A stretch of DNA of 64,000 bases from Pseudoalteromonas sp. NC201 (lineage in GTDB: Bacteria > Pseudomonadota > Gammaproteobacteria > Enterobacterales > Alteromonadaceae): contig NZ_CP022522.1 of the NCBI RefSeq assembly GCF_002850255.1, forward strand, positions 2,479,125 to 2,543,124, given 5' to 3'. The translations under genes and the position numbers were made by a program. Below, piece by piece: positions 1-64,000 of this stretch. Every line of letters begins with the position of its first letter. Within the stretch, counting starts at the first letter, position 1. The notes beneath the pieces were generated by a model. The model was given only the letters and a program-made list of their open reading frames with translations. It searched no databases and was not told the origin of the DNA.

Positions 1-768
1 CTTTTTGGATGTGTCACCACAGCGCCATTAGCGCCAAAGTTAGATGTACCTAAGAAGCCACTACTAAAAAAGTCTGTTTATCAAATCAGCTATAGTACCG
101 AACTTAATTCTGCACGAATTAAATCAGTGCAATTGCCCGCTCACCCACTTGCTCAAGGTGACACAGTCTACATCAATGCCGATAAGGTAAGCTTGACTGA
201 TACACTGAGAAAGCAGATTGTTGCTTTACTTGAGAAAAAAGGCCTGAAAGTTGTTGCAGCTAAAAACGCAAACTACACGCTAACAATTCATCAACTTGAT
301 TTGGAATTTGCAGCCAATAAAACGTACGCACTGGATAGGCCAAGAAACCCACATCCACATATTGCTGAACTTGCTCAAAATTCGCCAGCATTTCAATGCA
401 CTAATATTGTGGCTTCAGTCAGTATGCGCCTAGCACACCAAGCTTCGTCAGATGTTGTCTGGTTTGCCAAATCATCAGTAGATAGCGCTGGATTTCAAGG
501 GATCCCTTTACAATTCACATTTACTGAAGTGGAAAAAATAGAAAACGAGCACGATGTACTGTCGTTTATTGTGGCCCAAAATACCGACGAGGCGCGCCGT
601 CAACGTGGCGAAAAGCCCGTTGATATTCCTCCTTACAAGGTAACTAAAACGGTTTCGCCGCTCGAGAAAACCGCTGGTGCATGTACCCAAACCGAAGTAT
701 CAGCGCTAACAGCGGATATGCAAAAACACTTGGCCGAGAGTTTAATTGAAAAGCTAAACGTTAAGTAA
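1..768 (+). CDS. Lipoprotein of unknown function (5' end outside window)
   Basis: The reading frame is open from the first base, and its first four codons read Leu-Phe-Gly-Cys, a good lipobox. The window therefore opens at the end of the signal peptide, and the mature lipoprotein begins at the Cys encoded by bases 10-12. A GTG at 127 could be mistaken for the start, but the lipobox in the same frame upstream argues against it. The mature part (about 250 residues) has a beta-alpha look early on, with a stretch about parsing the peptide into short strands (VYINADKV, YTLTIHQLDL), and two Cys residues near mid-protein and the C-terminus. I do not recognise the family. It is probably anchored in the outer membrane. 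It lies 119 bp before a two-component system in the same direction, with no proof of co-transcription. Confidence 0.7.
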   Translation, partial: LFGCVTTAPLAPKLDVPKKPLLKKSVYQISYSTELNSARIKSVQLPAHPLAQGDTVYINADKVSLTDTLRKQIVALLEKKGLKVVAAKNANYTLTIHQLDLEFAANKTYALDRPRNPHPHIAELAQNSPAFQCTNIVASVSMRLAHQASSDVVWFAKSSVDSAGFQGIPLQFTFTEVEKIENEHDVLSFIVAQNTDEARRQRGEKPVDIPPYKVTKTVSPLEKTAGACTQTEVSALTADMQKHLAESLIEKLNVK

Positions 769-887
769 CATAAGTACTCGCCAGTTTGACAGAGGTCAAC
801 TGCTGGCTGGCGCTACACTTATTTACAGACAATGACTCTTTTAGAATTATACTCGACGCAGAAAAATAAAAAGTTCGGAGTAAAGAC

Positions 888-1595
888 ATGGAGCAATACG
901 GCACAATCTTATTGGTTGAAGATGACACTTCATTAGCGCAATGGGTCGCTGAATATCTTGATAATCAAGGTTACAAAACACATTGCTGCTACCGCGGTGA
1001 TGAAGTCGTTGAACGTGTTAAGTCACTAGACCCCGACCTTGTTTTACTTGACCTTATGCTCCCCGGTAAGGACGGTATCAGCGTATGCCGTGACTTACGT
1101 CAGTTTTATAGCAAGCCTGTTATTATGCTCACAGCCAAAGATGAAGAAATGGATGAAGTCATCGGTTTGGAAGTTGGCGCTAGCGATTATGTAATCAAGC
1201 CTGTGCGTCCTCGCGCCTTACTCGCTCGTATAAAAGCGAATGTTCGCGCTGCACAAGAAAAACCACAAGATCATCAAGCTGCCAATCACGAACTCGTGGT
1301 GGGACATTTATGTATCGACACTCAAGCTCGCAAAGTCAGTGTTGCAGGTCAAGAAGTCATCGTCTCTAGTGCCGAATACCTACTACTGCAATTTTTAGCC
1401 AGTCACGCTGGTGAAGTTGTCTCTCGCGATGCGGTTTTTAAAGCGACAAAAGGGAGAGAATATGACGGCCTCGACAGAAGCGTCGATGTGCTCATTTCTG
1501 CCCTACGTAAAAAGTTTAATGATGATCCTCAAAACCCAGAAAAAATTAAAACGGTGTGGGGTAAAGGGTATCTACTCGTACCATCAGCTTGGTAA
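888..1595 (+). CDS. OmpR/PhoB-family response regulator (RstA-like)
   Basis: This 235-residue protein has an N-terminal receiver domain (about 1-120) and a C-terminal winged-helix DNA-binding domain (about 135-235). The receiver is canonical: acidic cluster E11-D12-D13, phospho-acceptor Asp at about 55 in the LLDLMLPG segment, and switch Lys at about 104 in VIKPVRP. The C-terminal part carries the usual RSVDVLISALRKK recognition-helix segment and the GYLL wing. A clear ribosome site (GGAG, 7 nt spacing) sits before the ATG. The histidine kinase gene follows 21 bp downstream, so the two are almost certainly one operon and a cognate pair. The pair resembles RstA/RstB in organisation, but the signal and target genes cannot be read from the sequence. 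Confidence 0.93.
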   Translation: MEQYGTILLVEDDTSLAQWVAEYLDNQGYKTHCCYRGDEVVERVKSLDPDLVLLDLMLPGKDGISVCRDLRQFYSKPVIMLTAKDEEMDEVIGLEVGASDYVIKPVRPRALLARIKANVRAAQEKPQDHQAANHELVVGHLCIDTQARKVSVAGQEVIVSSAEYLLLQFLASHAGEVVSRDAVFKATKGREYDGLDRSVDVLISALRKKFNDDPQNPEKIKTVWGKGYLLVPSAW

Positions 1596-1616
1596 TGAAG
1601 GTCGCAAGCTAATATC

Positions 1617-2903
1617 GTGAAAAAACTCTATATCTACTTACTCGCTGGTGCGTTAATTTCGATCTTCGCTCTGGGTTGGGTGATCGACACCTATAATCAG
1701 CAAACCGCTCCCTTAGAAGATAGTTTTGAGTGGCAAAGCAAACTGATTACAGGTCTTGCCAAGCAAGTTGCAGATATTGAACAGGGAAAACGAGAAGACG
1801 CAACGGCTTTGATTGCCAAACAATTTGACATCAATATTAGCTATAAAGATGGCGAAACGCTAGCCATGCCGCTCGAGTTAAAGCAACAGATGTTACAACC
1901 TGATGGGTTAGTAATAGAAAACGAGAATGTATACCTTCTAAAAACAACCCCTAAAATGGCGCCTGACTACGTTGAACTTGAATGGCAACCTCAGGTTGAA
2001 CAGGCTGATTACGACGTATTGCTAACATTATTTTTCTACGGTGGAATTTGCGCAATATTATGGTTCATTCTCTCTCCGTTAGTTAAACGTTTGATCGTTC
2101 TCAATACTGCAGCAAAGCACTTTGCCAGCGGTAACCTAAGCGCGCGCATCGCCCCCAATCATTTCACCTATATCCGCGACTTGGAAAATACCTTTAATCG
2201 AATGGCAAGCCAAATAGAGAAGTTGATGGCTGAGAATAAGCTAATGGCCTCCAGTCTTTCTCATGACATTCGGACACCTGTTGCGTGTTTAAGGTTTGGC
2301 TTAGATGCAGCTTTAGATGAAAGTGATATCGATGCCATTCACGATTATTTAGCACGCATGGAAAAAGATTTAGATCAAATGGAGGACATGCTCTCGAGCT
2401 ATCTATCTTTTGCGACGCTTGAACAAAAGTCTCATTTACTCAAACATGAAGTAACGACTCTATCTCGCTATGGTCAAGATCTAATGCAGCAAATGCAACC
2501 AAAGCTACAAAAGAACCAGTTGTCTGGTCGCGTAGAAATTCCTGAACAATTAATGATCCATGGCGACTTACATTGGCTTGCAAGAGCGATAAGTAATTTG
2601 ATCAGCAATGCCTGTGACTTTGCCACTGCCAGTGTGTTATTAAGTGCACACCATACCGAGCATTGGCTCATTATTACCGTTGAAGACGATGGCCCTGGGA
2701 TCGCGAGACAAAATTGGGATAAAGTCTTTAGTCCTTTCTTTCAAGAGCAAACTCACCGTAACCGTGCAGGTAAAAGCTACGGCTTAGGCCTTGCAATCGT
2801 TGCAAAAGTCATGGATTGGCATCACGGTACAGCCACCGTTAACCAGTCAGAGCGATTAGGTGGCGCAAAATTTGTGCTTTCGCTACCCTGTAAAGAAAAA
2901 TAA
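1617..2903 (+). CDS. Sensor histidine kinase (RstB-like), partner of the upstream regulator
   Basis: This is a 428-residue inner-membrane kinase. Two membrane helices (about 4-23 and 134-152) flank a periplasmic sensor region of about 110 residues; a HAMP linker (about 155-208) leads to the dimerisation/phosphoacceptor domain with H216 in the motif SHDIRTP. The ATPase domain shows the N box (SNLISNACDFA), the G1 box (EDDGPGIA), an F box (FSPFF) and the G2 box (YGLGLAI). The start is a GTG at 1617, which places the first helix correctly. It autophosphorylates on H216 and should pass the phosphate to the Asp of the regulator encoded 21 bp upstream. The periplasmic domain has no family I recognise, so the stimulus is unknown. 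Confidence 0.92.
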   Translation: MKKLYIYLLAGALISIFALGWVIDTYNQQTAPLEDSFEWQSKLITGLAKQVADIEQGKREDATALIAKQFDINISYKDGETLAMPLELKQQMLQPDGLVIENENVYLLKTTPKMAPDYVELEWQPQVEQADYDVLLTLFFYGGICAILWFILSPLVKRLIVLNTAAKHFASGNLSARIAPNHFTYIRDLENTFNRMASQIEKLMAENKLMASSLSHDIRTPVACLRFGLDAALDESDIDAIHDYLARMEKDLDQMEDMLSSYLSFATLEQKSHLLKHEVTTLSRYGQDLMQQMQPKLQKNQLSGRVEIPEQLMIHGDLHWLARAISNLISNACDFATASVLLSAHHTEHWLIITVEDDGPGIARQNWDKVFSPFFQEQTHRNRAGKSYGLGLAIVAKVMDWHHGTATVNQSERLGGAKFVLSLPCKEK

Positions 2904-3125
2904 TTATTGTAAATAAGTCGCTACACGGTGACTTATCTCATATAGAAATAATCGTGAAAACATTAGCTTATAAGCTAAACTTTGATTTTTGAGTGCAACA
3001 ACTTAATTACGGCTAAATATCAGGCTAAAACTTGCGCTAAATCAAGGTAATTTACTCTTTTTATTTCTTTTTAATTACAGTAGATTGTCAGCGCCGTTAG
3101 AAATTTTTAGAGAAGTATAATAATT

Positions 3126-4472
3126 ATGAGCAATGTCCGAGGAGAGTTCAGCTCTCGCTTTGGTTTTATTATGGCCGCCGCAGGGTCGGCGGTAGGTTTG
3201 GGAAACATTTGGGGATTTCCAACACAAACGGCATCCAATGGTGGTGCTGCGTTTGTTTTAGTTTATCTGGTTTTGGCTTTTTGTCTTGCCTATCCAGCAC
3301 TAATGGCAGAACTCGTCATTGGTCGTCACGGCCAAGCAAATGCCGTATCTTCACTGCGCAAACTAACAAATACAGCATGGCAAAGTAAACTTGCTTTTGT
3401 TGTCGGGTTCGGCGGTATAATTTGTGCGGGTCTTATTTTAAGTTTTTATGCAATCGTGGCAGGGTGGATGTTTAGCGCAACACTTGAGCCCATCGCGGAA
3501 GTTGCCTCAATGACTCAAGTGCAATCTTGGCTTGCTGATTCCTCTATGTCACGCAATATCGTCTTTACAGCCGCCTTTATTGCACTCACAGTGCTCATTA
3601 TTAGTAAAGGCGTAGAAAACGGGATAGAAAAGTGGTCAAAGCGTTTGATGCCCGCACTTATCGGTATTTTATTCTCGTTAATTGCGTATGTATTAACCCA
3701 AGAAGGTGCCGTTGAAGGTCTTAAGGTGTATCTTGTTCCTGACTTTTCTTCTGTGCTTAATCCACAGTTACTCGTTGATGCCCTAGGGCAAGCATTTTTC
3801 TCGCTTTCGCTCGGTACCAGCGTGATGATCATTTACGGCTCATACATAAGTAAAAAAGAGAATCTAGTTTCACTTGGTGCAATGGTTACCTTAATTGACG
3901 TTTTTATCGCATTCGTTGCCGGCTTACTTATCATTCCCGCCATGTATGTCGCGCAAGCGCAAGGCGTAGAGATTTTTGCAGCTGACGGCTCACTGCTAAA
4001 TGAAGACACCTTAGTGTTTCAGGTATTGCCAGCATTGTTTGATAGCATGGGTAGCATTGGCCTGGTGGTAAGCTTCGCTTTCTTTGCTCTGATGAGTATT
4101 GCCGCACTCACCTCGTCTATTTCGATGTTAGAAGCGCCTGTTTCCTATGCTGTTGAACGTTTTGCACTAGGCAGAGTACAGGCCACCTGGATCATCGGCA
4201 CCTTGGTAACAGCCGTGAGCTTCACCATTTTGGTAAACATCGAGACGCTGTTCGGTTTTATTGTTAGCCTGACAACGAAGTTTGGTCAGCCACTACTTGG
4301 CATGCTGTGCTGTGTATTTGTCGGTTGGATTTGGCACAGAGCAAAACTGCTTAAAGAAATTGAATCAGGATGCCCGGAAGTTGGCAGTAGTTTCTTCTGG
4401 AAAGTATGGCCTTGGTACATCCGCTTCGTTTGTCCAATTGCCATTGCTGCGGTATTTTTAAATTCACTATAA
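3126..4472 (+). CDS. Sodium-dependent transporter of the NSS (SNF) family
   Basis: A 448-residue polytopic membrane protein with about 11 hydrophobic segments, the length and topology of bacterial neurotransmitter:sodium symporters such as MhsT and Tyt1. The first helix has the family signature with the Na+-binding unwound stretch (GSAVGLGNIWGFP, about residues 20-32), followed by the GGAAF segment and the AELVIGRHG loop. Family members import amino acids or similar small solutes using the Na+ gradient, which fits a marine bacterium; the substrate is not predictable here. It is a single-gene unit: 222 bp of AT-rich DNA precede it and a strong bidirectional terminator follows. No strong Shine-Dalgarno sequence is visible before the ATG. 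Confidence 0.92.
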   Translation: MSNVRGEFSSRFGFIMAAAGSAVGLGNIWGFPTQTASNGGAAFVLVYLVLAFCLAYPALMAELVIGRHGQANAVSSLRKLTNTAWQSKLAFVVGFGGIICAGLILSFYAIVAGWMFSATLEPIAEVASMTQVQSWLADSSMSRNIVFTAAFIALTVLIISKGVENGIEKWSKRLMPALIGILFSLIAYVLTQEGAVEGLKVYLVPDFSSVLNPQLLVDALGQAFFSLSLGTSVMIIYGSYISKKENLVSLGAMVTLIDVFIAFVAGLLIIPAMYVAQAQGVEIFAADGSLLNEDTLVFQVLPALFDSMGSIGLVVSFAFFALMSIAALTSSISMLEAPVSYAVERFALGRVQATWIIGTLVTAVSFTILVNIETLFGFIVSLTTKFGQPLLGMLCCVFVGWIWHRAKLLKEIESGCPEVGSSFFWKVWPWYIRFVCPIAIAAVFLNSL

Positions 4473-4483
4473 TTTCGCTCATA

Positions 4484-4509
4484 AAAAGAGGCTACGCATA
4501 GCCTCTTTT
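4484..4509. terminator. Bidirectional intrinsic terminator
   Basis: An 11-bp perfect inverted repeat (4484-4494 with 4499-4509, loop CGCA) has A-rich and T-rich ends on both sides, so it can stop transcription of the transporter gene from the left and of the acetyltransferase gene from the right. It overlaps the stop codon of the latter. Confidence 0.9.
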
Positions 4510-4954
4510 ACTTTTTCACAAATAACATATCCTGATGCGGGATCCCATCTTCTAGATAATCTTCACCTTGCTTCACAAAGCCGAGCCCCGTATAAAACTT
4601 GTCTAGATAACACTGCGCAGAAATAACTAGATTCTCATGAGTAATCTCCGTATCACAACAAGCAATCGCGCGATGCATAAGGTCATGTGCAACGCCCTGC
4701 CTTCGCAGCGTTGACGAAACAATAACACGGCCAATGGATGCAGTAGTTGCGGATTTTCTATAACAACGTGCATACGCTAAAATTTGTTCATCTTTGACCA
4801 AAAACAGATGTTGAGTTTCAGGCGCCCTATCGGTATCGTCAATTTCTGGATAGGGACATGCCTGTTCCACAACGAATACCTCTACCCTTAGCTTTAAAAT
4901 CTCAAAAAGCTCATCTTTAGTGAGCGCATCATAACTTCTAATTTTCCAATTCAT
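4508..4954 (-). CDS. elaA: ElaA-like GNAT-family N-acetyltransferase
   Basis: The protein (about 148 residues) closely follows the E. coli ElaA pattern: an early LRVEVFVVEQACPYPEID block, the acetyl-CoA binding segment IGRVIVSSTLRRQGVAHDL with the R/Q-x-x-G-x-A signature, and a C-terminal FYTGLGF...DGIPH segment. GNAT enzymes transfer an acetyl group from acetyl-CoA to an amine; the substrate of ElaA is not established. An upstream in-frame ATG at 4969 would add five residues, but the ATG at 4954 has a better purine-rich ribosome site (GAGAAGA) and matches the family start. It is a single gene, ending inside the shared terminator with the NSS transporter. Confidence 0.88.
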   Translation of the reverse strand: MNWKIRSYDALTKDELFEILKLRVEVFVVEQACPYPEIDDTDRAPETQHLFLVKDEQILAYARCYRKSATTASIGRVIVSSTLRRQGVAHDLMHRAIACCDTEITHENLVISAQCYLDKFYTGLGFVKQGEDYLEDGIPHQDMLFVKK

Positions 4955-4967
4955 TTTCTTCTCTGTC

Positions 4968-5000
4968 ATACCAATTAGCTTTACTAAGACTGATTGGTAT
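4968..5000. repeat. Short inverted repeat ATACCAAT...ATTGGTAT
   Basis: Eight-base arms (4968-4975 and 4993-5000) with a 17-base centre sit just upstream of the acetyltransferase start. The same border-like word occurs as ATTGGTAT near 42274 at the end of the second dispersed repeat copy. It could be a remnant of a short dispersed element or an operator; the sequence does not decide. Confidence 0.4.
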
Positions 5001-5016
5001 CGTTATGCTTAAAACA

Positions 5017-5044
5017 AAAACGCCCAGACAAAGCTGGGCGTTTT
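5017..5044 (-). terminator. Intrinsic terminator of the Spo0M-like gene
   Basis: Perfect 11-bp stem (5017-5027 with 5034-5044, core CGCCCAG/CTGGGCG, loop ACAAAG) followed on the minus strand by a run of T. It lies 17 bp after the stop of the leftward gene at 5061. Confidence 0.9.
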
Positions 5045-5060
5045 AGAGTAAATTAAGTGA

Positions 5061-5804
5061 TTATGAGAACAGCCGCTCCAACTGATCGCACAATTGAGAG
5101 ATATTGACGTGATCGTGCTCAATTGTGAGATCGACGTATCCATCCCCTCGAAACGCTCTGTCCAACTCTATCAGTACATGAGTTCGATGTGCTTCAGGTA
5201 CAAACGAAAGCTCAACTTCTTGTAGTCCAAATAATGCACGTGAGTTTGGTCGGTATTCTAGTTCTTGGTAACAACCAGAAACAGACTGAAACTCGGACGC
5301 TCGTAAATAGCCCTTTTCTACATCCGCTTTCACTAAATGGAAGCCTAAACGCTCCATCGCTGTCATACATGCTTTCACTGCTTCATTTGGATAAATGTGT
5401 AAAGCATCTTTGTCTGATGGGTCGATGGCTAAATCAATGTCTAAGCCTGTTTCAATCCAAACATGACAACGGTTGAAGCCCGCATTTATTTCTGTGATTG
5501 GTGTTTCTGAATGAAGTCGAGCTTCAAAAGGAATAACTTTTTCTTCGCCTGGGCCTATCGTGAAATTATTACCTACACGCCAACGGTCAATAACATGATT
5601 ACTAAAATATTCTCCGTCTTCCCCTTCAACCTTAACTCTTGTCATTAGCGCAAGTTCTAAACCTGTTACTTCTTGGCTAACGTCACCGCCTTTTACTACA
5701 ATTTGCGCTTGAAATTTCTGTCCCGGGTGCAAATGCTCTGTTTCCAATACAGTGTCTACTTTTGCCGCACCGATACCGACAGATGCTAGGATCTTCTTAA
5801 ACAT
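5061..5804 (-). CDS. Spo0M-like sporulation-control family protein
   Basis: The protein (247 residues from the chosen start) begins MFKKILASVGIGAAKVDTVL and contains the LHPGQ and GGDVSQEVTGLEL segments typical of the Spo0M (SpoOM) family, an arrestin-like beta-sandwich fold. The family was named in Bacillus, where Spo0M affects sporulation, but it is common in non-sporulating bacteria, where its role is unclear; a cytoplasmic scaffold or regulatory role is only a guess. The longer frame reaches 5846, but the ATG at 5804 has a clear GGAG site about 6-8 nt upstream and matches the family N-terminus, so I use it. It is a single gene with its own terminator. Confidence 0.87.
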   Translation of the reverse strand: MFKKILASVGIGAAKVDTVLETEHLHPGQKFQAQIVVKGGDVSQEVTGLELALMTRVKVEGEDGEYFSNHVIDRWRVGNNFTIGPGEEKVIPFEARLHSETPITEINAGFNRCHVWIETGLDIDLAIDPSDKDALHIYPNEAVKACMTAMERLGFHLVKADVEKGYLRASEFQSVSGCYQELEYRPNSRALFGLQEVELSFVPEAHRTHVLIELDRAFRGDGYVDLTIEHDHVNISQLCDQLERLFS

Positions 5805-5935
5805 TACGTCTCCTGTCCGGTATGTCCTTACCTGCATCATAACCATATTTTTTCCAACTTGTCAGCGAAAATTTATAATTTATATATCAGGAGGTTTTGG
5901 TACACTGCTCATATCTTGGATAAAAATTTAAAGTT

Positions 5936-7507
5936 ATGGAACTGCTCTATTTTGCTGTCGCATTTGCATGCGGATTTTCTGTTTATCAATTAAAGCTTCC
6001 TCCTTTGATTGGTTTTTTGATGGCGGGCTTTGTCTTAAATCTACTTGGCCATAAAACCACAGACTTACTTACTCAACTTGCAGATCTTGGTGTAACGCTG
6101 CTGCTTTTTAGCATAGGTTTAAAATTACGAGTTGGTAACCTGATAAAGCCTCAGGTTTGGGCGCCTGCGAGTATGCACATTATTACCAGTACGGCGTTTT
6201 TCGCTAGCCTGTTGTTGATGCTAGGGGCGATGAGCCTACCTTTATTTACTAATCTAGACTGGCAAAGCGCTTTATTGGTTGGTTTTGCATTTAGCTTTTC
6301 CAGTACCGTTTTTGCGGTAAAAGTGCTGGAAGAACGTGGTGAAATGGCAAGTCTTCACGGTAAAATCTCAATCGGTATTTTGGTTATGCAAGATATCTTT
6401 GCGGTTATCTTTCTCGCCGTCAGTACGGGCAAAGTACCCAATATTTGGGCACTGGCACTGCTTGTGGTGCTACCGCTTGTACGTCCAGCTATGTTTTGGG
6501 TATTAAGCCGCTCAAAGCACGGTGAGCTACTCCCTCTTTTTGGCTTCTTTTTTGCGTTAGTCGCAGGTTATCATGCCTTTGAATTTGCGGGCCTAAAAGG
6601 TGATCTCGGTGCGCTGATCATGGGTATGATTTTCGCCCCACATAAAAAAGCCGGTGAGTTATCAAAATCACTATTGAATGTAAAAGACATCTTGCTTGTT
6701 GGTTTTTTCTTGAATATTGGTCTGAATGCCACGATTACACTGGACGCACTTTTAATAGCGATTCTACTGGTAATTGTTCTACCGATTAAAGTCTCATTTT
6801 ATTATCTCTTCACCAATATGTTCAAATTGCGTGCTCGTACATCGCTATTGAGCGCTTTCACACTCACTAACTATAGCGAGTTTGGTCTTATCGTGTGTGC
6901 CGTTGCATCTGCTTCTGGTGCGGTTGCTCCTGACTGGCTAGCAGTAGTTGCTATTGCTGTTTCTATTACTTTTGTGATCGCGTCTCCGCTCAACAAACGC
7001 TCGAACGAGGTCTACGTTAAATTAGAGCCTTGGTTATTAAAGTTTGAGAACCAAGACCGTTTAGAAGAAGAGCTTCCGGTAAATCTTACCGACACCAAGA
7101 TCGTTATATTTGGTATGGGAAGGATTGGAACGGGTGCTTACGAAACAATACAGGCCAGCTTCCCAGATACCGTTGCTGGTGTAGATATTAAGCCTGAAGT
7201 AGTTGAAAAACATGTTTCCCGAGGGCGCAGGGTATTAACTGCTGACGCAACCGACCCTGATTTTTGGCAGCGTGTAAATCATTCTGAAGTAGAAATGGTT
7301 ATGCTCGCGATGCCTAAACATATGCAGAATATTTATGCACTCGAGCAGCTCAAAGCATCAGGCTACAACGGCCAAGTTACCGCCATTGCAAACTACCCAG
7401 ATCAACAGAAAGAATTAGAAGAAATGGGTGTGAATTCTACCTACAACTTCTATTTAGAAGCGGGTAGTGGCTTTGCAGAACACGTAAAAGAGAAATTATT
7501 TACTTAA
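5936..7507 (+). CDS. CPA2-family cation:proton antiporter with TrkA-N domain (Kef/YbaL type)
   Basis: This 523-residue inner-membrane protein has about 11-13 transmembrane segments (residues 1-360) of the Na+/H+ exchanger fold, including PPLIGFLMAGF near the start and the LLLFSIGLKL segment typical of Kef proteins. A cytoplasmic TrkA-N Rossmann domain follows, with the nucleotide-binding GMGRIG at about 393-398 and an acidic residue at the end of the second strand (VDIKPE). Kef-type proteins exchange K+ (or Na+) for H+ under control of nucleotides bound to this domain. The TrkA-C domain found in some relatives is absent. It is a single-gene unit with a hairpin just downstream. Confidence 0.9.
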   Translation: MELLYFAVAFACGFSVYQLKLPPLIGFLMAGFVLNLLGHKTTDLLTQLADLGVTLLLFSIGLKLRVGNLIKPQVWAPASMHIITSTAFFASLLLMLGAMSLPLFTNLDWQSALLVGFAFSFSSTVFAVKVLEERGEMASLHGKISIGILVMQDIFAVIFLAVSTGKVPNIWALALLVVLPLVRPAMFWVLSRSKHGELLPLFGFFFALVAGYHAFEFAGLKGDLGALIMGMIFAPHKKAGELSKSLLNVKDILLVGFFLNIGLNATITLDALLIAILLVIVLPIKVSFYYLFTNMFKLRARTSLLSAFTLTNYSEFGLIVCAVASASGAVAPDWLAVVAIAVSITFVIASPLNKRSNEVYVKLEPWLLKFENQDRLEEELPVNLTDTKIVIFGMGRIGTGAYETIQASFPDTVAGVDIKPEVVEKHVSRGRRVLTADATDPDFWQRVNHSEVEMVMLAMPKHMQNIYALEQLKASGYNGQVTAIANYPDQQKELEEMGVNSTYNFYLEAGSGFAEHVKEKLFT

Positions 7508-7517
7508 ATTAGTATTG

Positions 7518-7547
7518 GTTCTCAGTATCATAATTGGTACTGAGAAC
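7518..7547 (+). terminator. Probable terminator after the antiporter gene
   Basis: Ten-base perfect stem GTTCTCAGTA/TACTGAGAAC (7518-7527 with 7538-7547), 10-nt loop, followed by TATTTT, starting 10 bp after the stop codon. The T run is weak, so termination may be partial. Confidence 0.6.
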
Positions 7548-7783
7548 TATTTTCATATTCAGATCATCGTGTTACATCTAGACGTCCATCTTATTATTTC
7601 ATTCCACTCATTATTCGATTTACAAAGCTTTACATCCAAGATGGTAATTTGCCCTCACTTCAGAGTAAACTGATCACATCGGACATGGCGTAAGTATCTA
7701 TTTTATGAACAAAAAATTGATACCAAATGCCTTTTGAACATCGTGTCACTGGATTGTGAACAAGCTATACCTTTGGGGGTTTT

Positions 7784-8071
7784 ATGATTAAGAATAAATC
7801 TAATGGTCAATTTTCTGCAGTAGTGGATGACGTCAAGGCTGCGCCTTTTTCAGACCTCCAAGAAAGGCTGGATGCAATTCAGGACGGTGGTATGACAGCG
7901 TTGGCAATTCGCAATATCCTATTTCATAAAATGCTCGATATGCATTCCGTACCAAACGATCACTATTTAAGGGATGAAGAAACCCCGAACCGGTTGGACG
8001 ATCCAAAACTAATTGAAAAGTTAAATGAACTAGGCTTTTTCCGCAGCAAGCCTTCATCACAACTACACTAG
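7784..8071 (+). CDS. Small protein of unknown function (95 residues)
   Basis: The gene has a G-rich ribosome site just before its ATG and a good terminator 30 bp after its stop, which supports it as a real transcription unit. The product is soluble and helix-rich with no signal peptide or membrane segment. A central motif, MTALAIRNILFHKMLDMHSVPNDHY, and an acidic, proline-containing stretch follow. I do not recognise the family. The 276 bp before it contain the antiporter hairpin and AT-rich sequence, and no neighbouring gene shares its direction closely, so context gives no functional clue. Confidence 0.65.
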   Translation: MIKNKSNGQFSAVVDDVKAAPFSDLQERLDAIQDGGMTALAIRNILFHKMLDMHSVPNDHYLRDEETPNRLDDPKLIEKLNELGFFRSKPSSQLH

Positions 8072-8099
8072 TAAAGATTTAGGGAGCCTACTCTCCCAC

Positions 8100-8132
8100 A
8101 TAGGCTGACAATGCCCGTCGTCAGCCTATTTT
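8100..8132 (+). terminator. Intrinsic terminator
   Basis: Ten-base stem ATAGGCTGAC/GTCAGCCTAT (8100-8109 with 8120-8129) followed by TTTT. It ends the small unknown gene at 7784-8071. Confidence 0.8.
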
Positions 8133-8220
8133 CCCCTCCCAAGCACGAGCTTCACCTTTGAAAAACTCTCCCATACCGAAATTAATTCATTGCAAATATG
8201 TAGTTCTGAATAGTGAAGAT

Positions 8221-9207
8221 CTAGTCACCCTGAGATGATTTAAGTGGTGAGTTACTTTTTTTCTTCGGTAATAAGGCTTTCCAAGCCTGCTCAAATGGCT
8301 TCAAATAAATCGCGGTAAGTGAATCATGTCCCGCATCATATTGCCCAACTCCAATGGTAATTTTACCCGCACTCGAGGCCTTAATAAGCGAGCCATACAT
8401 ACGATCCCAAATGGCAAGTGCTGAGCCTAAATTGGTATCAAAATGGATTGGATTGTCACTGTGATGTACTTGGTGCTGTGCAGGACTAATAAACCAATCT
8501 TCTAGCTTGTCACCCCAACTCAGCCATATATGTGAATGCCTTAAATTGGCCCCAAAAATATTAAACAAAAAGACAAACGCATTCGCACCCAGAATATCGT
8601 ACATGCTCAAGCTGCTGCCAAATACATAATACCCTACTCCAACCACTATCCCTTGAGTTAATGCCATACGACAGGCGTACAGGTAACTTTCAACGGGATG
8701 TGAGCGATAAATGGTAAAGGGGGTCAGGACTTTTGCAGAATGGTGAACCTTGTGAAACTCCCAAAAGAATGGGATTTTATGTAGGATCAGATGCAGCAGG
8801 AATCGAGTGAGGTCATCGACTATAAACAAAAATAACGTAAATAGTCCAATCACTACCCATTCTGGCGCTTCTAGATATAACGCAGGACCAAAGAGCGCTT
8901 CAAGTCCACCGGATAATCCTAGCGCCACCGGTACCATAGTCAACACGATAGGCGTAAACGTCGCCGCCTTTATCAACCGATTTGTGATCAATAAACAGTA
9001 ATCGAGCTTGGCGCTTTTGCACCACCAGACTTGCTTGGGAAACAGAAACTTTAAAAAACCTCTACCAGAGCGCGCTTTTTCTGTGGCGATATAAACAGGA
9101 ACAGCCATCAAAATGGCACTAAACAAGTATGGCAAATACACTCTTTTATTGGCATCGAACAAGTAGCCTGGGAGTTCAGTAATGCTTTGCCATAGTTGCT
9201 CTAACAT
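8221..9207 (-). CDS. Sterol desaturase / fatty acid hydroxylase family membrane protein
   Basis: About 328 residues with several membrane-spanning segments and the histidine clusters that bind a di-iron centre: HLILH (HX3H), HKVHH (HX2HH), LRHSH and HQVHH (HX2HH). Members of this superfamily hydroxylate or desaturate lipids (sterols, fatty acids, carotenoids) using O2; the substrate here is unknown, and sterols are unlikely in this kind of bacterium. Starts at 9222 (TTG), 9219, 9213 and 9207 share the frame; the ATG at 9207 has the best ribosome site (GGAA, 7-nt spacing) and is used here. The gene follows the iron-uptake operon in the same direction after 100 bp with a strong hairpin, so it is probably separate. 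Confidence 0.85.
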   Translation of the reverse strand: MLEQLWQSITELPGYLFDANKRVYLPYLFSAILMAVPVYIATEKARSGRGFLKFLFPKQVWWCKSAKLDYCLLITNRLIKAATFTPIVLTMVPVALGLSGGLEALFGPALYLEAPEWVVIGLFTLFLFIVDDLTRFLLHLILHKIPFFWEFHKVHHSAKVLTPFTIYRSHPVESYLYACRMALTQGIVVGVGYYVFGSSLSMYDILGANAFVFLFNIFGANLRHSHIWLSWGDKLEDWFISPAQHQVHHSDNPIHFDTNLGSALAIWDRMYGSLIKASSAGKITIGVGQYDAGHDSLTAIYLKPFEQAWKALLPKKKSNSPLKSSQGD

Positions 9208-9290
9208 AGTCATTTCCATCAAAAAGAAATAATGAATTCACATATCTTTGGAACAGCTCCATAGCTCTAGCAACAAGCCGCCATGAAGCT

Positions 9291-9312
9291 GCGGCTCTTA
9301 CTCAAGAGCCGC
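9291..9312 (-). terminator. Strong hairpin after the TonB receptor gene, no T run
   Basis: Nine-base GC-rich stem GCGGCTCTT/AAGAGCCGC (9291-9299 with 9304-9312) lies 13 bp beyond the stop of the leftward receptor gene. No run of T follows on the minus strand, so it may serve as an mRNA 3' end stabiliser or a weak terminator. Confidence 0.5.
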
Positions 9313-9324
9313 ATAGACAATCAG

Positions 9325-11532
9325 TTAAAACTGGTATTTATAACCTAAACTAAATTGTCTTGGTTTGCCTGGGCGCGCGCCATACGGACGACGACTAACA
9401 ATTTCTGCTTCATCGAACAAGTTGTCGATTTTAGCATAGACTTGACCATACTGGCCTAGCTCGTAACTTGCGGATACATCAACGATCGTTGTGCTGGGCA
9501 CCTTTGCGCCTTCAAGGACAAGCTCAAAGTCTTCAGTGCTTCTACCAGCAGCTTCGCTCATCTCACTGATGTATTTGATGGCTACGTTAACTTTCCAATC
9601 ACTTGCTGCAAGGCCGATGTTAAAAGTGGCTTGATGAGATGGTAAATACGGAAGCTCATCACCATTTTTAATATAACCCCATTGTGCGAACGTTGTCGCA
9701 CGCTCATTCTGGAATTCACCTTTCGTATAGGTGTAGGTGAGACTATAAGGGATATCCAGTTGAAGGTTCAAAGGATAACGTTGTGCAAACTGCATTTCGA
9801 GACCGTAAACATCCACCTCACCGCCACTGAATTGCTGATCTTGTTGGTCATTGACACCACAGTTAGACTGACCACAGCTTTCGTTCAGATTCTCATAATC
9901 GTTGAAAAAGCTCACAATCTCAAACTGCGTCACACCATCATTAAAGCGCCCACCAAATTCGTAGTTAACACTCTTCTCAAGCTCTATATCCGGATCTTGT
10001 TGGGGTGAAGAAGGCACAAAACCTTGGTGCACACCAAATAAAAGACCGGCATCATCAGAAAGCTGATAGAAACCACTTAGGCTAGGTAGCCAAATACGGG
10101 TGGTTTTATCAATCCAAACATCGGCATCTTTATTATCTTGGTAAGACATGTCCATCAGCTCGCCACGAAGACCAAGGCCCAAAGCCAACGCATCAAGTTG
10201 TACTTTATCTTCTAGATATACCGACCACGCTTTAGTATTTTCAGTATTCAGCGAGGTAAACTGCTTTGAACCCTCTAGCAACACAGGTGAACCACCTTCC
10301 ATTGCATATGCTTGCTCAAAATGTTTGCGCTCAATTTCATCTTCATGAAAACGCACGCCAACAGCAATATCATGGGTTAAGTTAAACAGGCTAAAGCTCG
10401 TATTGGCATCGACTTGAAGGCCTTGTGAGAAATACTCACGGTCATTAGTCCCCATATTCAAAAAGATATTTGAACCTGCAACGACAGAGTCCCGTGCCCC
10501 TGTGATCACAGCGTACTCATTTGCGAAAGCCTCTGGGTTTGCCATGATTTTTGAAAGGGATGGTCCACTTTTACTACCTAGACTATTAAGCTTAAGCCAA
10601 GCTCGCTCATAGTCATTACGGTACAGCCTTGTCGTAACGTTAAAGTCTTTACCATCAAGTACATGGGATAACATTACCTGAGTGTGCTTGGTATCCATCT
10701 CTGCAGGCTGAGACGCTGCGTATCGACGATACGGATTTTCAGCAAAATCTGCATCCGTTAAACCAAGGTAAGTTTCATCGGACAACTCGTCGGCATAGCT
10801 GAGCTTTAAGCCAAACGTATGGTTTAGCTCGCCTTGTGAAAGTTTATAATTAAACTTGGCTAAGATATCGTTCTTCTCAAACCCCGTATCACCACCGCCA
10901 TCAAGCTCTTTAAAACCATCAGCTTGTAGATTTACCGCTTCGAATAAAAAGCCAACATTATTTACTACTGAACCGTAGTAACCGTGTGCTTTGGAATAAC
11001 CGTCACTGCCAACCGCAACATCAATACCGCCTTCTGTAAACTCTGGCACTTGGCGAGTCACTAAGTTAAGCGCACCAGCAACTGTTTGCGGACCATGCTT
11101 GATAGCCGCTGGTCCTTTAAATACCTCAACCGCAGTCATACGAGTCGTAACCGGGAAATAATAAGCAGCCGGCGCAGAATAAGGAGCTGGGCCAATAAGC
11201 ACACCGTCTTCCATTATGGTGATTTTTTTGCTTCGCTCAGGTGTTACACCACGAAAACCAATGTTTGGTCGCAAGCCATAACCATCTTCTTCCCGAATAT
11301 TAACACCAGGTACATTAGAAAGAATACGGTGAATATCATCGTATTCGTATTCTGCCAACTGCGCTTCTGACAACAAGGTTGCAGAACCGGCTTCTTTTCG
11401 CAATTTATCGTGGTGGCTGATAATAGAGATATGCTCAATATCTTGATTGTCATCAGCAGCTTGCACTTGAGGTAGTGCAAAAATTACCGCTACCGCTAAT
11501 AAAGATTTCTTCATGTTCATGCGCTTAATCAT
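9325..11532 (-). CDS. TonB-dependent outer-membrane receptor, FecA-like
   Basis: About 735 residues: a signal peptide ending ...LPQVQA, a plug domain with the sequence NIGFRG...ERSKKITIMEDG and VEVFKGPAAIKHGPQTVAGALNLVTRQVP-type segments, and a C-terminal 22-strand barrel finishing in the aromatic residue pattern FSLGYKYQF. TonB receptors import ferric chelates or other nutrients using TonB energy; the plug most resembles ferric-citrate receptors. The ATG at 11532 overlaps the upstream imelysin gene stop by 8 bp and has an AGG site 5 nt before it, so the two genes are translationally linked. With the DUF4856 and imelysin genes this forms an operon that is probably iron-regulated. Confidence 0.9.
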   Translation of the reverse strand: MIKRMNMKKSLLAVAVIFALPQVQAADDNQDIEHISIISHHDKLRKEAGSATLLSEAQLAEYEYDDIHRILSNVPGVNIREEDGYGLRPNIGFRGVTPERSKKITIMEDGVLIGPAPYSAPAAYYFPVTTRMTAVEVFKGPAAIKHGPQTVAGALNLVTRQVPEFTEGGIDVAVGSDGYSKAHGYYGSVVNNVGFLFEAVNLQADGFKELDGGGDTGFEKNDILAKFNYKLSQGELNHTFGLKLSYADELSDETYLGLTDADFAENPYRRYAASQPAEMDTKHTQVMLSHVLDGKDFNVTTRLYRNDYERAWLKLNSLGSKSGPSLSKIMANPEAFANEYAVITGARDSVVAGSNIFLNMGTNDREYFSQGLQVDANTSFSLFNLTHDIAVGVRFHEDEIERKHFEQAYAMEGGSPVLLEGSKQFTSLNTENTKAWSVYLEDKVQLDALALGLGLRGELMDMSYQDNKDADVWIDKTTRIWLPSLSGFYQLSDDAGLLFGVHQGFVPSSPQQDPDIELEKSVNYEFGGRFNDGVTQFEIVSFFNDYENLNESCGQSNCGVNDQQDQQFSGGEVDVYGLEMQFAQRYPLNLQLDIPYSLTYTYTKGEFQNERATTFAQWGYIKNGDELPYLPSHQATFNIGLAASDWKVNVAIKYISEMSEAAGRSTEDFELVLEGAKVPSTTIVDVSASYELGQYGQVYAKIDNLFDEAEIVSRRPYGARPGKPRQFSLGYKYQF

Positions 11533-12793
11533 TGTCACCTGCCGAAGTTTGTGGAAGTTCTAGGGCGAGCTTTTCGATAAACTCAGTCTTTAAATCATCC
11601 GTCACTTTTTTAACGTCTGTATGCGTTTGCGTCACTTGCTCTGTAGAGCCTGCAAGCTCAGCTTTCAGGCTCGCATTCATCGCAAGCAGTGTAGCTTCTG
11701 CATCCGCAAGCCCTGCAAGCATGCGCTCTTTTACATCACTACCGTTCTCTGCATCTAAAAAGTCATCAAAGCCCAATGTATTCTCAGCATCTTGGCCATT
11801 ACCAGTGAAGATGTTTCTAAACGCTCTGATATTAGCAAGTAAATTCTCTTTAGAATGTTCTGCAATTGGCGACTCCACCGCTTCTGGGCAAGCCTCTAAA
11901 CCACATGCATTCGGAAAACCTAGGCCTAACGGCGTCGCTATTTTGCCGTCTTTTAGCTCTTCGGTCATGTAAAATAACGCCTTTGATATTTCATTAAGCG
12001 CTAAATGAGGCGTGTCAAACGGCGAGCCTGGTTGTCCTGCATTAACAAGTTTAGCTGCATAACCACTTTCCCCAGTCCATTGAGACAGAAGTGAACTACT
12101 CTGTGCTTCAATGTCTTTAGCCACTTCCGTCGCAAACTCACAACGCGCAACCGCTCTTTCCTGAGTTGAACGGCTATTCCATGGTGCCAACGCATCATTC
12201 ACTGACGAGCAGTTGTGGTCAAGATTGGCATTGAATAGAAGGTGCTCTAAGGCAGTTAAGCCTTTACGGTTTGCAGTACGCTCAGAGATATTATAAGGAT
12301 TGCTAGCATTGCCATTAATAACGCCATCTTCAAAATACACTACATCCAAGTCGATATCACATAAAGAGCCTGTAGCGGGCCAAACATAAATGTTGTTTTT
12401 AAGCTCTTTACTATTGGCAGTAAGTGGACCCATTTGCATCAATTCAACATACTGCCACCCAATCATAGCGTTGCGCCAACTTTGTTGAGCATTTTGCTTT
12501 AACGCGGCGGTATTTTCAGCCTGTACTTTTTCAGCGCTACAATAACTCGCAACTTCAAGTTGCTGTGTTACCGCGAGTTCATTGAATTGCTCAATTGCAG
12601 GGGTAAGCACATTATTCACAAGGTTACTTACCAAGGCCGCTTCATCAAATTGCGTAGGTAAAGTTGGGTTATCCGTTCCAGAGTTATTATCCTTCACTCC
12701 AGGTCCTTGGCTACTTGAAGTACTTTCACCACAACCAGACAATACCAAAGCCACAGCGACGGCAGCAGCACTTAAACGTTTAGATACTCTCAT
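11525..12793 (-). CDS. Imelysin-family (M75-like) lipoprotein
   Basis: A 422-residue lipoprotein with lipobox LSGC (Cys21) and a Ser/Gly-rich linker. The rest is helical, as in imelysin/IrpA/EfeO-type proteins, and keeps family landmarks such as WRNAMIGWQYVELMQMGPL and the RKGLTALEHLLF block. In many members that block reads GxHxxE and is thought to bind metal; here the His is replaced (GLTALE), so binding, if any, must differ. Four or more Cys residues occur in pairs that could form disulfides. Family members are iron-regulated and periplasmic, with a role in iron uptake inferred rather than proven. It lies between a DUF4856 lipoprotein gene and a TonB receptor gene. Confidence 0.87.
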   Translation of the reverse strand: MRVSKRLSAAAVAVALVLSGCGESTSSSQGPGVKDNNSGTDNPTLPTQFDEAALVSNLVNNVLTPAIEQFNELAVTQQLEVASYCSAEKVQAENTAALKQNAQQSWRNAMIGWQYVELMQMGPLTANSKELKNNIYVWPATGSLCDIDLDVVYFEDGVINGNASNPYNISERTANRKGLTALEHLLFNANLDHNCSSVNDALAPWNSRSTQERAVARCEFATEVAKDIEAQSSSLLSQWTGESGYAAKLVNAGQPGSPFDTPHLALNEISKALFYMTEELKDGKIATPLGLGFPNACGLEACPEAVESPIAEHSKENLLANIRAFRNIFTGNGQDAENTLGFDDFLDAENGSDVKERMLAGLADAEATLLAMNASLKAELAGSTEQVTQTHTDVKKVTDDLKTEFIEKLALELPQTSAGDND

Positions 12794-12820
12794 TTGTATT
12801 CTCTATTATCTATATACAAC

Positions 12821-12852
12821 AAAAGGTTAGCAGAATTAACGGCTAACCTTTT
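12821..12852 (-). terminator. Hairpin between DUF4856 and imelysin genes (possible partial terminator)
   Basis: Eleven-base perfect stem AAAAGGTTAGC/GCTAACCTTTT (12821-12831 with 12842-12852) followed by TTTTGTTGT on the minus strand, 24 bp past the DUF4856 stop. It could reduce read-through into the imelysin and receptor genes so that the lipoprotein is made in excess, or protect the upstream mRNA end. Confidence 0.65.
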
Positions 12853-12875
12853 AACGTTATAAACGAAAATTTAGA

Positions 12876-14702
12876 TTACCAGTTGGCAACATTCTCAGCA
12901 TCAAAATCATATGCAGTTGCAATGATTTCTCGCGCTTCCAATAAAGCAGTCTTATAAGCTTCCACTTTATCTGCCGCGAATTCAGGCTTATCACCCATCA
13001 ATTCATGGATTTTAACAAAATCTGCATCTGTGACAGGAGAAAACGGATTAAACTGAAAATTTAATGCGAAGCCTTTCATTTCAGACCAGTGCTTTGCTAC
13101 TGCATAGAATTGATCAGCATCAAAATCACCTGATGCGATATCGTCTAAATCACCATCATCATTTGAGATTGTATCATTGATATAATGCACAACGGTTGCA
13201 GCGATCGACTTTTCCCATGCTAGCAACGCTTGATTACGCAATGTTTCTAAGCGCGCTTTGTCCTCATCTGACCACTGCGCAACATTAGTACCAACATTAG
13301 CGTTGATAAGTTTACGTGCTTCAATAAACGCTAATTGTGCTTGAGCAGTTAAGTCCGTTGGGTTAGCGTTAGATTTAGTGCCACGGTCACGCTTTGCTGC
13401 ATTTGTTGAGTTACCAAAGTTAAATTCAGATAGTAGATCGATTTTGCCGTCATTATCCAAATCATGATAACCACTTGCATACGCTTCACGGCCACCTTTA
13501 GCTGAAAGTTCATCATCTGTATAGTCTAGATAATCAACAGCAGCACCGAAATAGCCATAGCCTTCATCAAACTTGTGTTCAAGTTCCGTGTAGCTTTTGC
13601 CATCCGCTAATGTCGCGTTATCAGCTGACTTTTCACCAATGAGTAAATCATCTAGATAATCGTCCGCACCTTGAGAAAGCGACACTGCACCGTTTAAATG
13701 TTTTTGCATTAGCTGGGCAAGATCAAGACCTTCCGGTGTTACATATAGTTTGTTCAGCGTGATAGCTGTGCCATTATGCTCTGCTTTGATTGTTGAGCCA
13801 TTTTCAAACTGCTGAAGTTGCGCTTGTAGCAGGTCTAAATAGTGTAGGGCTAAACCTTCAGGTGTTTTTGGCTGTGTACCAAAGTTAACCCAACCAGCCA
13901 TGACACCATCCTCTTCCCATGCTTTATGCATATTAGAGGTATCACGTCCCGCAATTTTACCACCTTCGCCAGCGACGTTTTTAAGCGAGCTTGAAATATC
14001 TCCTAACGTGGTTTGTGCTGCGTTTGCCGCAACAGCGAAATCAAGGGTTTCATCCAACACTACTGTATCTGTCGGCATCAAGAACATTTTGATCTCTGCA
14101 ATTGCTGCTTCAGCCGTTTTTTGGCCAGAGGCGTTACCTACAGTTTCATTATTAAGCTTACCCATTAAGCTTTTGATATGAACCATAGCCGCGTGACGTG
14201 CGATTTGGCCAGAGTAAGAAACTGAAGACTCACCTTGAGCATTATTGAAGGCATAGCGGTTTACACCCGCTTTGTTTTCTTCAGCAATTTGTTGAACAGC
14301 AATTTCAGCTTCAACTTCTGTTTTTTCGCCTTTGCTGTCAGTTGCCGTGATAGTTACCGATACTTTACCGCTTTCAACCTGTTCGAAGTTTAGTGCGTTT
14401 GCAGCTTTGAGCTTAACCGCACCGTCAACAATTTCAAAACGGTTGTCAGAGATGGTTAGTGTCAATGCACTTACTTCATCGCTATCGTCAGAAAAAGAGA
14501 TATTTGCAACCGCAGCACCAAGCGTATCTTCGGATACTGACGCACTGTCTACGGTAATAGTAGGTGCAGCATTGGTGGCTGGAGGTGGTGTTGTGTTGTT
14601 ATCATCGTTGTCATTTGAATTGCTGCTAGAGCCACCACATGCGGTGAGGCCTAAACTTGCAGCGAGAATAGCAGTCGTTAACAGAGACTTTTTAAGTGCC
14701 AT
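12876..14702 (-). CDS. DUF4856-family lipoprotein with N-terminal cadherin-like region
   Basis: A 608-residue lipoprotein: lipobox LTAC (Cys22), an Asn/Asp/Ser linker with TTPPPATNAAP, an Ig/cadherin-like segment (about 45-140) with SEDTLGAAVANISFSDDSD and VSVTITATDS, and a long C-terminal domain (about 148-608) starting YAFNNAQGESSVSYSGQIARH, which I recognise as DUF4856. Acidic, calcium-binding-like stretches (DLDNDGKIDLL) occur inside it. The function of DUF4856 is unknown; its repeated association with imelysin and TonB receptor genes suggests surface binding of an iron source or partner. It is the first gene of the operon, with an AAGGA ribosome site 8 nt before the ATG and a promoter at 14755-14782. 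Confidence 0.85.
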   Translation of the reverse strand: MALKKSLLTTAILAASLGLTACGGSSSNSNDNDDNNTTPPPATNAAPTITVDSASVSEDTLGAAVANISFSDDSDEVSALTLTISDNRFEIVDGAVKLKAANALNFEQVESGKVSVTITATDSKGEKTEVEAEIAVQQIAEENKAGVNRYAFNNAQGESSVSYSGQIARHAAMVHIKSLMGKLNNETVGNASGQKTAEAAIAEIKMFLMPTDTVVLDETLDFAVAANAAQTTLGDISSSLKNVAGEGGKIAGRDTSNMHKAWEEDGVMAGWVNFGTQPKTPEGLALHYLDLLQAQLQQFENGSTIKAEHNGTAITLNKLYVTPEGLDLAQLMQKHLNGAVSLSQGADDYLDDLLIGEKSADNATLADGKSYTELEHKFDEGYGYFGAAVDYLDYTDDELSAKGGREAYASGYHDLDNDGKIDLLSEFNFGNSTNAAKRDRGTKSNANPTDLTAQAQLAFIEARKLINANVGTNVAQWSDEDKARLETLRNQALLAWEKSIAATVVHYINDTISNDDGDLDDIASGDFDADQFYAVAKHWSEMKGFALNFQFNPFSPVTDADFVKIHELMGDKPEFAADKVEAYKTALLEAREIIATAYDFDAENVANW

Positions 14703-14754
14703 TGAATTGTTCCTTTGAGACTAATTATGTTTATATTTTCATAACTAGGTGTAA

Positions 14755-14782
14755 AGTATACACACACCTAAATAGCAATCAA
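14755..14782 (-). promoter_or_regulatory. Candidate sigma-70 promoter of the DUF4856-imelysin-TonB operon
   Basis: On the minus strand TTGATT (14782-14777) and TATACT (14760-14755) are separated by 16 bp, a fair sigma-70 match, about 50 bp before the start codon of the first operon gene. Confidence 0.6.
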
Positions 14783-14795
14783 TATTATTTGCATT
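14777..14795. promoter_or_regulatory. Candidate Fur box overlapping the -35 element
   Basis: The 19-bp sequence at this place matches the AATGATAATNATTATCATT form of the Fur consensus at 13 of 18 informative positions, counted by eye. It overlaps the -35 of the operon promoter, where Fur-iron would block RNA polymerase. The adjoining genes are of iron-regulated types, which supports the reading. Confidence 0.5.
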
Positions 14796-15011
14796 GTATA
14801 AATAACAATTTTCTCAAATTTGTGGTCCAAAAATTCAGCGGCGGGCGACTGTATAAACATTGAGGAGATAAGAATAATACAGTTAAAACAAAGACATAAA
14901 TCCATTAGTACGAATTTATGCCTTTATTACGTATAACTTTTCATCAAATTTCATCGAATTGAGCATTCGAAAAATTCGAAGTATCTTTGCGTTAAATCAA
15001 ATTGTTACTTT
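14796..15011. other. Intergenic region with TTCGAA repeats
   Basis: Apart from the promoter and Fur-like box, the 309-bp gap between the DUF4856 gene and the regulator gene at 15012 is AT-rich. Two TTCGAA palindromes (around 14969-14985) might form a small hairpin after the regulator gene. I see no further gene. Confidence 0.4.
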
Positions 15012-15707
15012 TTAGTTCCAAACATCGGTAACAAATAGGTAACCTTGACGCCAAATCGTTTTGATCTTCTCTGGTCGACTTGGATTATCATGCAGCTTTT
15101 TACGCAAGCGAGAGATTCGAACGTCTATTGTCCTAGTATCTGGGCGATAGTATTTGCCTAGGATCTGCTCGTATACAAAGTCACGTTTCACTACTTTGCC
15201 GCCATTGCTCGCAAGTAACCATAGCAACTCAAACTCATGGGTTGTGAGGTCAATGCGCTCCTGCCCATAACTCACGCGCCTGGTGTTTTTGTCGATATGC
15301 AGCTGGCCAAAGGTTAATTGCTCTGGCTCATCGTCAAACTGCGAGTTTGCAGCTTGCCTTCTTAACACTGCATCAAGTCGAGCTCGCCATAATCTAGGCT
15401 TTGCATCTTTGGAAATAACTTCGTCAGCACCGAGCTCTAAAAACAGGCTGTGAACATCCTCGTCATCGCTGTCAAGACTGACGATCACGGGAGCTTTAAA
15501 TCTTTGTCTAAATTGGCTGATTGAATCGCAGGTTGGTACGGATGCGATAGCTTGATCAAGCACGATACCGTTAATAGATTTCCCTGAAAAACCGTTCAAT
15601 TGACCTAATTCCCTCAACAACTCAACAGTATAGCCTTGCTCTTCAAGCATTTTTTGTTGTGATGTCAATATATTGTTATTGCTTTGTGCAACCAAGATAG
15701 TGGACAC
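15012..15707 (-). CDS. Atypical OmpR-family response regulator
   Basis: 231 residues with a receiver-like domain (1-115) and a well-conserved winged-helix domain (about 128-231, with LTTHEFELLWLLASNGG and TIDVRISRLRKKL). The receiver is degenerate: the usual acidic pair near residues 8-9 is Gln-Ser, while an Asp at 51 (IVLDQ) and a Lys at 100 (ISKD) remain. Mg2+-dependent phosphorylation therefore looks impaired, as in other atypical regulators that act without a kinase. No histidine kinase gene is adjacent. The start is a GTG with an AGGTG ribosome site 5-6 nt before it. It lies 63 bp downstream of ilvY in the same direction; a functional link is not evident. Confidence 0.87.
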   Translation of the reverse strand: MSTILVAQSNNNILTSQQKMLEEQGYTVELLRELGQLNGFSGKSINGIVLDQAIASVPTCDSISQFRQRFKAPVIVSLDSDDEDVHSLFLELGADEVISKDAKPRLWRARLDAVLRRQAANSQFDDEPEQLTFGQLHIDKNTRRVSYGQERIDLTTHEFELLWLLASNGGKVVKRDFVYEQILGKYYRPDTRTIDVRISRLRKKLHDNPSRPEKIKTIWRQGYLFVTDVWN

Positions 15708-15770
15708 GGACGCACCTCATTCATTCAACATGGATGAACACAGTGTAGTCACGCAACCTGAATGGATGCT

Positions 15771-16664
15771 TTACAGCGTAAATAATCCTTTTGCCGTATC
15801 CCAAAGTGCTTTAACAACTGGGTCATATAACCGTTTATTCTTAGTTACAAGTCCAATTTCAATTTCATCCGATCTAAGCTGCAAAAGCTGAACTTGATTC
15901 TTAAATGGACTTTGACTAATTACTATCTCGGGGACACACGCAATACCAAACCCTAAACTCGCAAGCGCAACCATAGCTTCATGGCCCGAAACATGCGCAT
16001 AAACTTTAGGAACAAAATTGTGTTTTTTGCAAAAGTTATCAATTCGATCTTTTAACACACCTTGCTCTGGCATAATAAAAGACAGCCTCTGCCACGGCAT
16101 TTCACTATGACTGTATTCATCAATAATAGACTTAAGCGGACAGTCCATCGTTGGGCCAATGAACACCAATCTCGAACGGCCGATTGGCAAGTACTCTATA
16201 CCGTTTGGTAGATGTTTTGGCTTCACCGCGACCGCAACATCTTCCTTACCACTGGCCACTTCCGCTATTGAATGCGCGGGATCACCAGTAATAAGATTTA
16301 ACTCTACTTGCGGGTACAGATAGCGAAACTTGGAAAAAAGGTCATAAATAAAACTGTAAGTCGCGGTCACTGAACAAAATAAACTCAGCTCACCAGTCAA
16401 AGGCTTATCATCGTCAACGCATTCACTCTTAAACTGCCGCCAGCTTGCCAACGTCGCTTGCGCGTAATGAACAAACGCTTTGCCTTGCTGAGTCAGCTCA
16501 ACGGTGCGATTATCTCGTAGGAATAAAGGCGCGCCAACTTCCTCTTCTAACTGTTTGATTTGACGACTTAATGTCGGAGGACTTACAAAACAGCGCTCAC
16601 TCGCTCGGGAAAAGTGCAGCGTATCTGCAAGTGCCAAAAAATATTTAAGTTGTTTGTGATTCAT
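15771..16664 (-). CDS. ilvY: LysR-type regulator IlvY
   Basis: 297 residues with the LysR layout: N-terminal winged helix-turn-helix (about 1-60, KYFLALADTLHFSRASERCFVSPPTLSRQIKQLEEEVG) and a two-lobed effector-binding domain (about 90-297). It is transcribed divergently from ilvC across 105 bp, the arrangement of IlvY in enterobacteria, where IlvY senses acetolactate or acetohydroxybutyrate and activates ilvC. The ATG is preceded by GGTGAAATACT, a fair ribosome site. The gene name rests on both family features and position. Confidence 0.92.
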   Translation of the reverse strand: MNHKQLKYFLALADTLHFSRASERCFVSPPTLSRQIKQLEEEVGAPLFLRDNRTVELTQQGKAFVHYAQATLASWRQFKSECVDDDKPLTGELSLFCSVTATYSFIYDLFSKFRYLYPQVELNLITGDPAHSIAEVASGKEDVAVAVKPKHLPNGIEYLPIGRSRLVFIGPTMDCPLKSIIDEYSHSEMPWQRLSFIMPEQGVLKDRIDNFCKKHNFVPKVYAHVSGHEAMVALASLGFGIACVPEIVISQSPFKNQVQLLQLRSDEIEIGLVTKNKRLYDPVVKALWDTAKGLFTL

Positions 16665-16769
16665 AGTATTTCACCTTTTGAAACACTATAGTTCAAATAT
16701 ATCATTTTACGCAATCAAAAGTTCGCCCTACTCTGACTTCAATCTATTTCTACAGAATCAGGAAATATC
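16665..16769. promoter_or_regulatory. Divergent ilvY/ilvC control region
   Basis: The 105 bp between the two genes should hold both promoters and the IlvY operators. A short dyad TTTCA-N5-TGAAA is visible near 16671-16685, close to ilvY, and fits the T-N11-A type of LysR site. I cannot place a second operator by eye. Confidence 0.5.
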
Positions 16770-18242
16770 ATGTCGAATTACTTTAATACTTTATCTTTAC
16801 GTGAGCAATTAGCTCAGCTTTCTCAATGTGAATTCATGGATCCAAAAGAATTCGAACAAGGTGTCGACGTTCTGATTGGTAAAAAACTGGTCATTGTTGG
16901 TTGCGGTGCACAAGGCTTGAACCAAGGTCTAAACTTAAGAGATTCTGGTTTGAACGTCAGTTACGCACTACGTCCTTCAGCAATTGAAGAAAAACGTCAA
17001 TCGTTTCTTAATGCATCTGAAAACGGCTTTATTGTTGGCACTTATGAAGAACTCATTCCTGAAGCGGATTTGGTCCTAAACTTAACGCCTGACAAGCAAC
17101 ATACTTCAGTTGTAAACGCAGTAATGCCGTTAATGAAAAAAGGCGCAACACTTGCTTATTCTCACGGCTTTAATATTGTCGAAGAAGGTATGCAAGTGCG
17201 TGAAGACATCACCGTAATCATGGTTGCACCAAAATGTCCTGGTACAGAAGTACGTGAAGAGTACAAGCGCGGCTTTGGTGTACCTACGCTGATTGCAGTT
17301 CACCCTGAAAACGACCCAGAGGGTAAAGGTCTCGCGCAAGCTAAGGCATATGCGGCGGGAACTGGTGGTCATCGTGCTGGCGTATTGCAGTCATCATTTA
17401 TTGCTGAGGTAAAATCAGATCTAATGGGTGAACAAACCATCCTATGTGGTATGTTGCAAACTGGCTCACTACTATGCTTTGACAAAATGGTAGAAGAAGG
17501 CATTGAACCTGGATATGCATCAAAGCTTGTACAATATGGCTGGGAGATCATCACCGAAGCACTAAAACACGGTGGTATCACCAATATGATGGACAGACTG
17601 TCTAACCCCGCCAAGTTACGCGCATTTGAACTGAGCGAGCAATTAAAAGACGTTATGCGCCCACTTTACAACAAGCATATGGACGACATCATCAGTGGTG
17701 AGTTTTCAGAAGGTATGATGGCTGATTGGGCTGAAAACGACAATAAATTGCTTACATGGCGTGCAGAAACCGCACAAACCGCGTTTGAAAAGCAAGCGAA
17801 TACGGATGCTGAAATTTCAGAGCAGACTTTCTTCGACCAAGGTATTCTAATGGTTGCTATGGTTAAAGCCGGTGTAGAGCTGGCGTTCGAAACCATGACA
17901 GCGGCTGGCATTATTGATGAATCAGCTTACTACGAATCACTACACGAAACGCCGCTAATCGCGAATACCATTGCGCGCAAAAAGCTGTTCGAGATGAATC
18001 GTACTATTTCAGACACCGCAGAATATGGTTGTTACCTGTATAATCACGCATGCCTACCACTATTGAAGCCATTTATGGAATCAATCACAAAACGTGAGAT
18101 TGGTGAAGGTTTGTTAGACAGTGACAATTACGCTGACAATCAAAAGCTCATCGCTGTAAACCGTGCGATCCGTAACCATCCGGTAGAAAAAATAGGTGAA
18201 ATCCTTCGCGGTTACATGTCAGATATGAAAAAGATTGTTTAG
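16770..18242 (+). CDS. ilvC: Ketol-acid reductoisomerase, class II
   Basis: 490 residues, the length of the long (class II) enterobacterial-type enzyme. It converts acetolactate or acetohydroxybutyrate to the dihydroxy acids of valine, leucine and isoleucine synthesis, using Mg2+ and NADPH. The N-terminal Rossmann domain begins with [20 protein letters not shown] (about 38-57), and the duplicated helical C-terminal domain carries the metal-binding acidic residues, for example in [12 protein letters not shown] (D and E). A good AGGAAATATC ribosome site precedes the ATG. It is under control of the divergent ilvY and ends at a clear terminator. Confidence 0.97.
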
Positions 18243-18299
18243 TAAGTAGAAATAAATTTGCGTCAATAATATAGCAAACTAGTTCGCTTGTTAGTAACC

Positions 18300-18333
18300 A
18301 AGGCCACTTTCCACCCTGAGATTGTGGCCTTTT
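18300..18333 (+). terminator. Intrinsic terminator of ilvC
   Basis: Eight-base stem AAGGCCAC/GTGGCCTT (18300-18307 with 18324-18331), loop of 16 nt, followed by T residues, 58 bp after the ilvC stop. Confidence 0.8.
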
Positions 18334-18512
18334 ATCTCTGTTTCTCAACATAACCTCCCATTTAACTCAAATACAGTTAACACTAAATACTGAGATTAAC
18401 TTTATTTTATAAACCAAAATTATTTTTTTGTGACTTGGATTGTTACTTGTTCCGAGCTGGTTATTTACTATGCTAGAATAATCGGTTCCACGGGATTACA
18501 CACACAAATCGA

Positions 18513-20414
18513 ATGCAAAACACAGGTTTAACAATTACTCAAAGAATTACCCTTCTGGGTAGTCTCATTGCGATTGCTGTCGCTTGTTTAATCGGGTTTA
18601 CCTCGCTTTACAGCGCCAAAACGCTCATTAATGAACGCATGATGCAATCTGAATTGCCAAGCAAGATAGAAAGTATCAATAAATCATTAAGCAAGCAGAT
18701 AGACACGTTGAAAAATGCAGCCGAGCAGCTTTCAAGCAATTTATTAATCACCCAAAGTGCCAAGCAAAATACTTTGGATGAAAAACTTCTTGTCAACGAA
18801 CTCAAACGTATTGCGGCGCAGTATGACTTAGTTACGGCTTCTTGGGCTAACCGCGAAACCAATCAATATTGGAATCAAAATGGCTTTCTGCGAGTACTAA
18901 ATAGAGAGCAAGATGGTTGGTTTTTCGGCTTTACCACTAGCGGCTCGCCATACTCTATTAGTATCTATCAAGAAGCGCCGGGCGATGTAAAAATGTTTGT
19001 AAACCATCAACAACTAAGCGGTGTTGGTTTAGCTGGGCTTGCGAAAAGTATTGATGATATGCAGGCGATGCTTGCTAATATGAAAATCGAGCAAAGTGGC
19101 TTTGTTTTCGTCATTAATAGGCAAGGTACGGTGCAATTGCACCCAGATGCAAGCAAAGTCGCAAAGTCCTCAATTGAAGACTTTTACGGCCAGCACAGTC
19201 GCGATTTTACCTCCACACGTGGATTTGTCGTTAAAGAGTTGGAAGTGGGTGGCGAAACCAATTTAGTTGCAGCGAGCCCAATTCCAAACACAGATTTGCT
19301 TGTTATTGCCCAAGTGCCAACCAGTGAAATCAATAGTGGGATCACTTCTTTGCAGTGGCAAATCATTGGTTTTTCGATAGTAATTGCGCTAGTGGCGAGT
19401 TTTTTTAGTATGCTACTGGCTAAGAACTTAAGCGCGCCACTAAAAAAGATGGCAGATTTATTTGAACAGCTTGGTAGCGGCGACGCAAAACTCAATTATC
19501 GTTTACCAGACTCAGCACAACCTGAACTTCATGCTTTGGCTGGCGGCTTCAACCAGTTTATGGCTAAGATCGAAGAAGCTATCCACATGGTTGCGGAAGA
19601 GAGCCGTTCAATTCGCGTGACGAGCGAAGCCGTGTTTAAACAGAGTCAGCAAAACTCTCAATCTCTTGATGAACAAAAGTCTCAAACCATGTCTGTTGCC
19701 GCGGCAATCAATGAAATGGGCGCGACAGTACAAGAGATCGCGAGTAGCGCGACCAACACGGCAAAATTGACAGAAGAAAGTAAAGCGTCAACCAAGCGCA
19801 GCCGTCAAGGTGTGCAAGAAAGCCAAGAAACACTTCACTTGCTTGCAGGTGACATCGAAAATATGGCAGGTCAAGTCGCTACGTTGGCCGATAAAACCCA
19901 GTCAATTGCCAATATCGTTGATGTGATCAGAGGCATATCTGAACAAACCAACTTGCTTGCACTCAATGCTGCGATTGAGTCTGCGCGAGCGGGTGAGCAC
20001 GGTCGTGGGTTTGCCGTTGTTGCAGATGAGGTGAGAGCACTTGCGAGTCGTACATCACAATCTACCGACGAGATCCAAGCAACGATATCTGAATTAACTC
20101 AGGTGTCTGGCGCTGTCGTAAACCAAATCCAACAATCCAGTGAACAAGCAGAGCAAAGTGTTCAAACGATGCAATCGTCAGTGGAGTTAATGTTGGAAAT
20201 CTCGGAAACCGCAAATCAAATAAATGACATGACCGCGCTTATCGCAACAGCGACAGAAGAGCAAAGTAATGTCGTTGCGGACGTCGGCCGCAACATCGAG
20301 CAAATTAGCGAAATTAGCGATGCCGTGATGAACGAGCAACTTGACACGGAACAAGCAATTCAGCGTCTTGCTGCATCAGCAAAAGCGCTTGATGATCTCG
20401 TCGCGAGCTTTTAA
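18513..20414 (+). CDS. Methyl-accepting chemotaxis protein with dCache-like sensor
   Basis: 633 residues: a first membrane helix (about 12-32), a long periplasmic sensor (about 35-280) of the dCache type (segments [37 protein letters not shown]), a second helix (about 288-305), a HAMP domain, and a cytoplasmic methylated helical domain. The hairpin tip with the CheA/CheW-binding sequence [36 protein letters not shown] block is intact. It should transmit a small-molecule signal to the flagellar motor; the ligand is unknown. No pentapeptide tether for CheR is present at the C-terminus (ends LDDLVASF). Ribosome site before the ATG is weak. It is a single gene. Confidence 0.94.
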
Positions 20415-20432
20415 CCTCTGCTCAACTCTAAA

Positions 20433-20462
20433 GTAAGCCTGCATGTTTCCTTGTAGGCTTAC
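20433..20462 (+). terminator. Probable terminator after the chemoreceptor gene
   Basis: An eleven-base stem with one G-T pair (20433-20443 with 20452-20462, core GTAAGCCT/AGGCTTAC) followed by CCTTTC, 18 bp after the stop codon. Confidence 0.55.
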
Positions 20463-20609
20463 CCTTTCAAATTGTCTCTTTGTTACATGGTGTAACAATC
20501 ACACCGCGCAAATTTTGCAATTATGGTCTAAATTCAATAATAGTAAGGGCCAAAGGTAAGCAATTAAGCCATAACTAAAAGTCAGCCGAATGCCCAATCT
20601 GGAGGTTGT

Positions 20610-21812
20610 ATGAAGATAGTAATTCAGTTCTCTATTATTGTGCTTAGCATTATTTTACTTAGTGCTTGTAATAGCACTCCCAAAGCGACGATTGATAGAT
20701 CAATTCTTAATGCAAATCACCAATTTACTGTTCACAAAGTTGAGTCGTATTCTGATGTCTTTCAACTCAATAACCAAATTCGCATTAAATTAGAACAATA
20801 CTTTCACAACGGAGAGATAGGCCTTAAACGTGCTAAAATGCTGATGAGATTTTTGGTAAGTAGTGGAGATGATTCACTTTCTTACCTTTCAGGTGCAAAT
20901 TTAACTGCAAATCAAGCATTTAATAATATGAACGCGAACTGCTTGTCCTTATCTATACTAACTCACGCTATTGCTAAGCAGCTAGGCTTACGCAGCCAAT
21001 TTCAACAAGTACACATACCTGAATATTGGGATGAGAGCCAAGGCTATAGCCTGCTAACAGGCCACGTCAACATCAAAATTTTTGAAGTAGATAACACACA
21101 GGACTCAGTTAAAACTTTATATGTTAAACCAACTGCGGTCACTGTTGATTTTGATCCTAATAGCCGCTCTCAACACTTTAGTACTTCACCAATTAGTACA
21201 AATACTATCTTATCTATGTTCTATAACAACAAAGGAGCAATGGAAATGATTAGTGGTAACTTAGATATGGCATATAGCTACTACAAGGCAGCCGTAGAAA
21301 GCGATCCCTATCATGACGGCGCCTGGGGGAACCTCGGTATTTTATACCGTATAACAAACCAGTACGACCTCGCCGAGCGAGCCTATAATCAGGCCATTGC
21401 CATTAACCACGATAATCGAAATGCACTAAGTAACCTTGCTAAACTCTACCACCTGACGGAACGAGATCATGAAGCTAGCATTATTGAAGCAAATATCCAT
21501 AATTTGAGAAAAAGCAACCCTTATTACATGTTGGTATTAGGGAACGAAGCCTTTAAACAAGGAGAGTTAAATCGCGCTAAGCATTTTTATCAAAAAGCTT
21601 ATCAACTTGATCGCAACGTTCATGGTAGCTACTTTGGGCTGGCAAAAGTTGCCTATGAGCAAGGCGATAGAAAAAAAGCAGAGTATTACCTCAACAAGGC
21701 ATACAAAGCATCTGTCTTCGAACACGACAAAGCGCGCTACGAAGGCAAACTGGCCTTATTGAGAGGAGTTGCTAGTAACCAATTGAATTTAACAGACAAC
21801 GATGAGAGATAA
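20610..21812 (+). CDS. TPR lipoprotein with a transglutaminase-like N-terminal part
   Basis: 400 residues. A signal peptide with lipobox LSAC (Cys20) is followed by a region (about 40-190) containing the NANCLSLSILTHAIAKQLGL segment with a Cys, which resembles the Cys motif of transglutaminase-like proteins, and a GHVNIKIF stretch with a His and VDFDP that could supply the other catalytic residues. From about 195 there are at least four TPR units (AYSYYKAAVESDPYHDGAWGNLGILYRITNQYDLAERAYNQAIAINHDNRNALSNLA-like pattern). A GGAGG ribosome site precedes the ATG. The next gene, a secreted M28 peptidase, starts 8 bp after the stop, so they are probably one operon. The catalytic reading is tentative. 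Confidence 0.8.
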   Translation: MKIVIQFSIIVLSIILLSACNSTPKATIDRSILNANHQFTVHKVESYSDVFQLNNQIRIKLEQYFHNGEIGLKRAKMLMRFLVSSGDDSLSYLSGANLTANQAFNNMNANCLSLSILTHAIAKQLGLRSQFQQVHIPEYWDESQGYSLLTGHVNIKIFEVDNTQDSVKTLYVKPTAVTVDFDPNSRSQHFSTSPISTNTILSMFYNNKGAMEMISGNLDMAYSYYKAAVESDPYHDGAWGNLGILYRITNQYDLAERAYNQAIAINHDNRNALSNLAKLYHLTERDHEASIIEANIHNLRKSNPYYMLVLGNEAFKQGELNRAKHFYQKAYQLDRNVHGSYFGLAKVAYEQGDRKKAEYYLNKAYKASVFEHDKARYEGKLALLRGVASNQLNLTDNDER

Positions 21813-21820
21813 CAATAATA

Positions 21821-22756
21821 ATGAAGAAATGTTCTTTCAAGCTAATCGGCATGATGCTGGCCGCGATATGTACCACGAATGTATTGGCTCAGTCGCGACA
21901 TCAAGGTATTGCTAATGTTGATAATATATTGGTGCAAGATTTACAAGCTCTCACAAGTGCTCGTCACCAAGGCCGTAAAAGTGGTGCTCAATCGCCTAAC
22001 ATCAGTGCCCAATATATTTTTGCTGCTTTTGAGCAATTAGGTGGAAACCCGATCTATCAGCACTTTACCTTTAGAGCAGGTATTTTTAGTAAGGACGCAG
22101 GTCACAACGTCACGGCGATTTTACCTTGCACTCAACCTCGATGTGATAAGGCCATCGTTATCAGCGCGCATTACGACCATTTAGGAACCACAGGACAAAG
22201 ACATTATCCAGGTGCCAATGATAATGCATCTGGCACCGCTGCAATGTTGCACATTGCGAGGCAACTTAGTAAAACAAATCGCGCTCGCGATATATTGTTT
22301 GTCGCAACCGATGCAGAAGAGCGCGGCTTACATGGAGCGAAACATTATGCCAAGCACCTTAAACGAGAAGTTGAGCTCAATATCAACCTTGATATGTTAG
22401 GAATAAATAACAACAACCGTTTATTTGCATTGTTTTCACCGGGTTTCAAGGAATATAAATCTGAGCTCCAGAACAAGGCGCAATCTTCAGTAAAATTGAC
22501 CATAGTATCGTCACAACGACAAATTGAGCGTTATATAAATAACCCAAGAGTTGATTGGCACAAAGCAAGCGATCACTACGCCTTTTATCGCCAAGGGATC
22601 CCCTATATTTATTTTGGTATGGGTGAAGATAAACATCATCACACCACCAGGGATACACTAGAGAATATGGATCTAAATAAGTATCAGGCAGGGGTTAACC
22701 TCATCAATGACTTTATTTTGTCATTAACTCGTTCACCTTTTGACTCTACCAGCTGA
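21821..22756 (+). CDS. Secreted M28-family zinc aminopeptidase
   Basis: 311 residues with a signal peptide ending ...TTNVLA at about 23. The di-zinc M28 ligands are visible: His and Asp in SAHYDHLG, Asp in GANDNASG, the Glu pair in DAEERGLHG, Asp in NLDMLG and the final His in [11 protein letters not shown]28 enzymes remove N-terminal amino acids from peptides; a periplasmic or extracellular location is expected. It probably shares an operon with the TPR lipoprotein 8 bp upstream. Its 3' end overlaps the convergent GIY-YIG gene by 73 bp, an unusual tail-to-tail arrangement. Confidence 0.9.
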
Positions 22757-23016
22757 ATTTTTTGTGCTTTTGTCAGCTGCTTAACATGCCACTCAAGTTT
22801 TGCAGCTTGAGATTTAGTACCTGCAGCACATTGAAATTTTAACGTTAAGGGCCCTTTACCTTTTAAATTTTTTGCCCCCTTCCCAGCCTGATGCTGCTCT
22901 ATGCGCCGCTCTACATTGGTTGTTATTCCTGTGTACCAATGACCAAAGCGCGTTTCTAGGATATATAAGCTCCAAATAGCTTGGTGATCCGTTTTATTGG
23001 GCTCGTTAAGTAACAT
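22684..23016 (-). CDS. GIY-YIG domain protein (YhbQ/UPF0213-like)
   Basis: About 110 residues spanning one GIY-YIG domain: WSLYILET (the GIY strand), [25 protein letters not shown] (the YIG strand with R-R-x-x-x-H), and a Glu in KLEWHVK near the end. Proteins of this small group resemble YhbQ; a nuclease role in DNA metabolism is assumed from the domain but the biological function is not known. The ATG at 23016 with an AGGA site 4-5 nt upstream is preferred over the GTG at 23028. The 3' end overlaps the M28 peptidase gene by 73 bp on the opposite strand. Confidence 0.88.
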
Positions 23017-23197
23017 TTTTCCTAGCACTAACAGGCTCTCCTCAAAATCTTATCAATGACTTCTACCACACATGGCAGCTCTTGCAACTTATCTGCGAAC
23101 TTTTTACACTTAGTGCAGTCCAATTCCGCTAAGAGACTTTACCTTCTCTGTGCAATCGGTATCATGCAAATAACTGATAATAAGGATACACAATTTC

Positions 23198-23557
23198 ATG
23201 CTGTCTAATAAAACCCTTTCTGTTTGGCTCAGTGCTGTAGTTATGACGGTATTTATGTCTGGCTGTTCAAGCTGGATTTATCGCATCAACGTGCCACAAG
23301 GTAATTTCTTAGAGCAGTCAGATGTAGATAAACTTCGCGTGCAGATGACCAGAGAGCAAGTGCTATATGTGCTAGGTACACCGCTTGCTAAAGATACTTT
23401 TAACAACAATATCTGGCATTACCAGTACGTATTTAATATTGATAGAGACTCAGAGGTCAGAAAGTCATTTAGCGTTTATTTCGAAAATGACAAACTAGTT
23501 CGCGTGAGCGGCGACTTCGAAGAGCCGGAAGAATTTAACACCCCTTTAGACTCGTAA
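23198..23557 (+). CDS. bamE: Outer-membrane protein assembly factor BamE
   Basis: 119 residues with signal peptide and lipobox MSGC (Cys23), then the SmpA/OmlA fold: VDKLRVQMTREQVLYVLGTPLAKD and the WHYQYVFN segment with an SVYFENDKLVRVSGD strand. BamE is a lipoprotein subunit of the BAM complex that inserts beta-barrel proteins into the outer membrane. Its neighbourhood (rnfH and ratA convergent, then smpB) is the same as in E. coli, which supports the name. An AAGGA site lies about 10 nt before the ATG. A strong terminator follows. Confidence 0.95.
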   Translation: MLSNKTLSVWLSAVVMTVFMSGCSSWIYRINVPQGNFLEQSDVDKLRVQMTREQVLYVLGTPLAKDTFNNNIWHYQYVFNIDRDSEVRKSFSVYFENDKLVRVSGDFEEPEEFNTPLDS

Positions 23558-23586
23558 AGTCAAAGGGCACACATTGTTTCGTAGTC

Positions 23587-23613
23587 AAAGGGGAAAGGTA
23601 TTTCCCCTTTTTT
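23587..23613 (+). terminator. Intrinsic terminator of bamE
   Basis: Ten-base stem AAAGGGGAAA/TTTCCCCTTT (23587-23596 with 23601-23610), GGTA loop, then TTT, 30 bp after the bamE stop. Confidence 0.9.
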
Positions 23614-23614
23614 A

Positions 23615-23863
23615 ATTAGCCTGAGGTTTGGATAAGGAATGAGCTAACTCATTGTTTTTAATACCACATTAAATTATACCCTTATCTAGCCAGAGAGTTT
23701 TAGGGATAACACCGCTTCCGCGTCCTGCTCTCGCTAAGGTACCTACATCCTGTAGGCAAGGCGAATTTACGCACCAATAGTTGGCTATTGGAAGTGAATT
23801 CAACGCAGTTAGCGCTAAAACTGGCTGCTAGAAAGGCATTAACTATCCGAAGTTCAGGTTAAT
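23615..23863. repeat. Inverted-repeat element, about 250 bp (MITE-like)
   Basis: The ends are imperfect inverted repeats: 20 of 27 bases match between 23615-23641 and the complement of 23837-23863. The similarity continues inward (CTAGC..AG..AGTTTTAG words on both arms). Internal palindromes include AATGAG-CTAA-CTCATT (23638-23653), CCTACA-TCC-TGTAGG (23742-23756) and CCAATA-N6-TATTGG (23774-23791). The right arm, 23791-23862, matches 42130-42201 (reverse orientation) at about 62 of 72 bases. No gene is inside. It lies between bamE and rnfH and probably can fold as RNA. Confidence 0.7.
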
Positions 23864-24201
23864 TATTCCTTATCTCCTAAAGAGACAGGTCGCCCACCGG
23901 TAACTTTGCTTGCACGGCCCTCTTCTTTTGCTTTTTCCGCACGGCGTCTGCGCGCCTCTTTTGGGTCTGCGATTAATGGACGATAGATCTCTATTCTGTC
24001 ACCGTCACTCACTACTTGATGTAATTTTACTGTGCGATTCCAGATCCCAAGCGTCAAGTCATTCGCATCTATCTCTGGGCATCTTTCTAATATCCCTGAC
24101 TGTAGTACCGCTTGCTCAGCTGACGTCCCCTCAGGCACATCAACCGACAATGACGTCGCGCTGTCAGGCAATGCAAATACCACTTCAACCTTTATCATCA
24201 T
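23863..24201 (-). CDS. rnfH: RnfH family protein (RatB)
   Basis: 112 residues with a beta-grasp, ubiquitin-like pattern: MIKVEVVFALPDS start, TSAEQAVLQSGIL helix, LGIWNRTVKLHQVVSDGDRIEIYRPL segment, then a highly charged tail PKEARRRRAEKAKEEGRA. The family (UPF0125) is named after linkage with Rnf in some species but its role is unknown. The start codon overlaps the ratA stop as ATGA, so the two are translationally coupled, as in E. coli where ratA is followed by ratB (rnfH). The C-terminus reaches the inverted-repeat element. Confidence 0.93.
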   Translation of the reverse strand: MMIKVEVVFALPDSATSLSVDVPEGTSAEQAVLQSGILERCPEIDANDLTLGIWNRTVKLHQVVSDGDRIEIYRPLIADPKEARRRRAEKAKEEGRASKVTGGRPVSLGDKE

Positions 24202-24632
24202 CTCGCTCCGTAAACAATTTTGGCTCGCTGGGTAAACGCAGATACCATATTCTTGGCCACTTCATTGAATAGCTTGCCAAACGCCATCTCAATTAATTTG
24301 CTCGCAAATTCAAACTCTAATTTTAAACTCACCTTACAAGCCTGTTCATCAAGCGCGGTAAATTCCCAATAACCATTTAAAGACTTAAATGGTCCATCTA
24401 CTAGGCACATTTTTACTCGATTGCCGTCAAATTCATTTTTTGTGGTAAACCACTTTTTTAGGCCGGCTTTCGAAATTTCTAGACTCGCGGTCATCCCTTG
24501 ATCATCATTGCTGATAACTTTTGCATCTGAGCAATGCGGTAGAAATGCGGGATAAGCGTCAACATCATTGACCAATTCAAACATTTCCTTGGTGCTATAC
24601 ATCACCAAAGCACTTTTTTCTATCTGTGGCAT
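24198..24632 (-). CDS. ratA: RatA family ribosome-association START-domain protein
   Basis: 144 residues, a START/COQ10-like (polyketide-cyclase) fold: MPQIEKSALVMYSTKEMFELVNDVDAYPAFLPHC start, LKKWFTTKNEF segment, and FKSLNGYWEF. In E. coli RatA was reported to bind 50S subunits and block 70S formation, while homologues bind coenzyme Q; which applies here is unknown. A longer frame runs to 24698 but the ATG at 24632 has a GGAG site 5 nt upstream and matches the family start. It is coupled to rnfH downstream, and divergent from smpB. Confidence 0.93.
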   Translation of the reverse strand: MPQIEKSALVMYSTKEMFELVNDVDAYPAFLPHCSDAKVISNDDQGMTASLEISKAGLKKWFTTKNEFDGNRVKMCLVDGPFKSLNGYWEFTALDEQACKVSLKLEFEFASKLIEMAFGKLFNEVAKNMVSAFTQRAKIVYGAR

Positions 24633-24773
24633 AGACACTCCAAATCTTAATACAAGGATTTTACCAAGGTTTTGCAGATTTATCTTGTTTGCAGCCACTG
24701 ACTAAGTAAAAATACGTCACATTAATGAAAAAGCGCTGTCTTAAAACAGGATTTATAGGTAGACTAAGCCATT

Positions 24774-25256
24774 ATGGCAAAGAAAAATTCAAGTAAATCA
24801 AATAGCAATACCATAGCGCTAAATAAAAAAGCGCGTCATGAGTATTCACTACATGAAAAGTTCGAAGCAGGTATCGAATTACAAGGCTGGGAAGTAAAAA
24901 GTATCCGCGCCGGTAAAGTCAATATCTCAGATACTTACATCCATATCAAAAACGGCGAAGCCTATTTGTTGGCCAGTCAAATTCAACCGTTAAATAGTGC
25001 TTCTACACATGTGATATGTGATCCGCTTCGTTATCGTAAACTGTTACTAAATAAACGTGAAATCTCACGTCTTATCGGTGCAACCGAGCGTGATGGTTAT
25101 TCTCTGATAGCCACAGCAATGTACTGGAAAAAGTGCTGGGTAAAACTCGAGTTCTATCTTGCGAAGGGTAAAAAGCAACACGATAAACGTGCTGATATTA
25201 AAGACCGTGATTGGTCACGTGATAAAGAACGTTTGATGAAACACAATGTACGTTAA
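24774..25256 (+). CDS. smpB: SsrA-binding protein SmpB
   Basis: 160 residues with the SmpB OB-fold: [36 protein letters not shown], then [10 protein letters not shown] and the basic C-terminal tail [17 protein letters not shown]. It binds tmRNA and delivers it to stalled ribosomes for trans-translation. The tmRNA gene is not in this window. The arrangement divergent from ratA is as in E. coli. A clear terminator follows within 25 bp. Confidence 0.97.
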
Positions 25257-25281
25257 TTTATTTTAATATACGAACAGAACG

Positions 25282-25308
25282 AAAAAAGCAGGCTTAGCCT
25301 GCTTTTTT
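25282..25308. terminator. Terminator between smpB and fabB (usable from both sides)
   Basis: Twelve-base perfect stem AAAAAAGCAGGC/GCCTGCTTTTTT (25282-25293 with 25297-25308) with a TTA loop. A/T runs on both sides let it end smpB rightward and fabB leftward. Confidence 0.92.
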
Positions 25309-25338
25309 GTGTTTGATATCAAGTTAAGTGTAAAGCGC

Positions 25339-26553
25339 TTAACCTTTGTACTTTTTCATCACAAGTGTTGCGTTAGTACCACCAAAGCCAAAGCTGTTGG
25401 ACATCACGGTGTTAAGCGGTCCATCACGGCGCTCGGTTACAATGTCTAAACCTTGTGCTTGTTCGTCCAATTCATCAATGTTAATTGATGGTGCAATAAA
25501 GTCATTATCTAGCATCAGCAAAGAGTAAATCGCTTCATGCACACCAGCCGCACCGAGTGCGTGGCCTGTCATTGCTTTAGTTGCACTAATAGCCGGAGAA
25601 TTATCGCCAAACAACTCTTGAATAGCACCTAACTCTTTCACGTCACCAACTGGTGTTGAAGTACCGTGCGTGTTTAGGTAGTCAATCGGTGCATCAAGAC
25701 CTTGCATCGCTTGTTTCATACAACGTACAGCGCCTTCACCTGATGGTGCTACCATATCGTAACCATCTGATGTTGCACCATAACCAACGATTTCAGCATA
25801 AATGTGCGCGCCGCGAGCAAGTGCGTGTTCTAGCTCTTCAACTACCACAATACCGCCACCGCCAGAGATGACGAAACCATCACGATTTGCATCGTACGTA
25901 CGTGATGCGCGCTCAGGCGTTTCATTGTACTTGGTTGACAACGCACCCATGGCATCGAATTCCATCGCCAATGTCCAGTGTAGCTCTTCACCACCACCAG
26001 CAAAGATAACATCTTGTTTGCCTAGTTGAATCTGTTCAACAGCATTGCCAATACAGTGTGCTGATGTTGCACATGCAGAGCTGATTGAGTAGTTCACACC
26101 TTTAATTTTAAACGGTGTTGCCAAACACGCAGAAGTCGTGCTTGCCATGGTACGTGGAACCATATAAGGCCCTACACGCTTTACGCCTTTTTCGCGCAGA
26201 ATATCAGCAGCTTCAACTTGGTACTTAGACGAACCACCACCAGAACCTACGATAAGGCCTGTGCGTTCGTTTGATACTTGCTCTTCTGATAGCCCTGAAT
26301 CTTCAATTGCTTGCGCCATCGAGATATAGGAAAACGCTGCCGCGTCCCCCATAAAGCGATGTGCCTTACGGTCAACGAGAGATTTTACGTCGATATCTAT
26401 TTTACCAGACACTTGGCTACGTAGGTTGTAGTCTGCAAATTCTTGGTTAAAAGCAATACCGCTCTTACCTGCTTTTAATGACTCTAAAACTTCTTGCTTG
26501 TTGTTGCCGATGCTCGAAACAACACCGATCCCCGTAATAACGGCTCTTCTCAT
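25339..26553 (-). CDS. fabB: Beta-ketoacyl-ACP synthase I
   Basis: 404 residues, the usual length. The thiolase-fold catalytic residues are visible: Cys in SSACATSAH, His in [11 protein letters not shown], and Lys/His in [14 protein letters not shown]. FabB elongates acyl-ACP in fatty-acid synthesis and is required for unsaturated fatty acids. It is divergent from mnmC, the same neighbour as in E. coli. An AAGGG site stands about 10 nt upstream of the ATG. Confidence 0.97.
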
Positions 26554-26729
26554 GGGTTTATTCCCTTCGATATTACAAATTATGCGTAGTATACGCTGAA
26601 TTTTAGCGCCAAGTGGTCAGCTTTCCAGCGTACACATGTACTCTGAACCTAAATAACTAAAAATGCAACCAGACTATTGAGTCGAAAGACAGTAAAATAG
26701 TTCCCAAATAGTCGAACATAGAGTCTTTC

Positions 26730-28715
26730 ATGATAAAAAACGCTCAAATACACTTCAACGATGCTGGTACCCCTGTTGCCGATAGTTTTGACGATGTCTA
26801 TTTTTCCAACGATGATGGGTTAGCTGAGTCACATTACGTCTTTTATACTCAGAACCATATCGACGAGCGGTTACAAAATCATGGCAAAGACCGATTTGTC
26901 ATCGCAGAAACTGGTTTTGGTACTGGATTAAACTTTCTCAACGCTTGGTATCACTTCAACCAGCGTAGCAAAGACGCATGCGTTAACCAACTCCACTTTG
27001 TCTCATTTGAGAAATATCCAATCCATATCGATGATTTAGTTAAAGCGCTACAAGCTTGGCCTACGCTTGCCCCGCTCGCCGAAAAACTCTGCCAGCAATA
27101 TCCGATGGCCCTTGAAGGATGCCATCGCCTAGAGTTTGATAATGGTCAAGTGACCTTAGATTTATGGTTTGGTGATATTCACGATAATTTACCACAACTA
27201 AGTTTCGAACAAGCCGGATTTGTCGATGCGTGGTTTTTAGATGGCTTTGCTCCGAGTAAAAACCCAGATATGTGGCAACAAAGCTTATTTGATGCCATGG
27301 CCAATATGAGCCGGGATAGCGCTACTTTAGCAACATTTACCGCAGCGGGTTTTGTCCGCAGGGGACTACAAGACGCCGGCTTTGCGTGCAAAAAAGTCAA
27401 AGGGTTTGGTCGCAAACGCGAAATGGTGGTCGGAACGCTGAGCCGTGCCAATAAAAACTCCAATACTCCAGCGTATTACAGCACCACACCGCGTAAGCTA
27501 GAGAGTATCGCTATTATTGGCGGCGGTATTGCCTCAAGTTGTTTGTTGTATCACCTTAGTAAACGTGATCTTAGCGCAACACTTTTTTGCCAAGACGACG
27601 CGTTAGCCAAAGGCGCTTCTCACAATCGTCAAGGCGCGCTATATCCAAACCTGCAAGCAGATCACACGCCATCGAGCGAGCTTTACGCCCACAGCTTTTT
27701 ATATGCAAAGCGCCTTTATCAGCATATTGCAAATACAGGCTACCACTTCGCACACGATTGGTGTGGCGTACTCTTGCAGTCCGTTAGTGAGGCCAAACGA
27801 GCGCAACATCAAAACCTAGCCGAAAAGGCAACTTGGCCACATGATTTAATTCATGCCGTCGACGCCAAGCAGGCTTCAGCTATCGCAAACACCATGCTGC
27901 CCTACGGTGGACTCTATATTCCAGAGGCCGGTTGGCTAAACCCTGCAGAGATAACGCAAGCAGTGTTTGATGCAGCTCACGCGTTAAAAGCAGTTTCGAC
28001 TTATTTTAATACTGACATACAAAAGCTCGAAAAAACCGAGAGCGGCTGGCTGTTACACAGTGAAGATAATACGTTTGGGCCGTTTTCAGATGTATTTGTC
28101 TGTGGCGGTGAGCACTCTGACCGATTCGAGCAAACCAAACATGTTCCTTTACACGGCGTCCGCGGTCAGGTCTCTCATGTTGATGCTGGAGAAGAATCAC
28201 AAAAACTCAATACCGTACTTTGCCATAAAGGGTACTTTACTCCTGCAATGGATGGGCAACATTGTATGGGCGCGACATTTGAAAAAAACAGCAAAAGCCG
28301 AGAGGTAAAAGCCGAAGATGATGTAGTTAACCGTGCCCAGCTTGAACGCTTTTACAAAGACACGGAGTTAGCCGCGAGTCTTGGCGAAGTCACCTCGGCA
28401 AAAGCCGCTGTACGTTGTTGTTTTAACGATCATTTGCCTATGCTTGGTCAAGTCCAACATAACGATGAGTTTTGCTCGGCCTTTGCCAATTTAAGAAAGG
28501 GAAAACACTATGGTTTTGGAAATCCAGCACTACCCTATCAAGGAATTCATATTGTTACCGGTTTTGGCGCACGAGGACTGTGCAGCGCTCCGCTGGTTAC
28601 TGAGCATTTAGTTGCAACTCTACTTGGCGAAGCAAGACCTTTAAGCGAGCGAGTACATCAGGCAATCCACCCTGCCAGATTGCTCGTCAGAGATTTAATT
28701 AGAAGTAAAATCTAA
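26730..28715 (+). CDS. mnmC: Bifunctional tRNA modification enzyme MnmC (MnmD-MnmC fusion)
   Basis: 661 residues. The N-terminal part (about 1-245) is the SAM-dependent methyltransferase MnmD with ETGFGTGLNFLNAW and WFLDGFAPSKNPDMW; the C-terminal part (from about 255) is an FAD-dependent oxidase with the IAIIGGGIASSCLLYHLSKR dinucleotide fold and a RAALYPN-like GALYPNL block. Together they convert cmnm5(s2)U34 to mnm5(s2)U34 in tRNAs such as those for Lys, Glu and Gln. This is relevant to the tRNA-Lys(TTT) genes encoded further along. Divergent from fabB, as in enterobacteria. The ribosome site is weak. Confidence 0.96.
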   Translation: MIKNAQIHFNDAGTPVADSFDDVYFSNDDGLAESHYVFYTQNHIDERLQNHGKDRFVIAETGFGTGLNFLNAWYHFNQRSKDACVNQLHFVSFEKYPIHIDDLVKALQAWPTLAPLAEKLCQQYPMALEGCHRLEFDNGQVTLDLWFGDIHDNLPQLSFEQAGFVDAWFLDGFAPSKNPDMWQQSLFDAMANMSRDSATLATFTAAGFVRRGLQDAGFACKKVKGFGRKREMVVGTLSRANKNSNTPAYYSTTPRKLESIAIIGGGIASSCLLYHLSKRDLSATLFCQDDALAKGASHNRQGALYPNLQADHTPSSELYAHSFLYAKRLYQHIANTGYHFAHDWCGVLLQSVSEAKRAQHQNLAEKATWPHDLIHAVDAKQASAIANTMLPYGGLYIPEAGWLNPAEITQAVFDAAHALKAVSTYFNTDIQKLEKTESGWLLHSEDNTFGPFSDVFVCGGEHSDRFEQTKHVPLHGVRGQVSHVDAGEESQKLNTVLCHKGYFTPAMDGQHCMGATFEKNSKSREVKAEDDVVNRAQLERFYKDTELAASLGEVTSAKAAVRCCFNDHLPMLGQVQHNDEFCSAFANLRKGKHYGFGNPALPYQGIHIVTGFGARGLCSAPLVTEHLVATLLGEARPLSERVHQAIHPARLLVRDLIRSKI

Positions 28716-28720
28716 TAATG

Positions 28721-28763
28721 GCTAAGGCATAACATCACCTAGATCTAGATATTATGCCTTAGC
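28721..28763. terminator. Long hairpin between convergent mnmC and the DUF3612 regulator gene
   Basis: Twelve-base perfect stem GCTAAGGCATAA/TTATGCCTTAGC (28721-28732 with 28752-28763) around a 19-nt loop containing AGATCTAGAT. No clean T run follows on either side, so it is a probable but not classical terminator for both genes. Confidence 0.55.
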
Positions 28764-28796
28764 ACTATACGCCCATTACACGGTAGAATTTCAATA

Positions 28797-30287
28797 TCAA
28801 TTGCTAACGGAGGAGAGCGCATAACAACTAGGCTTTCTCGGGCAGCTTTTTCCTCGAGTACAAATCACCCGAACTGAGCCCTCAAGTCCTCTTTCAATCC
28901 ACTGGATATTTAAAATCTTGGCGACACGGAGTAATTGGGTTTTCATATGATAGGGCACCACGCTCGCGCCACCATGGCTAATACAAGCTTTTTGTAACTC
29001 TCCAATCAAGGCGTCAGCATCAATCCCTTGTGCATTAATAGCAGGATTGAGATCAAGACCCGCGCACAGCACCCTTGGACGATTCGCAACATCAACAATT
29101 TTTACTGACTCACAGCAATACAGACGCGGTTTGCCATTGACGTTCAGGATCGAAAGCTGAGCACTGGCACTATTGCTATCATCATGAAATTTACGAAATA
29201 CGGCCCAGTGCTGACACGGATCGGCAACGCTACGCATATTGCCCCAAGGTAAAGGAATGCCATTGCCCCGATACACCGCCTTGAGTTTACCGGCTTGATA
29301 AGCATCAAAATAATGCCAATGTGGATAAGGTGAAACCGATGTCATTCTGCGCATTGCGACGGAAGCAGAAATACCAAGTTGCTCATGGACGCGCACATCG
29401 TAACCTCGGCTTTCGAGTAACTGCCGAAATGGTGTACGGGGACACAATAAGGCCCCTGCAAAGAAGCTCGATTCAAAATCCTGCCACGCGCTCAAAATAT
29501 CCTGAGCATTTGGAGTATCATGATCGGGGTTATCGTTACTTTTACGACTTTCTCCAGTAGTGAGTACACATTCTAAACCCTCACTATTGTGAAGTACGGC
29601 ATGGCCAATATGAACGGCTAAATCGTATTTCATTCTCGCGGGATGTGCGTGCAATGCGCGATTTATAAACACCATGTTTGGCTCTTTGAAATAAGAAGTG
29701 ATCATCCCCTCTCCGTCAGGCGATGATTGCTCAAACCACTCCACTTTTCGACCTTTTGCTATCAAAATTGCCATGAGATCATCACAGCTGAGATAGAGAT
29801 TTTTACCTCCCACTTCATCGGCTGCTCGCTCTAAATCAGGAAAGTGGTTTTGATGGTGTTCTTGGTGGGCACGGATCAAAAGGTGCGCAAACTGCCTACC
29901 ACTGATCCCCGCTTGGGATAGCATTTCTGGAATCGCAATTTGTAATATCTCTTTGGCAAATAGAAAGTTGGGCTCTAAAGCCATCCCCATTATCCCACCG
30001 AAATTGCCTTTATCTGGCGCTATCTCCGGTGCTTCAGGTTGACTGTCTAAAAACCACTCAATCGGTTTTTGAAATACATTAGAGAAGTTTTCGAGCATCG
30101 CTTCGCTTGGCGTACGCTGGCCTCTTTCAATCATTGACAGGTAGGAAACGGAAGGCGCGCTGGTTGGATCTTGCTTAACACATCGAGCCGACAAATCTTC
30201 TAAAGTCAGATGGTTACGCTTTCTTAGATTTCTTATTTTAGTACCCAAAAAGTGAGACTTTCTAATTAAGCTTGCAACTTTTGCCAT
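28797..30287 (-). CDS. XRE-family regulator with DUF3612 domain
   Basis: 496 residues. An N-terminal Cro/CI helix-turn-helix (about 9-75: LGTKIRNLRKRNHLTLEDLSARCV, SVSYLSMIERGQRTPSEAML) is joined to a long C-terminal region that I recognise as DUF3612. The segment LAVHIGHAVLHNSEG resembles the ImmA/IrrE zinc motif of related regulators but lacks the Glu of HExxH. The end is Cys-rich (CTRGKSCPRKPSCY), which could bind a metal. Regulators with this layout resemble ScfR/RamB-type acyl-CoA or carbon-metabolism regulators, but the ligand is unknown. A longer frame reaches 30551, with a cysteine-rich unlikely extension; the ATG at 30287 is the natural start. Operator-like repeats lie directly upstream. 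Confidence 0.87.
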   Translation of the reverse strand: MAKVASLIRKSHFLGTKIRNLRKRNHLTLEDLSARCVKQDPTSAPSVSYLSMIERGQRTPSEAMLENFSNVFQKPIEWFLDSQPEAPEIAPDKGNFGGIMGMALEPNFLFAKEILQIAIPEMLSQAGISGRQFAHLLIRAHQEHHQNHFPDLERAADEVGGKNLYLSCDDLMAILIAKGRKVEWFEQSSPDGEGMITSYFKEPNMVFINRALHAHPARMKYDLAVHIGHAVLHNSEGLECVLTTGESRKSNDNPDHDTPNAQDILSAWQDFESSFFAGALLCPRTPFRQLLESRGYDVRVHEQLGISASVAMRRMTSVSPYPHWHYFDAYQAGKLKAVYRGNGIPLPWGNMRSVADPCQHWAVFRKFHDDSNSASAQLSILNVNGKPRLYCCESVKIVDVANRPRVLCAGLDLNPAINAQGIDADALIGELQKACISHGGASVVPYHMKTQLLRVAKILNIQWIERGLEGSVRVICTRGKSCPRKPSCYALSSVSN

Positions 30288-30288
30288 G

Positions 30289-30342
30289 ATTTCACACCCC
30301 ATTTTTGTGAAATTCACACTGTGAAATTCTTTTTGTGAAATT
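30289..30342. promoter_or_regulatory. Phased TGTGAAATT repeats: probable operator array
   Basis: TGTGAAATT occurs at 30306-30314, 30320-30328 and 30334-30342, each copy 14 bp after the last, and inverted at 30289-30296 (ATTTCACA). The first copy also forms a 13-bp palindrome TGTGAA-A-TTCACA (30306-30318). The array sits between the regulator start and the divergent gene at 30433, as expected for self-control by the XRE protein. Confidence 0.65.
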
Positions 30343-30432
30343 ATTTGAATATTTAACTTACACTCAAAATGTACACGAAACAACCAGAATATATTTCCCA
30401 ATTTATGACAACATGAACAAGTGAGGTGGATC

Positions 30433-30921
30433 ATGGCAGCGCAATTACAACCGCATACAGAGCAACCAATTGACGATACGAAAGCGCAACAGTCAATGCT
30501 GGCAAAACAGTATCTTGATGAACAATGTCCTTTAGAGTTTGGCTCACACATGGAGGTGACAGACTATGTGGTTTACTACAATCACCTGCTTGCGTTTTTT
30601 GCCAACGGCACCCATTGTGGTTTAAAAAATTGTAGCCAATTCGTCGCGCTTTGCGGTCACCGAGAAACGCCTGAGGCTGTTTTGCTAAAACAGGACGATG
30701 GCTTACATATTGAAATTACCTTCAATCGCACCGGAATGCTCGGCCAATTTGATAGCGCCCATATCGAAGATATCATCGTCGAAACGCCACTGGCGTCTGT
30801 GGTTGGTAAAAAGACTAAAACCCAGCTACAAAAACTATGGATGAGCTTTTATCACGGGGTGCAACAACCAGCAGGAAAAGCCTGTTATCGTGCCAAAAAT
30901 GGGGATGATTATGAACTTTGA
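30433..30921 (+). CDS. Unknown protein divergent from the DUF3612 regulator
   Basis: 162 residues with no signal peptide or membrane segment. Visible landmarks are LEFGSHMEVTDYVVYYNHLLAFF in the middle, the paired Cys residues in HCGLKNCSQFVALCGHRETPEA, and a FNRTGMLGQFDSAHIEDIIVET segment. I do not recognise the family; the Cys-rich middle might bind a metal. The ATG at 30433 has an AGGTGG site 4 nt upstream and is chosen over a GTG at 30421. It shares its upstream region and the operator repeats with the DUF3612 regulator, which suggests it is a target of that regulator. Confidence 0.75.
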   Translation: MAAQLQPHTEQPIDDTKAQQSMLAKQYLDEQCPLEFGSHMEVTDYVVYYNHLLAFFANGTHCGLKNCSQFVALCGHRETPEAVLLKQDDGLHIEITFNRTGMLGQFDSAHIEDIIVETPLASVVGKKTKTQLQKLWMSFYHGVQQPAGKACYRAKNGDDYEL

Positions 30922-31015
30922 GTAAACACTCGATAATTTGTAATCAAATCGCTCAAACATTCAGTAAGTTTTAAGCTAAGCTAATTAAAATACCGCTCTT
31001 TTTTCGACTGAGCAC

Positions 31016-33202
31016 ATGACTAAATTGCTTAATTTTCTAAAAAACATTAACTGGATGCTTTGGGCGCTCATACTTGGCATTTTTGCTGGTTTAGTTTTCG
31101 GTGAACGGTTATCATTTTTAAAACCTATCGGTACAGGTTTTGTAAACCTGATGCAAATCACCATTCTCCCCTATATTGTCGTCAGCCTTATCGTGGGTTT
31201 AGGCAAATTTAATCCCGAACAGGTTAAAAGTATTCTTGCAAAAGCGGCGCTAGTCATGATCTCCATTTGGGTGGTAGGTCTTGCTGTGATCTGGTGCTTT
31301 ATTATGACATTACCAGCGCATGATGCCGGGACCTTTTTCTCCCCGGCACTGGTCGCCGCTGCTCCCGAAGTAGACTTCGTCAAACATTATATTCCCGCTA
31401 ATCCATTTGCTTCTATGGCGGAAGGTAATGTACCTGCCTTAGTCATATTTTGTATTGCGCTAGGTATGGCGCTTATTTCCAATCAAAAGAAAAACCGTTT
31501 ACTGGATGTGTTAGAAGTCGTTGGTCAAGGTCTGTCGGTGATTTCCAAGAAGATCATTGCCATCTTCCCTATCGGCATTTTTGCGATGACAGCAAGCACC
31601 GCAGGTACGATGAGCGCAGAAGAATTGTCTGAATTGCAAGTATACTGGGTTGTCGTTTTATGTGTCGGCGTGTATTTGATGTTAGTACTACTCCCTATGC
31701 TTGTTGCCGCACTCACCCCTGTTAAATACCGCGACCTCATCATGGTTATGCGCAATGCATGGATCACCGCATTTAGTACCGGAAACGTTTTTATTGTATT
31801 GCCAGTGATCACCGAGGGGATCAAAGATCATTTACGCAAAATTAAGCAAAGCGACGAAAGCTCTGATCACATCGCTGAGGTGTTAGTGCCTATCGCTTAT
31901 ACCTTCCCGAGTTTAGGAAAGCTTACGACCCTCATTTTTGTCTCTTTTGCAGCATGGCTTACCGGCAACCAAATCGGCATCGAACAAATTCCTAATGTGT
32001 CTTTGTCGGCGATACTAAGTTACTTTGCTAACGTACATATCGCTATTCCCTATTTGCTCGATACCTTGCGTGTCCCGGCTGATACTTATCAGTTATATCT
32101 ATCGATGTCAGTACTCACCGCAAAGGTGGTTTCACCGACCACTGTGGTATATATCTTCGCATTTGTATTTTTATGTATTTTCATCAACCGTAGACAATTA
32201 CACCTAAAACGCGTGCGCTCGGTTTATTATTTAACGCTACTATCTGCACTACTCCCAGCATTTATGTTGTTGAGTTTTACGGCAAATAATTACCTCGGTA
32301 AACAAACTAAATCGGCCGATGAGGCCATTGCTAATATGGTGATCTCAGATACCGTCCCTGCTCATGTGCTTAGCTATGTCCCTAAAGCATACCAAAGTGG
32401 TGAGTTGTCTTTGACGAATATCGATGTGATTAAAAAACGTAACCTGCTGCGTGTCGGATATCTTATCGATAATGTGCCATTTAGTTACTTTAATCAAAAA
32501 GACCAGTTAGTGGGTTTTGATGTCAGCCTAGCACATAGGCTCGCATCTGACCTTGGGGTTAAAATCGAGTTTATTCCTTTTAAAAAGCCACAACTGGCAG
32601 AGTATCTCAACAAGGGATATTTCGATATTGCAATGTCCGGCCTTGAAATTAATATTGCCGACTTACAAAGCGTGCGCTTTAGTGACAAGGTATTGGAACT
32701 GCAACTAGCGCTCTTGGCCAAAGATCATGATTTGAAGAAGTTTGCTGACAAGTCAGCCCTACTTACGCTTGATAAGCTGAATTTAGCTCACGTTGAGTAT
32801 GCTCCGTTACTCAAACAATTGGCGCAGCAAAACCCTAAGGTAAAAGTATCCGGTATTAACAATTTGCAAAGCTATTTTAAGCACCCAGAAAGATATGACG
32901 CCTTAGTGATCAGCGCAGAGGCGGGCTTTGCATGGAGCATGTTTTACCCTGAGTTTGGTGTTGTGGTCCCGGAAGGGGCGAGTTTGAAATACCCCGTTGG
33001 ATTTGCCGTCGCCAAGCGTAATCAAGATTTACTGAGTTATGTAAATGCGTGGTTGACTATACAGCATACCAATGGCCGTATTGAAAAAACTTATGATTAC
33101 TGGATCTTAGGAAAAGGTAGTGTACAAAAGCAAACTCGCTGGTCGTTAATGGATGAACTTGAAATCGACCCTAACACACTTATTGATAAACTGAAGTTCT
33201 AA
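31016..33202 (+). CDS. DAACS-type transporter fused to an SBP_bac_3 binding domain
   Basis: 728 residues. Residues about 1-395 are a cation:dicarboxylate/amino-acid symporter of the SDF (DAACS) family with about eight hydrophobic segments and hairpin landmarks such as TAFSTGNVFIVLPV and VLTAKVVSPTTVVYIF. A further hydrophobic helix (about 402-425, LTLLSALLPAFMLLSF) leads to a C-terminal periplasmic solute-binding domain (about 470-710, LLRVGYLIDNVPFSYFN, LVGFDVSLAHRLASDLGV, FDIAMSGLEI) of the family that normally delivers amino acids to ABC importers. A binding domain permanently tied to a secondary transporter is unusual. Substrate is likely an amino acid or dicarboxylate. It is a single gene, 94 bp after the unknown gene at 30433. 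Confidence 0.88.
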   Translation: MTKLLNFLKNINWMLWALILGIFAGLVFGERLSFLKPIGTGFVNLMQITILPYIVVSLIVGLGKFNPEQVKSILAKAALVMISIWVVGLAVIWCFIMTLPAHDAGTFFSPALVAAAPEVDFVKHYIPANPFASMAEGNVPALVIFCIALGMALISNQKKNRLLDVLEVVGQGLSVISKKIIAIFPIGIFAMTASTAGTMSAEELSELQVYWVVVLCVGVYLMLVLLPMLVAALTPVKYRDLIMVMRNAWITAFSTGNVFIVLPVITEGIKDHLRKIKQSDESSDHIAEVLVPIAYTFPSLGKLTTLIFVSFAAWLTGNQIGIEQIPNVSLSAILSYFANVHIAIPYLLDTLRVPADTYQLYLSMSVLTAKVVSPTTVVYIFAFVFLCIFINRRQLHLKRVRSVYYLTLLSALLPAFMLLSFTANNYLGKQTKSADEAIANMVISDTVPAHVLSYVPKAYQSGELSLTNIDVIKKRNLLRVGYLIDNVPFSYFNQKDQLVGFDVSLAHRLASDLGVKIEFIPFKKPQLAEYLNKGYFDIAMSGLEINIADLQSVRFSDKVLELQLALLAKDHDLKKFADKSALLTLDKLNLAHVEYAPLLKQLAQQNPKVKVSGINNLQSYFKHPERYDALVISAEAGFAWSMFYPEFGVVVPEGASLKYPVGFAVAKRNQDLLSYVNAWLTIQHTNGRIEKTYDYWILGKGSVQKQTRWSLMDELEIDPNTLIDKLKF

Positions 33203-33213
33203 TACTAACGGAA

Positions 33214-33250
33214 TAAAAAAACGCCGTCAGTTAACACGTTAACTGACGGC
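33214..33250 (-). terminator. Intrinsic terminator of the recCBD operon
   Basis: Thirteen-base perfect stem GCCGTCAGTTAAC/GTTAACTGACGGC (33223-33235 with 33238-33250), 2-nt loop; on the minus strand it is followed by T residues. It lies 88 bp after the recD stop. No T run follows on the plus strand. Confidence 0.85.
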
Positions 33251-33338
33251 AAGTCTACTCACTGGGCGAGCTAGCTTTCAAGCTCACTTTAACCTTAGCC
33301 AAACCACAAAATAAAACAAGTTTTTAACAAAAAATTCA

Positions 33339-35216
33339 TTATTTTGATAGCCGACTTCGCAAACCACTACTGCGACTTACACTTCGATTCATACCCTGCA
33401 CTATCACTTTATATTGCGCCACCAATTCAAACTGCTGTTTAGCTCGGGTGATCCCAGTATAAATAAGCTGGCGATTTATCCCCTGCTGCGCACGTTGAAT
33501 GGGTGGTAGTATCATTGCCGTGTAAGCAAACTCAGAGCCTTGCGATTTGTGGATCGTCATCACGTATACTCTATCAAAGCTCGGCAATCTGGCAGGATAA
33601 AAGCGCCTAACGCAGCCCTGTTCATCAATAAATGATGCCTGTAGCTCACCCTGTTCGTCGCGTAAAATGATCCCGATATCGCCGTTAAACAGTTTCAGCT
33701 GGTAATCATTTTGGGTGATCATAATGGGCATACCAACGTAAAACCGTCCTGTCGGTTGCACTAATCCCATTTGACTAAGCTTGAGCTCTATTCTGCGATT
33801 TAATTCGTTCACACCGTAAGGGCCTTCTCTCACGGCCGCAAGCAATTGATAACTGGCAAACTCGCTATGAATTATGGCTTCACTCTCACCATGATGAATG
33901 GCAAGCAGGTATCGCTGGTATTGCTCCGCCGCTCTGGCAATTAAGGCATTGTAGGTTTCACTATTTAATTCATGATGCTGTATATCGCTAAAACCTTGCC
34001 CCAGCACGCTGTCTAATTGCCGCTTATTGTTACTATTTACGGCAAATGCTAACTGACCTATCCCACTTCGACTGTCAAAACGGTGACTTTTTTGTAAAAA
34101 CGCCAGATTATCTTCCAACATAAAGTCAGCGCTGGTATCACCCGACTCAGGCAGGTTTTGTTTACTCAACTCAGCTAGCTTTGCTTTCAGTGCCTGACTG
34201 TAATGTGGTGCTTGTCCAAGCGTTAAGTTTTCACATAGATCGCTGAGTACGTTACCGGTATCTACCGATGCGAGCTGATCTTTATCGCCGAGCAAAATAA
34301 GCCGTGCATGTTTTGGTAGTGCATCCACCAGCTTCGCCATAAGCGATAAGTCCACCATGGATGCTTCGTCAACAATCAGCACATCAACATGCAGCGGGTT
34401 ATCTTGATTGTGACGATAGTGAACACTATTAGGAATAACGCCTAATAAGCGATGAATAGTTTGCGCCTGCTCCGGCAGTAAGTCGGCAAGCGCTGGCGGC
34501 AGGTTTAACCTCGCTTTCGCACCAATAATTGACTCACTGAGCCTCGCAGCCGCTTTGCCGGTTGGCGCCACTAGCTTGATGGTCAACGGCGCACTGTTAT
34601 AAAGCGATTGTAAAATCGCAAGCAGTTTTGTGACCGTCGTGGTTTTTCCCGTACCGGGGCCGCCCGTGATGACACAAAATCGCTTAATGATAGCAAGCGT
34701 ACAAGCCACTTTTTGCCAATCAATGTCTTCTTCACTGGCTGGAAAAAACGATGCCAACAGTGCACCCAGTTTTGCTTCGTCCAGCGTTACATCGGCTTTC
34801 GCCAACATTTCAAAGTGTCCCGCAAGCCTTGCTTCATAATTTGCTAATCTCGCCAAGTAGAGCTTATCAGCGTATAGCCGAAGCGGCTTATCTTCACCGA
34901 CCGCAGGATGCTGTGCGAGCGCAGCAACGGCTATACCTGTGCTTGAAAATGGCGACAACTTTACAGATTCATCCGCAACCGCGTAGCTGAGCTCAAACGG
35001 ATCCTGAAAATTAATACTGTCTAACTCTAAACAACTATGCTGACGTCCATGAGCGATTAATAATAGTAAAAATACATAGAAGTAATCGTCGTAGCCTTGC
35101 TGATTCAACAACTTGGCTAACGCGATATCGGCTTTACCAACTCGTTTGTGTTCAAGCAATAGCGCCTTGAAACCGTGATGGTCAAATGCCTCAAAGTCCA
35201 TACTTAACTGGCTCAT
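33339..35216 (-). CDS. recD: RecBCD helicase subunit RecD (exodeoxyribonuclease V alpha)
   Basis: 625 residues. A superfamily-1 helicase with the Walker A motif TGGPGTGKTTTVTKLLA (about 190), DEASMVD Walker B and the C-terminal MTIHKSQGSEF motif. RecD is the fast 5'-3' motor of the RecBCD nuclease that processes double-strand breaks. Its start codon overlaps the recB stop as ATGA, so it is the last gene of the recC-recB-recD operon. Length fits the gammaproteobacterial form. Confidence 0.96.
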   Translation of the reverse strand: MSQLSMDFEAFDHHGFKALLLEHKRVGKADIALAKLLNQQGYDDYFYVFLLLLIAHGRQHSCLELDSINFQDPFELSYAVADESVKLSPFSSTGIAVAALAQHPAVGEDKPLRLYADKLYLARLANYEARLAGHFEMLAKADVTLDEAKLGALLASFFPASEEDIDWQKVACTLAIIKRFCVITGGPGTGKTTTVTKLLAILQSLYNSAPLTIKLVAPTGKAAARLSESIIGAKARLNLPPALADLLPEQAQTIHRLLGVIPNSVHYRHNQDNPLHVDVLIVDEASMVDLSLMAKLVDALPKHARLILLGDKDQLASVDTGNVLSDLCENLTLGQAPHYSQALKAKLAELSKQNLPESGDTSADFMLEDNLAFLQKSHRFDSRSGIGQLAFAVNSNNKRQLDSVLGQGFSDIQHHELNSETYNALIARAAEQYQRYLLAIHHGESEAIIHSEFASYQLLAAVREGPYGVNELNRRIELKLSQMGLVQPTGRFYVGMPIMITQNDYQLKLFNGDIGIILRDEQGELQASFIDEQGCVRRFYPARLPSFDRVYVMTIHKSQGSEFAYTAMILPPIQRAQQGINRQLIYTGITRAKQQFELVAQYKVIVQGMNRSVSRSSGLRSRLSK

Positions 35217-38200
35217 ACAGACTCCTCAAATAATGCATCTAATTCTAATACCTGCTTTACGCTTAACTGATTGAAGAAAATCCCCTGATTGTCCGGTAAT
35301 GCACGTAAGAACAAATAGTAGTTTCCACCTAAATGCTGCTCAGGGTTATAGTCCACGAGGCGCTGCTTTAACAAGCGGTGAAGTGCCACGGTATAAATCA
35401 TATACTGTAAATGATACTGATGAGACGACATCGCAGCATTGAGGTTATCGTAGTGATAATCTTCTGGGCTATCGCCAAGGTAGTTGGACTTGTAATCGAG
35501 AACAAAAAACTGTCCTTGCCACTTGAAGATTAAATCAATAAACCCTTTCAACATGCCTGTCACATCATCAAAGTTTAAAAACGACTTTTGTCCAGTAATG
35601 TCACTGAGGATCTTGTTCAGCTTCACCGCACTGAGTGGTTTTAGTGGCAAGTAAAACTCCATTTCAACAATGCAGTCGTCCGGTGGCAGCACACCAAGTT
35701 GTAAATGAGGATGTGGCGCAAGAGATGCAGCCAAGCAGCTTGTTATCCAACGCTCAGCTGTCTCTTGCCATTCAGTCGCGATACCGAACTTATCCAAAGA
35801 TTTAGTGATCGCTTCGGTCAGGGTATACTTATCTTCGTTTTTGGGGGAATGCGGCGCGGTAAAATCTATAAGCTCAAAGATTTCGTGCAAACAGCTGCCC
35901 GGCTTGGCCCCCTTAGGAAAAGTATAAGAGGTTTTTTCCCGCTCTTGGCGCTGCTCAGGCAAGTCCAGTAAATGGTTTTCGTCCACGGCCCCGGTTGGTT
36001 TATCACCATGATGCGTGTGGTAGCTTAGCTGGCTAAAGCTTGTGGTACGCCAATGTCGTTCAACCTGACCGCTGAAGGTTTTCGCAGACAGAGCTAAAGG
36101 CTTGTCTTCAAGTCTGGTGTTTATCGCTTGCTGTGGCGTGGTGATTTCATCTAATCTTACACATTCCATTGCCGCATGTGCTTTACATAACTGGCTTAAG
36201 GCACTTTGCCAAGCCTCGGCACTGTCGAAAGTTTCCGTGCCAAACAAGGCAAATCCTAAGGCCGTTTTGTGCAGTGCAGACTTTTTACTACGCCCTTGTT
36301 GAATGTCGTAAAGCCCAAGCTCGCAATAATGCACCGCTCGCGTCAGCGCAACGTAAAGTAAGCGAATATCCTCAGCCAGTCGTTCTTGCTCTGCTTTTTC
36401 TTTCGCGTCATCACTGGCTTCAAGGTCGACAACTAACTTATCCCCTTGGTGATAAACTAACGTATCAGGCTCACGAAACCCAAGTGCAAATGGCATAAAG
36501 ACAATCGGATACTCCAAACCTTTTGATGCGTGCATGGTCACAATTTTCACCAAATTGGCATCGCTCTCTAAGCGAATTTGGCTGCTGCCACTCTGAGCAT
36601 TATTTAGCTGCGATAAAAACCAACGTAACACACGACCCGTGCCATCAAGCTCTAATTGCTTATGCTGTAAAAGCTCAGCCAAATGACGGAAGTCAGTAAG
36701 CCAACGCTCCACTTCCATTCCCTGCTGCTGCCAAATCACTGGCAGCTCACAAGTTATCAATAAGTGTTCCAGCATCGCCATTGCACCAGAGCGATACCAC
36801 AGCTGTGTTAACTCACTAAATAGCTGCAAATAACCTTGCCACTGCTGTTCATTAAACTGCAAGTCGTACAGTGCTTGGTTGTTTAAATAAAATAATGGTC
36901 CCGCAAGCACGCCTCTGAGCGCCGCTTCGTCGTAACTCCCGTGCAGTACATCAAGCAGTTGATACAACGCGATTGCTAGCGGCTGCCTAAATACACTATC
37001 TCTGGCAAGGTACACACTGGCAATATCGAGTTGATTTAAGGCTCGTTTTATCAAGCTCGCTTCTATGCGGTCGCGAACTAACACACAGATATCCGCTGGC
37101 ACAACTGGGTTTTCGCCAATCTTCGCAACCCCCGACCGCCCTTGCTCGATAAGCGCTGCAACTCGACCAGCGAATGCTTGGCTTAGCCGCGCTTGCGCGG
37201 CGCTTTTGTTAAGCGCTTCATCCTCACTTGGTAATACACTAAAGCGCAGAGCTGACGACTTTTTAGACGCGATAGTAAATTGCGCATCCTCGGCTTTACC
37301 TTGCGCGCTCACCTCAATGAAAGGGATATCTTTATTGTAGATAAAACTATTGGGGTGACGAGTAAATATCGTATTCACTGCGGCAACCACATCACTATCG
37401 GAGCGATAATTGGTTGCAAGCGTATACTGCCTGTCTTGCGCAACTCCTTGCTTTGCACCGATATAAGTAAAAATATCCGCCCCGCGAAAGCCGTAAATGG
37501 CTTGTTTTGGGTCGCCTATCAAGGTTAATGCCGTATTTTCCTTTGCGTAAACTCGGCTGAAGATCCCATATTGTATGGGATCGGTATCCTGAAACTCATC
37601 TATCATAGCAACCGGATATTGCAGTGCGATTTTTTCGGCTAAGCGCTCACCACTATCGCCCATAAGCGCTTGATACAGCTGCTTAAGTAAATCGTCGGGA
37701 GAGATCAAGCCATATTCTTCTTTGTGGGCGTGAAGCAAAGCTCTTACCTCAGTCACCGCTTGTTGCACTAACGCGAATTTAAGCCCACTCCCGACCAATT
37801 GGTGGAGCTCTGCCAAGGTATCAAAGTGACGAATAAGTTCGTGCTCCAGCGGCGTTGTATTCTTTTTATATTGAGCAACATCAGCAAGGCTTTCACTGCC
37901 CCAAAGTCCAAACGAGTGATTGCTGCTACCAAACTCAAACCACCACTGCTCACTGTTGACATAATTCTCAAGAGCTTGAAGGTTATCCTTTCGCCCTGGT
38001 GCACGATTGCCTGCCAGCCCCGATTTTTTCAACACATTGATGTAGTCAGTTTTGACTATTTCGGCCTTTAGCCACAGTGCTAATGTTTGGTATTTTTCAC
38101 GTGCGGCAAACACTGCATCTAAGGAAACAGAGGGTTTAATTTCGGCATTTTCTCTTGCTAATAACGGTCTAACTTGCTTCGCCAGTGCATAAGGCGTAGC

Positions 38201-38749
38201 AAATTGCTCTATCACAGCCTGTGTTTTTTCTGTGTCTAGCGGGTAGACAAAACGTCGCCAATGATCTGCCATCGCGGCATCAATCAGCTCGCTCTCATCG
38301 AGAATAAATTCGAGGTTAAATGCCACCTTAGACTCAAAAGCGTGTTGCTTCAGCATTCTTTGGCAAAAGCCATGAATGGTGAATATCGCGGCCTCATCCA
38401 TTGACTTAGCGGCAGCATCAAGGAGATCAAAGGCGCGCTTTTTATCTTCAATTTGCGCCAAAATGGCATTGATCAGTTCATCTTTACAGACTTCACCTAG
38501 TAGCACGTCTCGAGCTTGAATAATGCGTTTTCTCACTCGGTCTTTGATCTCTTGTGTTGCCGCTTCTGTGAAAGTTACCACTAAGATTTGTTCAACGCTT
38601 AACGGCTCATGTTGTTGATCAGAAGTGCGCAAGCCTAGTAAATAACGCAGATATAAACCGGTGATGGTGTAAGTTTTCCCCGTGCCTGCACTGGCTTCAA
38701 TTAGGTTTTGGCCACTTAAAGGCATAGTAATGGGGTTAAGCATCTCCAT
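35213..38749 (-). CDS. recB: RecBCD helicase-nuclease subunit RecB (exodeoxyribonuclease V beta)
   Basis: 1178 residues. UvrD-type helicase with the Walker A motif EASAGTGKTYTITGLYLR near the N-terminus, IDEFQDTDP Walker B, and a C-terminal RecB nuclease domain with FVLDYKSNYLG (the Asp-x-Lys catalytic motif). It unwinds DNA 3'-5' and cuts at Chi. The frame extends upstream to 38770, but the ATG at 38749 has a GAGG/GGAGG site 6 nt upstream; it overlaps recC by 14 bp. Between recC and recB, ptrA, present in E. coli, is absent. Confidence 0.96.
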   Translation of the reverse strand: MEMLNPITMPLSGQNLIEASAGTGKTYTITGLYLRYLLGLRTSDQQHEPLSVEQILVVTFTEAATQEIKDRVRKRIIQARDVLLGEVCKDELINAILAQIEDKKRAFDLLDAAAKSMDEAAIFTIHGFCQRMLKQHAFESKVAFNLEFILDESELIDAAMADHWRRFVYPLDTEKTQAVIEQFATPYALAKQVRPLLARENAEIKPSVSLDAVFAAREKYQTLALWLKAEIVKTDYINVLKKSGLAGNRAPGRKDNLQALENYVNSEQWWFEFGSSNHSFGLWGSESLADVAQYKKNTTPLEHELIRHFDTLAELHQLVGSGLKFALVQQAVTEVRALLHAHKEEYGLISPDDLLKQLYQALMGDSGERLAEKIALQYPVAMIDEFQDTDPIQYGIFSRVYAKENTALTLIGDPKQAIYGFRGADIFTYIGAKQGVAQDRQYTLATNYRSDSDVVAAVNTIFTRHPNSFIYNKDIPFIEVSAQGKAEDAQFTIASKKSSALRFSVLPSEDEALNKSAAQARLSQAFAGRVAALIEQGRSGVAKIGENPVVPADICVLVRDRIEASLIKRALNQLDIASVYLARDSVFRQPLAIALYQLLDVLHGSYDEAALRGVLAGPLFYLNNQALYDLQFNEQQWQGYLQLFSELTQLWYRSGAMAMLEHLLITCELPVIWQQQGMEVERWLTDFRHLAELLQHKQLELDGTGRVLRWFLSQLNNAQSGSSQIRLESDANLVKIVTMHASKGLEYPIVFMPFALGFREPDTLVYHQGDKLVVDLEASDDAKEKAEQERLAEDIRLLYVALTRAVHYCELGLYDIQQGRSKKSALHKTALGFALFGTETFDSAEAWQSALSQLCKAHAAMECVRLDEITTPQQAINTRLEDKPLALSAKTFSGQVERHWRTTSFSQLSYHTHHGDKPTGAVDENHLLDLPEQRQEREKTSYTFPKGAKPGSCLHEIFELIDFTAPHSPKNEDKYTLTEAITKSLDKFGIATEWQETAERWITSCLAASLAPHPHLQLGVLPPDDCIVEMEFYLPLKPLSAVKLNKILSDITGQKSFLNFDDVTGMLKGFIDLIFKWQGQFFVLDYKSNYLGDSPEDYHYDNLNAAMSSHQYHLQYMIYTVALHRLLKQRLVDYNPEQHLGGNYYLFLRALPDNQGIFFNQLSVKQVLELDALFEESV

Positions 38750-41700
38750 GACGTACCTCCTCAGCGGCATTAAGAATAGGTGTTAACAAAGTAAGGCTAA
38801 GTGCGCAAAAACGCGCTTCATGAGCTGACAAATCGCTAAAGCATAGTTGAACATAGGGATCTTCTCCCTCTCCTCGACCAACATATTGCGGCTTAAATTT
38901 ATATGCGGCCTTTTTAATATCCTGTGTCTTGGCGTATTCCATGCTAGAACTTGGGAAAAATGCCACAGGTTCGCTCAGCGCTTGTTTATAAAAAGCCAGC
39001 CACTGCTCCAAATATTGCTGAGCTTGTGGTTGTGAAATAGCGGTAAAGTGCACGCTTTGATCTAGCCCAACAATATAAGTCGTGACTTCATGCCCCATTA
39101 CGCAAGCCGCGCAGTGATGTAAAAACCCTTTAATTAAATCTTTCGCTTTAATACTGGCGCTGCGATAGTACACTTGCCTGTTTTCATACACACAATCAAG
39201 CCAGCCAACCAGCAAATGCTCTGCAATACCAAGTTTTAGCTCTAGAGGCTCCTTTGCTTCATTAAGCAAAGGCGTTAGTACCTTAACCATAGGTTCAACG
39301 CGGGTCAGCAGCCCCTCTAGCTGTAGTTTGCCGATGTTCGCTTGTGGCAGCGAGCCTCGTTGTAAAATCTGTTCAAGATTTAAGGACCGTTGTTGTAGCT
39401 GAGCATCCAGCACTTCATCTAAATATTGATAGCGCTCCAATGCATCTAAGGCGAAAGGCTCTTCATCAAGTGTTAACGCTTCTATTGGTTTGAGTTTAAT
39501 GCCCAGCGCTTGCTGATAAAATAACTTTTGCGGCTCGCAAACGCCTCGCAGCAAATCGCTAAACTCAATTTCTGCGTCTAAAACTGGTACTAACGGTTTT
39601 ACCTCATCAGCATGCGCCGCCCTATGCTGCCAAAGCCAAGTACGATTGTAGCTCTGTAGTGAGCCCGCTTTAAAATGTTCGGGATTAAAAGGTTGTAATG
39701 GCAGCTGTGAAGTTAATCGAGTGACTAAAGACTGCTTTGGCATGTCTTCGAAGTAAAAGCTGCGATCTAAATATTCTGTCAATTCGCTGACTAAAACGGA
39801 TGGCACTTGGGCTTCGTTGTTAAAACAAGAGCGGCCAATATAACTGATATACAAGTTTTCTCGAGCACTGAGTAAGGCTTCTAAGAACAAGTATCTGTCG
39901 TCTAGTTTTCGTGAGCGATCGCCTTTACGTCTCGTGGAGTGTGCGACTAAATCAAAACCAATAGGCTGCACGGTACGAGGATAGTCCGCGTCATTTAGAC
40001 CAAGCATACACACCACTTTAAATGGAATAGCACGCATCGGCATCAGCGTACAAAAGTTTACCGCTCCGGCTAAAAAGCGCTGCCCAACCCCTTTTTCTCT
40101 GACGCCTTGCTTAACCAAATACGCTAATATTTTTGCTGAGACTGGCGCTTGAATATCGCCATTTTCCTGGTGTTTTTCGATATTCTCTATAATCTGCTCA
40201 AGCTTAAGTAAATCCCAACTCTGTTCAGATTCTGACGAGTAAAATAGCGCCATGGCTTCACGTAGAATTGCTGCGAAGTTCGTTAAGGTCTTTTCGCTGC
40301 TGAGTTGTAGTTTTAACCAAATCAGCGCATCAACAAAGCCGATAAGCTTGTTAAGTACCGCCACCGACATACCTTCGACTTCATCAGCAGGATAAATGGA
40401 AGCGAACGGCGTCTGTTCATCGTTTGTTGCAACCCCTAAGAGCAAACGGTTGAGTCCATGCTGCCACGTATTTAGTGGTATTTTTGGCAAGCCATATTCG
40501 CTTTTATGGCTGTCGTTTAGGCCCCATTTAACACTGACCTGATCAAGCCAATAGCGAATTAAGTCAAACTCATGGCTTTCAAGGTTAAACTGTTCGGCGA
40601 TCGGCGCAACGCCCAGCAAATCGAGAATATCCGACACGCAAAAACGGTTATTGGGTAAGTCTGTCAATGTCACAAAAGACGTTAAAATAGGCCGCTCTTG
40701 CTCAATTGCAAGATCAGAAATCGCATAGGGGATCCGCAGATTGTCTTCACTACTGTCAAACACAGCTTTAATAAATGGCGAATAGGTGCCCACATCAGGC
40801 ATCATGACGATAATGTCTTTAGGCGTCAGACTAGGGTTTTGTTCAAACTGATTGAGTAAATAATCATGGAGCCGCTCGACCTCACGCAGTGGCGTATGGC
40901 AATCCTGAAAAACGATACTGGTATCATCGGCCATAATGGGTAACTTGCCCTGCTGCGAAACAAACCAATTTGGATCAGCAGTTAACGACTCTCCTTTAAA
41001 TGCCAACTGGTAGATCTCTTGCTGAACCTGACCAAGCAGACTGTCATCAAACGCGTCATCAAATCCATCAATCCAACTGGCATCAAGCTGCAATAATTGC
41101 TCAAAATAGTCACGCCCGAGCTTTCCCCATGAAGAGAGTAGTGGATTGCCAACGTAATAATACTCGCCGTCTTTCGCTTCGAGCTCTGGCATTTTGGCGT
41201 ATTTTGCGGCGACTTTAGCTCGAGTCTTCTCATCGACTAAATCTCCCCAGTAGTGTTCACTAGGGTTAAAAAAGAATAAAAATACATTCGTTTTTTGGCC
41301 AAGCGATTGAAAAATATCAAGTTGGCTGGTTGATATTGCCGACAATCCAAATATACAGATCCGCTCGGGAAGCTTGCCCCTTGGTGCATTGGCCAGCCCT
41401 TGCAGTAACTTATCGTGCATGTTGGCACGGTGATATGGACTTTGTTCAAGCGCTTCAACATGGCTAACTAAGCGACGCCAGAGATCAGGCTGCCAAGGCG
41501 CGATGGCTTCAACATCCACATCGTTCAGCGTATCTTGGCCCTGATCCCAAAGCTCAATCCACTGGGGGCGATACATTAAATATTGGTCAAAAACGTCGGC
41601 AATTTTTTCACACAACGCAAAGAGTTTAATTCCTGAAGGGTCGTCATCTAAATAGTGCTTAAGCGCAATATATTGAGGCTTATCAATGCAGCCGGGTAAT

Positions 41701-41993
41701 AGCGTAAATAGTTTCCAAGTCATATTGCCTTTATTAAAAGCGGATTCCTTGGGAACATCATCAATGAAATTTTGATATAGCTTCCAAATGAAGCTAGATG
41801 GTAATGGAAAGTCGACTTGTGCACTTATCCCTATGTGTTGACTCATGCCTAGTTTGAGCCATTCAGACATACCAGGAGATTGTACTAACACCACTTCTTT
41901 TGCAAAAGGATTTGCGAGCGGTGCCGATTTTATGAGTGTGCAGAGTTGTGCCTGCAAGATTTCCATTCGATTCGATTGGATGATGTGTAACAT
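38736..41993 (-). CDS. recC: RecBCD subunit RecC (exodeoxyribonuclease V gamma)
   Basis: About 1085 residues. The N-terminus MLHIIQSNRMEILQAQL and the following VQSPGMSEWLKLGMSQHIGISAQVDFPLPSSFIWKLYQNF block match RecC closely; KESAFNKGNMTWKLFTLLP is another hallmark. RecC is an inactivated helicase fold that scans for Chi sites and splits the duplex. An ATG at 42005 in the same frame would add four residues; I prefer 41993 by comparison with the family. It is the first gene of the recCBD operon; the region upstream holds a dispersed repeat. Confidence 0.95.
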   Translation of the reverse strand: MLHIIQSNRMEILQAQLCTLIKSAPLANPFAKEVVLVQSPGMSEWLKLGMSQHIGISAQVDFPLPSSFIWKLYQNFIDDVPKESAFNKGNMTWKLFTLLPGCIDKPQYIALKHYLDDDPSGIKLFALCEKIADVFDQYLMYRPQWIELWDQGQDTLNDVDVEAIAPWQPDLWRRLVSHVEALEQSPYHRANMHDKLLQGLANAPRGKLPERICIFGLSAISTSQLDIFQSLGQKTNVFLFFFNPSEHYWGDLVDEKTRAKVAAKYAKMPELEAKDGEYYYVGNPLLSSWGKLGRDYFEQLLQLDASWIDGFDDAFDDSLLGQVQQEIYQLAFKGESLTADPNWFVSQQGKLPIMADDTSIVFQDCHTPLREVERLHDYLLNQFEQNPSLTPKDIIVMMPDVGTYSPFIKAVFDSSEDNLRIPYAISDLAIEQERPILTSFVTLTDLPNNRFCVSDILDLLGVAPIAEQFNLESHEFDLIRYWLDQVSVKWGLNDSHKSEYGLPKIPLNTWQHGLNRLLLGVATNDEQTPFASIYPADEVEGMSVAVLNKLIGFVDALIWLKLQLSSEKTLTNFAAILREAMALFYSSESEQSWDLLKLEQIIENIEKHQENGDIQAPVSAKILAYLVKQGVREKGVGQRFLAGAVNFCTLMPMRAIPFKVVCMLGLNDADYPRTVQPIGFDLVAHSTRRKGDRSRKLDDRYLFLEALLSARENLYISYIGRSCFNNEAQVPSVLVSELTEYLDRSFYFEDMPKQSLVTRLTSQLPLQPFNPEHFKAGSLQSYNRTWLWQHRAAHADEVKPLVPVLDAEIEFSDLLRGVCEPQKLFYQQALGIKLKPIEALTLDEEPFALDALERYQYLDEVLDAQLQQRSLNLEQILQRGSLPQANIGKLQLEGLLTRVEPMVKVLTPLLNEAKEPLELKLGIAEHLLVGWLDCVYENRQVYYRSASIKAKDLIKGFLHHCAACVMGHEVTTYIVGLDQSVHFTAISQPQAQQYLEQWLAFYKQALSEPVAFFPSSSMEYAKTQDIKKAAYKFKPQYVGRGEGEDPYVQLCFSDLSAHEARFCALSLTLLTPILNAAEEVRHGDA

Positions 41994-42129
41994 GTTGTCT
42001 GCCATGCAGTTTAACGCTGTATTAAGTGTATCGGAATCTTCCTATAAGCGGTAGTTATTGAAGTTATTGCGAGTGCGCTTGAGTAGAAAATCAACAACCG
42101 CCGCTTCTCAGAAACACTTTTATACCTAT

Positions 42130-42283
42130 TTAACCTGAGTTTCGTATAATTAATGCCTTTCTAGCAGAAAGTTTTAGCGCTAACTACATTGCATTCACTT
42201 GTTCTAAATGAGAAGTTTTTAACACAGCTAGCGTCAGATTTAATCCCTCAAATTGAGCACCTTATTAAACCAAATTGGTATTA
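42130..42283. repeat. Second copy of the dispersed inverted-repeat family
   Basis: Bases 42130-42201 match the complement of 23791-23862 at about 62 of 72 positions, including ATTAATGCCTTTCTAGCAG-type and AGTTTTAGCGCTAAC words. The copy ends at CCAAATTGGTATTAG, next to the stop of the diguanylate cyclase gene. The far arm differs from the first copy, so it is a partial or diverged element. No gene is inside. Confidence 0.65.
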
Positions 42284-43306
42284 GAACAAATCTATATCAG
42301 AGCTCTCTTCCGGCGCTTCAATTTTATGCTCAGACAGCAACGCTTCGTAAAAACAAAGCATATCGCGACCGTTATCTTTTGCGTAATAAAGTGCTTTGTC
42401 GGCATTTTCAAGCACAGTGATAGGGAAATCATATGGACTAATGCGAGACATTCCAACACTGACGGTGAGCTTTTTTACGAATGGAAAGTGAGTATTTCGT
42501 ACCAACTCCATAAACTCGTCCATCTTAGCTTTTATCGAATCGTAATCGGTTGGCTCAAAGACCAGTACAAATTCTTCGCCACCGAAGCGAAACAATAAGT
42601 CTGTGGATCGAAAAAACTGACGCATACGCTGCGCTAATAACAGTAAAACTTCATCTCCGCATACATGTCCATAGTTATCGTTGACTTTTTTGAAGTGATC
42701 GATATCCATGATAGCAAGCCAGGAGGTTGCGCCTTTATGAACCGAGCGCACATCACCATGCCATACCGTTTTGTGTTGTTTGATAACTTGCTTTTCAATC
42801 AGTTGTTTTAAGCGTTTTTCAAAGGTTTGACGGTTCAGTAGTCCGGTGAGTTTATCACGCTCGTTTTCGTGAAGAATGGTGAGATAATTTTCAAAAATGC
42901 GGCAAAATGCATTAAGTAGTACTTGATCTGCACTCGACAAGCCCGTACTGATAACCGCTATTGCACCAACCGGCTTTTCCTGAAGGCTGATTGGCACCCA
43001 ACGATGCTCAGTGCCATCTTTCGCTTGTACCGTAATGATACAGGCCGACTGCAAGCAAGAAATTAATTCCTTATCTGGCTCTTTAACTAGGCTTCGCTCT
43101 TCCCAATCAAATTCCTTATCGGAGAGTTTTCTTAAGAGCAGGCTTCTCTCTATCGCGATCTCTCCAGGAACGAGCAAGTCCTTATAGACAGCGACCTCTT
43201 TACAGCCTATGAACTCTTGAATAGTAGATACTAAGCTATATTCAAGAGAATCAACGTCTCTCGTTTTTGTTATTTTGATAACGGAATTTAGTAAATCTTC
43301 TTGCAT
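42281..43306 (-). CDS. GGDEF diguanylate cyclase with N-terminal GAF-like domain
   Basis: About 341 residues. The C-terminal half (about 160-325) is a GGDEF domain with the active motif as GGEEF in LLFRFGGEEFVLVFEP, and the inhibitory I-site RSTD lies exactly five residues before it, so product inhibition by c-di-GMP is likely intact. The segment DIDHFKKVNDNYGHVCGDEVLLLLA holds metal and substrate residues. The N-terminal 150 residues look like a GAF-type sensor. No membrane segment is seen, so the enzyme is probably cytoplasmic. It makes c-di-GMP from GTP. The ATG at 43306 is used; a GTG at 43321 is also possible. Ribosome sites are weak for both. Confidence 0.92.
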   Translation of the reverse strand: MQEDLLNSVIKITKTRDVDSLEYSLVSTIQEFIGCKEVAVYKDLLVPGEIAIERSLLLRKLSDKEFDWEERSLVKEPDKELISCLQSACIITVQAKDGTEHRWVPISLQEKPVGAIAVISTGLSSADQVLLNAFCRIFENYLTILHENERDKLTGLLNRQTFEKRLKQLIEKQVIKQHKTVWHGDVRSVHKGATSWLAIMDIDHFKKVNDNYGHVCGDEVLLLLAQRMRQFFRSTDLLFRFGGEEFVLVFEPTDYDSIKAKMDEFMELVRNTHFPFVKKLTVSVGMSRISPYDFPITVLENADKALYYAKDNGRDMLCFYEALLSEHKIEAPEESSDIDLF

Positions 43307-43611
43307 GTCCGACGCACTCACAACTGCATTGCTGGCATATTATTACACACTTAGCGAACAAATAAACTCCAAAGTACTCCTTTATTCCTATCAATGTTAA
43401 AAAATAAGCTACAATCCAGTTGATTATTAATTAGCAAATACTTGAGGGTTAAACACTTAACTGCTCTCAAGCTTAATTGATAAAGATGACAACTTTTGCA
43501 TCAAAAGTTTTCGCTTTACCACTGACGCCTGATTTAAGCTTATGCAATGTACAAAAAAATGCCAAACTTAAGTGTTTGGCATTGCTATAAATCCATACTT
43601 ATGGATTGGTT
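43307..43611. other. Intergenic region with the terminator of the OYE gene
   Basis: Between the diguanylate cyclase gene and the OYE gene end, about 300 bp of AT-rich DNA contains the terminator given separately (43553-43582) and probably the cyclase promoter on the minus strand. No other gene is seen. Confidence 0.5.
43553..43582 (-). terminator. Intrinsic terminator of the OYE gene
   Basis: Nine-base stem ATGCCAAAC/GTTTGGCAT (43559-43567 with 43574-43582), loop TTAAGT, followed on the minus strand by seven T residues. It lies 29 bp past the stop codon at 43612. Confidence 0.9.
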
Positions 43612-44652
43612 TTAGTCTAATGTTGCAAGCATAGACTCATCATACTCTTTCACGGCTTGACCAGCTTGCACCTTCTCCACATAATCAGGATTAGCAATAA
43701 ACGGCCTACCAATGGCTAATAAGTCAAATTGTTGGTTTTGGATAGCCTCAGCACCTGATTCAGCCGTATAACTCCCCACACCTACTAACGTCCCTTTATA
43801 AATGCTGCGTAAGTAAGCTGAAGCACTGCCGCCCAAATAATCAAACTCCATTGCATCGTCGAAAATGCCCAGATGCAGATAGGCTAAGTTGCGACTGTTT
43901 AACGCTTTAAGTAGGTAGTCAAATACCGCTCTGTCTCTTTGGTCGCCATCCATATTGAAGTAAGCACCCGGTGACACTCTCAGACCCACTCTGTCGGCAC
44001 CAATACGCTCAGCGATAGCATCTGTCACCTCCAAAGCAAATCGGCTCATATTTTCTGGTGTTTGACCATACTCATCGGTACGCTGATTCGCAGCGTAATG
44101 TAAAAACTGGTCAATTAAATAACCATTGGCACCGTGAATTTCAACCCCATCAAAACCTGCTTTTATCGCGTTTGCTGCCGCTTGGGCATAGTCGGCAATG
44201 AGTTTTGTAATATCTTCCTTCGTCGCCGCTTTTGGCGTTTGGTAGGTTAAATCACGCATTCTTGGAATTGAACCTTCGATACCAATAGCCGACGGTGCTA
44301 AAACTTCTCCGTCAAAAAAGTACGGGTGCGCCACACGCCCAACGTGCCACAATTGCGCAAACATTTTCCCCCCCTCAGCGTGTACAGCATCGGTTACTTT
44401 TTTCCACCCTGCAATTTGTGCTTGTGTAAACAAACCTGGTGTATTCGGGTAGCCTTGCCCATCAGGACGAATAATCGTCGCTTCACTAATGATTAATCCT
44501 GCTTTGGCTCGCTTAGCATAGTACTTCACCATGTCATCGGTAGGAACTAAATCGTCGTCTGCCATACAGCGCGTCAATGGCGCCATCAAGATGCGATTAT
44601 TGAGTGATATCGTGTTATTTAGCTTAACATTTTCAAAAAGTACCTGTGGCAT
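43612..44652 (-). CDS. Old yellow enzyme family alkene reductase (NemA-like)
   Basis: 346 residues, an FMN TIM-barrel. Hallmarks are RILMAPLTRCMADDDLVPTDDMVKYYAKRA, AQLWHVGRVAHP and EIHGANGYLIDQFLHYAANQRTDEYG, which carry FMN and substrate residues (His and Asn in HGANG). Such enzymes reduce the C=C bond of activated alkenes using NADPH and are often induced by electrophiles. The N-terminal start is clear. A TetR-family regulator is encoded divergently 156 bp away, the same logic as NemR-NemA in E. coli. Operator-like ATTCAAG repeats lie between. Confidence 0.93.
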   Translation of the reverse strand: MPQVLFENVKLNNTISLNNRILMAPLTRCMADDDLVPTDDMVKYYAKRAKAGLIISEATIIRPDGQGYPNTPGLFTQAQIAGWKKVTDAVHAEGGKMFAQLWHVGRVAHPYFFDGEVLAPSAIGIEGSIPRMRDLTYQTPKAATKEDITKLIADYAQAAANAIKAGFDGVEIHGANGYLIDQFLHYAANQRTDEYGQTPENMSRFALEVTDAIAERIGADRVGLRVSPGAYFNMDGDQRDRAVFDYLLKALNSRNLAYLHLGIFDDAMEFDYLGGSASAYLRSIYKGTLVGVGSYTAESGAEAIQNQQFDLLAIGRPFIANPDYVEKVQAGQAVKEYDESMLATLD

Positions 44653-44668
44653 GCGTGTCTCTCCATAT

Positions 44669-44712
44669 TTGAATATACATTCAAGATATGGATTCTTGAA
44701 TCATTATTCAAG
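44669..44712. promoter_or_regulatory. Candidate TetR operator between OYE and TetR genes
   Basis: The words ATTCAAG and CTTGAAT alternate: TTGAAT near 44669, ATTCAAG 44679-44685, CTTGAAT 44695-44701 and ATTCAAG 44706-44712. They form an inverted repeat with nine bases between arms and a second with four. The site is 17-60 bp upstream of the OYE start, as expected for repression by the neighbouring TetR protein. Confidence 0.65.
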
Positions 44713-44808
44713 TTAAACCTTTACATTTTTTTCATTGTTATCAAAAATAGGGGTGAAGTATTGGTATAATGACGGCGTTTAAACCCATTTGGTGCACTTA
44801 GGAAATCG

Positions 44809-45387
44809 ATGAGAACAGCAGAGTTTGATAGAGAAACCGTACTGAGAAATGCCATGCAAGCATTTATGACTTATGGCTACAACAAAACCAGTATGCCCAA
44901 ACTGACCGAAGTCACCGGACTCCATCCGGGTTCTATCTACTGTGCGTTCAAAAATAAAAAAGGTTTGCTATTAGCCGCCATAGATCAATATCAAGCAGAC
45001 CGACGAGTGCATTATCAACAGCTGTTCGAAAACAGCACTAGCCTTCGCTGCGCACTTGAGCGATTCTTACAAGATCTCGTCGGTGAGTGTTTGGGCGACG
45101 AGTCAAAGAAAGTGTGTTTGCTCACCAAAACGCTTAATGAAATTGGCGAGCAGGATGCGGAAATTCAAACGGCACTCAGCGCTAACTTGCACCAATTTGA
45201 ATCACTGATCAGGCAACAATTTTTAATGGTTTGGCCCGATAGTGAAGCATTAAGTGAAGATGAAGCCACAAAGAGAGCGCGTTTTTTCATTATGTCTGTA
45301 TATGGTATTCGGACTTATGCAGCGACTCAGTGCGACAGCTCACACCTAAATGCGCTGGCGGATAGGTTATTGGAAGTCTCTATTTAA
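44809..45387 (+). CDS. TetR-family repressor, probably of the OYE gene
   Basis: 192 residues with the N-terminal TetR helix-turn-helix (about 8-55: RETVLRNAMQAFMTYGYNKTSMPKLTEVTGLHPGSIYCAFKNKKGLL) and a helical effector domain. Cys residues at about 83 and 93 and near the end could sense electrophiles, as in NemR, but this is inference. It is divergent from the OYE gene and should regulate it through the ATTCAAG repeats. A clear AGGAAATCG ribosome site precedes the ATG. The downstream unknown gene is convergent. Confidence 0.9.
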   Translation: MRTAEFDRETVLRNAMQAFMTYGYNKTSMPKLTEVTGLHPGSIYCAFKNKKGLLLAAIDQYQADRRVHYQQLFENSTSLRCALERFLQDLVGECLGDESKKVCLLTKTLNEIGEQDAEIQTALSANLHQFESLIRQQFLMVWPDSEALSEDEATKRARFFIMSVYGIRTYAATQCDSSHLNALADRLLEVSI

Positions 45388-45416
45388 ATATTTATTCATC
45401 AGCATAGCGTGTATTT

Positions 45417-45815
45417 TCATCGATACTTTTCGTACAAGGAGTCAATTGAGTATTCAAACAGCGCTTTTATGTGATTTTTAGCTTCTGGAATCGAGACAAG
45501 CTCAAAATCGAGGGAAGCTGATTTACCACCAAATAGTCCAAAAGCAGCTGGCTTAGACACAACATCCAAAGTTAGTAATCCGCGATTATTTTCTATTGGT
45601 GTCAATTGGTAAGACGCGTACTTACCGCCTTCATTTCCAAGTATAAAAAAGAACCCGCCACCTTCCCCAAGTGCCTCAAACAATTCCAATTCTTTGTCCC
45701 AAGGGTAATGATCAATAACATCCCAAGCCTCACGATAAGATTGTAATTTTTTTTCATAATTGATGAGCTCAGTGCCACCGTCACGGTGTTGATAATAGAC
45801 TTTAACTCGTCTCAT
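45417..45815 (-). CDS. Unknown protein, small cytoplasmic (132 residues)
   Basis: No signal peptide or membrane helix. Landmarks are RRVKVYYQHRDGGTELINY at the start, ELELFEALGEGGGFFFILGNEGG in the middle, and KNHIKALFEYSIDSLYEKYR at the end. I do not recognise the family. Size and mixed alpha/beta look are compatible with an immunity protein, but no toxin gene is beside it. The ATG at 45815 with an AAGGA site 7 nt upstream is preferred over a start at 45842. It is transcribed with the next unknown gene upstream (83 bp gap), so the two may be an operon. Confidence 0.65.
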   Translation of the reverse strand: MRRVKVYYQHRDGGTELINYEKKLQSYREAWDVIDHYPWDKELELFEALGEGGGFFFILGNEGGKYASYQLTPIENNRGLLTLDVVSKPAAFGLFGGKSASLDFELVSIPEAKNHIKALFEYSIDSLYEKYR

Positions 45816-45897
45816 TAAATTTTCCTTATCCACTAACATCACATTTTTTGAGAATTTGCTGCCGTAGAAAAACCTTCAGCAGCTTAGTTGACATACT

Positions 45898-46449
45898 CTA
45901 CATTTGCGCCGCAAATACGTCATGTATTTTCTCTCGCGTTAGTTGGTTGAAATCACCGTCATGATAGTTTTCGACATATTCAATAAAGGCGCTTGGAGTG
46001 ATAGTAATAGCTGACAGAAGCCAGCTCGAACCGTCATCTTCATCATTATTAAACTCTACAGCTCCCCGAGACCAAGTCGCTTCATTATCAAGTCGCCAAA
46101 TGCAAAACGTGACCTCTTCTATTTCGAAAGCCTCGTCATTCAGTACTTCCAACAGCTCTGTCGGCGTTCCCTCGTACATCCCAAGCCGTACACCGTACTC
46201 TTCTTGAGCATGAGGGCTAACTTCCGACTCATGATCGAACCCCTTGATAAGGATCGACTCGTCTTTGATCACAACAACAATATTGTCGCCGCCCCCATTT
46301 TCGTAAGTCGCGATATCAATACCAGAGGCCCAATTTTCGGTATAAGTAAAACAGCGCAAATACTCATCATCAGAGATTTCAATATCTAATGCCGCACTGG
46401 CCTTAAGAGCCAACTTCAATTCCTTATTTGATATTTTGTTGAGTTCCAT
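45898..46449 (-). CDS. Unknown acidic protein (183 residues), immunity-like
   Basis: A strongly acidic soluble protein. Landmarks are GIDIATYENGGGDNIVVVIKDESILIKGFDHESEVSPH, YGVRLGMYEGTPTELLEVLND and EVTFCIWRLDNEATWSRGAV. The 'GFDHES ... EVTFCIWR' pattern recalls an uncharacterised family seen in bacterial accessory regions, but I cannot name it. Small acidic proteins in such places are often immunity proteins; this is inference. The ATG at 46449 is preferred over an upstream one at 46494 because a GAGA site precedes it. It lies in the same direction as the gene at 45417. Confidence 0.65.
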   Translation of the reverse strand: MELNKISNKELKLALKASAALDIEISDDEYLRCFTYTENWASGIDIATYENGGGDNIVVVIKDESILIKGFDHESEVSPHAQEEYGVRLGMYEGTPTELLEVLNDEAFEIEEVTFCIWRLDNEATWSRGAVEFNNDEDDGSSWLLSAITITPSAFIEYVENYHDGDFNQLTREKIHDVFAAQM

Positions 46450-46823
46450 CTTTTTTTCTCTAAGTTGGAGGTGAGTTATTATGTAATTTAGCACTTTCTA
46501 AGGTCTAAATTATGATGAGTGTCGCTGCTTTTTTGACTTTCAGAGTCAACTTCCGGAGCAGCTTAATTATGCTACTATCGAGCTTATAGTAAAATCCTAA
46601 TAGGAACGCAGAAATTTCTCCTAATGCTTCAGGGGATTTGACTATATCTTATGACTAAGAGCGGATGTTTTAGCACCAATAATACATCATGTAAATGCAT
46701 CAAGTAGTCTCAACTATATAAAACCAAACAGAGAGAAAAATGTTTCTTTCTACTATTTTACTAACGAATGCTGACTTAACCCTTCATATAAGAAAGGGTT
46801 AAGTAAGCACAGGGACAGACAAT
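46450..46823. other. Intergenic region between divergent unknown genes
   Basis: About 370 bp, AT-rich. It must contain promoters for the leftward gene at 46449 and the rightward gene at 46824. The only structure noticed is the perfect hairpin at 46774-46804. No further gene is seen. Confidence 0.5.
46774..46804 (+). promoter_or_regulatory. Perfect 11-bp inverted repeat just upstream of the gene at 46824
   Basis: ACTTAACCCTT/AAGGGTTAAGT (46774-46784 with 46794-46804) ends 19 bp before the start codon. As RNA it would fold next to the ribosome site; as DNA it could be an operator. No T run follows, so it is not an ordinary terminator. Confidence 0.55.
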
Positions 46824-47960
46824 ATGGATATATCAAATACCCAATGGCATGCTAAAACCAAAGCTTCGCCTGCTACCTCATATCGTTCGAATACGGATAC
46901 CAACCAGAACAATGCACGCAATACACAGGTGTCTGTTTCTTCATTGGCTGTGAAACTAAAAGAAGCACAACAGGCGATTGACGCAGCTCGTTTAAATCAG
47001 CAATCATTTCCACAGAATAACAACGTTTTAACGTGGCAAGCGCAAAGCAATCAAGAAAAGATTAATTCGGCTAAGTGGGAGTTTGAGCAACTGTCCAAAC
47101 CTCAACTGGAGACTATCGCCATGGATCCCAGTAATACCTTTTCAAAAGCAGAGAAGACTGCTGCTTACGAAAAGTGGCATGCACTTGATCAACGAGCGTT
47201 GTCTGAGCTGAAGCGGAACGCCCTCAATGATGATAATGCAATGACATCATTTGAAGCTGCGCTATACACACATAGCCAGACATTCTCAGAACTCGGTAAA
47301 GCTATGCTCCCTGATGATTATCTTTCGCAAGCACAGTCACACTTCGAGTCAGCGCTCCAAGACATGAACTTATCAGCGCATACAATGAGCAATCAAGCTG
47401 AGCATTACTATAGCCTAATGGTTACAGATCTGTTTGCTGGCAATGAACCTAAAGTGCACAATGGCGCTGAAGGGATGTCTTCACATAACTTAGAACGCAG
47501 CAACTATGACTTCTTGACTCATAAAGGCAGATTTATGCTGGCTGATATGTATGAATATGCAGAGAAAAGTGGCATAGATTTCGAGTATATTCAAAAACTT
47601 GCTAGTGACATAGGAAACTACCGACGACATGATGACGGCAAATTACTCAGTAATTTCAACGAGGGGCATTTTAATACCGAAGGCCAAAAGCTCACTGTCG
47701 GATTTACGCAAAGAGATCAAGCCTCTATAGATCGCCTGATGAATAATGGTGCACTATCTTCCAGTGCTCTGGACGCGGGCTTTGTATCTTTTATCACAGA
47801 CCCAGGCCTTGGCGCACTCTCTCACCAAGGCAGCTACCAGTTTCTGGCACATATAGCAGAAGTAACAGCCGGTATTGCGACCAGTGACTCAGCAACGGAA
47901 TTTAAAACGTTCACCGAGGCAAGTAGCATCAACGATGCGCTATGTCATGACCCAATCTGA
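46824..47960 (+). CDS. Unknown protein (378 residues), possibly frameshifted near its end
   Basis: The N-terminus (about 1-40) is Ser/Thr/Asn/Gln-rich and probably disordered, followed by helical regions such as SVSSLAVKLKEAQQAIDAARL and a middle with few clear motifs. No signal peptide or membrane helix is seen. I do not recognise a family. The frame ends at 47958-47960 in DALCHDPI-stop, while the +1 frame continues to 48180 with matching composition (Asp/Glu/Pro/Val linker, then a hydrophobic C-terminus). This suggests that the original protein was longer and a single-base change split it, or that a small overlapping gene follows. The disordered start and isolated position resemble secreted or surface effectors, but that is speculation. 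Confidence 0.65.
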   Translation: MDISNTQWHAKTKASPATSYRSNTDTNQNNARNTQVSVSSLAVKLKEAQQAIDAARLNQQSFPQNNNVLTWQAQSNQEKINSAKWEFEQLSKPQLETIAMDPSNTFSKAEKTAAYEKWHALDQRALSELKRNALNDDNAMTSFEAALYTHSQTFSELGKAMLPDDYLSQAQSHFESALQDMNLSAHTMSNQAEHYYSLMVTDLFAGNEPKVHNGAEGMSSHNLERSNYDFLTHKGRFMLADMYEYAEKSGIDFEYIQKLASDIGNYRRHDDGKLLSNFNEGHFNTEGQKLTVGFTQRDQASIDRLMNNGALSSSALDAGFVSFITDPGLGALSHQGSYQFLAHIAEVTAGIATSDSATEFKTFTEASSINDALCHDPI

Positions 47961-48180
47961 AGAAAGTATTTCCCTCCCAGAACCGGATGTGACATGCAAA
48001 AACGGGGTCTGTGAGGTAACCGAAAAAGGACGGAAAAATGGCGTAACCTCAACGCAAAATACTCAAGTGCTCGCACCGCCTATTGAGTTCAAGCCCGCTC
48101 AATTTGATACCCTACTCCACCTACAAACCGACCCCGATACTCAGAAATCAGTCTGGTTCGAATGGCTTTTAGAAAAGTAA
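47947..48180 (+). pseudogene. C-terminal continuation of the gene at 46824 in the +1 frame (or small overlapping gene)
   Basis: An ATG at 47947 opens 77 codons in the +1 frame, overlapping the upstream frame by 14 bp. The product is acidic at first (SEESISLPEPDVTCKNGVCEV) and ends with WFEWLLEK. No ribosome site stands before the ATG, which favours a frameshifted continuation over a separate gene. Reading the shifted frame upstream of 47947 is less convincing. Confidence 0.5.
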
Positions 48181-48529
48181 TTTTTAAACTTAAAGTGGGC
48201 GTTTCGTATTTTTGTAAATAAGATAGCGAAGTTATCTCCACCTTATGTTCGTTTGACTTAATATCTATCGCTGAGACATTTAAGTTAAAATAAATCATAG
48301 ATACCCACCTCAAATTCGGATGGCTGTGCTGTCTGCAACTCCAACCGATAATCTAAGGCTAAATGCACAAGCAAAGATATTTTAAATAAAAATGACGTAA
48401 GCCAGAATGGCTTTCGAAGATGCGCTGTATTTAGGAAATAAAAACGAAGTTTAGGGTTTTCATAACCCCAAAATGTCCCCAAAAGTACAAACGGATTTTA
48501 GTAGGTAATTGATTTGAATAAAGAAGGAA
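48181..48529. other. Intergenic region before tRNA-Ser
   Basis: About 350 bp without a convincing gene. Short open frames on the minus strand lack ribosome sites. A run of CCCCAAAATGTCCCCAAA at 48464-48481 is noted on the plus strand because similar C/A-rich words often lie near integration sites beside tRNA genes; no integrase is present. Confidence 0.4.
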
Positions 48530-48620
48530 TGGCGGAGAGAGAGGGAGTCGAACCCTCGATACGCTATAAACGTATACACGAGTTCCAGTCGTGCGCCTTA
48601 AGCCACTCAGCCATCTCTCC
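48530..48620 (-). tRNA. tRNA-Ser (anticodon GGA)
   Basis: The minus strand folds as a serine tRNA with a long variable arm: acceptor GGAGAGA/TCTCTCC, anticodon stem CACGA/TCGTG with loop CTGGAAC (anticodon GGA), T-loop TTCGACT, and discriminator G followed by an encoded CCA. Length with CCA is 91 nt. Confidence 0.95.
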
Positions 48621-48639
48621 GCACTGAATTGCGGGGCTA

Positions 48640-48668
48640 ATACTATGAAAAGCCTCGCACTTTATCAA
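48640..48668 (-). promoter_or_regulatory. Promoter of tRNA-Ser
   Basis: Minus-strand TTGATA (48668-48663) and TAGTAT (48645-48640) are 17 bp apart; the discriminator that follows (TAGCCCCGC) is GC-rich, as in stable-RNA promoters under stringent control. Confidence 0.6.
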
Positions 48669-48709
48669 GCAGTTTTTTGCTTTTAGGATTTATTTGTCTA
48701 TTAATCCTA

Positions 48710-49753
48710 CTATTTCTGCAAGGATGCAGAAAAATCTAGCATGCGATTTAGCGAACGTAGTGCGCCTTCACGCAATTCCATATCAACGAAGACTTCTTTG
48801 CCCTGTGGGCTGATAAGCGCTTCTTCAATTGCCTGTAGGCCATTCATTGCCATCCAAGGGCAATGGGCACAGCTACGACATGTAGCGCCTTCACCGGCGG
48901 TTGGTGCTTCGAAGAACTCTTTCTCAGGGCAAAGTTGCTGCATTTTGTAGAAAATACCGCGATCGGTGGCAACGATAAACTTCTGATTATCCATTTCTTG
49001 CGCAGCTTTAATTAACTGACTCGTTGAGCCTACTGCATCTGCTAAGTCTACGATTTCCGCAGGAGACTCAGGGTGAACCAGTACCGCAGCGTCAGGATGT
49101 AGCTGCTTCATGTCTTTAAGGGCTTTGGTTTTAAATTCATCATGAACGATACACGCACCGTTCCACATGATCATATCGGCGCCTGTTTTCTTTTGAATAT
49201 AAGAACCCAAGTGCTTATCCGGACCCCAGATAATTTTTTCACCTTGCTCATCAAGGTGCTCAACAATCTCAAGCGCGCAAGAAGAGGTGACAATCCAATC
49301 CGCTCTTGCTTTTACCGCAGTTGAAGTATTGGCGTATACCACTACTTTTCTGTCTGGGTATTGATCACAAAACGCAGAAAACTCGTCGATAGGGCAACCT
49401 ACATCCAACGAGCAAGTTGCTTCGAGTGTTGGCATCACAACGGTTTTGTGCGGTGTCAATATTTTTGCCGTTTCGCCCATAAAGCGCACGCCGGCTACGA
49501 TGATCATGTCTTTGTCTTCTTGCTTAGCGCCAAAGCGTGCCATTTCTAATGAATCAGCAACACAGCCGCCAGTTTCTTCAGCAAGTGCTTGGATCTCAGG
49601 ATCAGTATAATAGTGGGCAACCAGTACCGCATTCTTTTCAACTAATAGCGCTTTGATACGCGCTTTATACTCTGCTTTTTCTTCAACGGTAAGAGGGGCA
49701 GGTTTTGGAGGGAAGATATAATCTTCCGGCATAATACGTTCAGCTAGACTCAT
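48710..49753 (-). CDS. nadA: Quinolinate synthase A
   Basis: 347 residues from the chosen start. The 4Fe-4S cluster Cys residues lie in [14 protein letters not shown], and SSCALEIV and the [10 protein letters not shown] end are visible. NadA condenses iminoaspartate with dihydroxyacetone phosphate to make quinolinate in NAD synthesis. Landmarks such as [32 protein letters not shown] closely match the E. coli enzyme. Start at 49753 ([12 protein letters not shown]) is preferred over 49774, which has no ribosome site. It lies between tRNA-Ser and the tRNA-Lys array. In E. coli, nadA also follows the cpoB/tRNA-Lys cluster. Confidence 0.96.
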
Positions 49754-49886
49754 TTCTCGACCACTAGTCCACATTGCATAATTAGGTGGAATTATACGAA
49801 AAATACAGGGGTAATCCTAGCGAATGTTTAGCTCTAAATGGCGAGTTTAAGAAAGTATTTTGAATAATATATGAAGAATAAGAGGA

Positions 49887-49962
49887 TGGTGGGTCATGAT
49901 GGACTCGAACCATCGACCAATGGATTAAAAGTCCACTGCTCTACCAACTGAGCTAATGACCC
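49887..49962 (-). tRNA. tRNA-Lys (TTT), copy 1
   Basis: 76 nt: acceptor GGGTCAT, anticodon loop CTTTTAA (anticodon TTT), T-loop TTCGAGT and encoded CCA. It is the last transcribed copy of the array. Confidence 0.97.
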
Positions 49963-50117
49963 GCTCAAGCATTAAAAGTGCCATTAATTCATCCTGAAGA
50001 GGTGTTCTGGCTCGTCGTCCTGACTCGCGTTCAAAAAGCTGCGAAGCGATGCTCCGGTCTTTTTTCACCCAACTGAGCTAATGACTTGCTCAAAACTGAA
50101 TTAGTATGCTTGTAAAG

Positions 50118-50193
50118 TGGTGGGTCATGATGGACTTGAACCATCGACCAATGGATTAAAAGTCCACTGCTCTACCAACTGAGCTAATGACCC
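50118..50193 (-). tRNA. tRNA-Lys (TTT), copy 2
   Basis: 76 nt with encoded CCA; same fold as copy 1, with T-loop base 57 as A (TTCAAGT). Confidence 0.97.
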
Positions 50194-50348
50194 GCTCAAG
50201 CATTAAAAGTGCTATTAATTCATCCTGAAGAGGTGTTCCGGCTCGTCGTCCTGACTCGCGTTCAAAAAGCTGCGAAGCGATGCTCCGTTCTTTTTTCACC
50301 CAACTGAGCTAATGACCCGCTCAAAATTGAATTCGTATGCTTGTAAAA

Positions 50349-50424
50349 TGGTGGGTCATGATGGACTCGAACCATCGACCAATGGATTAAAAGTCCACTG
50401 CTCTACCAACTGAGCTAATGACCC
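50349..50424 (-). tRNA. tRNA-Lys (TTT), copy 3
   Basis: 76 nt with encoded CCA; identical to copy 1. Confidence 0.97.
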
Positions 50425-50579
50425 GCTCAAGCATTAAAAGTGCCATTGATTCATCCTGAAGAGGTGTTCCGGCTCGTCGTCCTGACTCGCGTTCAAAAAG
50501 CTGCGAAGCGATACTTCGGTTTTTTTTCACCCAACTGAGCTAATGACCCGCTCAAATATGAATTATAAAGCTTGTAAAG

Positions 50580-50655
50580 TGGTGGGTCATGATGGACTTG
50601 AACCATCGACCAATGGATTAAAAGTCCACTGCTCTACCAACTGAGCTAATGACCC
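50580..50655 (-). tRNA. tRNA-Lys (TTT), copy 4
   Basis: 76 nt with encoded CCA; T-loop TTCAAGT as in copy 2. Confidence 0.97.
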
Positions 50656-50810
50656 GCTCAAGCATTAAAAGTGCCATTAATTCATCCTGAAGAGGTGTTC
50701 CGGCTCGTCGTCCTGACTCGCGTTCAAAAAGCTGCGAAGCGATGCTTCGGTCTTTTTTCACCCAACTGAGCTAATGACCCGCTCAGAATCGAATTCGCAA
50801 GCTTATTAAG

Positions 50811-50886
50811 TGGTGGGTCATGATGGACTCGAACCATCGACCAATGGATTAAAAGTCCACTGCTCTACCAACTGAGCTAATGACCC
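50811..50886 (-). tRNA. tRNA-Lys (TTT), copy 5
   Basis: 76 nt with encoded CCA; identical to copy 1. It borders the change from 231-bp to 105-bp spacing. Confidence 0.97.
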
Positions 50887-50915
50887 GCTCAAAATCGAAT
50901 TCGCAAGCTTATAAG

Positions 50916-50991
50916 TGGTGGGTCATGATGGACTTGAACCATCGACCAATGGATTAAAAGTCCACTGCTCTACCAACTGAGCTAATGACCC
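50916..50991 (-). tRNA. tRNA-Lys (TTT), copy 6
   Basis: 76 nt with encoded CCA; T-loop TTCAAGT as in copies 2 and 4. Confidence 0.97.
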
Positions 50992-51020
50992 GCTCAAAAT
51001 CGAATTCGCAAGCTTATAAG

Positions 51021-51096
51021 TGGTGGGTCATGATGGACTCGAACCATCGACCAATGGATTAAAAGTCCACTGCTCTACCAACTGAGCTAATGACCC
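51021..51096 (-). tRNA. tRNA-Lys (TTT), copy 7
   Basis: 76 nt with encoded CCA; identical to copy 1. Confidence 0.97.
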
Positions 51097-51125
51097 GCTC
51101 AAACATGAATTCTAAAGCTTATAAG

Positions 51126-51201
51126 TGGTGGGTCATGATGGACTCGAACCATCGACCAATGGATTAAAAGTCCACTGCTCTACCAACTGAGCTAATGACC
51201 C
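51126..51201 (-). tRNA. tRNA-Lys (TTT), copy 8
   Basis: 76 nt with encoded CCA; identical to copy 1. It is the first transcribed copy of the array. Confidence 0.97.
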
Positions 51202-51248
51202 ACTTAACGCAGCAGTTTTTTGTTACCAATCGCCTGCTGCGGGCGCTT

Positions 51249-51276
51249 ATAATACTTATTTAAATTTTGAGTGCAA
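51249..51276 (-). promoter_or_regulatory. Promoter of the tRNA-Lys array
   Basis: Minus-strand TTGCAC (51276-51271) and TATTAT (51254-51249) are 16 bp apart; the following discriminator is GC-rich (AAGCGCCCGC), as expected for stringently controlled stable RNA. Transcription would start about 40 bp before copy 8. Confidence 0.65.
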
Positions 51277-51350
51277 CTGAAATAGCTAGTTTTTTTCACT
51301 TTTTATGACTAAGCGCCTAATTTTAAGGCACTCAGCTCAAAAAGTGATAA

Positions 51351-52103
51351 CTACATCTTCGCTAAACGCTCTGTTGCCAATTTTGCAGGCGTCGTACTTG
51401 GATACTCCTTAATCAATTTATTAAGGAGTGTCTTCGCTTCTGCTGCTTGTCCCTGTTTATGTATAATAGTACCCAGCTTTAACATCGCTTCTGGACGTTT
51501 ATTCGATTCAGGGAAATTATCAACAACGGTTGCGAAATGAGACTTAGCTTTACCATCGTCAGATTTTATTAAGAATAGCTGACCTAACCAGTAATGCGCG
51601 TTCGGCACATATACTGAGTTTGGATACTGCTGCAAGAAACTTTGAAACTCAGGGATCGCCGCATCGTAGCGTTTATCCTTCATTATCATGTTTACAGTAC
51701 GGTCGTACGCTTCATTCTCTGATAGATTACTGCTAAATGCTTGTTCGGGCGTGACATCTGGCGTTACCGCAGCAGTTGTTTTTGACTGGTCGTAAGCTTG
51801 GCTAACGCGATTTTCAATCTCTTGATACAGCTCACGTTGACGTTGTAGCACTTTTTCAAGCTTATAGCTTTGCTCTTCCGTCACACCGCGTACTTGGCTT
51901 ACTTCTTCTTGCAGCAGATTAAGTTGTTGCTGTAACTCAGCCTGTAGCAAATTGCGAGTTCTCATCATACTCTCAAGTTGAGAGACACGTTCTTCCAGTG
52001 TTTGATTTGAATTTGCAGCTTCTGAAACAGGAGCGGGAGCAGCCCAAACTTGGGCGCTCCCGCTCATGAGTAAGAATGCTGCCAAAATAGTATTCGGCTT
52101 CAT
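51351..52103 (-). CDS. cpoB: Tol-Pal cell division coordinator CpoB
   Basis: 250 residues: signal peptide ending ...QVWAA, a coiled-coil segment (about 35-95, LEERVSQLESMMRTRNLLQAELQQQLNLLQEEVSQV pattern) and a C-terminal TPR domain (about 130-250, AIPEFQSFLQQYPNSVYVPNAHYWLGQLF). CpoB (YbgF) links peptidoglycan synthesis by PBP1B with outer-membrane constriction by Tol-Pal during division. It is the last gene of the tolQRAB-pal-cpoB operon, 12 bp after pal. The tRNA-Lys array follows, the same order as in E. coli. Confidence 0.95.
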   Translation of the reverse strand: MKPNTILAAFLLMSGSAQVWAAPAPVSEAANSNQTLEERVSQLESMMRTRNLLQAELQQQLNLLQEEVSQVRGVTEEQSYKLEKVLQRQRELYQEIENRVSQAYDQSKTTAAVTPDVTPEQAFSSNLSENEAYDRTVNMIMKDKRYDAAIPEFQSFLQQYPNSVYVPNAHYWLGQLFLIKSDDGKAKSHFATVVDNFPESNKRPEAMLKLGTIIHKQGQAAEAKTLLNKLIKEYPSTTPAKLATERLAKM

Positions 52104-52115
52104 AATAACTCTTTC

Positions 52116-52652
52116 TTAGTACACCAATACCGCGCGGCGGTTCTTAGCGAATGCTTCTTCTGTACGTGACTTCACCAAAGGTTTCTCTTCACCGTAGCTC
52201 ACTACAGAAATTTGGCTGTCAGAAACACCAAGGCTTTGAAGGTACTTAGCTACTGCCTTACCACGGCTTTCACCTAGCGCGATGTTGTACTCAGGCGTAC
52301 CACGCTCGTCTGCGTGACCTTCTACTAGTACTTTCACACTTGGGTTTTTCACTAGGAAATCAGCGTGCGCTTGAAGTAATTCGGCGTACTTACTCTGAAT
52401 AGTAGATTTATCGAAATCGAAGTATACGATCTGTTCTTGACGTAGTGCTTCGTATTTCTCTCGTAGTTTTTCTTCTGCTGATTTCTCACGAGAAATAGTG
52501 TTTACGTCAACAGTGTTATTATCTTGATTGGTTGCCGCTTGATTGCTTTCGCTCGCCGCGCCCTCGTCAACACTTGAAGATGAGCTACATGCTGCAAGTG
52601 TCATCACTGGCAACGCGACCATTAAGGCTTTTAGAGTTTTGTTAAGTTGCAT
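52116..52652 (-). CDS. pal: Peptidoglycan-associated lipoprotein Pal
   Basis: 178 residues with lipobox LAAC (Cys22), a Ser/Asn-rich linker and a C-terminal OmpA-like peptidoglycan-binding domain (about 75-178) with VYFDFDKSTIQSKY and VLVEGHADERGTPEYNIALGESRGKAV. It anchors the outer membrane to peptidoglycan and works with TolB. It lies in the tol-pal operon 40 bp after tolB, with an AGGA ribosome site. Confidence 0.97.
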   Translation of the reverse strand: MQLNKTLKALMVALPVMTLAACSSSSSVDEGAASESNQAATNQDNNTVDVNTISREKSAEEKLREKYEALRQEQIVYFDFDKSTIQSKYAELLQAHADFLVKNPSVKVLVEGHADERGTPEYNIALGESRGKAVAKYLQSLGVSDSQISVVSYGEEKPLVKSRTEEAFAKNRRAVLVY

Positions 52653-52692
52653 CGAGTATATTCCTATATCTTTATAAATCTAACCAGCAAAA

Positions 52693-54051
52693 TTACTGTA
52701 AAAACGGCGACCAGGCTGGTGCCTTAACTTGGCCATCCAAGACAGGTAACCTTGCCTTAAAACGACCATCCATAGACACCAATGCCAATACCTGCTTATT
52801 ATTGTGCAAGGTGCTGTATATTATCATCGAGCCATTTGGTGCAATACTCGGAGACTCATCTAATCTCGTACGAGTGAGAACTTGAAACAGCCCGGAATCT
52901 AATTCTTTTTTCGCAATGTGGTAACGGCCAAGCGTGCGGTTAACCATAATCAGACGCTTTCCATCTGATGTGATCGAACCTGCTAAGTTCATGTCGCCGT
53001 CGAACGTCACTCGCTTAGACCTACCAGTTTTTAAATTTAACTTATAAATCTGAGCATTACCACCCCTTTCAGATGTATACACAATTTCTTGACCGTTTGG
53101 GTGCCAAGAAGGCTCAGTATCTATACTACGGTGTCGAGTTAAGCGTGTTTCTTGACGAGTTTTAAGGTCAATTAGATAAACTTCTGTCGCACCACCTGAG
53201 TCCTTAGAGAGTACCGCAAGTAATTTAGTTCCATCAGGAGAAAACTGTGGCGCACCATTAATACCTGGATGGCTAGTGATCAGTTCACGCTTTCCTGTAT
53301 AGATATCTTGAATGTAAATTTGGGATTGGCGATTTTCAAAAGTCACGTACGCAAGTTTGTTTGCATCTGGCGACCAAGCAGGCGACATTAACGGCTCTTT
53401 TGAGCGCAATAACACCTGCTCGTTGTAACCATCATAATCGGCAACAACTAATTGGTATGGCTTATCCTGTCCGTCACGCACGATAATGTAGGCAATCTTA
53501 GTTCTAAATGCGCCTCGCTCACCTGTTAAAGCTTCATATACTACGTCGCTAATTTGGTGCGCGTAATTTCTAAAGCCTGTACTGCTAACAATACTTTGGC
53601 GTCCTTCAAGCACATGATCGTCGCTTTGCATTAAGCGACCATTCGACATTATGCGAGTTTCACCACCGGTCAGCTGTGCTCTGATCACGTCAATCAGTTC
53701 ATACTTTACCAAGTAACGTCCAGCAGATTGCTGGGTCACGGTGCCTACAACTACCGCTTCAACCCCTGCATCGACCCATGCAGCGTAGTCGATTTCCGAG
53801 TCAGTTGTTGGTAATTGAGGCATGTCAGCCTCGGCAACAGGCTTAAATTTACCGCTGCGCATCAAGTCTGCAGAAATAACGTCACTTAAACTCGACGGCA
53901 TTTCACCAGTGCCATTATATTTAAATGGTACAATTGCGATGGGTCTAGCACTGTCTACCCCTTCTGTTATCACAATTTCAAGTGCGGCTTGCGCAAACTG
54001 TGAAACACCCAGAGTAAAAACCAGCAATAAGGTTGTGAACTTCTTTAGCAT
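52693..54051 (-). CDS. tolB: Tol-Pal system beta-propeller protein TolB
   Basis: 452 residues: a signal peptide ending ...FAQAA, an N-terminal alpha/beta domain with the TolA-binding extension after the signal cleavage site, and a C-terminal six-bladed propeller of repeats such as [31 protein letters not shown] and [14 protein letters not shown]. TolB is periplasmic and binds Pal and TolA. AAGGA ribosome site 5 nt before the ATG; tolA ends 9 bp upstream. Confidence 0.97.
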
Positions 54052-54060
54052 GTTCGTCCT

Positions 54061-55002
54061 TTAAAAATTTGGTTTAATTGTTAAATTGATATTCTTAAGC
54101 TGTTCAAACACGTCTTTATCTTTAGAAACAGGTAAAGTATCTGCCATTTTCACAGCACGGATAGCGGCTTCACATACAAGCTTATCGCCACCCAATGACT
54201 CTACATGCGTCACAAGGCCATTGAAGGCAAGACGAATGTTTACTCGGCATTGTTTACCTTTCATTGTTTCATCAATAAGCAAGTTTGCTTGAATGCGTTG
54301 CATAATAAGCGCTTTAAACTTATCCACTTCGCTCAATACTTGCTGTTGACGGATCTTAGCTCTTGCTGCCTGCTCTTTGGCAAGCTGGTCACGCAGCATT
54401 TGTTCTTCAAGTGCCTTTTGACGTTGACGCTCCGCTTCTTCAGCTTTTCGTTTTTCCTCAGCTTCGCGACGTTTCCTCGCCTCTTCGGCCTTTCTTAAGC
54501 GATCTTCCTCAGCTTGGCGTTGGGCAGCAGCCTTTTTAGCAGCTTCTTCCGCAGCGGCTTTTTCAGCTCTCGCTTTATCAGCCTGTTCACGTTGCTTTTT
54601 CTCAATTTCGCGAGCGCGTTTAGCTTGCGCCTCAGCTTGGCGAGTCTCTTCCAACTTAGCTTGACGCTCTTGCTCCAGCTTTTTTATGCGCCGAGCTTCG
54701 GCTTCACGGTCTTTTCTGGCTTGCTGTGCTCGCTGTTCAAGATCGCGAATACGGCGATCTTCAGCAGCTTGCTTTTCTTCTTCACGCTTTTTTAAATCAG
54801 CAATCTTTTTCTCAACCGCTTGCTGATCAACCGACACTGCAGAAACCGCCCTTTCAGGCTTTTGATCTTTCTGCTGTGGATTTAAGGTGACTTCCATCAC
54901 AGTAGGTGTTTCAACTTGAAAATTTGCCGTAGCAAATAGCAGACCGCCAATCGCGCCATGAAGCAATACTGACTTAACTACGCTGCTAGATAATGAACTC
55001 AT
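54061..55002 (-). CDS. tolA: Tol-Pal system envelope protein TolA
   Basis: 313 residues: an N-terminal membrane helix (about 9-25), a long helical domain (about 60-225) of Lys/Glu/Ala/Arg-rich coiled-coil repeats typical of TolA, and a C-terminal globular domain (about 235-313) with QCRVNIRLAFNGLVTHVESLGGD. It spans the periplasm and transmits force from TolQR to TolB-Pal. The start codon overlaps the tolR stop as TAATG. Confidence 0.95.
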   Translation of the reverse strand: MSSLSSSVVKSVLLHGAIGGLLFATANFQVETPTVMEVTLNPQQKDQKPERAVSAVSVDQQAVEKKIADLKKREEEKQAAEDRRIRDLEQRAQQARKDREAEARRIKKLEQERQAKLEETRQAEAQAKRAREIEKKQREQADKARAEKAAAEEAAKKAAAQRQAEEDRLRKAEEARKRREAEEKRKAEEAERQRQKALEEQMLRDQLAKEQAARAKIRQQQVLSEVDKFKALIMQRIQANLLIDETMKGKQCRVNIRLAFNGLVTHVESLGGDKLVCEAAIRAVKMADTLPVSKDKDVFEQLKNINLTIKPNF

Positions 55003-55430
55003 TACTCATCCTCAAATGATTTAGTCATTAAGCCAACAGAAGGAACACCCGCTTTTTTCAAGAAGTCCATTAAATAGAGTACTTCTTGATATGACACTCT
55101 GCCTGAACCTTTGATCATCACAGGAGTATCTGGATTTTGTTCTAACTTTAGTTTAATCACCGCAGCTACTTCTACGGCATCCATCGGTGCTTCAGGATCG
55201 GTACCGACAGTAACAAAATAGCGACCTTCAGCATCAATGGTTGCAATAATCGGTGGCGAGTCTTTGGTTTCAACCAATTCAGACTCTTCCATCTGAGGTA
55301 AGTCTACTTTTACGCCGTGTTGGATAAGTGGAGCCGTTGCCATAAAAATGATTAACAGCACCAACATAACATCAATATAAGGAACGACGTTGATCTCCGC
55401 GACGGGACGACGTCTCTTACGCTGATACAT
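55002..55430 (-). CDS. tolR: Tol-Pal system proton channel subunit TolR
   Basis: 142 residues: basic N-terminus ([29 protein letters not shown]) with the single membrane helix and the essential Asp of the proton path (IDVMLVLLI), then a periplasmic ExbD-type domain. With TolQ it forms the proton-driven motor of the system. It overlaps tolQ by 14 bp and tolA by 1 bp. Confidence 0.96.
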
Positions 55431-56121
55431 TTTGTTTTGCCTCTACTTGTGTTGCAGCCTGGCGATAAAGAATGTTAGCGAACTCTTCCATAAAGTTAAT
55501 GTACTGAGTTTCTAGCTTTTCTACATTTTTGGCAAATCGGTTATACGCCATAACCGCTGGAATTGCCGCAAACAGACCCATGGCTGTTGCAATCAACGCC
55601 TCAGCAATACCTGGTGCAACCATTTGCAGTGTCGCTTGTTTCACTTCGCCAAGCGCGATGAAAGCATTCATGATCCCCCAAACAGTACCAAATAGACCGA
55701 TATAAGGACTGATAGAGCCAACTGTCGCTAAGAAAGAGAGGCTCGATTCTAACTTTTCAATTTCACGAGAAAGCGCGACACGCATTGAACGGTGAGTACC
55801 TTCAACAACAATCGAAGGAGATTGGATATTGCCTTTTTTATGCTTTGCAAATTCTTTAAAGCCGGATACAAATAACGCTTCTAACCCTGTTGCACTACCA
55901 GCCCTTGCAGCTATTTCATTATAGAGTTTGCTAAGATCCATACCGGACCAAAATTTTTGCTCGAAATTCTTTGATTGGCTTTGGGCTTGAGAAATGACAG
56001 TTTTACGTTGAAAAATAATTGCCCAAGAAGCAATAGACAATCCCACCAGGGTCAACATTACAAGTTGTACCAAAAAACTGGCTTTTAAAATTAGATCGAC
56101 AAAATTTAGTCCCGATTCCAC
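55417..56121 (-). CDS. tolQ: Tol-Pal system proton channel subunit TolQ
   Basis: 234 residues with three membrane helices of the MotA/TolQ/ExbB family; [30 protein letters not shown] is the first, and [10 protein letters not shown] and [18 protein letters not shown] are family hallmarks. The longer frame begins at 56187, but the GTG at 56121 follows a GGGAG site 9 nt upstream and gives the same N-terminus as known TolQ. It is the first gene of tolQRAB-pal-cpoB; ybgC, often before tolQ, is absent. Confidence 0.95.
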
Positions 56122-56611
56122 GTTATTATACTCCCAAAAGTGTTTCGGCAATGGTAGCCATTTATATTCTTGCGCTCTACTGAGCAATATCTAGAGATAG
56201 ACTAGATTTACTACCAAAAGGTTCAGCTAGTTTAACCACACTACAAATACCTTACAATCTCAATACTGCGAATTCATTGTATTTGACGATAAATAGAGCA
56301 AAACAGTGTAACTCCCTTTGCTTTACCCAAACTTAAGCAAATTCGGCAATCTCCATCACAGTCTCTAAATATGACCCAAAACTGCATAAAATAGGAGTTT
56401 TATGCACAAATAGAGAATAAAACCTCAAAAAACAGATTGGTCTTACCAATTAACAACAGATTATCTAATATTTACATTTTGCGCATTTAACATACAACCC
56501 CATATTTTACATGAACTTATACAAATACATCGCCACATTTAAGCTCACTTTTTAGCCTTAATAAAAATTCTGATATTAGTTTTTTTTATCTGAAAAAAGA
56601 ATTTTTCTAGT
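56122..56611. other. Long intergenic region upstream of tolQ
   Basis: About 490 bp of AT-rich DNA that must contain the tolQ promoter on the minus strand. I see no gene in it. The rest of the gap up to 57112 holds the small-RNA candidate and the ruvB terminator. Confidence 0.5.
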
Positions 56612-56640
56612 TTGATGAAAAACCAAAACCTCTTTAATAT
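56612..56640 (+). promoter_or_regulatory. Candidate promoter of the orphan small RNA
   Basis: TTGATG (56612-56617) and TAATAT (56635-56640) are 17 bp apart on the plus strand; transcription would begin near 56648. Confidence 0.5.
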
Positions 56641-56647
56641 ACACCCT

Positions 56648-56823
56648 GTACTGAGCGAGCAGCTGAAGTTTCAGCAAAGCACAGTTACTTGCAATAGGAT
56701 TCTGATTTTTCGTATTGCTTAGATGATGCATTTTGTGGATAAAACCCAAAGTAACTCATCTTGTTCCCTGGATTACTTCCTTCAACTTGTTGTTTTGCCC
56801 GCATTATTTGCGGGCTTTTTTTT
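56648..56823 (+). ncRNA. Candidate small RNA, about 175 nt
   Basis: A promoter-like pair at 56612-56640 and a strong intrinsic terminator (GCCCGCA/TGCGGGC, 56797-56803 with 56809-56815, then eight T) bracket this stretch on the plus strand, with nothing upstream on that strand to terminate. Near the 5' end a GCTGAA/TTCAGC hairpin (56662-56675) is visible, and the middle contains a TTCCCTGG word like the seeds of Hfq-binding RNAs such as ArcZ and SdsR. An open frame at 56723-56935 reads through the terminator and is not convincing. The 5' end and identity are inferred. Confidence 0.5.
56797..56823 (+). terminator. Strong intrinsic terminator on the plus strand
   Basis: Seven-base stem GCCCGCA/TGCGGGC (56797-56803 with 56809-56815), loop TTATT, followed by eight T residues. 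Confidence 0.92.
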
Positions 56824-57056
56824 GCCTGAAATTTGGTGCATGCCCCTTATTACTCTCCTCGTTTTCTTTAACACTCGATTATTTTGCGGTTTTTATTTAG
56901 CACTTGGTTTAAAGGACGAGGCAGTCTACAAATAGTTTAAGCAACGTATAACACAGGTAAATTACTTCAGCGGTAATGAATCTTGCTTGAATTGAGCTGA
57001 TACAAAATTATGGATTTATGCAAACGTGATTTGCAAAACTCTAATGTAGAAATGAA

Positions 57057-57080
57057 ATAGCCGAGTGAATACTCGGCTAT
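57057..57080 (-). terminator. Probable terminator of the ruv operon
   Basis: Ten-base perfect stem ATAGCCGAGT/ACTCGGCTAT (57057-57066 with 57071-57080), loop GAAT; on the minus strand TTTCATTTC follows. It lies 33 bp past the ruvB stop. Confidence 0.8.
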
Positions 57081-57112
57081 GAAGAACAAAGGTGTTTGTT
57101 ACCCAGCTTGGA

Positions 57113-58117
57113 TTATTCTGGCTTGCTTAGCTCAAAATGCATATAGGCTTTATCAGAGACAATACGTCCTCTTGGCGTGCGTTGAATAAAGCCTTGTTGG
57201 ATCAAAAATGGTTCTATCACATCTTCGATGGTTTCTTTTTCTTCTCCAATCGCCGCAGCAAGGTTATCAAGACCAACCGGGCCACCGGTAAACTTTTCTA
57301 TGATTGCCAGCAGATATTTGCGATCCATATAATCGAAGCCACATTTATCAACATCGACCATATCCAGCGCCAAGTGTGCAATCTCTTCAGTGATAGAGCC
57401 ATCGCCCTTCACTTCAGCAAAGTCTCTTACCCTGCGTAGTAAACGATTTGCTATTCGTGGTGTACCGCGCGCTCGACGCGCCACTTCAGTTGCACCCGAC
57501 TCGCTGATCTCTAGATTTAAATGATGCGCTGAGCGCGTTACAATCGAAGACAAATCCGCAACCGAGTAAAACTCCAAGCGCTGCACAATACCAAAACGAT
57601 CTCTTAATGGTGAGGTTAATGAGCCGGCACGTGTCGTTGCACCAACCAAAGTAAAAGGCGGTAAATCCAGTTTAATCGAGCGTGCTGCAGGGCCTTCACC
57701 AATCATGATGTCCAATTGGTAGTCTTCCATAGCGGGATAGAGAATTTCTTCCACCTGAGGGCTTAAACGATGGATCTCATCAATAAATAACACATCCCCT
57801 TCTTCAAGGTTAGTGAGCAATGCGGCCAAGTCTCCCGCTTTTTCAAGCACAGGTCCCGAGGTGGTTTTTATATTAACCTCAAGCTCGTTTGCGACAATGT
57901 TCGCAAGCGTGGTTTTACCTAAACCCGGCGGACCAAATATCAGCAAGTGATCTAAGGCTTCCTGTCTTGAACGTGCCGCCGCTATAAAAATTTCCATTTG
58001 CTTTTTGACATGCGGCTGACCGGTATAATCATTTAGTAATTTAGGTCTAATCGCCCTATCTACTAAATCTTCATTACCTTGGATCTCAGGTTCAATTAAT
58101 CTATCTGCTTCAATCAT
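57113..58117 (-). CDS. ruvB: Holliday junction branch-migration helicase RuvB
   Basis: 334 residues. AAA+ ATPase with Walker [18 protein letters not shown], Walker [11 protein letters not shown], sensor region [20 protein letters not shown], and the C-terminal winged helix. RuvB hexamers drive branch migration with RuvA. It begins 2 bp after the ruvA stop, so the two are coupled. Confidence 0.97.
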
Positions 58118-58119
58118 AG

Positions 58120-58737
58120 TTACATCATCGATTTAAGAGCGTCTTTAATGATACTCTCGGTCGTCATGCCTTCTCTGTTTACGGCTTTTACCGCTTTTTG
58201 TGCTTGAACTTGTTTATACCCTAATGCCATTAAGGCTGCAATCGCTTCATCTGCTGGGGTATCACTTACCGTCGGATGCTCTTGCGGCGCAAGTACAGCG
58301 GCATCGCTAAACGGTGTGAGTAAGTCATTGCCAAAGTCTTTTAGCTTATCTTTCATTTCAAGCACTAGGCGCTCAGCGGTCTTTTTACCAACTCCTGGGA
58401 TCTTAACCAAAGTCGTTGCATCGCCATGATTCACGCAGCTAACAAATTGCTCTGCCGACATGCCCGACAAAATTGCAAGTCCGAGCTTTGGACCGACTCC
58501 GTTTGCTTTAATTAACGTGCGAAACAATGCACGTGCTATCTTGGTATTAAAACCAAACAGTAACTGCGCATCTTCGCGCACCACAAAGTGAGTAAATACG
58601 GAAACCGGCTCGCCCACGCTCGGTAATTCATAAAAACAGGTCATTGGCATTTGTACCTCATAACCTATACCTGCAACATCAATTAATATCTCTGGTGGCT
58701 GCTTTTCTAACAGTGTTCCGCTTAATTTTCCTATCAT
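58120..58737 (-). CDS. ruvA: Holliday junction DNA-binding protein RuvA
   Basis: 205 residues: an N-terminal OB fold ([28 protein letters not shown]), two helix-hairpin-helix motifs ([40 protein letters not shown]) and a C-terminal three-helix domain that contacts RuvB. It is coupled to ruvC (2-bp gap) and ruvB. Confidence 0.97.
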
Positions 58738-58739
58738 CG

Positions 58740-59267
58740 TTATCTCAACCTTCCTCTTACGGTTTTACGCGCTGCGCCTGCCATTTTTATTAAGTTTTGC
58801 CTTGAGTGCGCGTGACAAATCGCCACCGCCAACGCATCTGCTGCATCAGCTTGGGGTGTGCCTGGCAATTTTAATATGCGCTTTACCATTTCCTGTACTT
58901 GGGCTTTGTCTGCACCACCGGTACCCGCAACGGCTTGTTTAACTTGCCTTGCCGAATATTCACTCACAACCACTGACTGCATGGTCGCTGCAACAATGGC
59001 CGCACCTCGCGCTTGACCAAGTTTTAAGGCTGAGCTTGGATTATGCGCAACGAACACTTGCTCAATCGCAAAGTCGCTCGGCGAAAACTGCTCTATGAGC
59101 TGTGTGATCCCTTGATAGATCATTTTTAATCGAGTGGGAAAGTCATGTTCACCAACTTTAATGCAACCGCTCCCCAAATATTGGAACTTTGCACCTTGGT
59201 GAGCAATCACACCATAGCCTGTAAATCTTGACCCCGGATCAATTCCTAAAATGACAGCCAAACGCAT
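58740..59267 (-). CDS. ruvC: Holliday junction resolvase RuvC
   Basis: 175 residues, RNase H-like fold. The catalytic acidic residues appear in [14 protein letters not shown] (Asp), FAIEQVFV (Glu) and [13 protein letters not shown] (Asp). RuvC cuts the four-way junctions migrated by RuvAB. The gene order ruvC-ruvA-ruvB is usual; yebC, often between aspS and ruvC, is absent. A minus-strand terminator lies between aspS and this gene. Confidence 0.97.
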
Positions 59268-59340
59268 CGTCTCTTGGTTTTTTGGTTATAATGCCAAAAT
59301 ACTGTATAGATTACCAGTTATAAGCTAGTTCATCTGATCA

Positions 59341-59362
59341 AAAAAGGCGACCTAAGTCGCCT
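59341..59362 (-). terminator. Terminator of aspS
   Basis: Seven-base stem AGGCGAC/GTCGCCT (59345-59351 with 59356-59362), followed by T residues on the minus strand, 23 bp past the aspS stop. It separates aspS from ruvC transcription. Confidence 0.85.
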
Positions 59363-59384
59363 CTTTTACATCAGGTTGACGAAC

Positions 59385-61169
59385 TTACTCGCCTTCACCT
59401 TGCTCTGTTAACTGCTTTTCTATTGAGATAGCAAGCTCTTTTAGCGCATCTGGGTTTGCAGGGCTTGGCGCATCAGTCATCAAGCACGACGCTTGCGTCG
59501 TTTTCGGGAACGCAATAACGTCACGGATGTTGTCAGTGCCACACAGTAGCATCACCAAACGGTCAAGACCGAATGCCAAACCTGCGTGCGGAGGCGTGCC
59601 ATACTTCAGAGCATCAAGTAAGAAACCAAACTTCTCTTGCTGCTCAGACTCTTCAATGCCTAGGATCCTGAACGCAGCCTGTTGCATTTCGTTGTTGTGA
59701 ATACGAACCGAACCGCCACCGACTTCGTAGCCGTTAAGTACCATATCGTATGCATCAGAAAGTGTACCTGCTGGATTTGCTTCAAGGTCCGCAGCACTTA
59801 CGCCTTTAGGCGCGGTAAACGGGTGGTGTACCGCGTGTAGGTTACCTTCGTCGTCTTCTTCGAACATCGGGAAGTCAACAACCCAAAGTGGTGCCCACTT
59901 AGTTAGATCTGTGATTTCTAAATCAAGACCAATCTTCAGACGTAGCGCGCCCATCGCTTCGTTTACAGTATTACGCTTGTCTGCGCCGAATAGAATAATG
60001 TCACCTGTGTTTGCGCCTGTGCGCTCAAGCAGTGCATTGATCACTTCTTCATTCAAGAACTTAGCGATTGGTGACTGTACGCCCTCGATACCCGCATCAC
60101 GGTCGTTCACTTTCATCCAGGCAAGGCCTTTCGCACCGTAAATACCTACAAACTTAGTGTATTCATCGATTTGCTTACGTGAAAGTTGTGCGCCACCAGG
60201 TACTGATAGTACTGCAACACGACCTTTTTCGTCATTCGCAGGGCCACTTAGTACTTTAAATTCAACGTCTTTTACGATGTCTGCAACGTCGATAAGCTCA
60301 AGCGGGTTACGTAGGTCTGGTTTATCCGAACCATATTTGCTCATCGCTTCGCTGTATGGCATCACAGGGAACTCACCCAAATCCACATCTAGGAAAGACT
60401 GCCACATTTCACGGATCATTTTTTCTGTCACGCCACGAACTTGGTCTGAGCTCATAAATGACGTTTCGATATCTATCTGAGTGAACTCTGGCTGGCGATC
60501 GGCACGTAAGTCTTCATCACGGAAACACTTTACGATTTGATAGTAGCGGTCAAAACCAGACATCATTAGTAGCTGCTTAAATAGCTGTGGCGACTGCGGT
60601 AGCGCATAGAAACTGCCTTTGTGGACACGACTTGGTACTAGATAGTCGCGTGCACCTTCAGGTGTCGCTTTCGTTAGTACTGGCGTTTCAATGTCTAAGA
60701 ATGCATTTTCATCCAAGAAACGACGCACAAAGCTACTCGCTTTAGCACGCATTTTAATGCGATCGCTCATTTCTAGACGACGTAGGTCTAAATAACGGTA
60801 CTTAAGACGACGCTCTTCAGAGTTTTGCTGATTGAAGTCAAGCGGTAATGGTTCTGAACGGTTGATAATGGTTAAGCCAGTGCCTAAGATCTCAACTTCA
60901 CCGGTTGCCATGTCTTTGTTTACTTGGCTTTCAGGACGCGCACGGACAACACCTTTGATCTGAACACAGAACTCTTGGCGCAACGTATTCGCTTTATCCA
61001 TTAAGCCTTCCACTTCAGGATCGAATACCACTTGCACAAGCCCTTCTCTATCTCTTAAATCGACAAAGATTAGGCCGCCAAGGTCACGACGTTTATTGAT
61101 CCAACCACATAGTTCAACTTCCTGATCTACATGGCTCTTATTTAGTTTTCCGCAGTATATAGAGCGCAT
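59385..61169 (-). CDS. aspS: Aspartyl-tRNA synthetase
   Basis: 594 residues. Class II synthetase: N-terminal anticodon-binding OB fold ([26 protein letters not shown]), motif 2 ([21 protein letters not shown]), bacterial insertion domain, and motif 3 ([15 protein letters not shown]). It charges tRNA-Asp with aspartate. The bacterial-type insertion (about 300-410) is present, as expected for the long bacterial enzyme. The gene is upstream of ruvCAB in the same direction. Confidence 0.98.
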
Positions 61170-61363
61170 AAAATTCCTGTCAGTCCAGTTTGCTCTTACG
61201 ACTAATCACTTCTCACCACACAATATGAATTCACAGTATTGGTAAGCCAGTCGCTAAGACTCATTTTCAATAACCGCCAATTATATAAAAATACGCTGCA
61301 TTGTCATCCTCAATCTAAGGATCTGATACACTATTCACACATTTAATCGTTGTTTTGATCACT

Positions 61364-62212
61364 ATGTTGTATCTGGGTTGCCCACAATGGAGTAGCGCAC
61401 ACTGGAAAGGTCGAGTATTTTCCAGCCATTGTAGTGCCACAAATATGCTCAAAGAGTATGGCCAAATTTTTAATAGCGTTGAAGGCAATACGACTTTTTA
61501 TGCCGATCCAAATCCGCAGACCGTATTAAAATGGCTAGAACAAGTGCCCGATGACTTTCGCTTTACGTTTAAAATTCCTAAGCGTTTTAGTCATGAAATG
61601 GCACTTAGCCACTGCCAAGATGAATTATTGGCTTGGTGTAAAAACATGGCGCCGCTGTTTCCTAAATTAGGCGTGTTAATGCTGCAATTACCTGCGCAGT
61701 TTGCGCCTGAACATATAAATAAAATGCGACAATTTTTATCTTGGTTGCCCAAAGCGCTAACTGTTGGTGTTGAAGTACGGCATTGGGACTTTTATCGCAA
61801 AGGCGATGCTGAGCGCAGATACAACCAATATTTAATCGAAAATAACTACAACCGCATCGTGATGGATACTCGCGCACTCTTCAGCGAGCCTGCCAGTACC
61901 CCTGCGATAGTAGATGCACAGCAAAAGAAGCCGCGATTACCTGTGCATGCAATTGCCACTGGAGACAGCCCTATTCTGCGATTTGTTGGTTGCTCTCAGC
62001 TTGAGTCTAATAGAGACTTTTATCAGCCTTGGTTAACTAAACTCAATCAATGGCTCAGCGAAGGTAAATCACCTTATGTGTTTTTCCATACCGCAGACAA
62101 TTTTGATGCGCCATTTTTAGCAAGACAATTTATCGCTGATTTAGAGATACATCATCAAGTAAGCAATCCATTCCCCGCTGAAAAAGAAGCAAAGCAAGAG
62201 GCGCTGTTTTAA
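61364..62212 (+). CDS. yecE: DUF72-family protein YecE
   Basis: 282 residues, close to E. coli YecE in pattern: MLYLGCPQWSSAHWKG start, FNSVEGNTTFYADPNP, DDFRFTFKIPKRFSH, GVEVRHWDFY and the VPVHA/FVGC region. DUF72 is a TIM-barrel-like family without a known reaction. The ATG at 61364 matches the family start; an upstream TTG at 61355 is less likely. The next gene starts at the stop codon (TAATG), so both are coupled. Divergent from aspS, as yecE is a neighbour of the aspS/ruv region in E. coli too. Confidence 0.92.
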   Translation: MLYLGCPQWSSAHWKGRVFSSHCSATNMLKEYGQIFNSVEGNTTFYADPNPQTVLKWLEQVPDDFRFTFKIPKRFSHEMALSHCQDELLAWCKNMAPLFPKLGVLMLQLPAQFAPEHINKMRQFLSWLPKALTVGVEVRHWDFYRKGDAERRYNQYLIENNYNRIVMDTRALFSEPASTPAIVDAQQKKPRLPVHAIATGDSPILRFVGCSQLESNRDFYQPWLTKLNQWLSEGKSPYVFFHTADNFDAPFLARQFIADLEIHHQVSNPFPAEKEAKQEALF

Positions 62213-62718
62213 TGTCCCATCCCTATTTTTTAAACTACTCAGAGCAAGTCCAGACTCAAGTCACTCAATTAATAGAGAGCAAGCGACTCAGTGCTTTTTT
62301 CAAAAGCCGCTATCCTGAAGCGCATCAAATCAAAAGCGATAAGCTACTTTACGAATATGTGGAAGGATTAAGACAGCAGTACTTAAAAAATACCCCACGG
62401 GTATCGCAGGCCAAGTTTGAGAAGCGCAACAATATGGTATTGAATGCGTTAGGAACCCATACGTTCAAAACCACACGACACGGGCAAAAACAAAAAACGT
62501 CGCACCAAATACACATCGCAGCACAGTTAAAACACGCACCCGAGGCAGTGCTACGAGCATTGGTTGTACACGAGCTAGCGCACTTTAAAGAGAAAAACCA
62601 TAACAAGGCGTTTTACAAGCTTTGTCAGCATATGGAACCCCACTATCATCAACTTGAGCTAGAGTTACGGCTATTTATGCTGATGTGTGAAACAGAAGGC
62701 AACACCAATTACACTTAA
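62212..62718 (+). CDS. YgjP-like zinc metallopeptidase-fold protein
   Basis: 168 residues with the zinc motif HELAH (VVHELAHFKEKNHNKAFY) and a further His in KNHNKAF, as in the YgjP/WLM/SprT-like group. The basic N-terminal half has no recognisable motif. Whether it cuts proteins or has another role is unknown. The start codon overlaps the yecE stop (TAATG). A perfect 12-bp hairpin overlaps its end. Confidence 0.88.
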   Translation: MSHPYFLNYSEQVQTQVTQLIESKRLSAFFKSRYPEAHQIKSDKLLYEYVEGLRQQYLKNTPRVSQAKFEKRNNMVLNALGTHTFKTTRHGQKQKTSHQIHIAAQLKHAPEAVLRALVVHELAHFKEKNHNKAFYKLCQHMEPHYHQLELELRLFMLMCETEGNTNYT

Positions 62719-62739
62719 CTTAAGGGTAATTGGTGTTTT
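62701..62739 (+). terminator. Intrinsic terminator of the yecE-ygjP unit
   Basis: Twelve-base perfect stem AACACCAATTAC/GTAATTGGTGTT (62701-62712 with 62726-62737) and TTTT after it; it overlaps the stop codon region. Confidence 0.85.
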
Positions 62740-62745
62740 GAGAAA

Positions 62746-63543
62746 TTAGCGTTTACAGCTTGGTGCAAAACCACCCGTACGCGCTTTGTTAGCGGTTGCT
62801 TGGGCAGTTGTCATGTTTGCTTGTAATTGCTTAATTCGATTTTCAGGCGCAGGGTGCGTCGACATAAATTCTGGTGGACGCTGTTCGCTCATTTTCGCCA
62901 TATTTTGCCAAAGCGCAACCGAGCCTTCAGGGTTAAAGCCAGCCTTGGCCATTAGATCTAAGCCGATAACGTCCGCTTCGCTTTCATGAGAGCGGCTAAA
63001 TGGCAGCGCGACACCATACTGCGCGCCAAGACCTAATCCCTGCATAATGGCATTGCGATATTCGATATTATTCATTTCAAGCACCGCCGCCCCTGCTTGC
63101 AGGCCAAACTGCAACACACTGTTTTGCGATACGCGCTCATTAGCGTGTTCAGCAATAACATGTCCTACTTCATGGCCCATCACCGCAGCAAGTTGATCTT
63201 GGTTTTCTGCAACTTTGAGAATCCCCGTATGAACCCCGATTTTGCCGCCGGGTAGTGCAAATGCATTAGCAGAGTCATCTTCAAATACCACAACTTCCCA
63301 TTGCTGGTTTGCGTAGTTTGCTGGGAGTTGTGCTATTAAGGCATTTGCAATACACTTAACGTAGCGATTGGTTTTAGCATCAGTATCAACTTTTTGCTCT
63401 TGCTTCATTTGTTCAAAGCTTGCAACACCCATTTGGTCCATTTGCTGCTCGGAATAGAGTGCTAACTGAGTGCGTCCGGTAGGCGATGTTTTGCAGCCAG
63501 CAAGCGTTGCTGCCACAGCTATCGCGAGAACCAGTTTTTTCAT
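62746..63543 (-). CDS. M48-family metalloprotease lipoprotein (LoiP-like)
   Basis: 265 residues: lipobox LAGC (Cys17), then an M48 domain with the zinc motif HEVGH in AAVMGHEVGHVIAEHANER and the downstream Glu in SRSHESEADVIGLDLM. The lipoprotein form matches LoiP (YggG), an outer-membrane-linked metalloprotease that acts in envelope quality control in E. coli. It is a single leftward gene next to the yecE-ygjP terminator. Confidence 0.9.
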   Translation of the reverse strand: MKKLVLAIAVAATLAGCKTSPTGRTQLALYSEQQMDQMGVASFEQMKQEQKVDTDAKTNRYVKCIANALIAQLPANYANQQWEVVVFEDDSANAFALPGGKIGVHTGILKVAENQDQLAAVMGHEVGHVIAEHANERVSQNSVLQFGLQAGAAVLEMNNIEYRNAIMQGLGLGAQYGVALPFSRSHESEADVIGLDLMAKAGFNPEGSVALWQNMAKMSEQRPPEFMSTHPAPENRIKQLQANMTTAQATANKARTGGFAPSCKR

Positions 63544-63774
63544 AACTTGTTCCTTTTCTTATTTTATAACTTAAGTTTCTCTAAGTTTACCGCAATTTCG
63601 TCACTTAACGAGACTAACTTAGTACAATATAAAAAATTTTTCATGAACTTCTGCTGATCAGAACGCCGTCTTTTCGTTGCTCCACTCTAGTGCACCGAGT
63701 TCCATTTCCATATAAAGCGTCTCTGATTGGTGTATTTATTCTGCTTAACATTAACAAGGTAACAATACCAACCT

Positions 63775-64000
63775 ATGAAGTCATCAACACTCCCAGCAAT
63801 ACTCTTGCCATTACTGGCTAGTATTGTCGCGATAACGCCTTTGGCTATCGACTTGTATCTCCCCGCGATGCTTGCGATTGCAGACAGCTTGAATAGCCCG
63901 CTTGAGCAAGTACAGGTTTCTCTTAGTAGCTATTTAGCAGGTTATGCTGTCGGCATGATGGTGTTTGGCCCCCTTGCTGATAGATTCTCAAGACAGACGT
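63775..64000 (+). CDS. Bcr/CflA-family drug-resistance transporter (3' end outside window)
   Basis: The first 75 codons from the ATG at 63775 are in the window. They give an N-terminal pattern typical of Bcr/CflA transporters of the major facilitator superfamily: a first helix LPLLASIVAITPLAIDLYLPA, and the SLSSYLAGYAVGMMVFGPLADRFSR segment with the conserved D-R loop motif after the second helix. Such pumps export drugs by proton antiport. The ribosome site is weak. It is cut by the window end. Confidence 0.87.
   Translation, partial: MKSSTLPAILLPLLASIVAITPLAIDLYLPAMLAIADSLNSPLEQVQVSLSSYLAGYAVGMMVFGPLADRFSRQT

Follow-up and report, generated by a model that had tools for sequence, protein, structure and literature searches.

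The 231-bp period in the tRNA-Lys gene array of Pseudoalteromonas sp. NC201 is caused by a dispersed element of about 106 nt, which occupies each long spacer of the array together with a 19-nt 5'-stub of tRNA-Lys, and it is this cause of the period that is new here. The array lies in a 64,000-nt stretch of genomic DNA, hereafter the window. With moderate confidence we consider it a tRNA-Lys operon ordinary for its genus; of its seven spacers, four contain a dispersed, structurally conserved RNA cassette joined to tRNA nucleotides 1–19, the cassette being proposed as a binder of CsrA. Its anatomy and dispersal, the covariation of its helices, the two A(N)GGA hairpins per copy, the recurring layout and the constancy of the stub were registered directly.

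Anatomy of the tRNA-Lys array

ARAGORN found eight tRNA-Lys genes, all on the minus strand, at the very starts proposed by an earlier, sequence-only reading of this DNA, and the exact periods of 231 and 105 bp noticed there were reproduced both by these starts and by Tandem Repeats Finder (5.4 copies of period 231 and 4.2 copies of period 105). Domain matches of both flanking proteins confirmed the placement of the array between cpoB and nadA. What that reading overlooked is the 19-nt copy of the tRNA 5'-end and the approximately 106-nt element inside each 155-nt spacer. The features are listed below in window positions, those of elements and their hairpins having been converted by hand from genome coordinates.

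48710..49774, minus strand: nadA, downstream neighbour of the array (NadA, PF02445)
49887..49962, minus strand: tRNA-Lys(UUU) copy 1, transcribed last (ARAGORN)
49963..50068, minus strand: structured element a (model hit 49979-50070; A(N)GGA hairpins 50014-50024 and 49988-49998)
50069..50087, minus strand: 19-nt copy of the tRNA-Lys 5'-end, spacer a, starting with AA, not GG
50118..50193, minus strand: tRNA-Lys(UUU) copy 2 (ARAGORN)
50194..50299, minus strand: structured element b (model hit 50210-50301; A(N)GGA hairpins 50245-50255 and 50219-50229)
50300..50318, minus strand: 19-nt copy of the tRNA-Lys 5'-end, spacer b
50349..50424, minus strand: tRNA-Lys(UUU) copy 3 (ARAGORN)
50425..50530, minus strand: structured element c (model hit 50441-50532; A(N)GGA hairpins 50476-50486 and 50450-50460)
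50531..50549, minus strand: 19-nt copy of the tRNA-Lys 5'-end, spacer c
50580..50655, minus strand: tRNA-Lys(UUU) copy 4 (ARAGORN)
50656..50761, minus strand: structured element d (covariance-model hit 50672-50763; hairpin 1 50726-50757; A(N)GGA hairpins 50707-50717 and 50681-50691)
50762..50780, minus strand: 19-nt copy of the tRNA-Lys 5'-end, spacer d
50811..50886, minus strand: tRNA-Lys(UUU) copy 5 (ARAGORN)
50916..50991, minus strand: tRNA-Lys(UUU) copy 6 (ARAGORN)
51021..51096, minus strand: tRNA-Lys(UUU) copy 7 (ARAGORN)
51126..51201, minus strand: tRNA-Lys(UUU) copy 8, transcribed first (ARAGORN)
51246..51276, minus strand: putative array promoter, TTGCAC, 16 nt, TATTAT, then AAGCGCCCGC (by eye)
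51351..52103, minus strand: cpoB/ybgF, upstream neighbour of the array (CpoB/YbgF-type, PF16331 and TPR)

In the order of transcription the spacers are 29, 29, 29, 155, 155, 155 and 155 nt long. All four long ones are of the same design, in which 30 nt are followed by a copy of tRNA-Lys nucleotides 1–19, by the 106-nt element (in spacer d it starts with GTGAAAAAAGACCGAAGC) and then by the next tRNA. Since every long spacer holds this stub and this element, the period there is 231 bp: 231 = 105 + 126, where 125 come from stub and element and one from the spacer proper, which is longer by that base. The extra 126 bp are a dispersed element with a tRNA stub rather than a duplicated spacer.

The eight tRNA-Lys copies are identical save one T-arm position, which, from the first transcribed gene to the last, reads C C T C T C T C and is C in all eight genes both in Pseudoalteromonas flavipulchra (locus L160) and in genome G028. 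This alternation, together with the identity of two of the three 29-nt spacers, speaks for some exchange inside the array, and to that extent the sequence-only reading is supported. Recent unequal exchange, as suggested there, does not explain the two periods: the comparison of spacers, proposed there as a check of recency, showed that the 155-nt spacers have diverged by 5–8%, and the same layout is found in P. flavipulchra. Plain tandem duplication by unequal crossing-over, with spacers as inert filler, would explain the fixed-length units as well as the identical short spacers and the alternating variant, but we regard it as very improbable, since the element of the long spacers also occurs at other places of this genome and outside the genus, its copies showing compensatory changes, while the long spacers themselves are 92–95% alike and not identical.

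An array of eight tRNA-Lys genes is ordinary for the genus Pseudoalteromonas. Homologous arrays were gathered from 25 genomes of the genus, own included, several of them being cut by contig ends or N, and those visibly complete contain from 5 to 11 tRNA-Lys genes; as to the location between cpoB and nadA as a genus trait, flanking genes were checked in the window only. Stub and element are present in the tRNA-Lys arrays of six of these 25 genomes (G000, G014, G016, G028, G033 and G035), and a related element is present in G049, from another family of the same order. Since P. flavipulchra (L160) has an identical order of eight genes and four elements, the layout predates the source genome. Assembly collapse, which the sequence-only reading had named as possible, is a fair worry for drafts (there is a run of N in L022, and two genes only in L203), but less so for the source genome with its 2 contigs and 100% completeness.

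The putative promoter of the array was read from a leader block recurring in other species and was not among the sites of the consensus scan, which found promoter-like sites in the array region at chance level (3 seen, 3.4 expected). Most spacers preceding internal tRNA-Lys genes, both in the window and in the homologous arrays read, end with GAGC; the D-stem GCTC, a short way into the tRNA, is complementary to it.

Dispersal of the element and its putative sites of insertion

A DNA search with the spacer revealed one further own copy beside tRNA-Met and, in other genomes, copies by tRNA-Phe, -Val, -Met and -Lys. Five more own copies were found by a pattern search (up to 2 mismatches), and all of them are antisense to the 5S gene at the ends of rRNA operons. 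These copies (L092, L093, L095, L096 and L097) lie just downstream of 5S after a partial 5S copy, so that being read in the 5S sense they give a full 5S, the complement of the element and a 3'-fragment, which is the arrangement of the tRNA-linked repeats (TLRs) of E. coli. A covariance model for which 42 copies were aligned registered 11 copies in the source genome and, in a search of 60 genomes run with stricter filters, had hits at E ≤ 1e-3 in 28 of them, own included, with up to 38 copies (G033). The second contig (C2, about 555.9 kb, L252) carries the eleventh own copy, which stands at the end of a CRISPR array; a CRISPR array of G033 contains a tandem run of seven copies, and copies of G013 are in another CRISPR array, the array types being judged by eye from the repeats. 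CRISPR-linked copies come after a truncated repeat in our genome (L252) as well as in G033 (C3; L250, L251), G013 (C65; L263, L264) and G030 (C55; L269), and the run in L250 has a spacing of about 133 bp. Some other copies, judging by eye, come after terminator-like sequences.

Beyond the genus the element was traced by the junction pattern TAGCTCAGTTGGGYGA, which combines the D-arm with the start of the element. It was found in 27 of 369 genomes of the class, own included, while the reversed-pattern control gave 0. Outside our own genome the junction occurs at 36 places, 28 of which were made into loci and read. At 24 of these 28 an intact tRNA is present 114–282 nt downstream (Thr, Met, Arg, Gly, Phe, Ile, His, Lys or Val); no downstream tRNA was called in L329 and L339, and L326 and L340 were set aside as chance matches. 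Other Gammaproteobacteria repeat the layout, in which tRNA nucleotides 1–19 are followed by GGGYGA, hairpins and an intact tRNA of that kind, and the genus covariance model also matches many of the class-wide junction loci, with weaker scores. In a draw from the whole phylum, with classes counted by hand from the table, the junction was found in 5 of 137 genomes of the class versus 0 of 261 others (p 0.005); L346, among these five, matched by chance, and the reversed control gave one match (G451).

Sites with and without an insert were compared at 30 elongator tRNA-Met loci, each with one tRNA-Met gene. There is no stub within 250 nt upstream in 24 of them; four have the leader, the 19-nt stub, the element, about 25 nt and the gene, and the remaining two have the stub with another insert. 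At 27 loci the stub was compared with its downstream tRNA and showed 97% identity over nucleotides 1–7, while identity of the leaders at the same loci dropped from 70% at positions −5 to −1 to 56% at −10 to −6 and 47% at −20 to −11; identity of nucleotides 8–19 is uninformative, because the search pattern fixed these positions. Even with leaders less than 60% alike (11 loci) all seven stub bases were kept in nine. Such constancy of nucleotides 1–7 next to a decaying leader is in line with a tRNA switch, in which the stub would form a helix with the 3' acceptor strand of the tRNA that follows, turning the element into a giant D-loop insertion, and CsrA or another protein would pick the fold and so control maturation of tRNA-Lys. 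Several stubs of the array and its relatives have, however, lost their first one or two bases (AAGTC, AGGTC), which would break acceptor pairs, and a switch of this kind seems improbable.

In some cases part of the leader is duplicated as well, with 32 (L317), 35 (L053) and 38 (L336) matching bases before the junction, and in L331 and L349, with 135 and 129 matching bases, the whole unit is in tandem. What can be read from the sequence about insertion is a duplication of the 5'-part of the target, variable in length. The stub has AGTTGG, while the real tRNA has AGTCGG, in three tRNA-Phe loci (L053, L066, L068) and in L349, which implies that either the initial bases are supplied by the element itself or the junction derives from another tRNA. 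One can assume that the cassette moves, or formerly moved, and that it would insert behind G19 of the D-loop, with the stub and an intact downstream tRNA as the result.

Other inserts were met at similar places. In the tRNA arrays L084 (Phe), L088 (Gly), L071 (Met) and L076 (Leu) of our genome 5' tRNA stubs are joined to different inserts having no GGA hairpins on the tRNA strand, and L074 (Leu) and L079 (Val) contain 3'-linked partial tRNA repeats in the manner of E. coli TLRs. At the tRNA-Met locus L050 (820-960) a second, different insert is located upstream of the first one, again after a tRNA-Met stub, so that two kinds of inserts are stacked at one site.

Dispersal of this type is also expected from a selfish hairpin mini-element moving in the manner of REPs, MITEs or single-strand-DNA movers, whose hairpins and GGA loops would serve a mobilising enzyme rather than CsrA, and which would hit tRNA, 5S, CRISPR and terminator sites because they form hairpins. 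It agrees with the patchy occurrence from species to species, with the variety of unrelated targets and with the fact that copies may face either way relative to host RNA genes; the tandem run within a CRISPR array, the stubs of targets and the duplication of flanks fit it as well. On the other hand, the element model had no hit at E ≤ 0.1 at any of 15 loci with Y1 transposase (PF01797) in eight genomes, and mobilisation by RAYT was dropped for this reason; no match of the window element was found among phage or plasmid records, and none of 16 viral-contig matches of the junction pattern shows the layout, so that phage, plasmid and viral-contig origins were dropped too. Besides, the loops described below fit the CsrA/RsmE site including its closing C-G, which a transposase need not do. 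Taken together, this makes a purely selfish element rather unlikely.

Helices and A(N)GGA loops

Hairpin 1 consists of an outer stem, an AC/CAG internal loop and CGAAGC-GCTTCG. In the alignment of 42 copies, which are not independent, having been gathered through their sequence similarity, 97.3% of cells in hairpins 1 and 2 are paired versus 79.3% in shuffles and 29–41% in slid alignments, and double changes were registered at 10 of 15 pairs. None of 500 shuffles reached the covariation score, while the count of further pair types was reached by 10 of 500. In the nine tRNA-Lys versions 97.2% of cells are paired versus 86.7% in shuffles, with double changes at 8 of 17 pairs, two of them in hairpin 3. 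Our own 155-nt spacer folds no better than its shuffles (z −0.51), and hairpin 3 is absent from its minimum-energy fold.

Hairpin 1 of the window copies scores as terminator-like, which could mean attenuation: together with a U run it would end part of the transcripts in every long spacer and lower the output of the four distal tRNA-Lys genes. The array region indeed has 6 terminator-like sites on both strands against 1.5 expected, four of them on the tRNA strand in the four long spacers. But the outer stem of hairpin 1 varies freely while its pairing is kept, it is not U-rich in most of the 42 rows, and in the window the U run is itself one arm of this stem, so that an attenuator is extremely improbable. 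Still less can be said for a short ORF starting in the element and running into the tRNA. By eye, a frame opens at GTG after the stub in the window copies; yet the distances from stub to tRNA in tRNA-Lys versions (120, 121, 122, 123, 125 and 138) are not multiples of three apart and the helix changes are compensatory, which leaves this option a practically negligible chance. With stops in one translated frame (other than the GTG frame) added to the compensated helices and out-of-frame distances, the element as an ORF was rejected.

Hairpins 2 and 3 expose A(N)GGA loops closed nearly always by a C-G pair, and every element copy of the window has two such hairpins. According to the available part of PMC4005645, the high-affinity RsmE site is an ANGGAX hexaloop placed directly on a stem, and the N-less A-GGA-X loop is weaker; by this criterion the window copies, with their shorter AGGAN loop, bear the weaker form. 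In 26 class-wide junction elements (the 28 loci read minus L326 and L340, with two own loci likewise left out) 40 A(N)GGA hairpins were counted, while 200 shuffles gave on average 1.4 and at maximum 5, and six control loop types occurred 0 or 1 time each. At least two such hairpins are present in 18 of these 26 elements, and four have none with a 3-bp stem.

The same tendency was observed in copies picked by a script reading hairpin 1 only, although part of those loci had been gathered with the whole spacer or the model, so that the choice was not wholly blind to loops. The outer stem is good (4 of 5 or better) in 71 distinct copies, of which 62 have one or more A(N)GGA hairpins and 51 two or more; control loops gave a single hairpin in this whole set. 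For 51 copies with an outer stem of 3 of 5 the corresponding numbers are 41 and 28. The 22 copies with a poor outer stem have fewer (at least one in 8, at least two in 6), and the distant records from Paenibacillus, Sphingomonas and others, which look like chance, were rejected. Over the whole window there is no excess of A(N)GGA hairpins with 4-bp stems (4, similar to control loops).

The source genome has one csrA. Its presence has no separating power, being registered in 25 of 27 element-bearing genomes and 288 of 342 others (p 0.40), and the two element genomes with no csrA hit (G137, G223) have congeners with csrA. No Rfam Csr/Rsm family was found at E ≤ 1 in the window region 49700-51500 or, in four loci, at E ≤ 5. 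In the scanned element loci tRNA and rRNA are the sole Rfam families that reach gathering scores, and below these scores tRNA-like or weak matches (YrlA, HPnc0260 and a plastid family) overlap parts of the loci.

As to the proposed binding of CsrA, the cassettes lie on the tRNA strand and would, therefore, be transcribed together with the operon. Processing of tRNA 5'- and 3'-ends may then release spacer RNAs, which would be bound by CsrA at two predicted sites per copy, or eight for the array, and if this is the case, titration of CsrA would follow transcription of the tRNA operon. It counts against this scheme that five of the eleven own copies are antisense to 5S and one is in a CRISPR array, where co-transcription with stable RNA in the sense of the element is not expected. 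Its extension to Gammaproteobacteria as a whole, with mobile cassettes inserted after tRNA G19 behind a host-identical 5'-stub and carrying two CsrA/RsmE sites, so that transcription of tRNA operons would dose CsrA, is put forward as a tentative suggestion derived from sequences.

Relation to known systems

In the literature searched, with few subscription journals, the accessible texts contain related concepts and no description of the element. The same texts offered no description of an insertion process preferring hairpin-forming sites, to which the copies in CRISPR arrays, beside 5S and after apparent terminators point. The element resembles REPs mobilised by RAYT in being a short dispersed palindromic repeat of intergenic DNA. 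But REPs, according to the available part of PMC3733652, are 20–40 bp long and mostly have GTAG or CGTC tags, whereas the element has about 85–107 nt and several hairpins and lies away from the Y1 transposase genes scanned; its alignment A1 (98 columns, several hairpins) shows no conserved GTAG or CGTC.

GGA motifs relate the element to CsrB/CsrC, RsmX/Y/Z and the sponge RNAs Pf1-Pf3 of P. fuliginea, the latter having 25, 21 and 9 such motifs (PMC11882849, available part), and in the element A(N)GGA loops are placed directly on stems. Those RNAs are free-standing and have many sites, while the element has two clear sites per copy inside a tRNA operon. With 3'ETS-leuZ (PMC8166272, PMC8144298) it would share release of a regulatory RNA from a tRNA transcript, but 3'ETS-leuZ pairs with RyhB and RybB, and neither CsrA sites nor a partial tRNA copy is described for it in the available parts of these sources.

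The nearest known kind are the TLRs of E. coli (the tyrT/rttR type and rrA, rrB, rrF), alike in layout and perhaps, judging by the loops, in action. As stated in the available part of PMC8144298, there are 22 of them at ten loci, one to five per locus, in tRNA or rRNA operons, each tied to an 18–19 bp partial copy of the 3'-end of the upstream gene. First described in 1978, they had no known function until three (rrA, rrB and rrF, all in rRNA operons) were reported to interact with CsrA; the phenotypes of these CsrA-binding sRNAs from rRNA operons are modest only, which counts against the titration proposed here. A stable-RNA operon with an element and a 19-nt partial copy of the neighbouring gene is common to both kinds, and rrB has one C-AGGAC-G hairpin of the same type as in the element. 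Unlike TLRs, other copies of the element are found also outside tRNA and rRNA operons; two CsrA-type hairpins are common in it, while the 19 TLRs of tRNA operons score below 0.01 in the CsrB/C predictor (same source); and it copies the 5'-end of the downstream tRNA rather than the 3'-end of the upstream gene. Because the copied end is the other one, the element is not a member of TLRs, and its model gave no match (best E 0.35) on tyrT and rrnB, two of the ten TLR loci of E. coli. If the cassettes bind CsrA, a global regulator of carbon metabolism and lifestyle would be tied to tRNA synthesis. As a 5'-linked counterpart of TLRs, present in many genera and next to many tRNA species, mostly with CsrA-type hairpins, the element provides a comparative handle on the question of what TLRs do.
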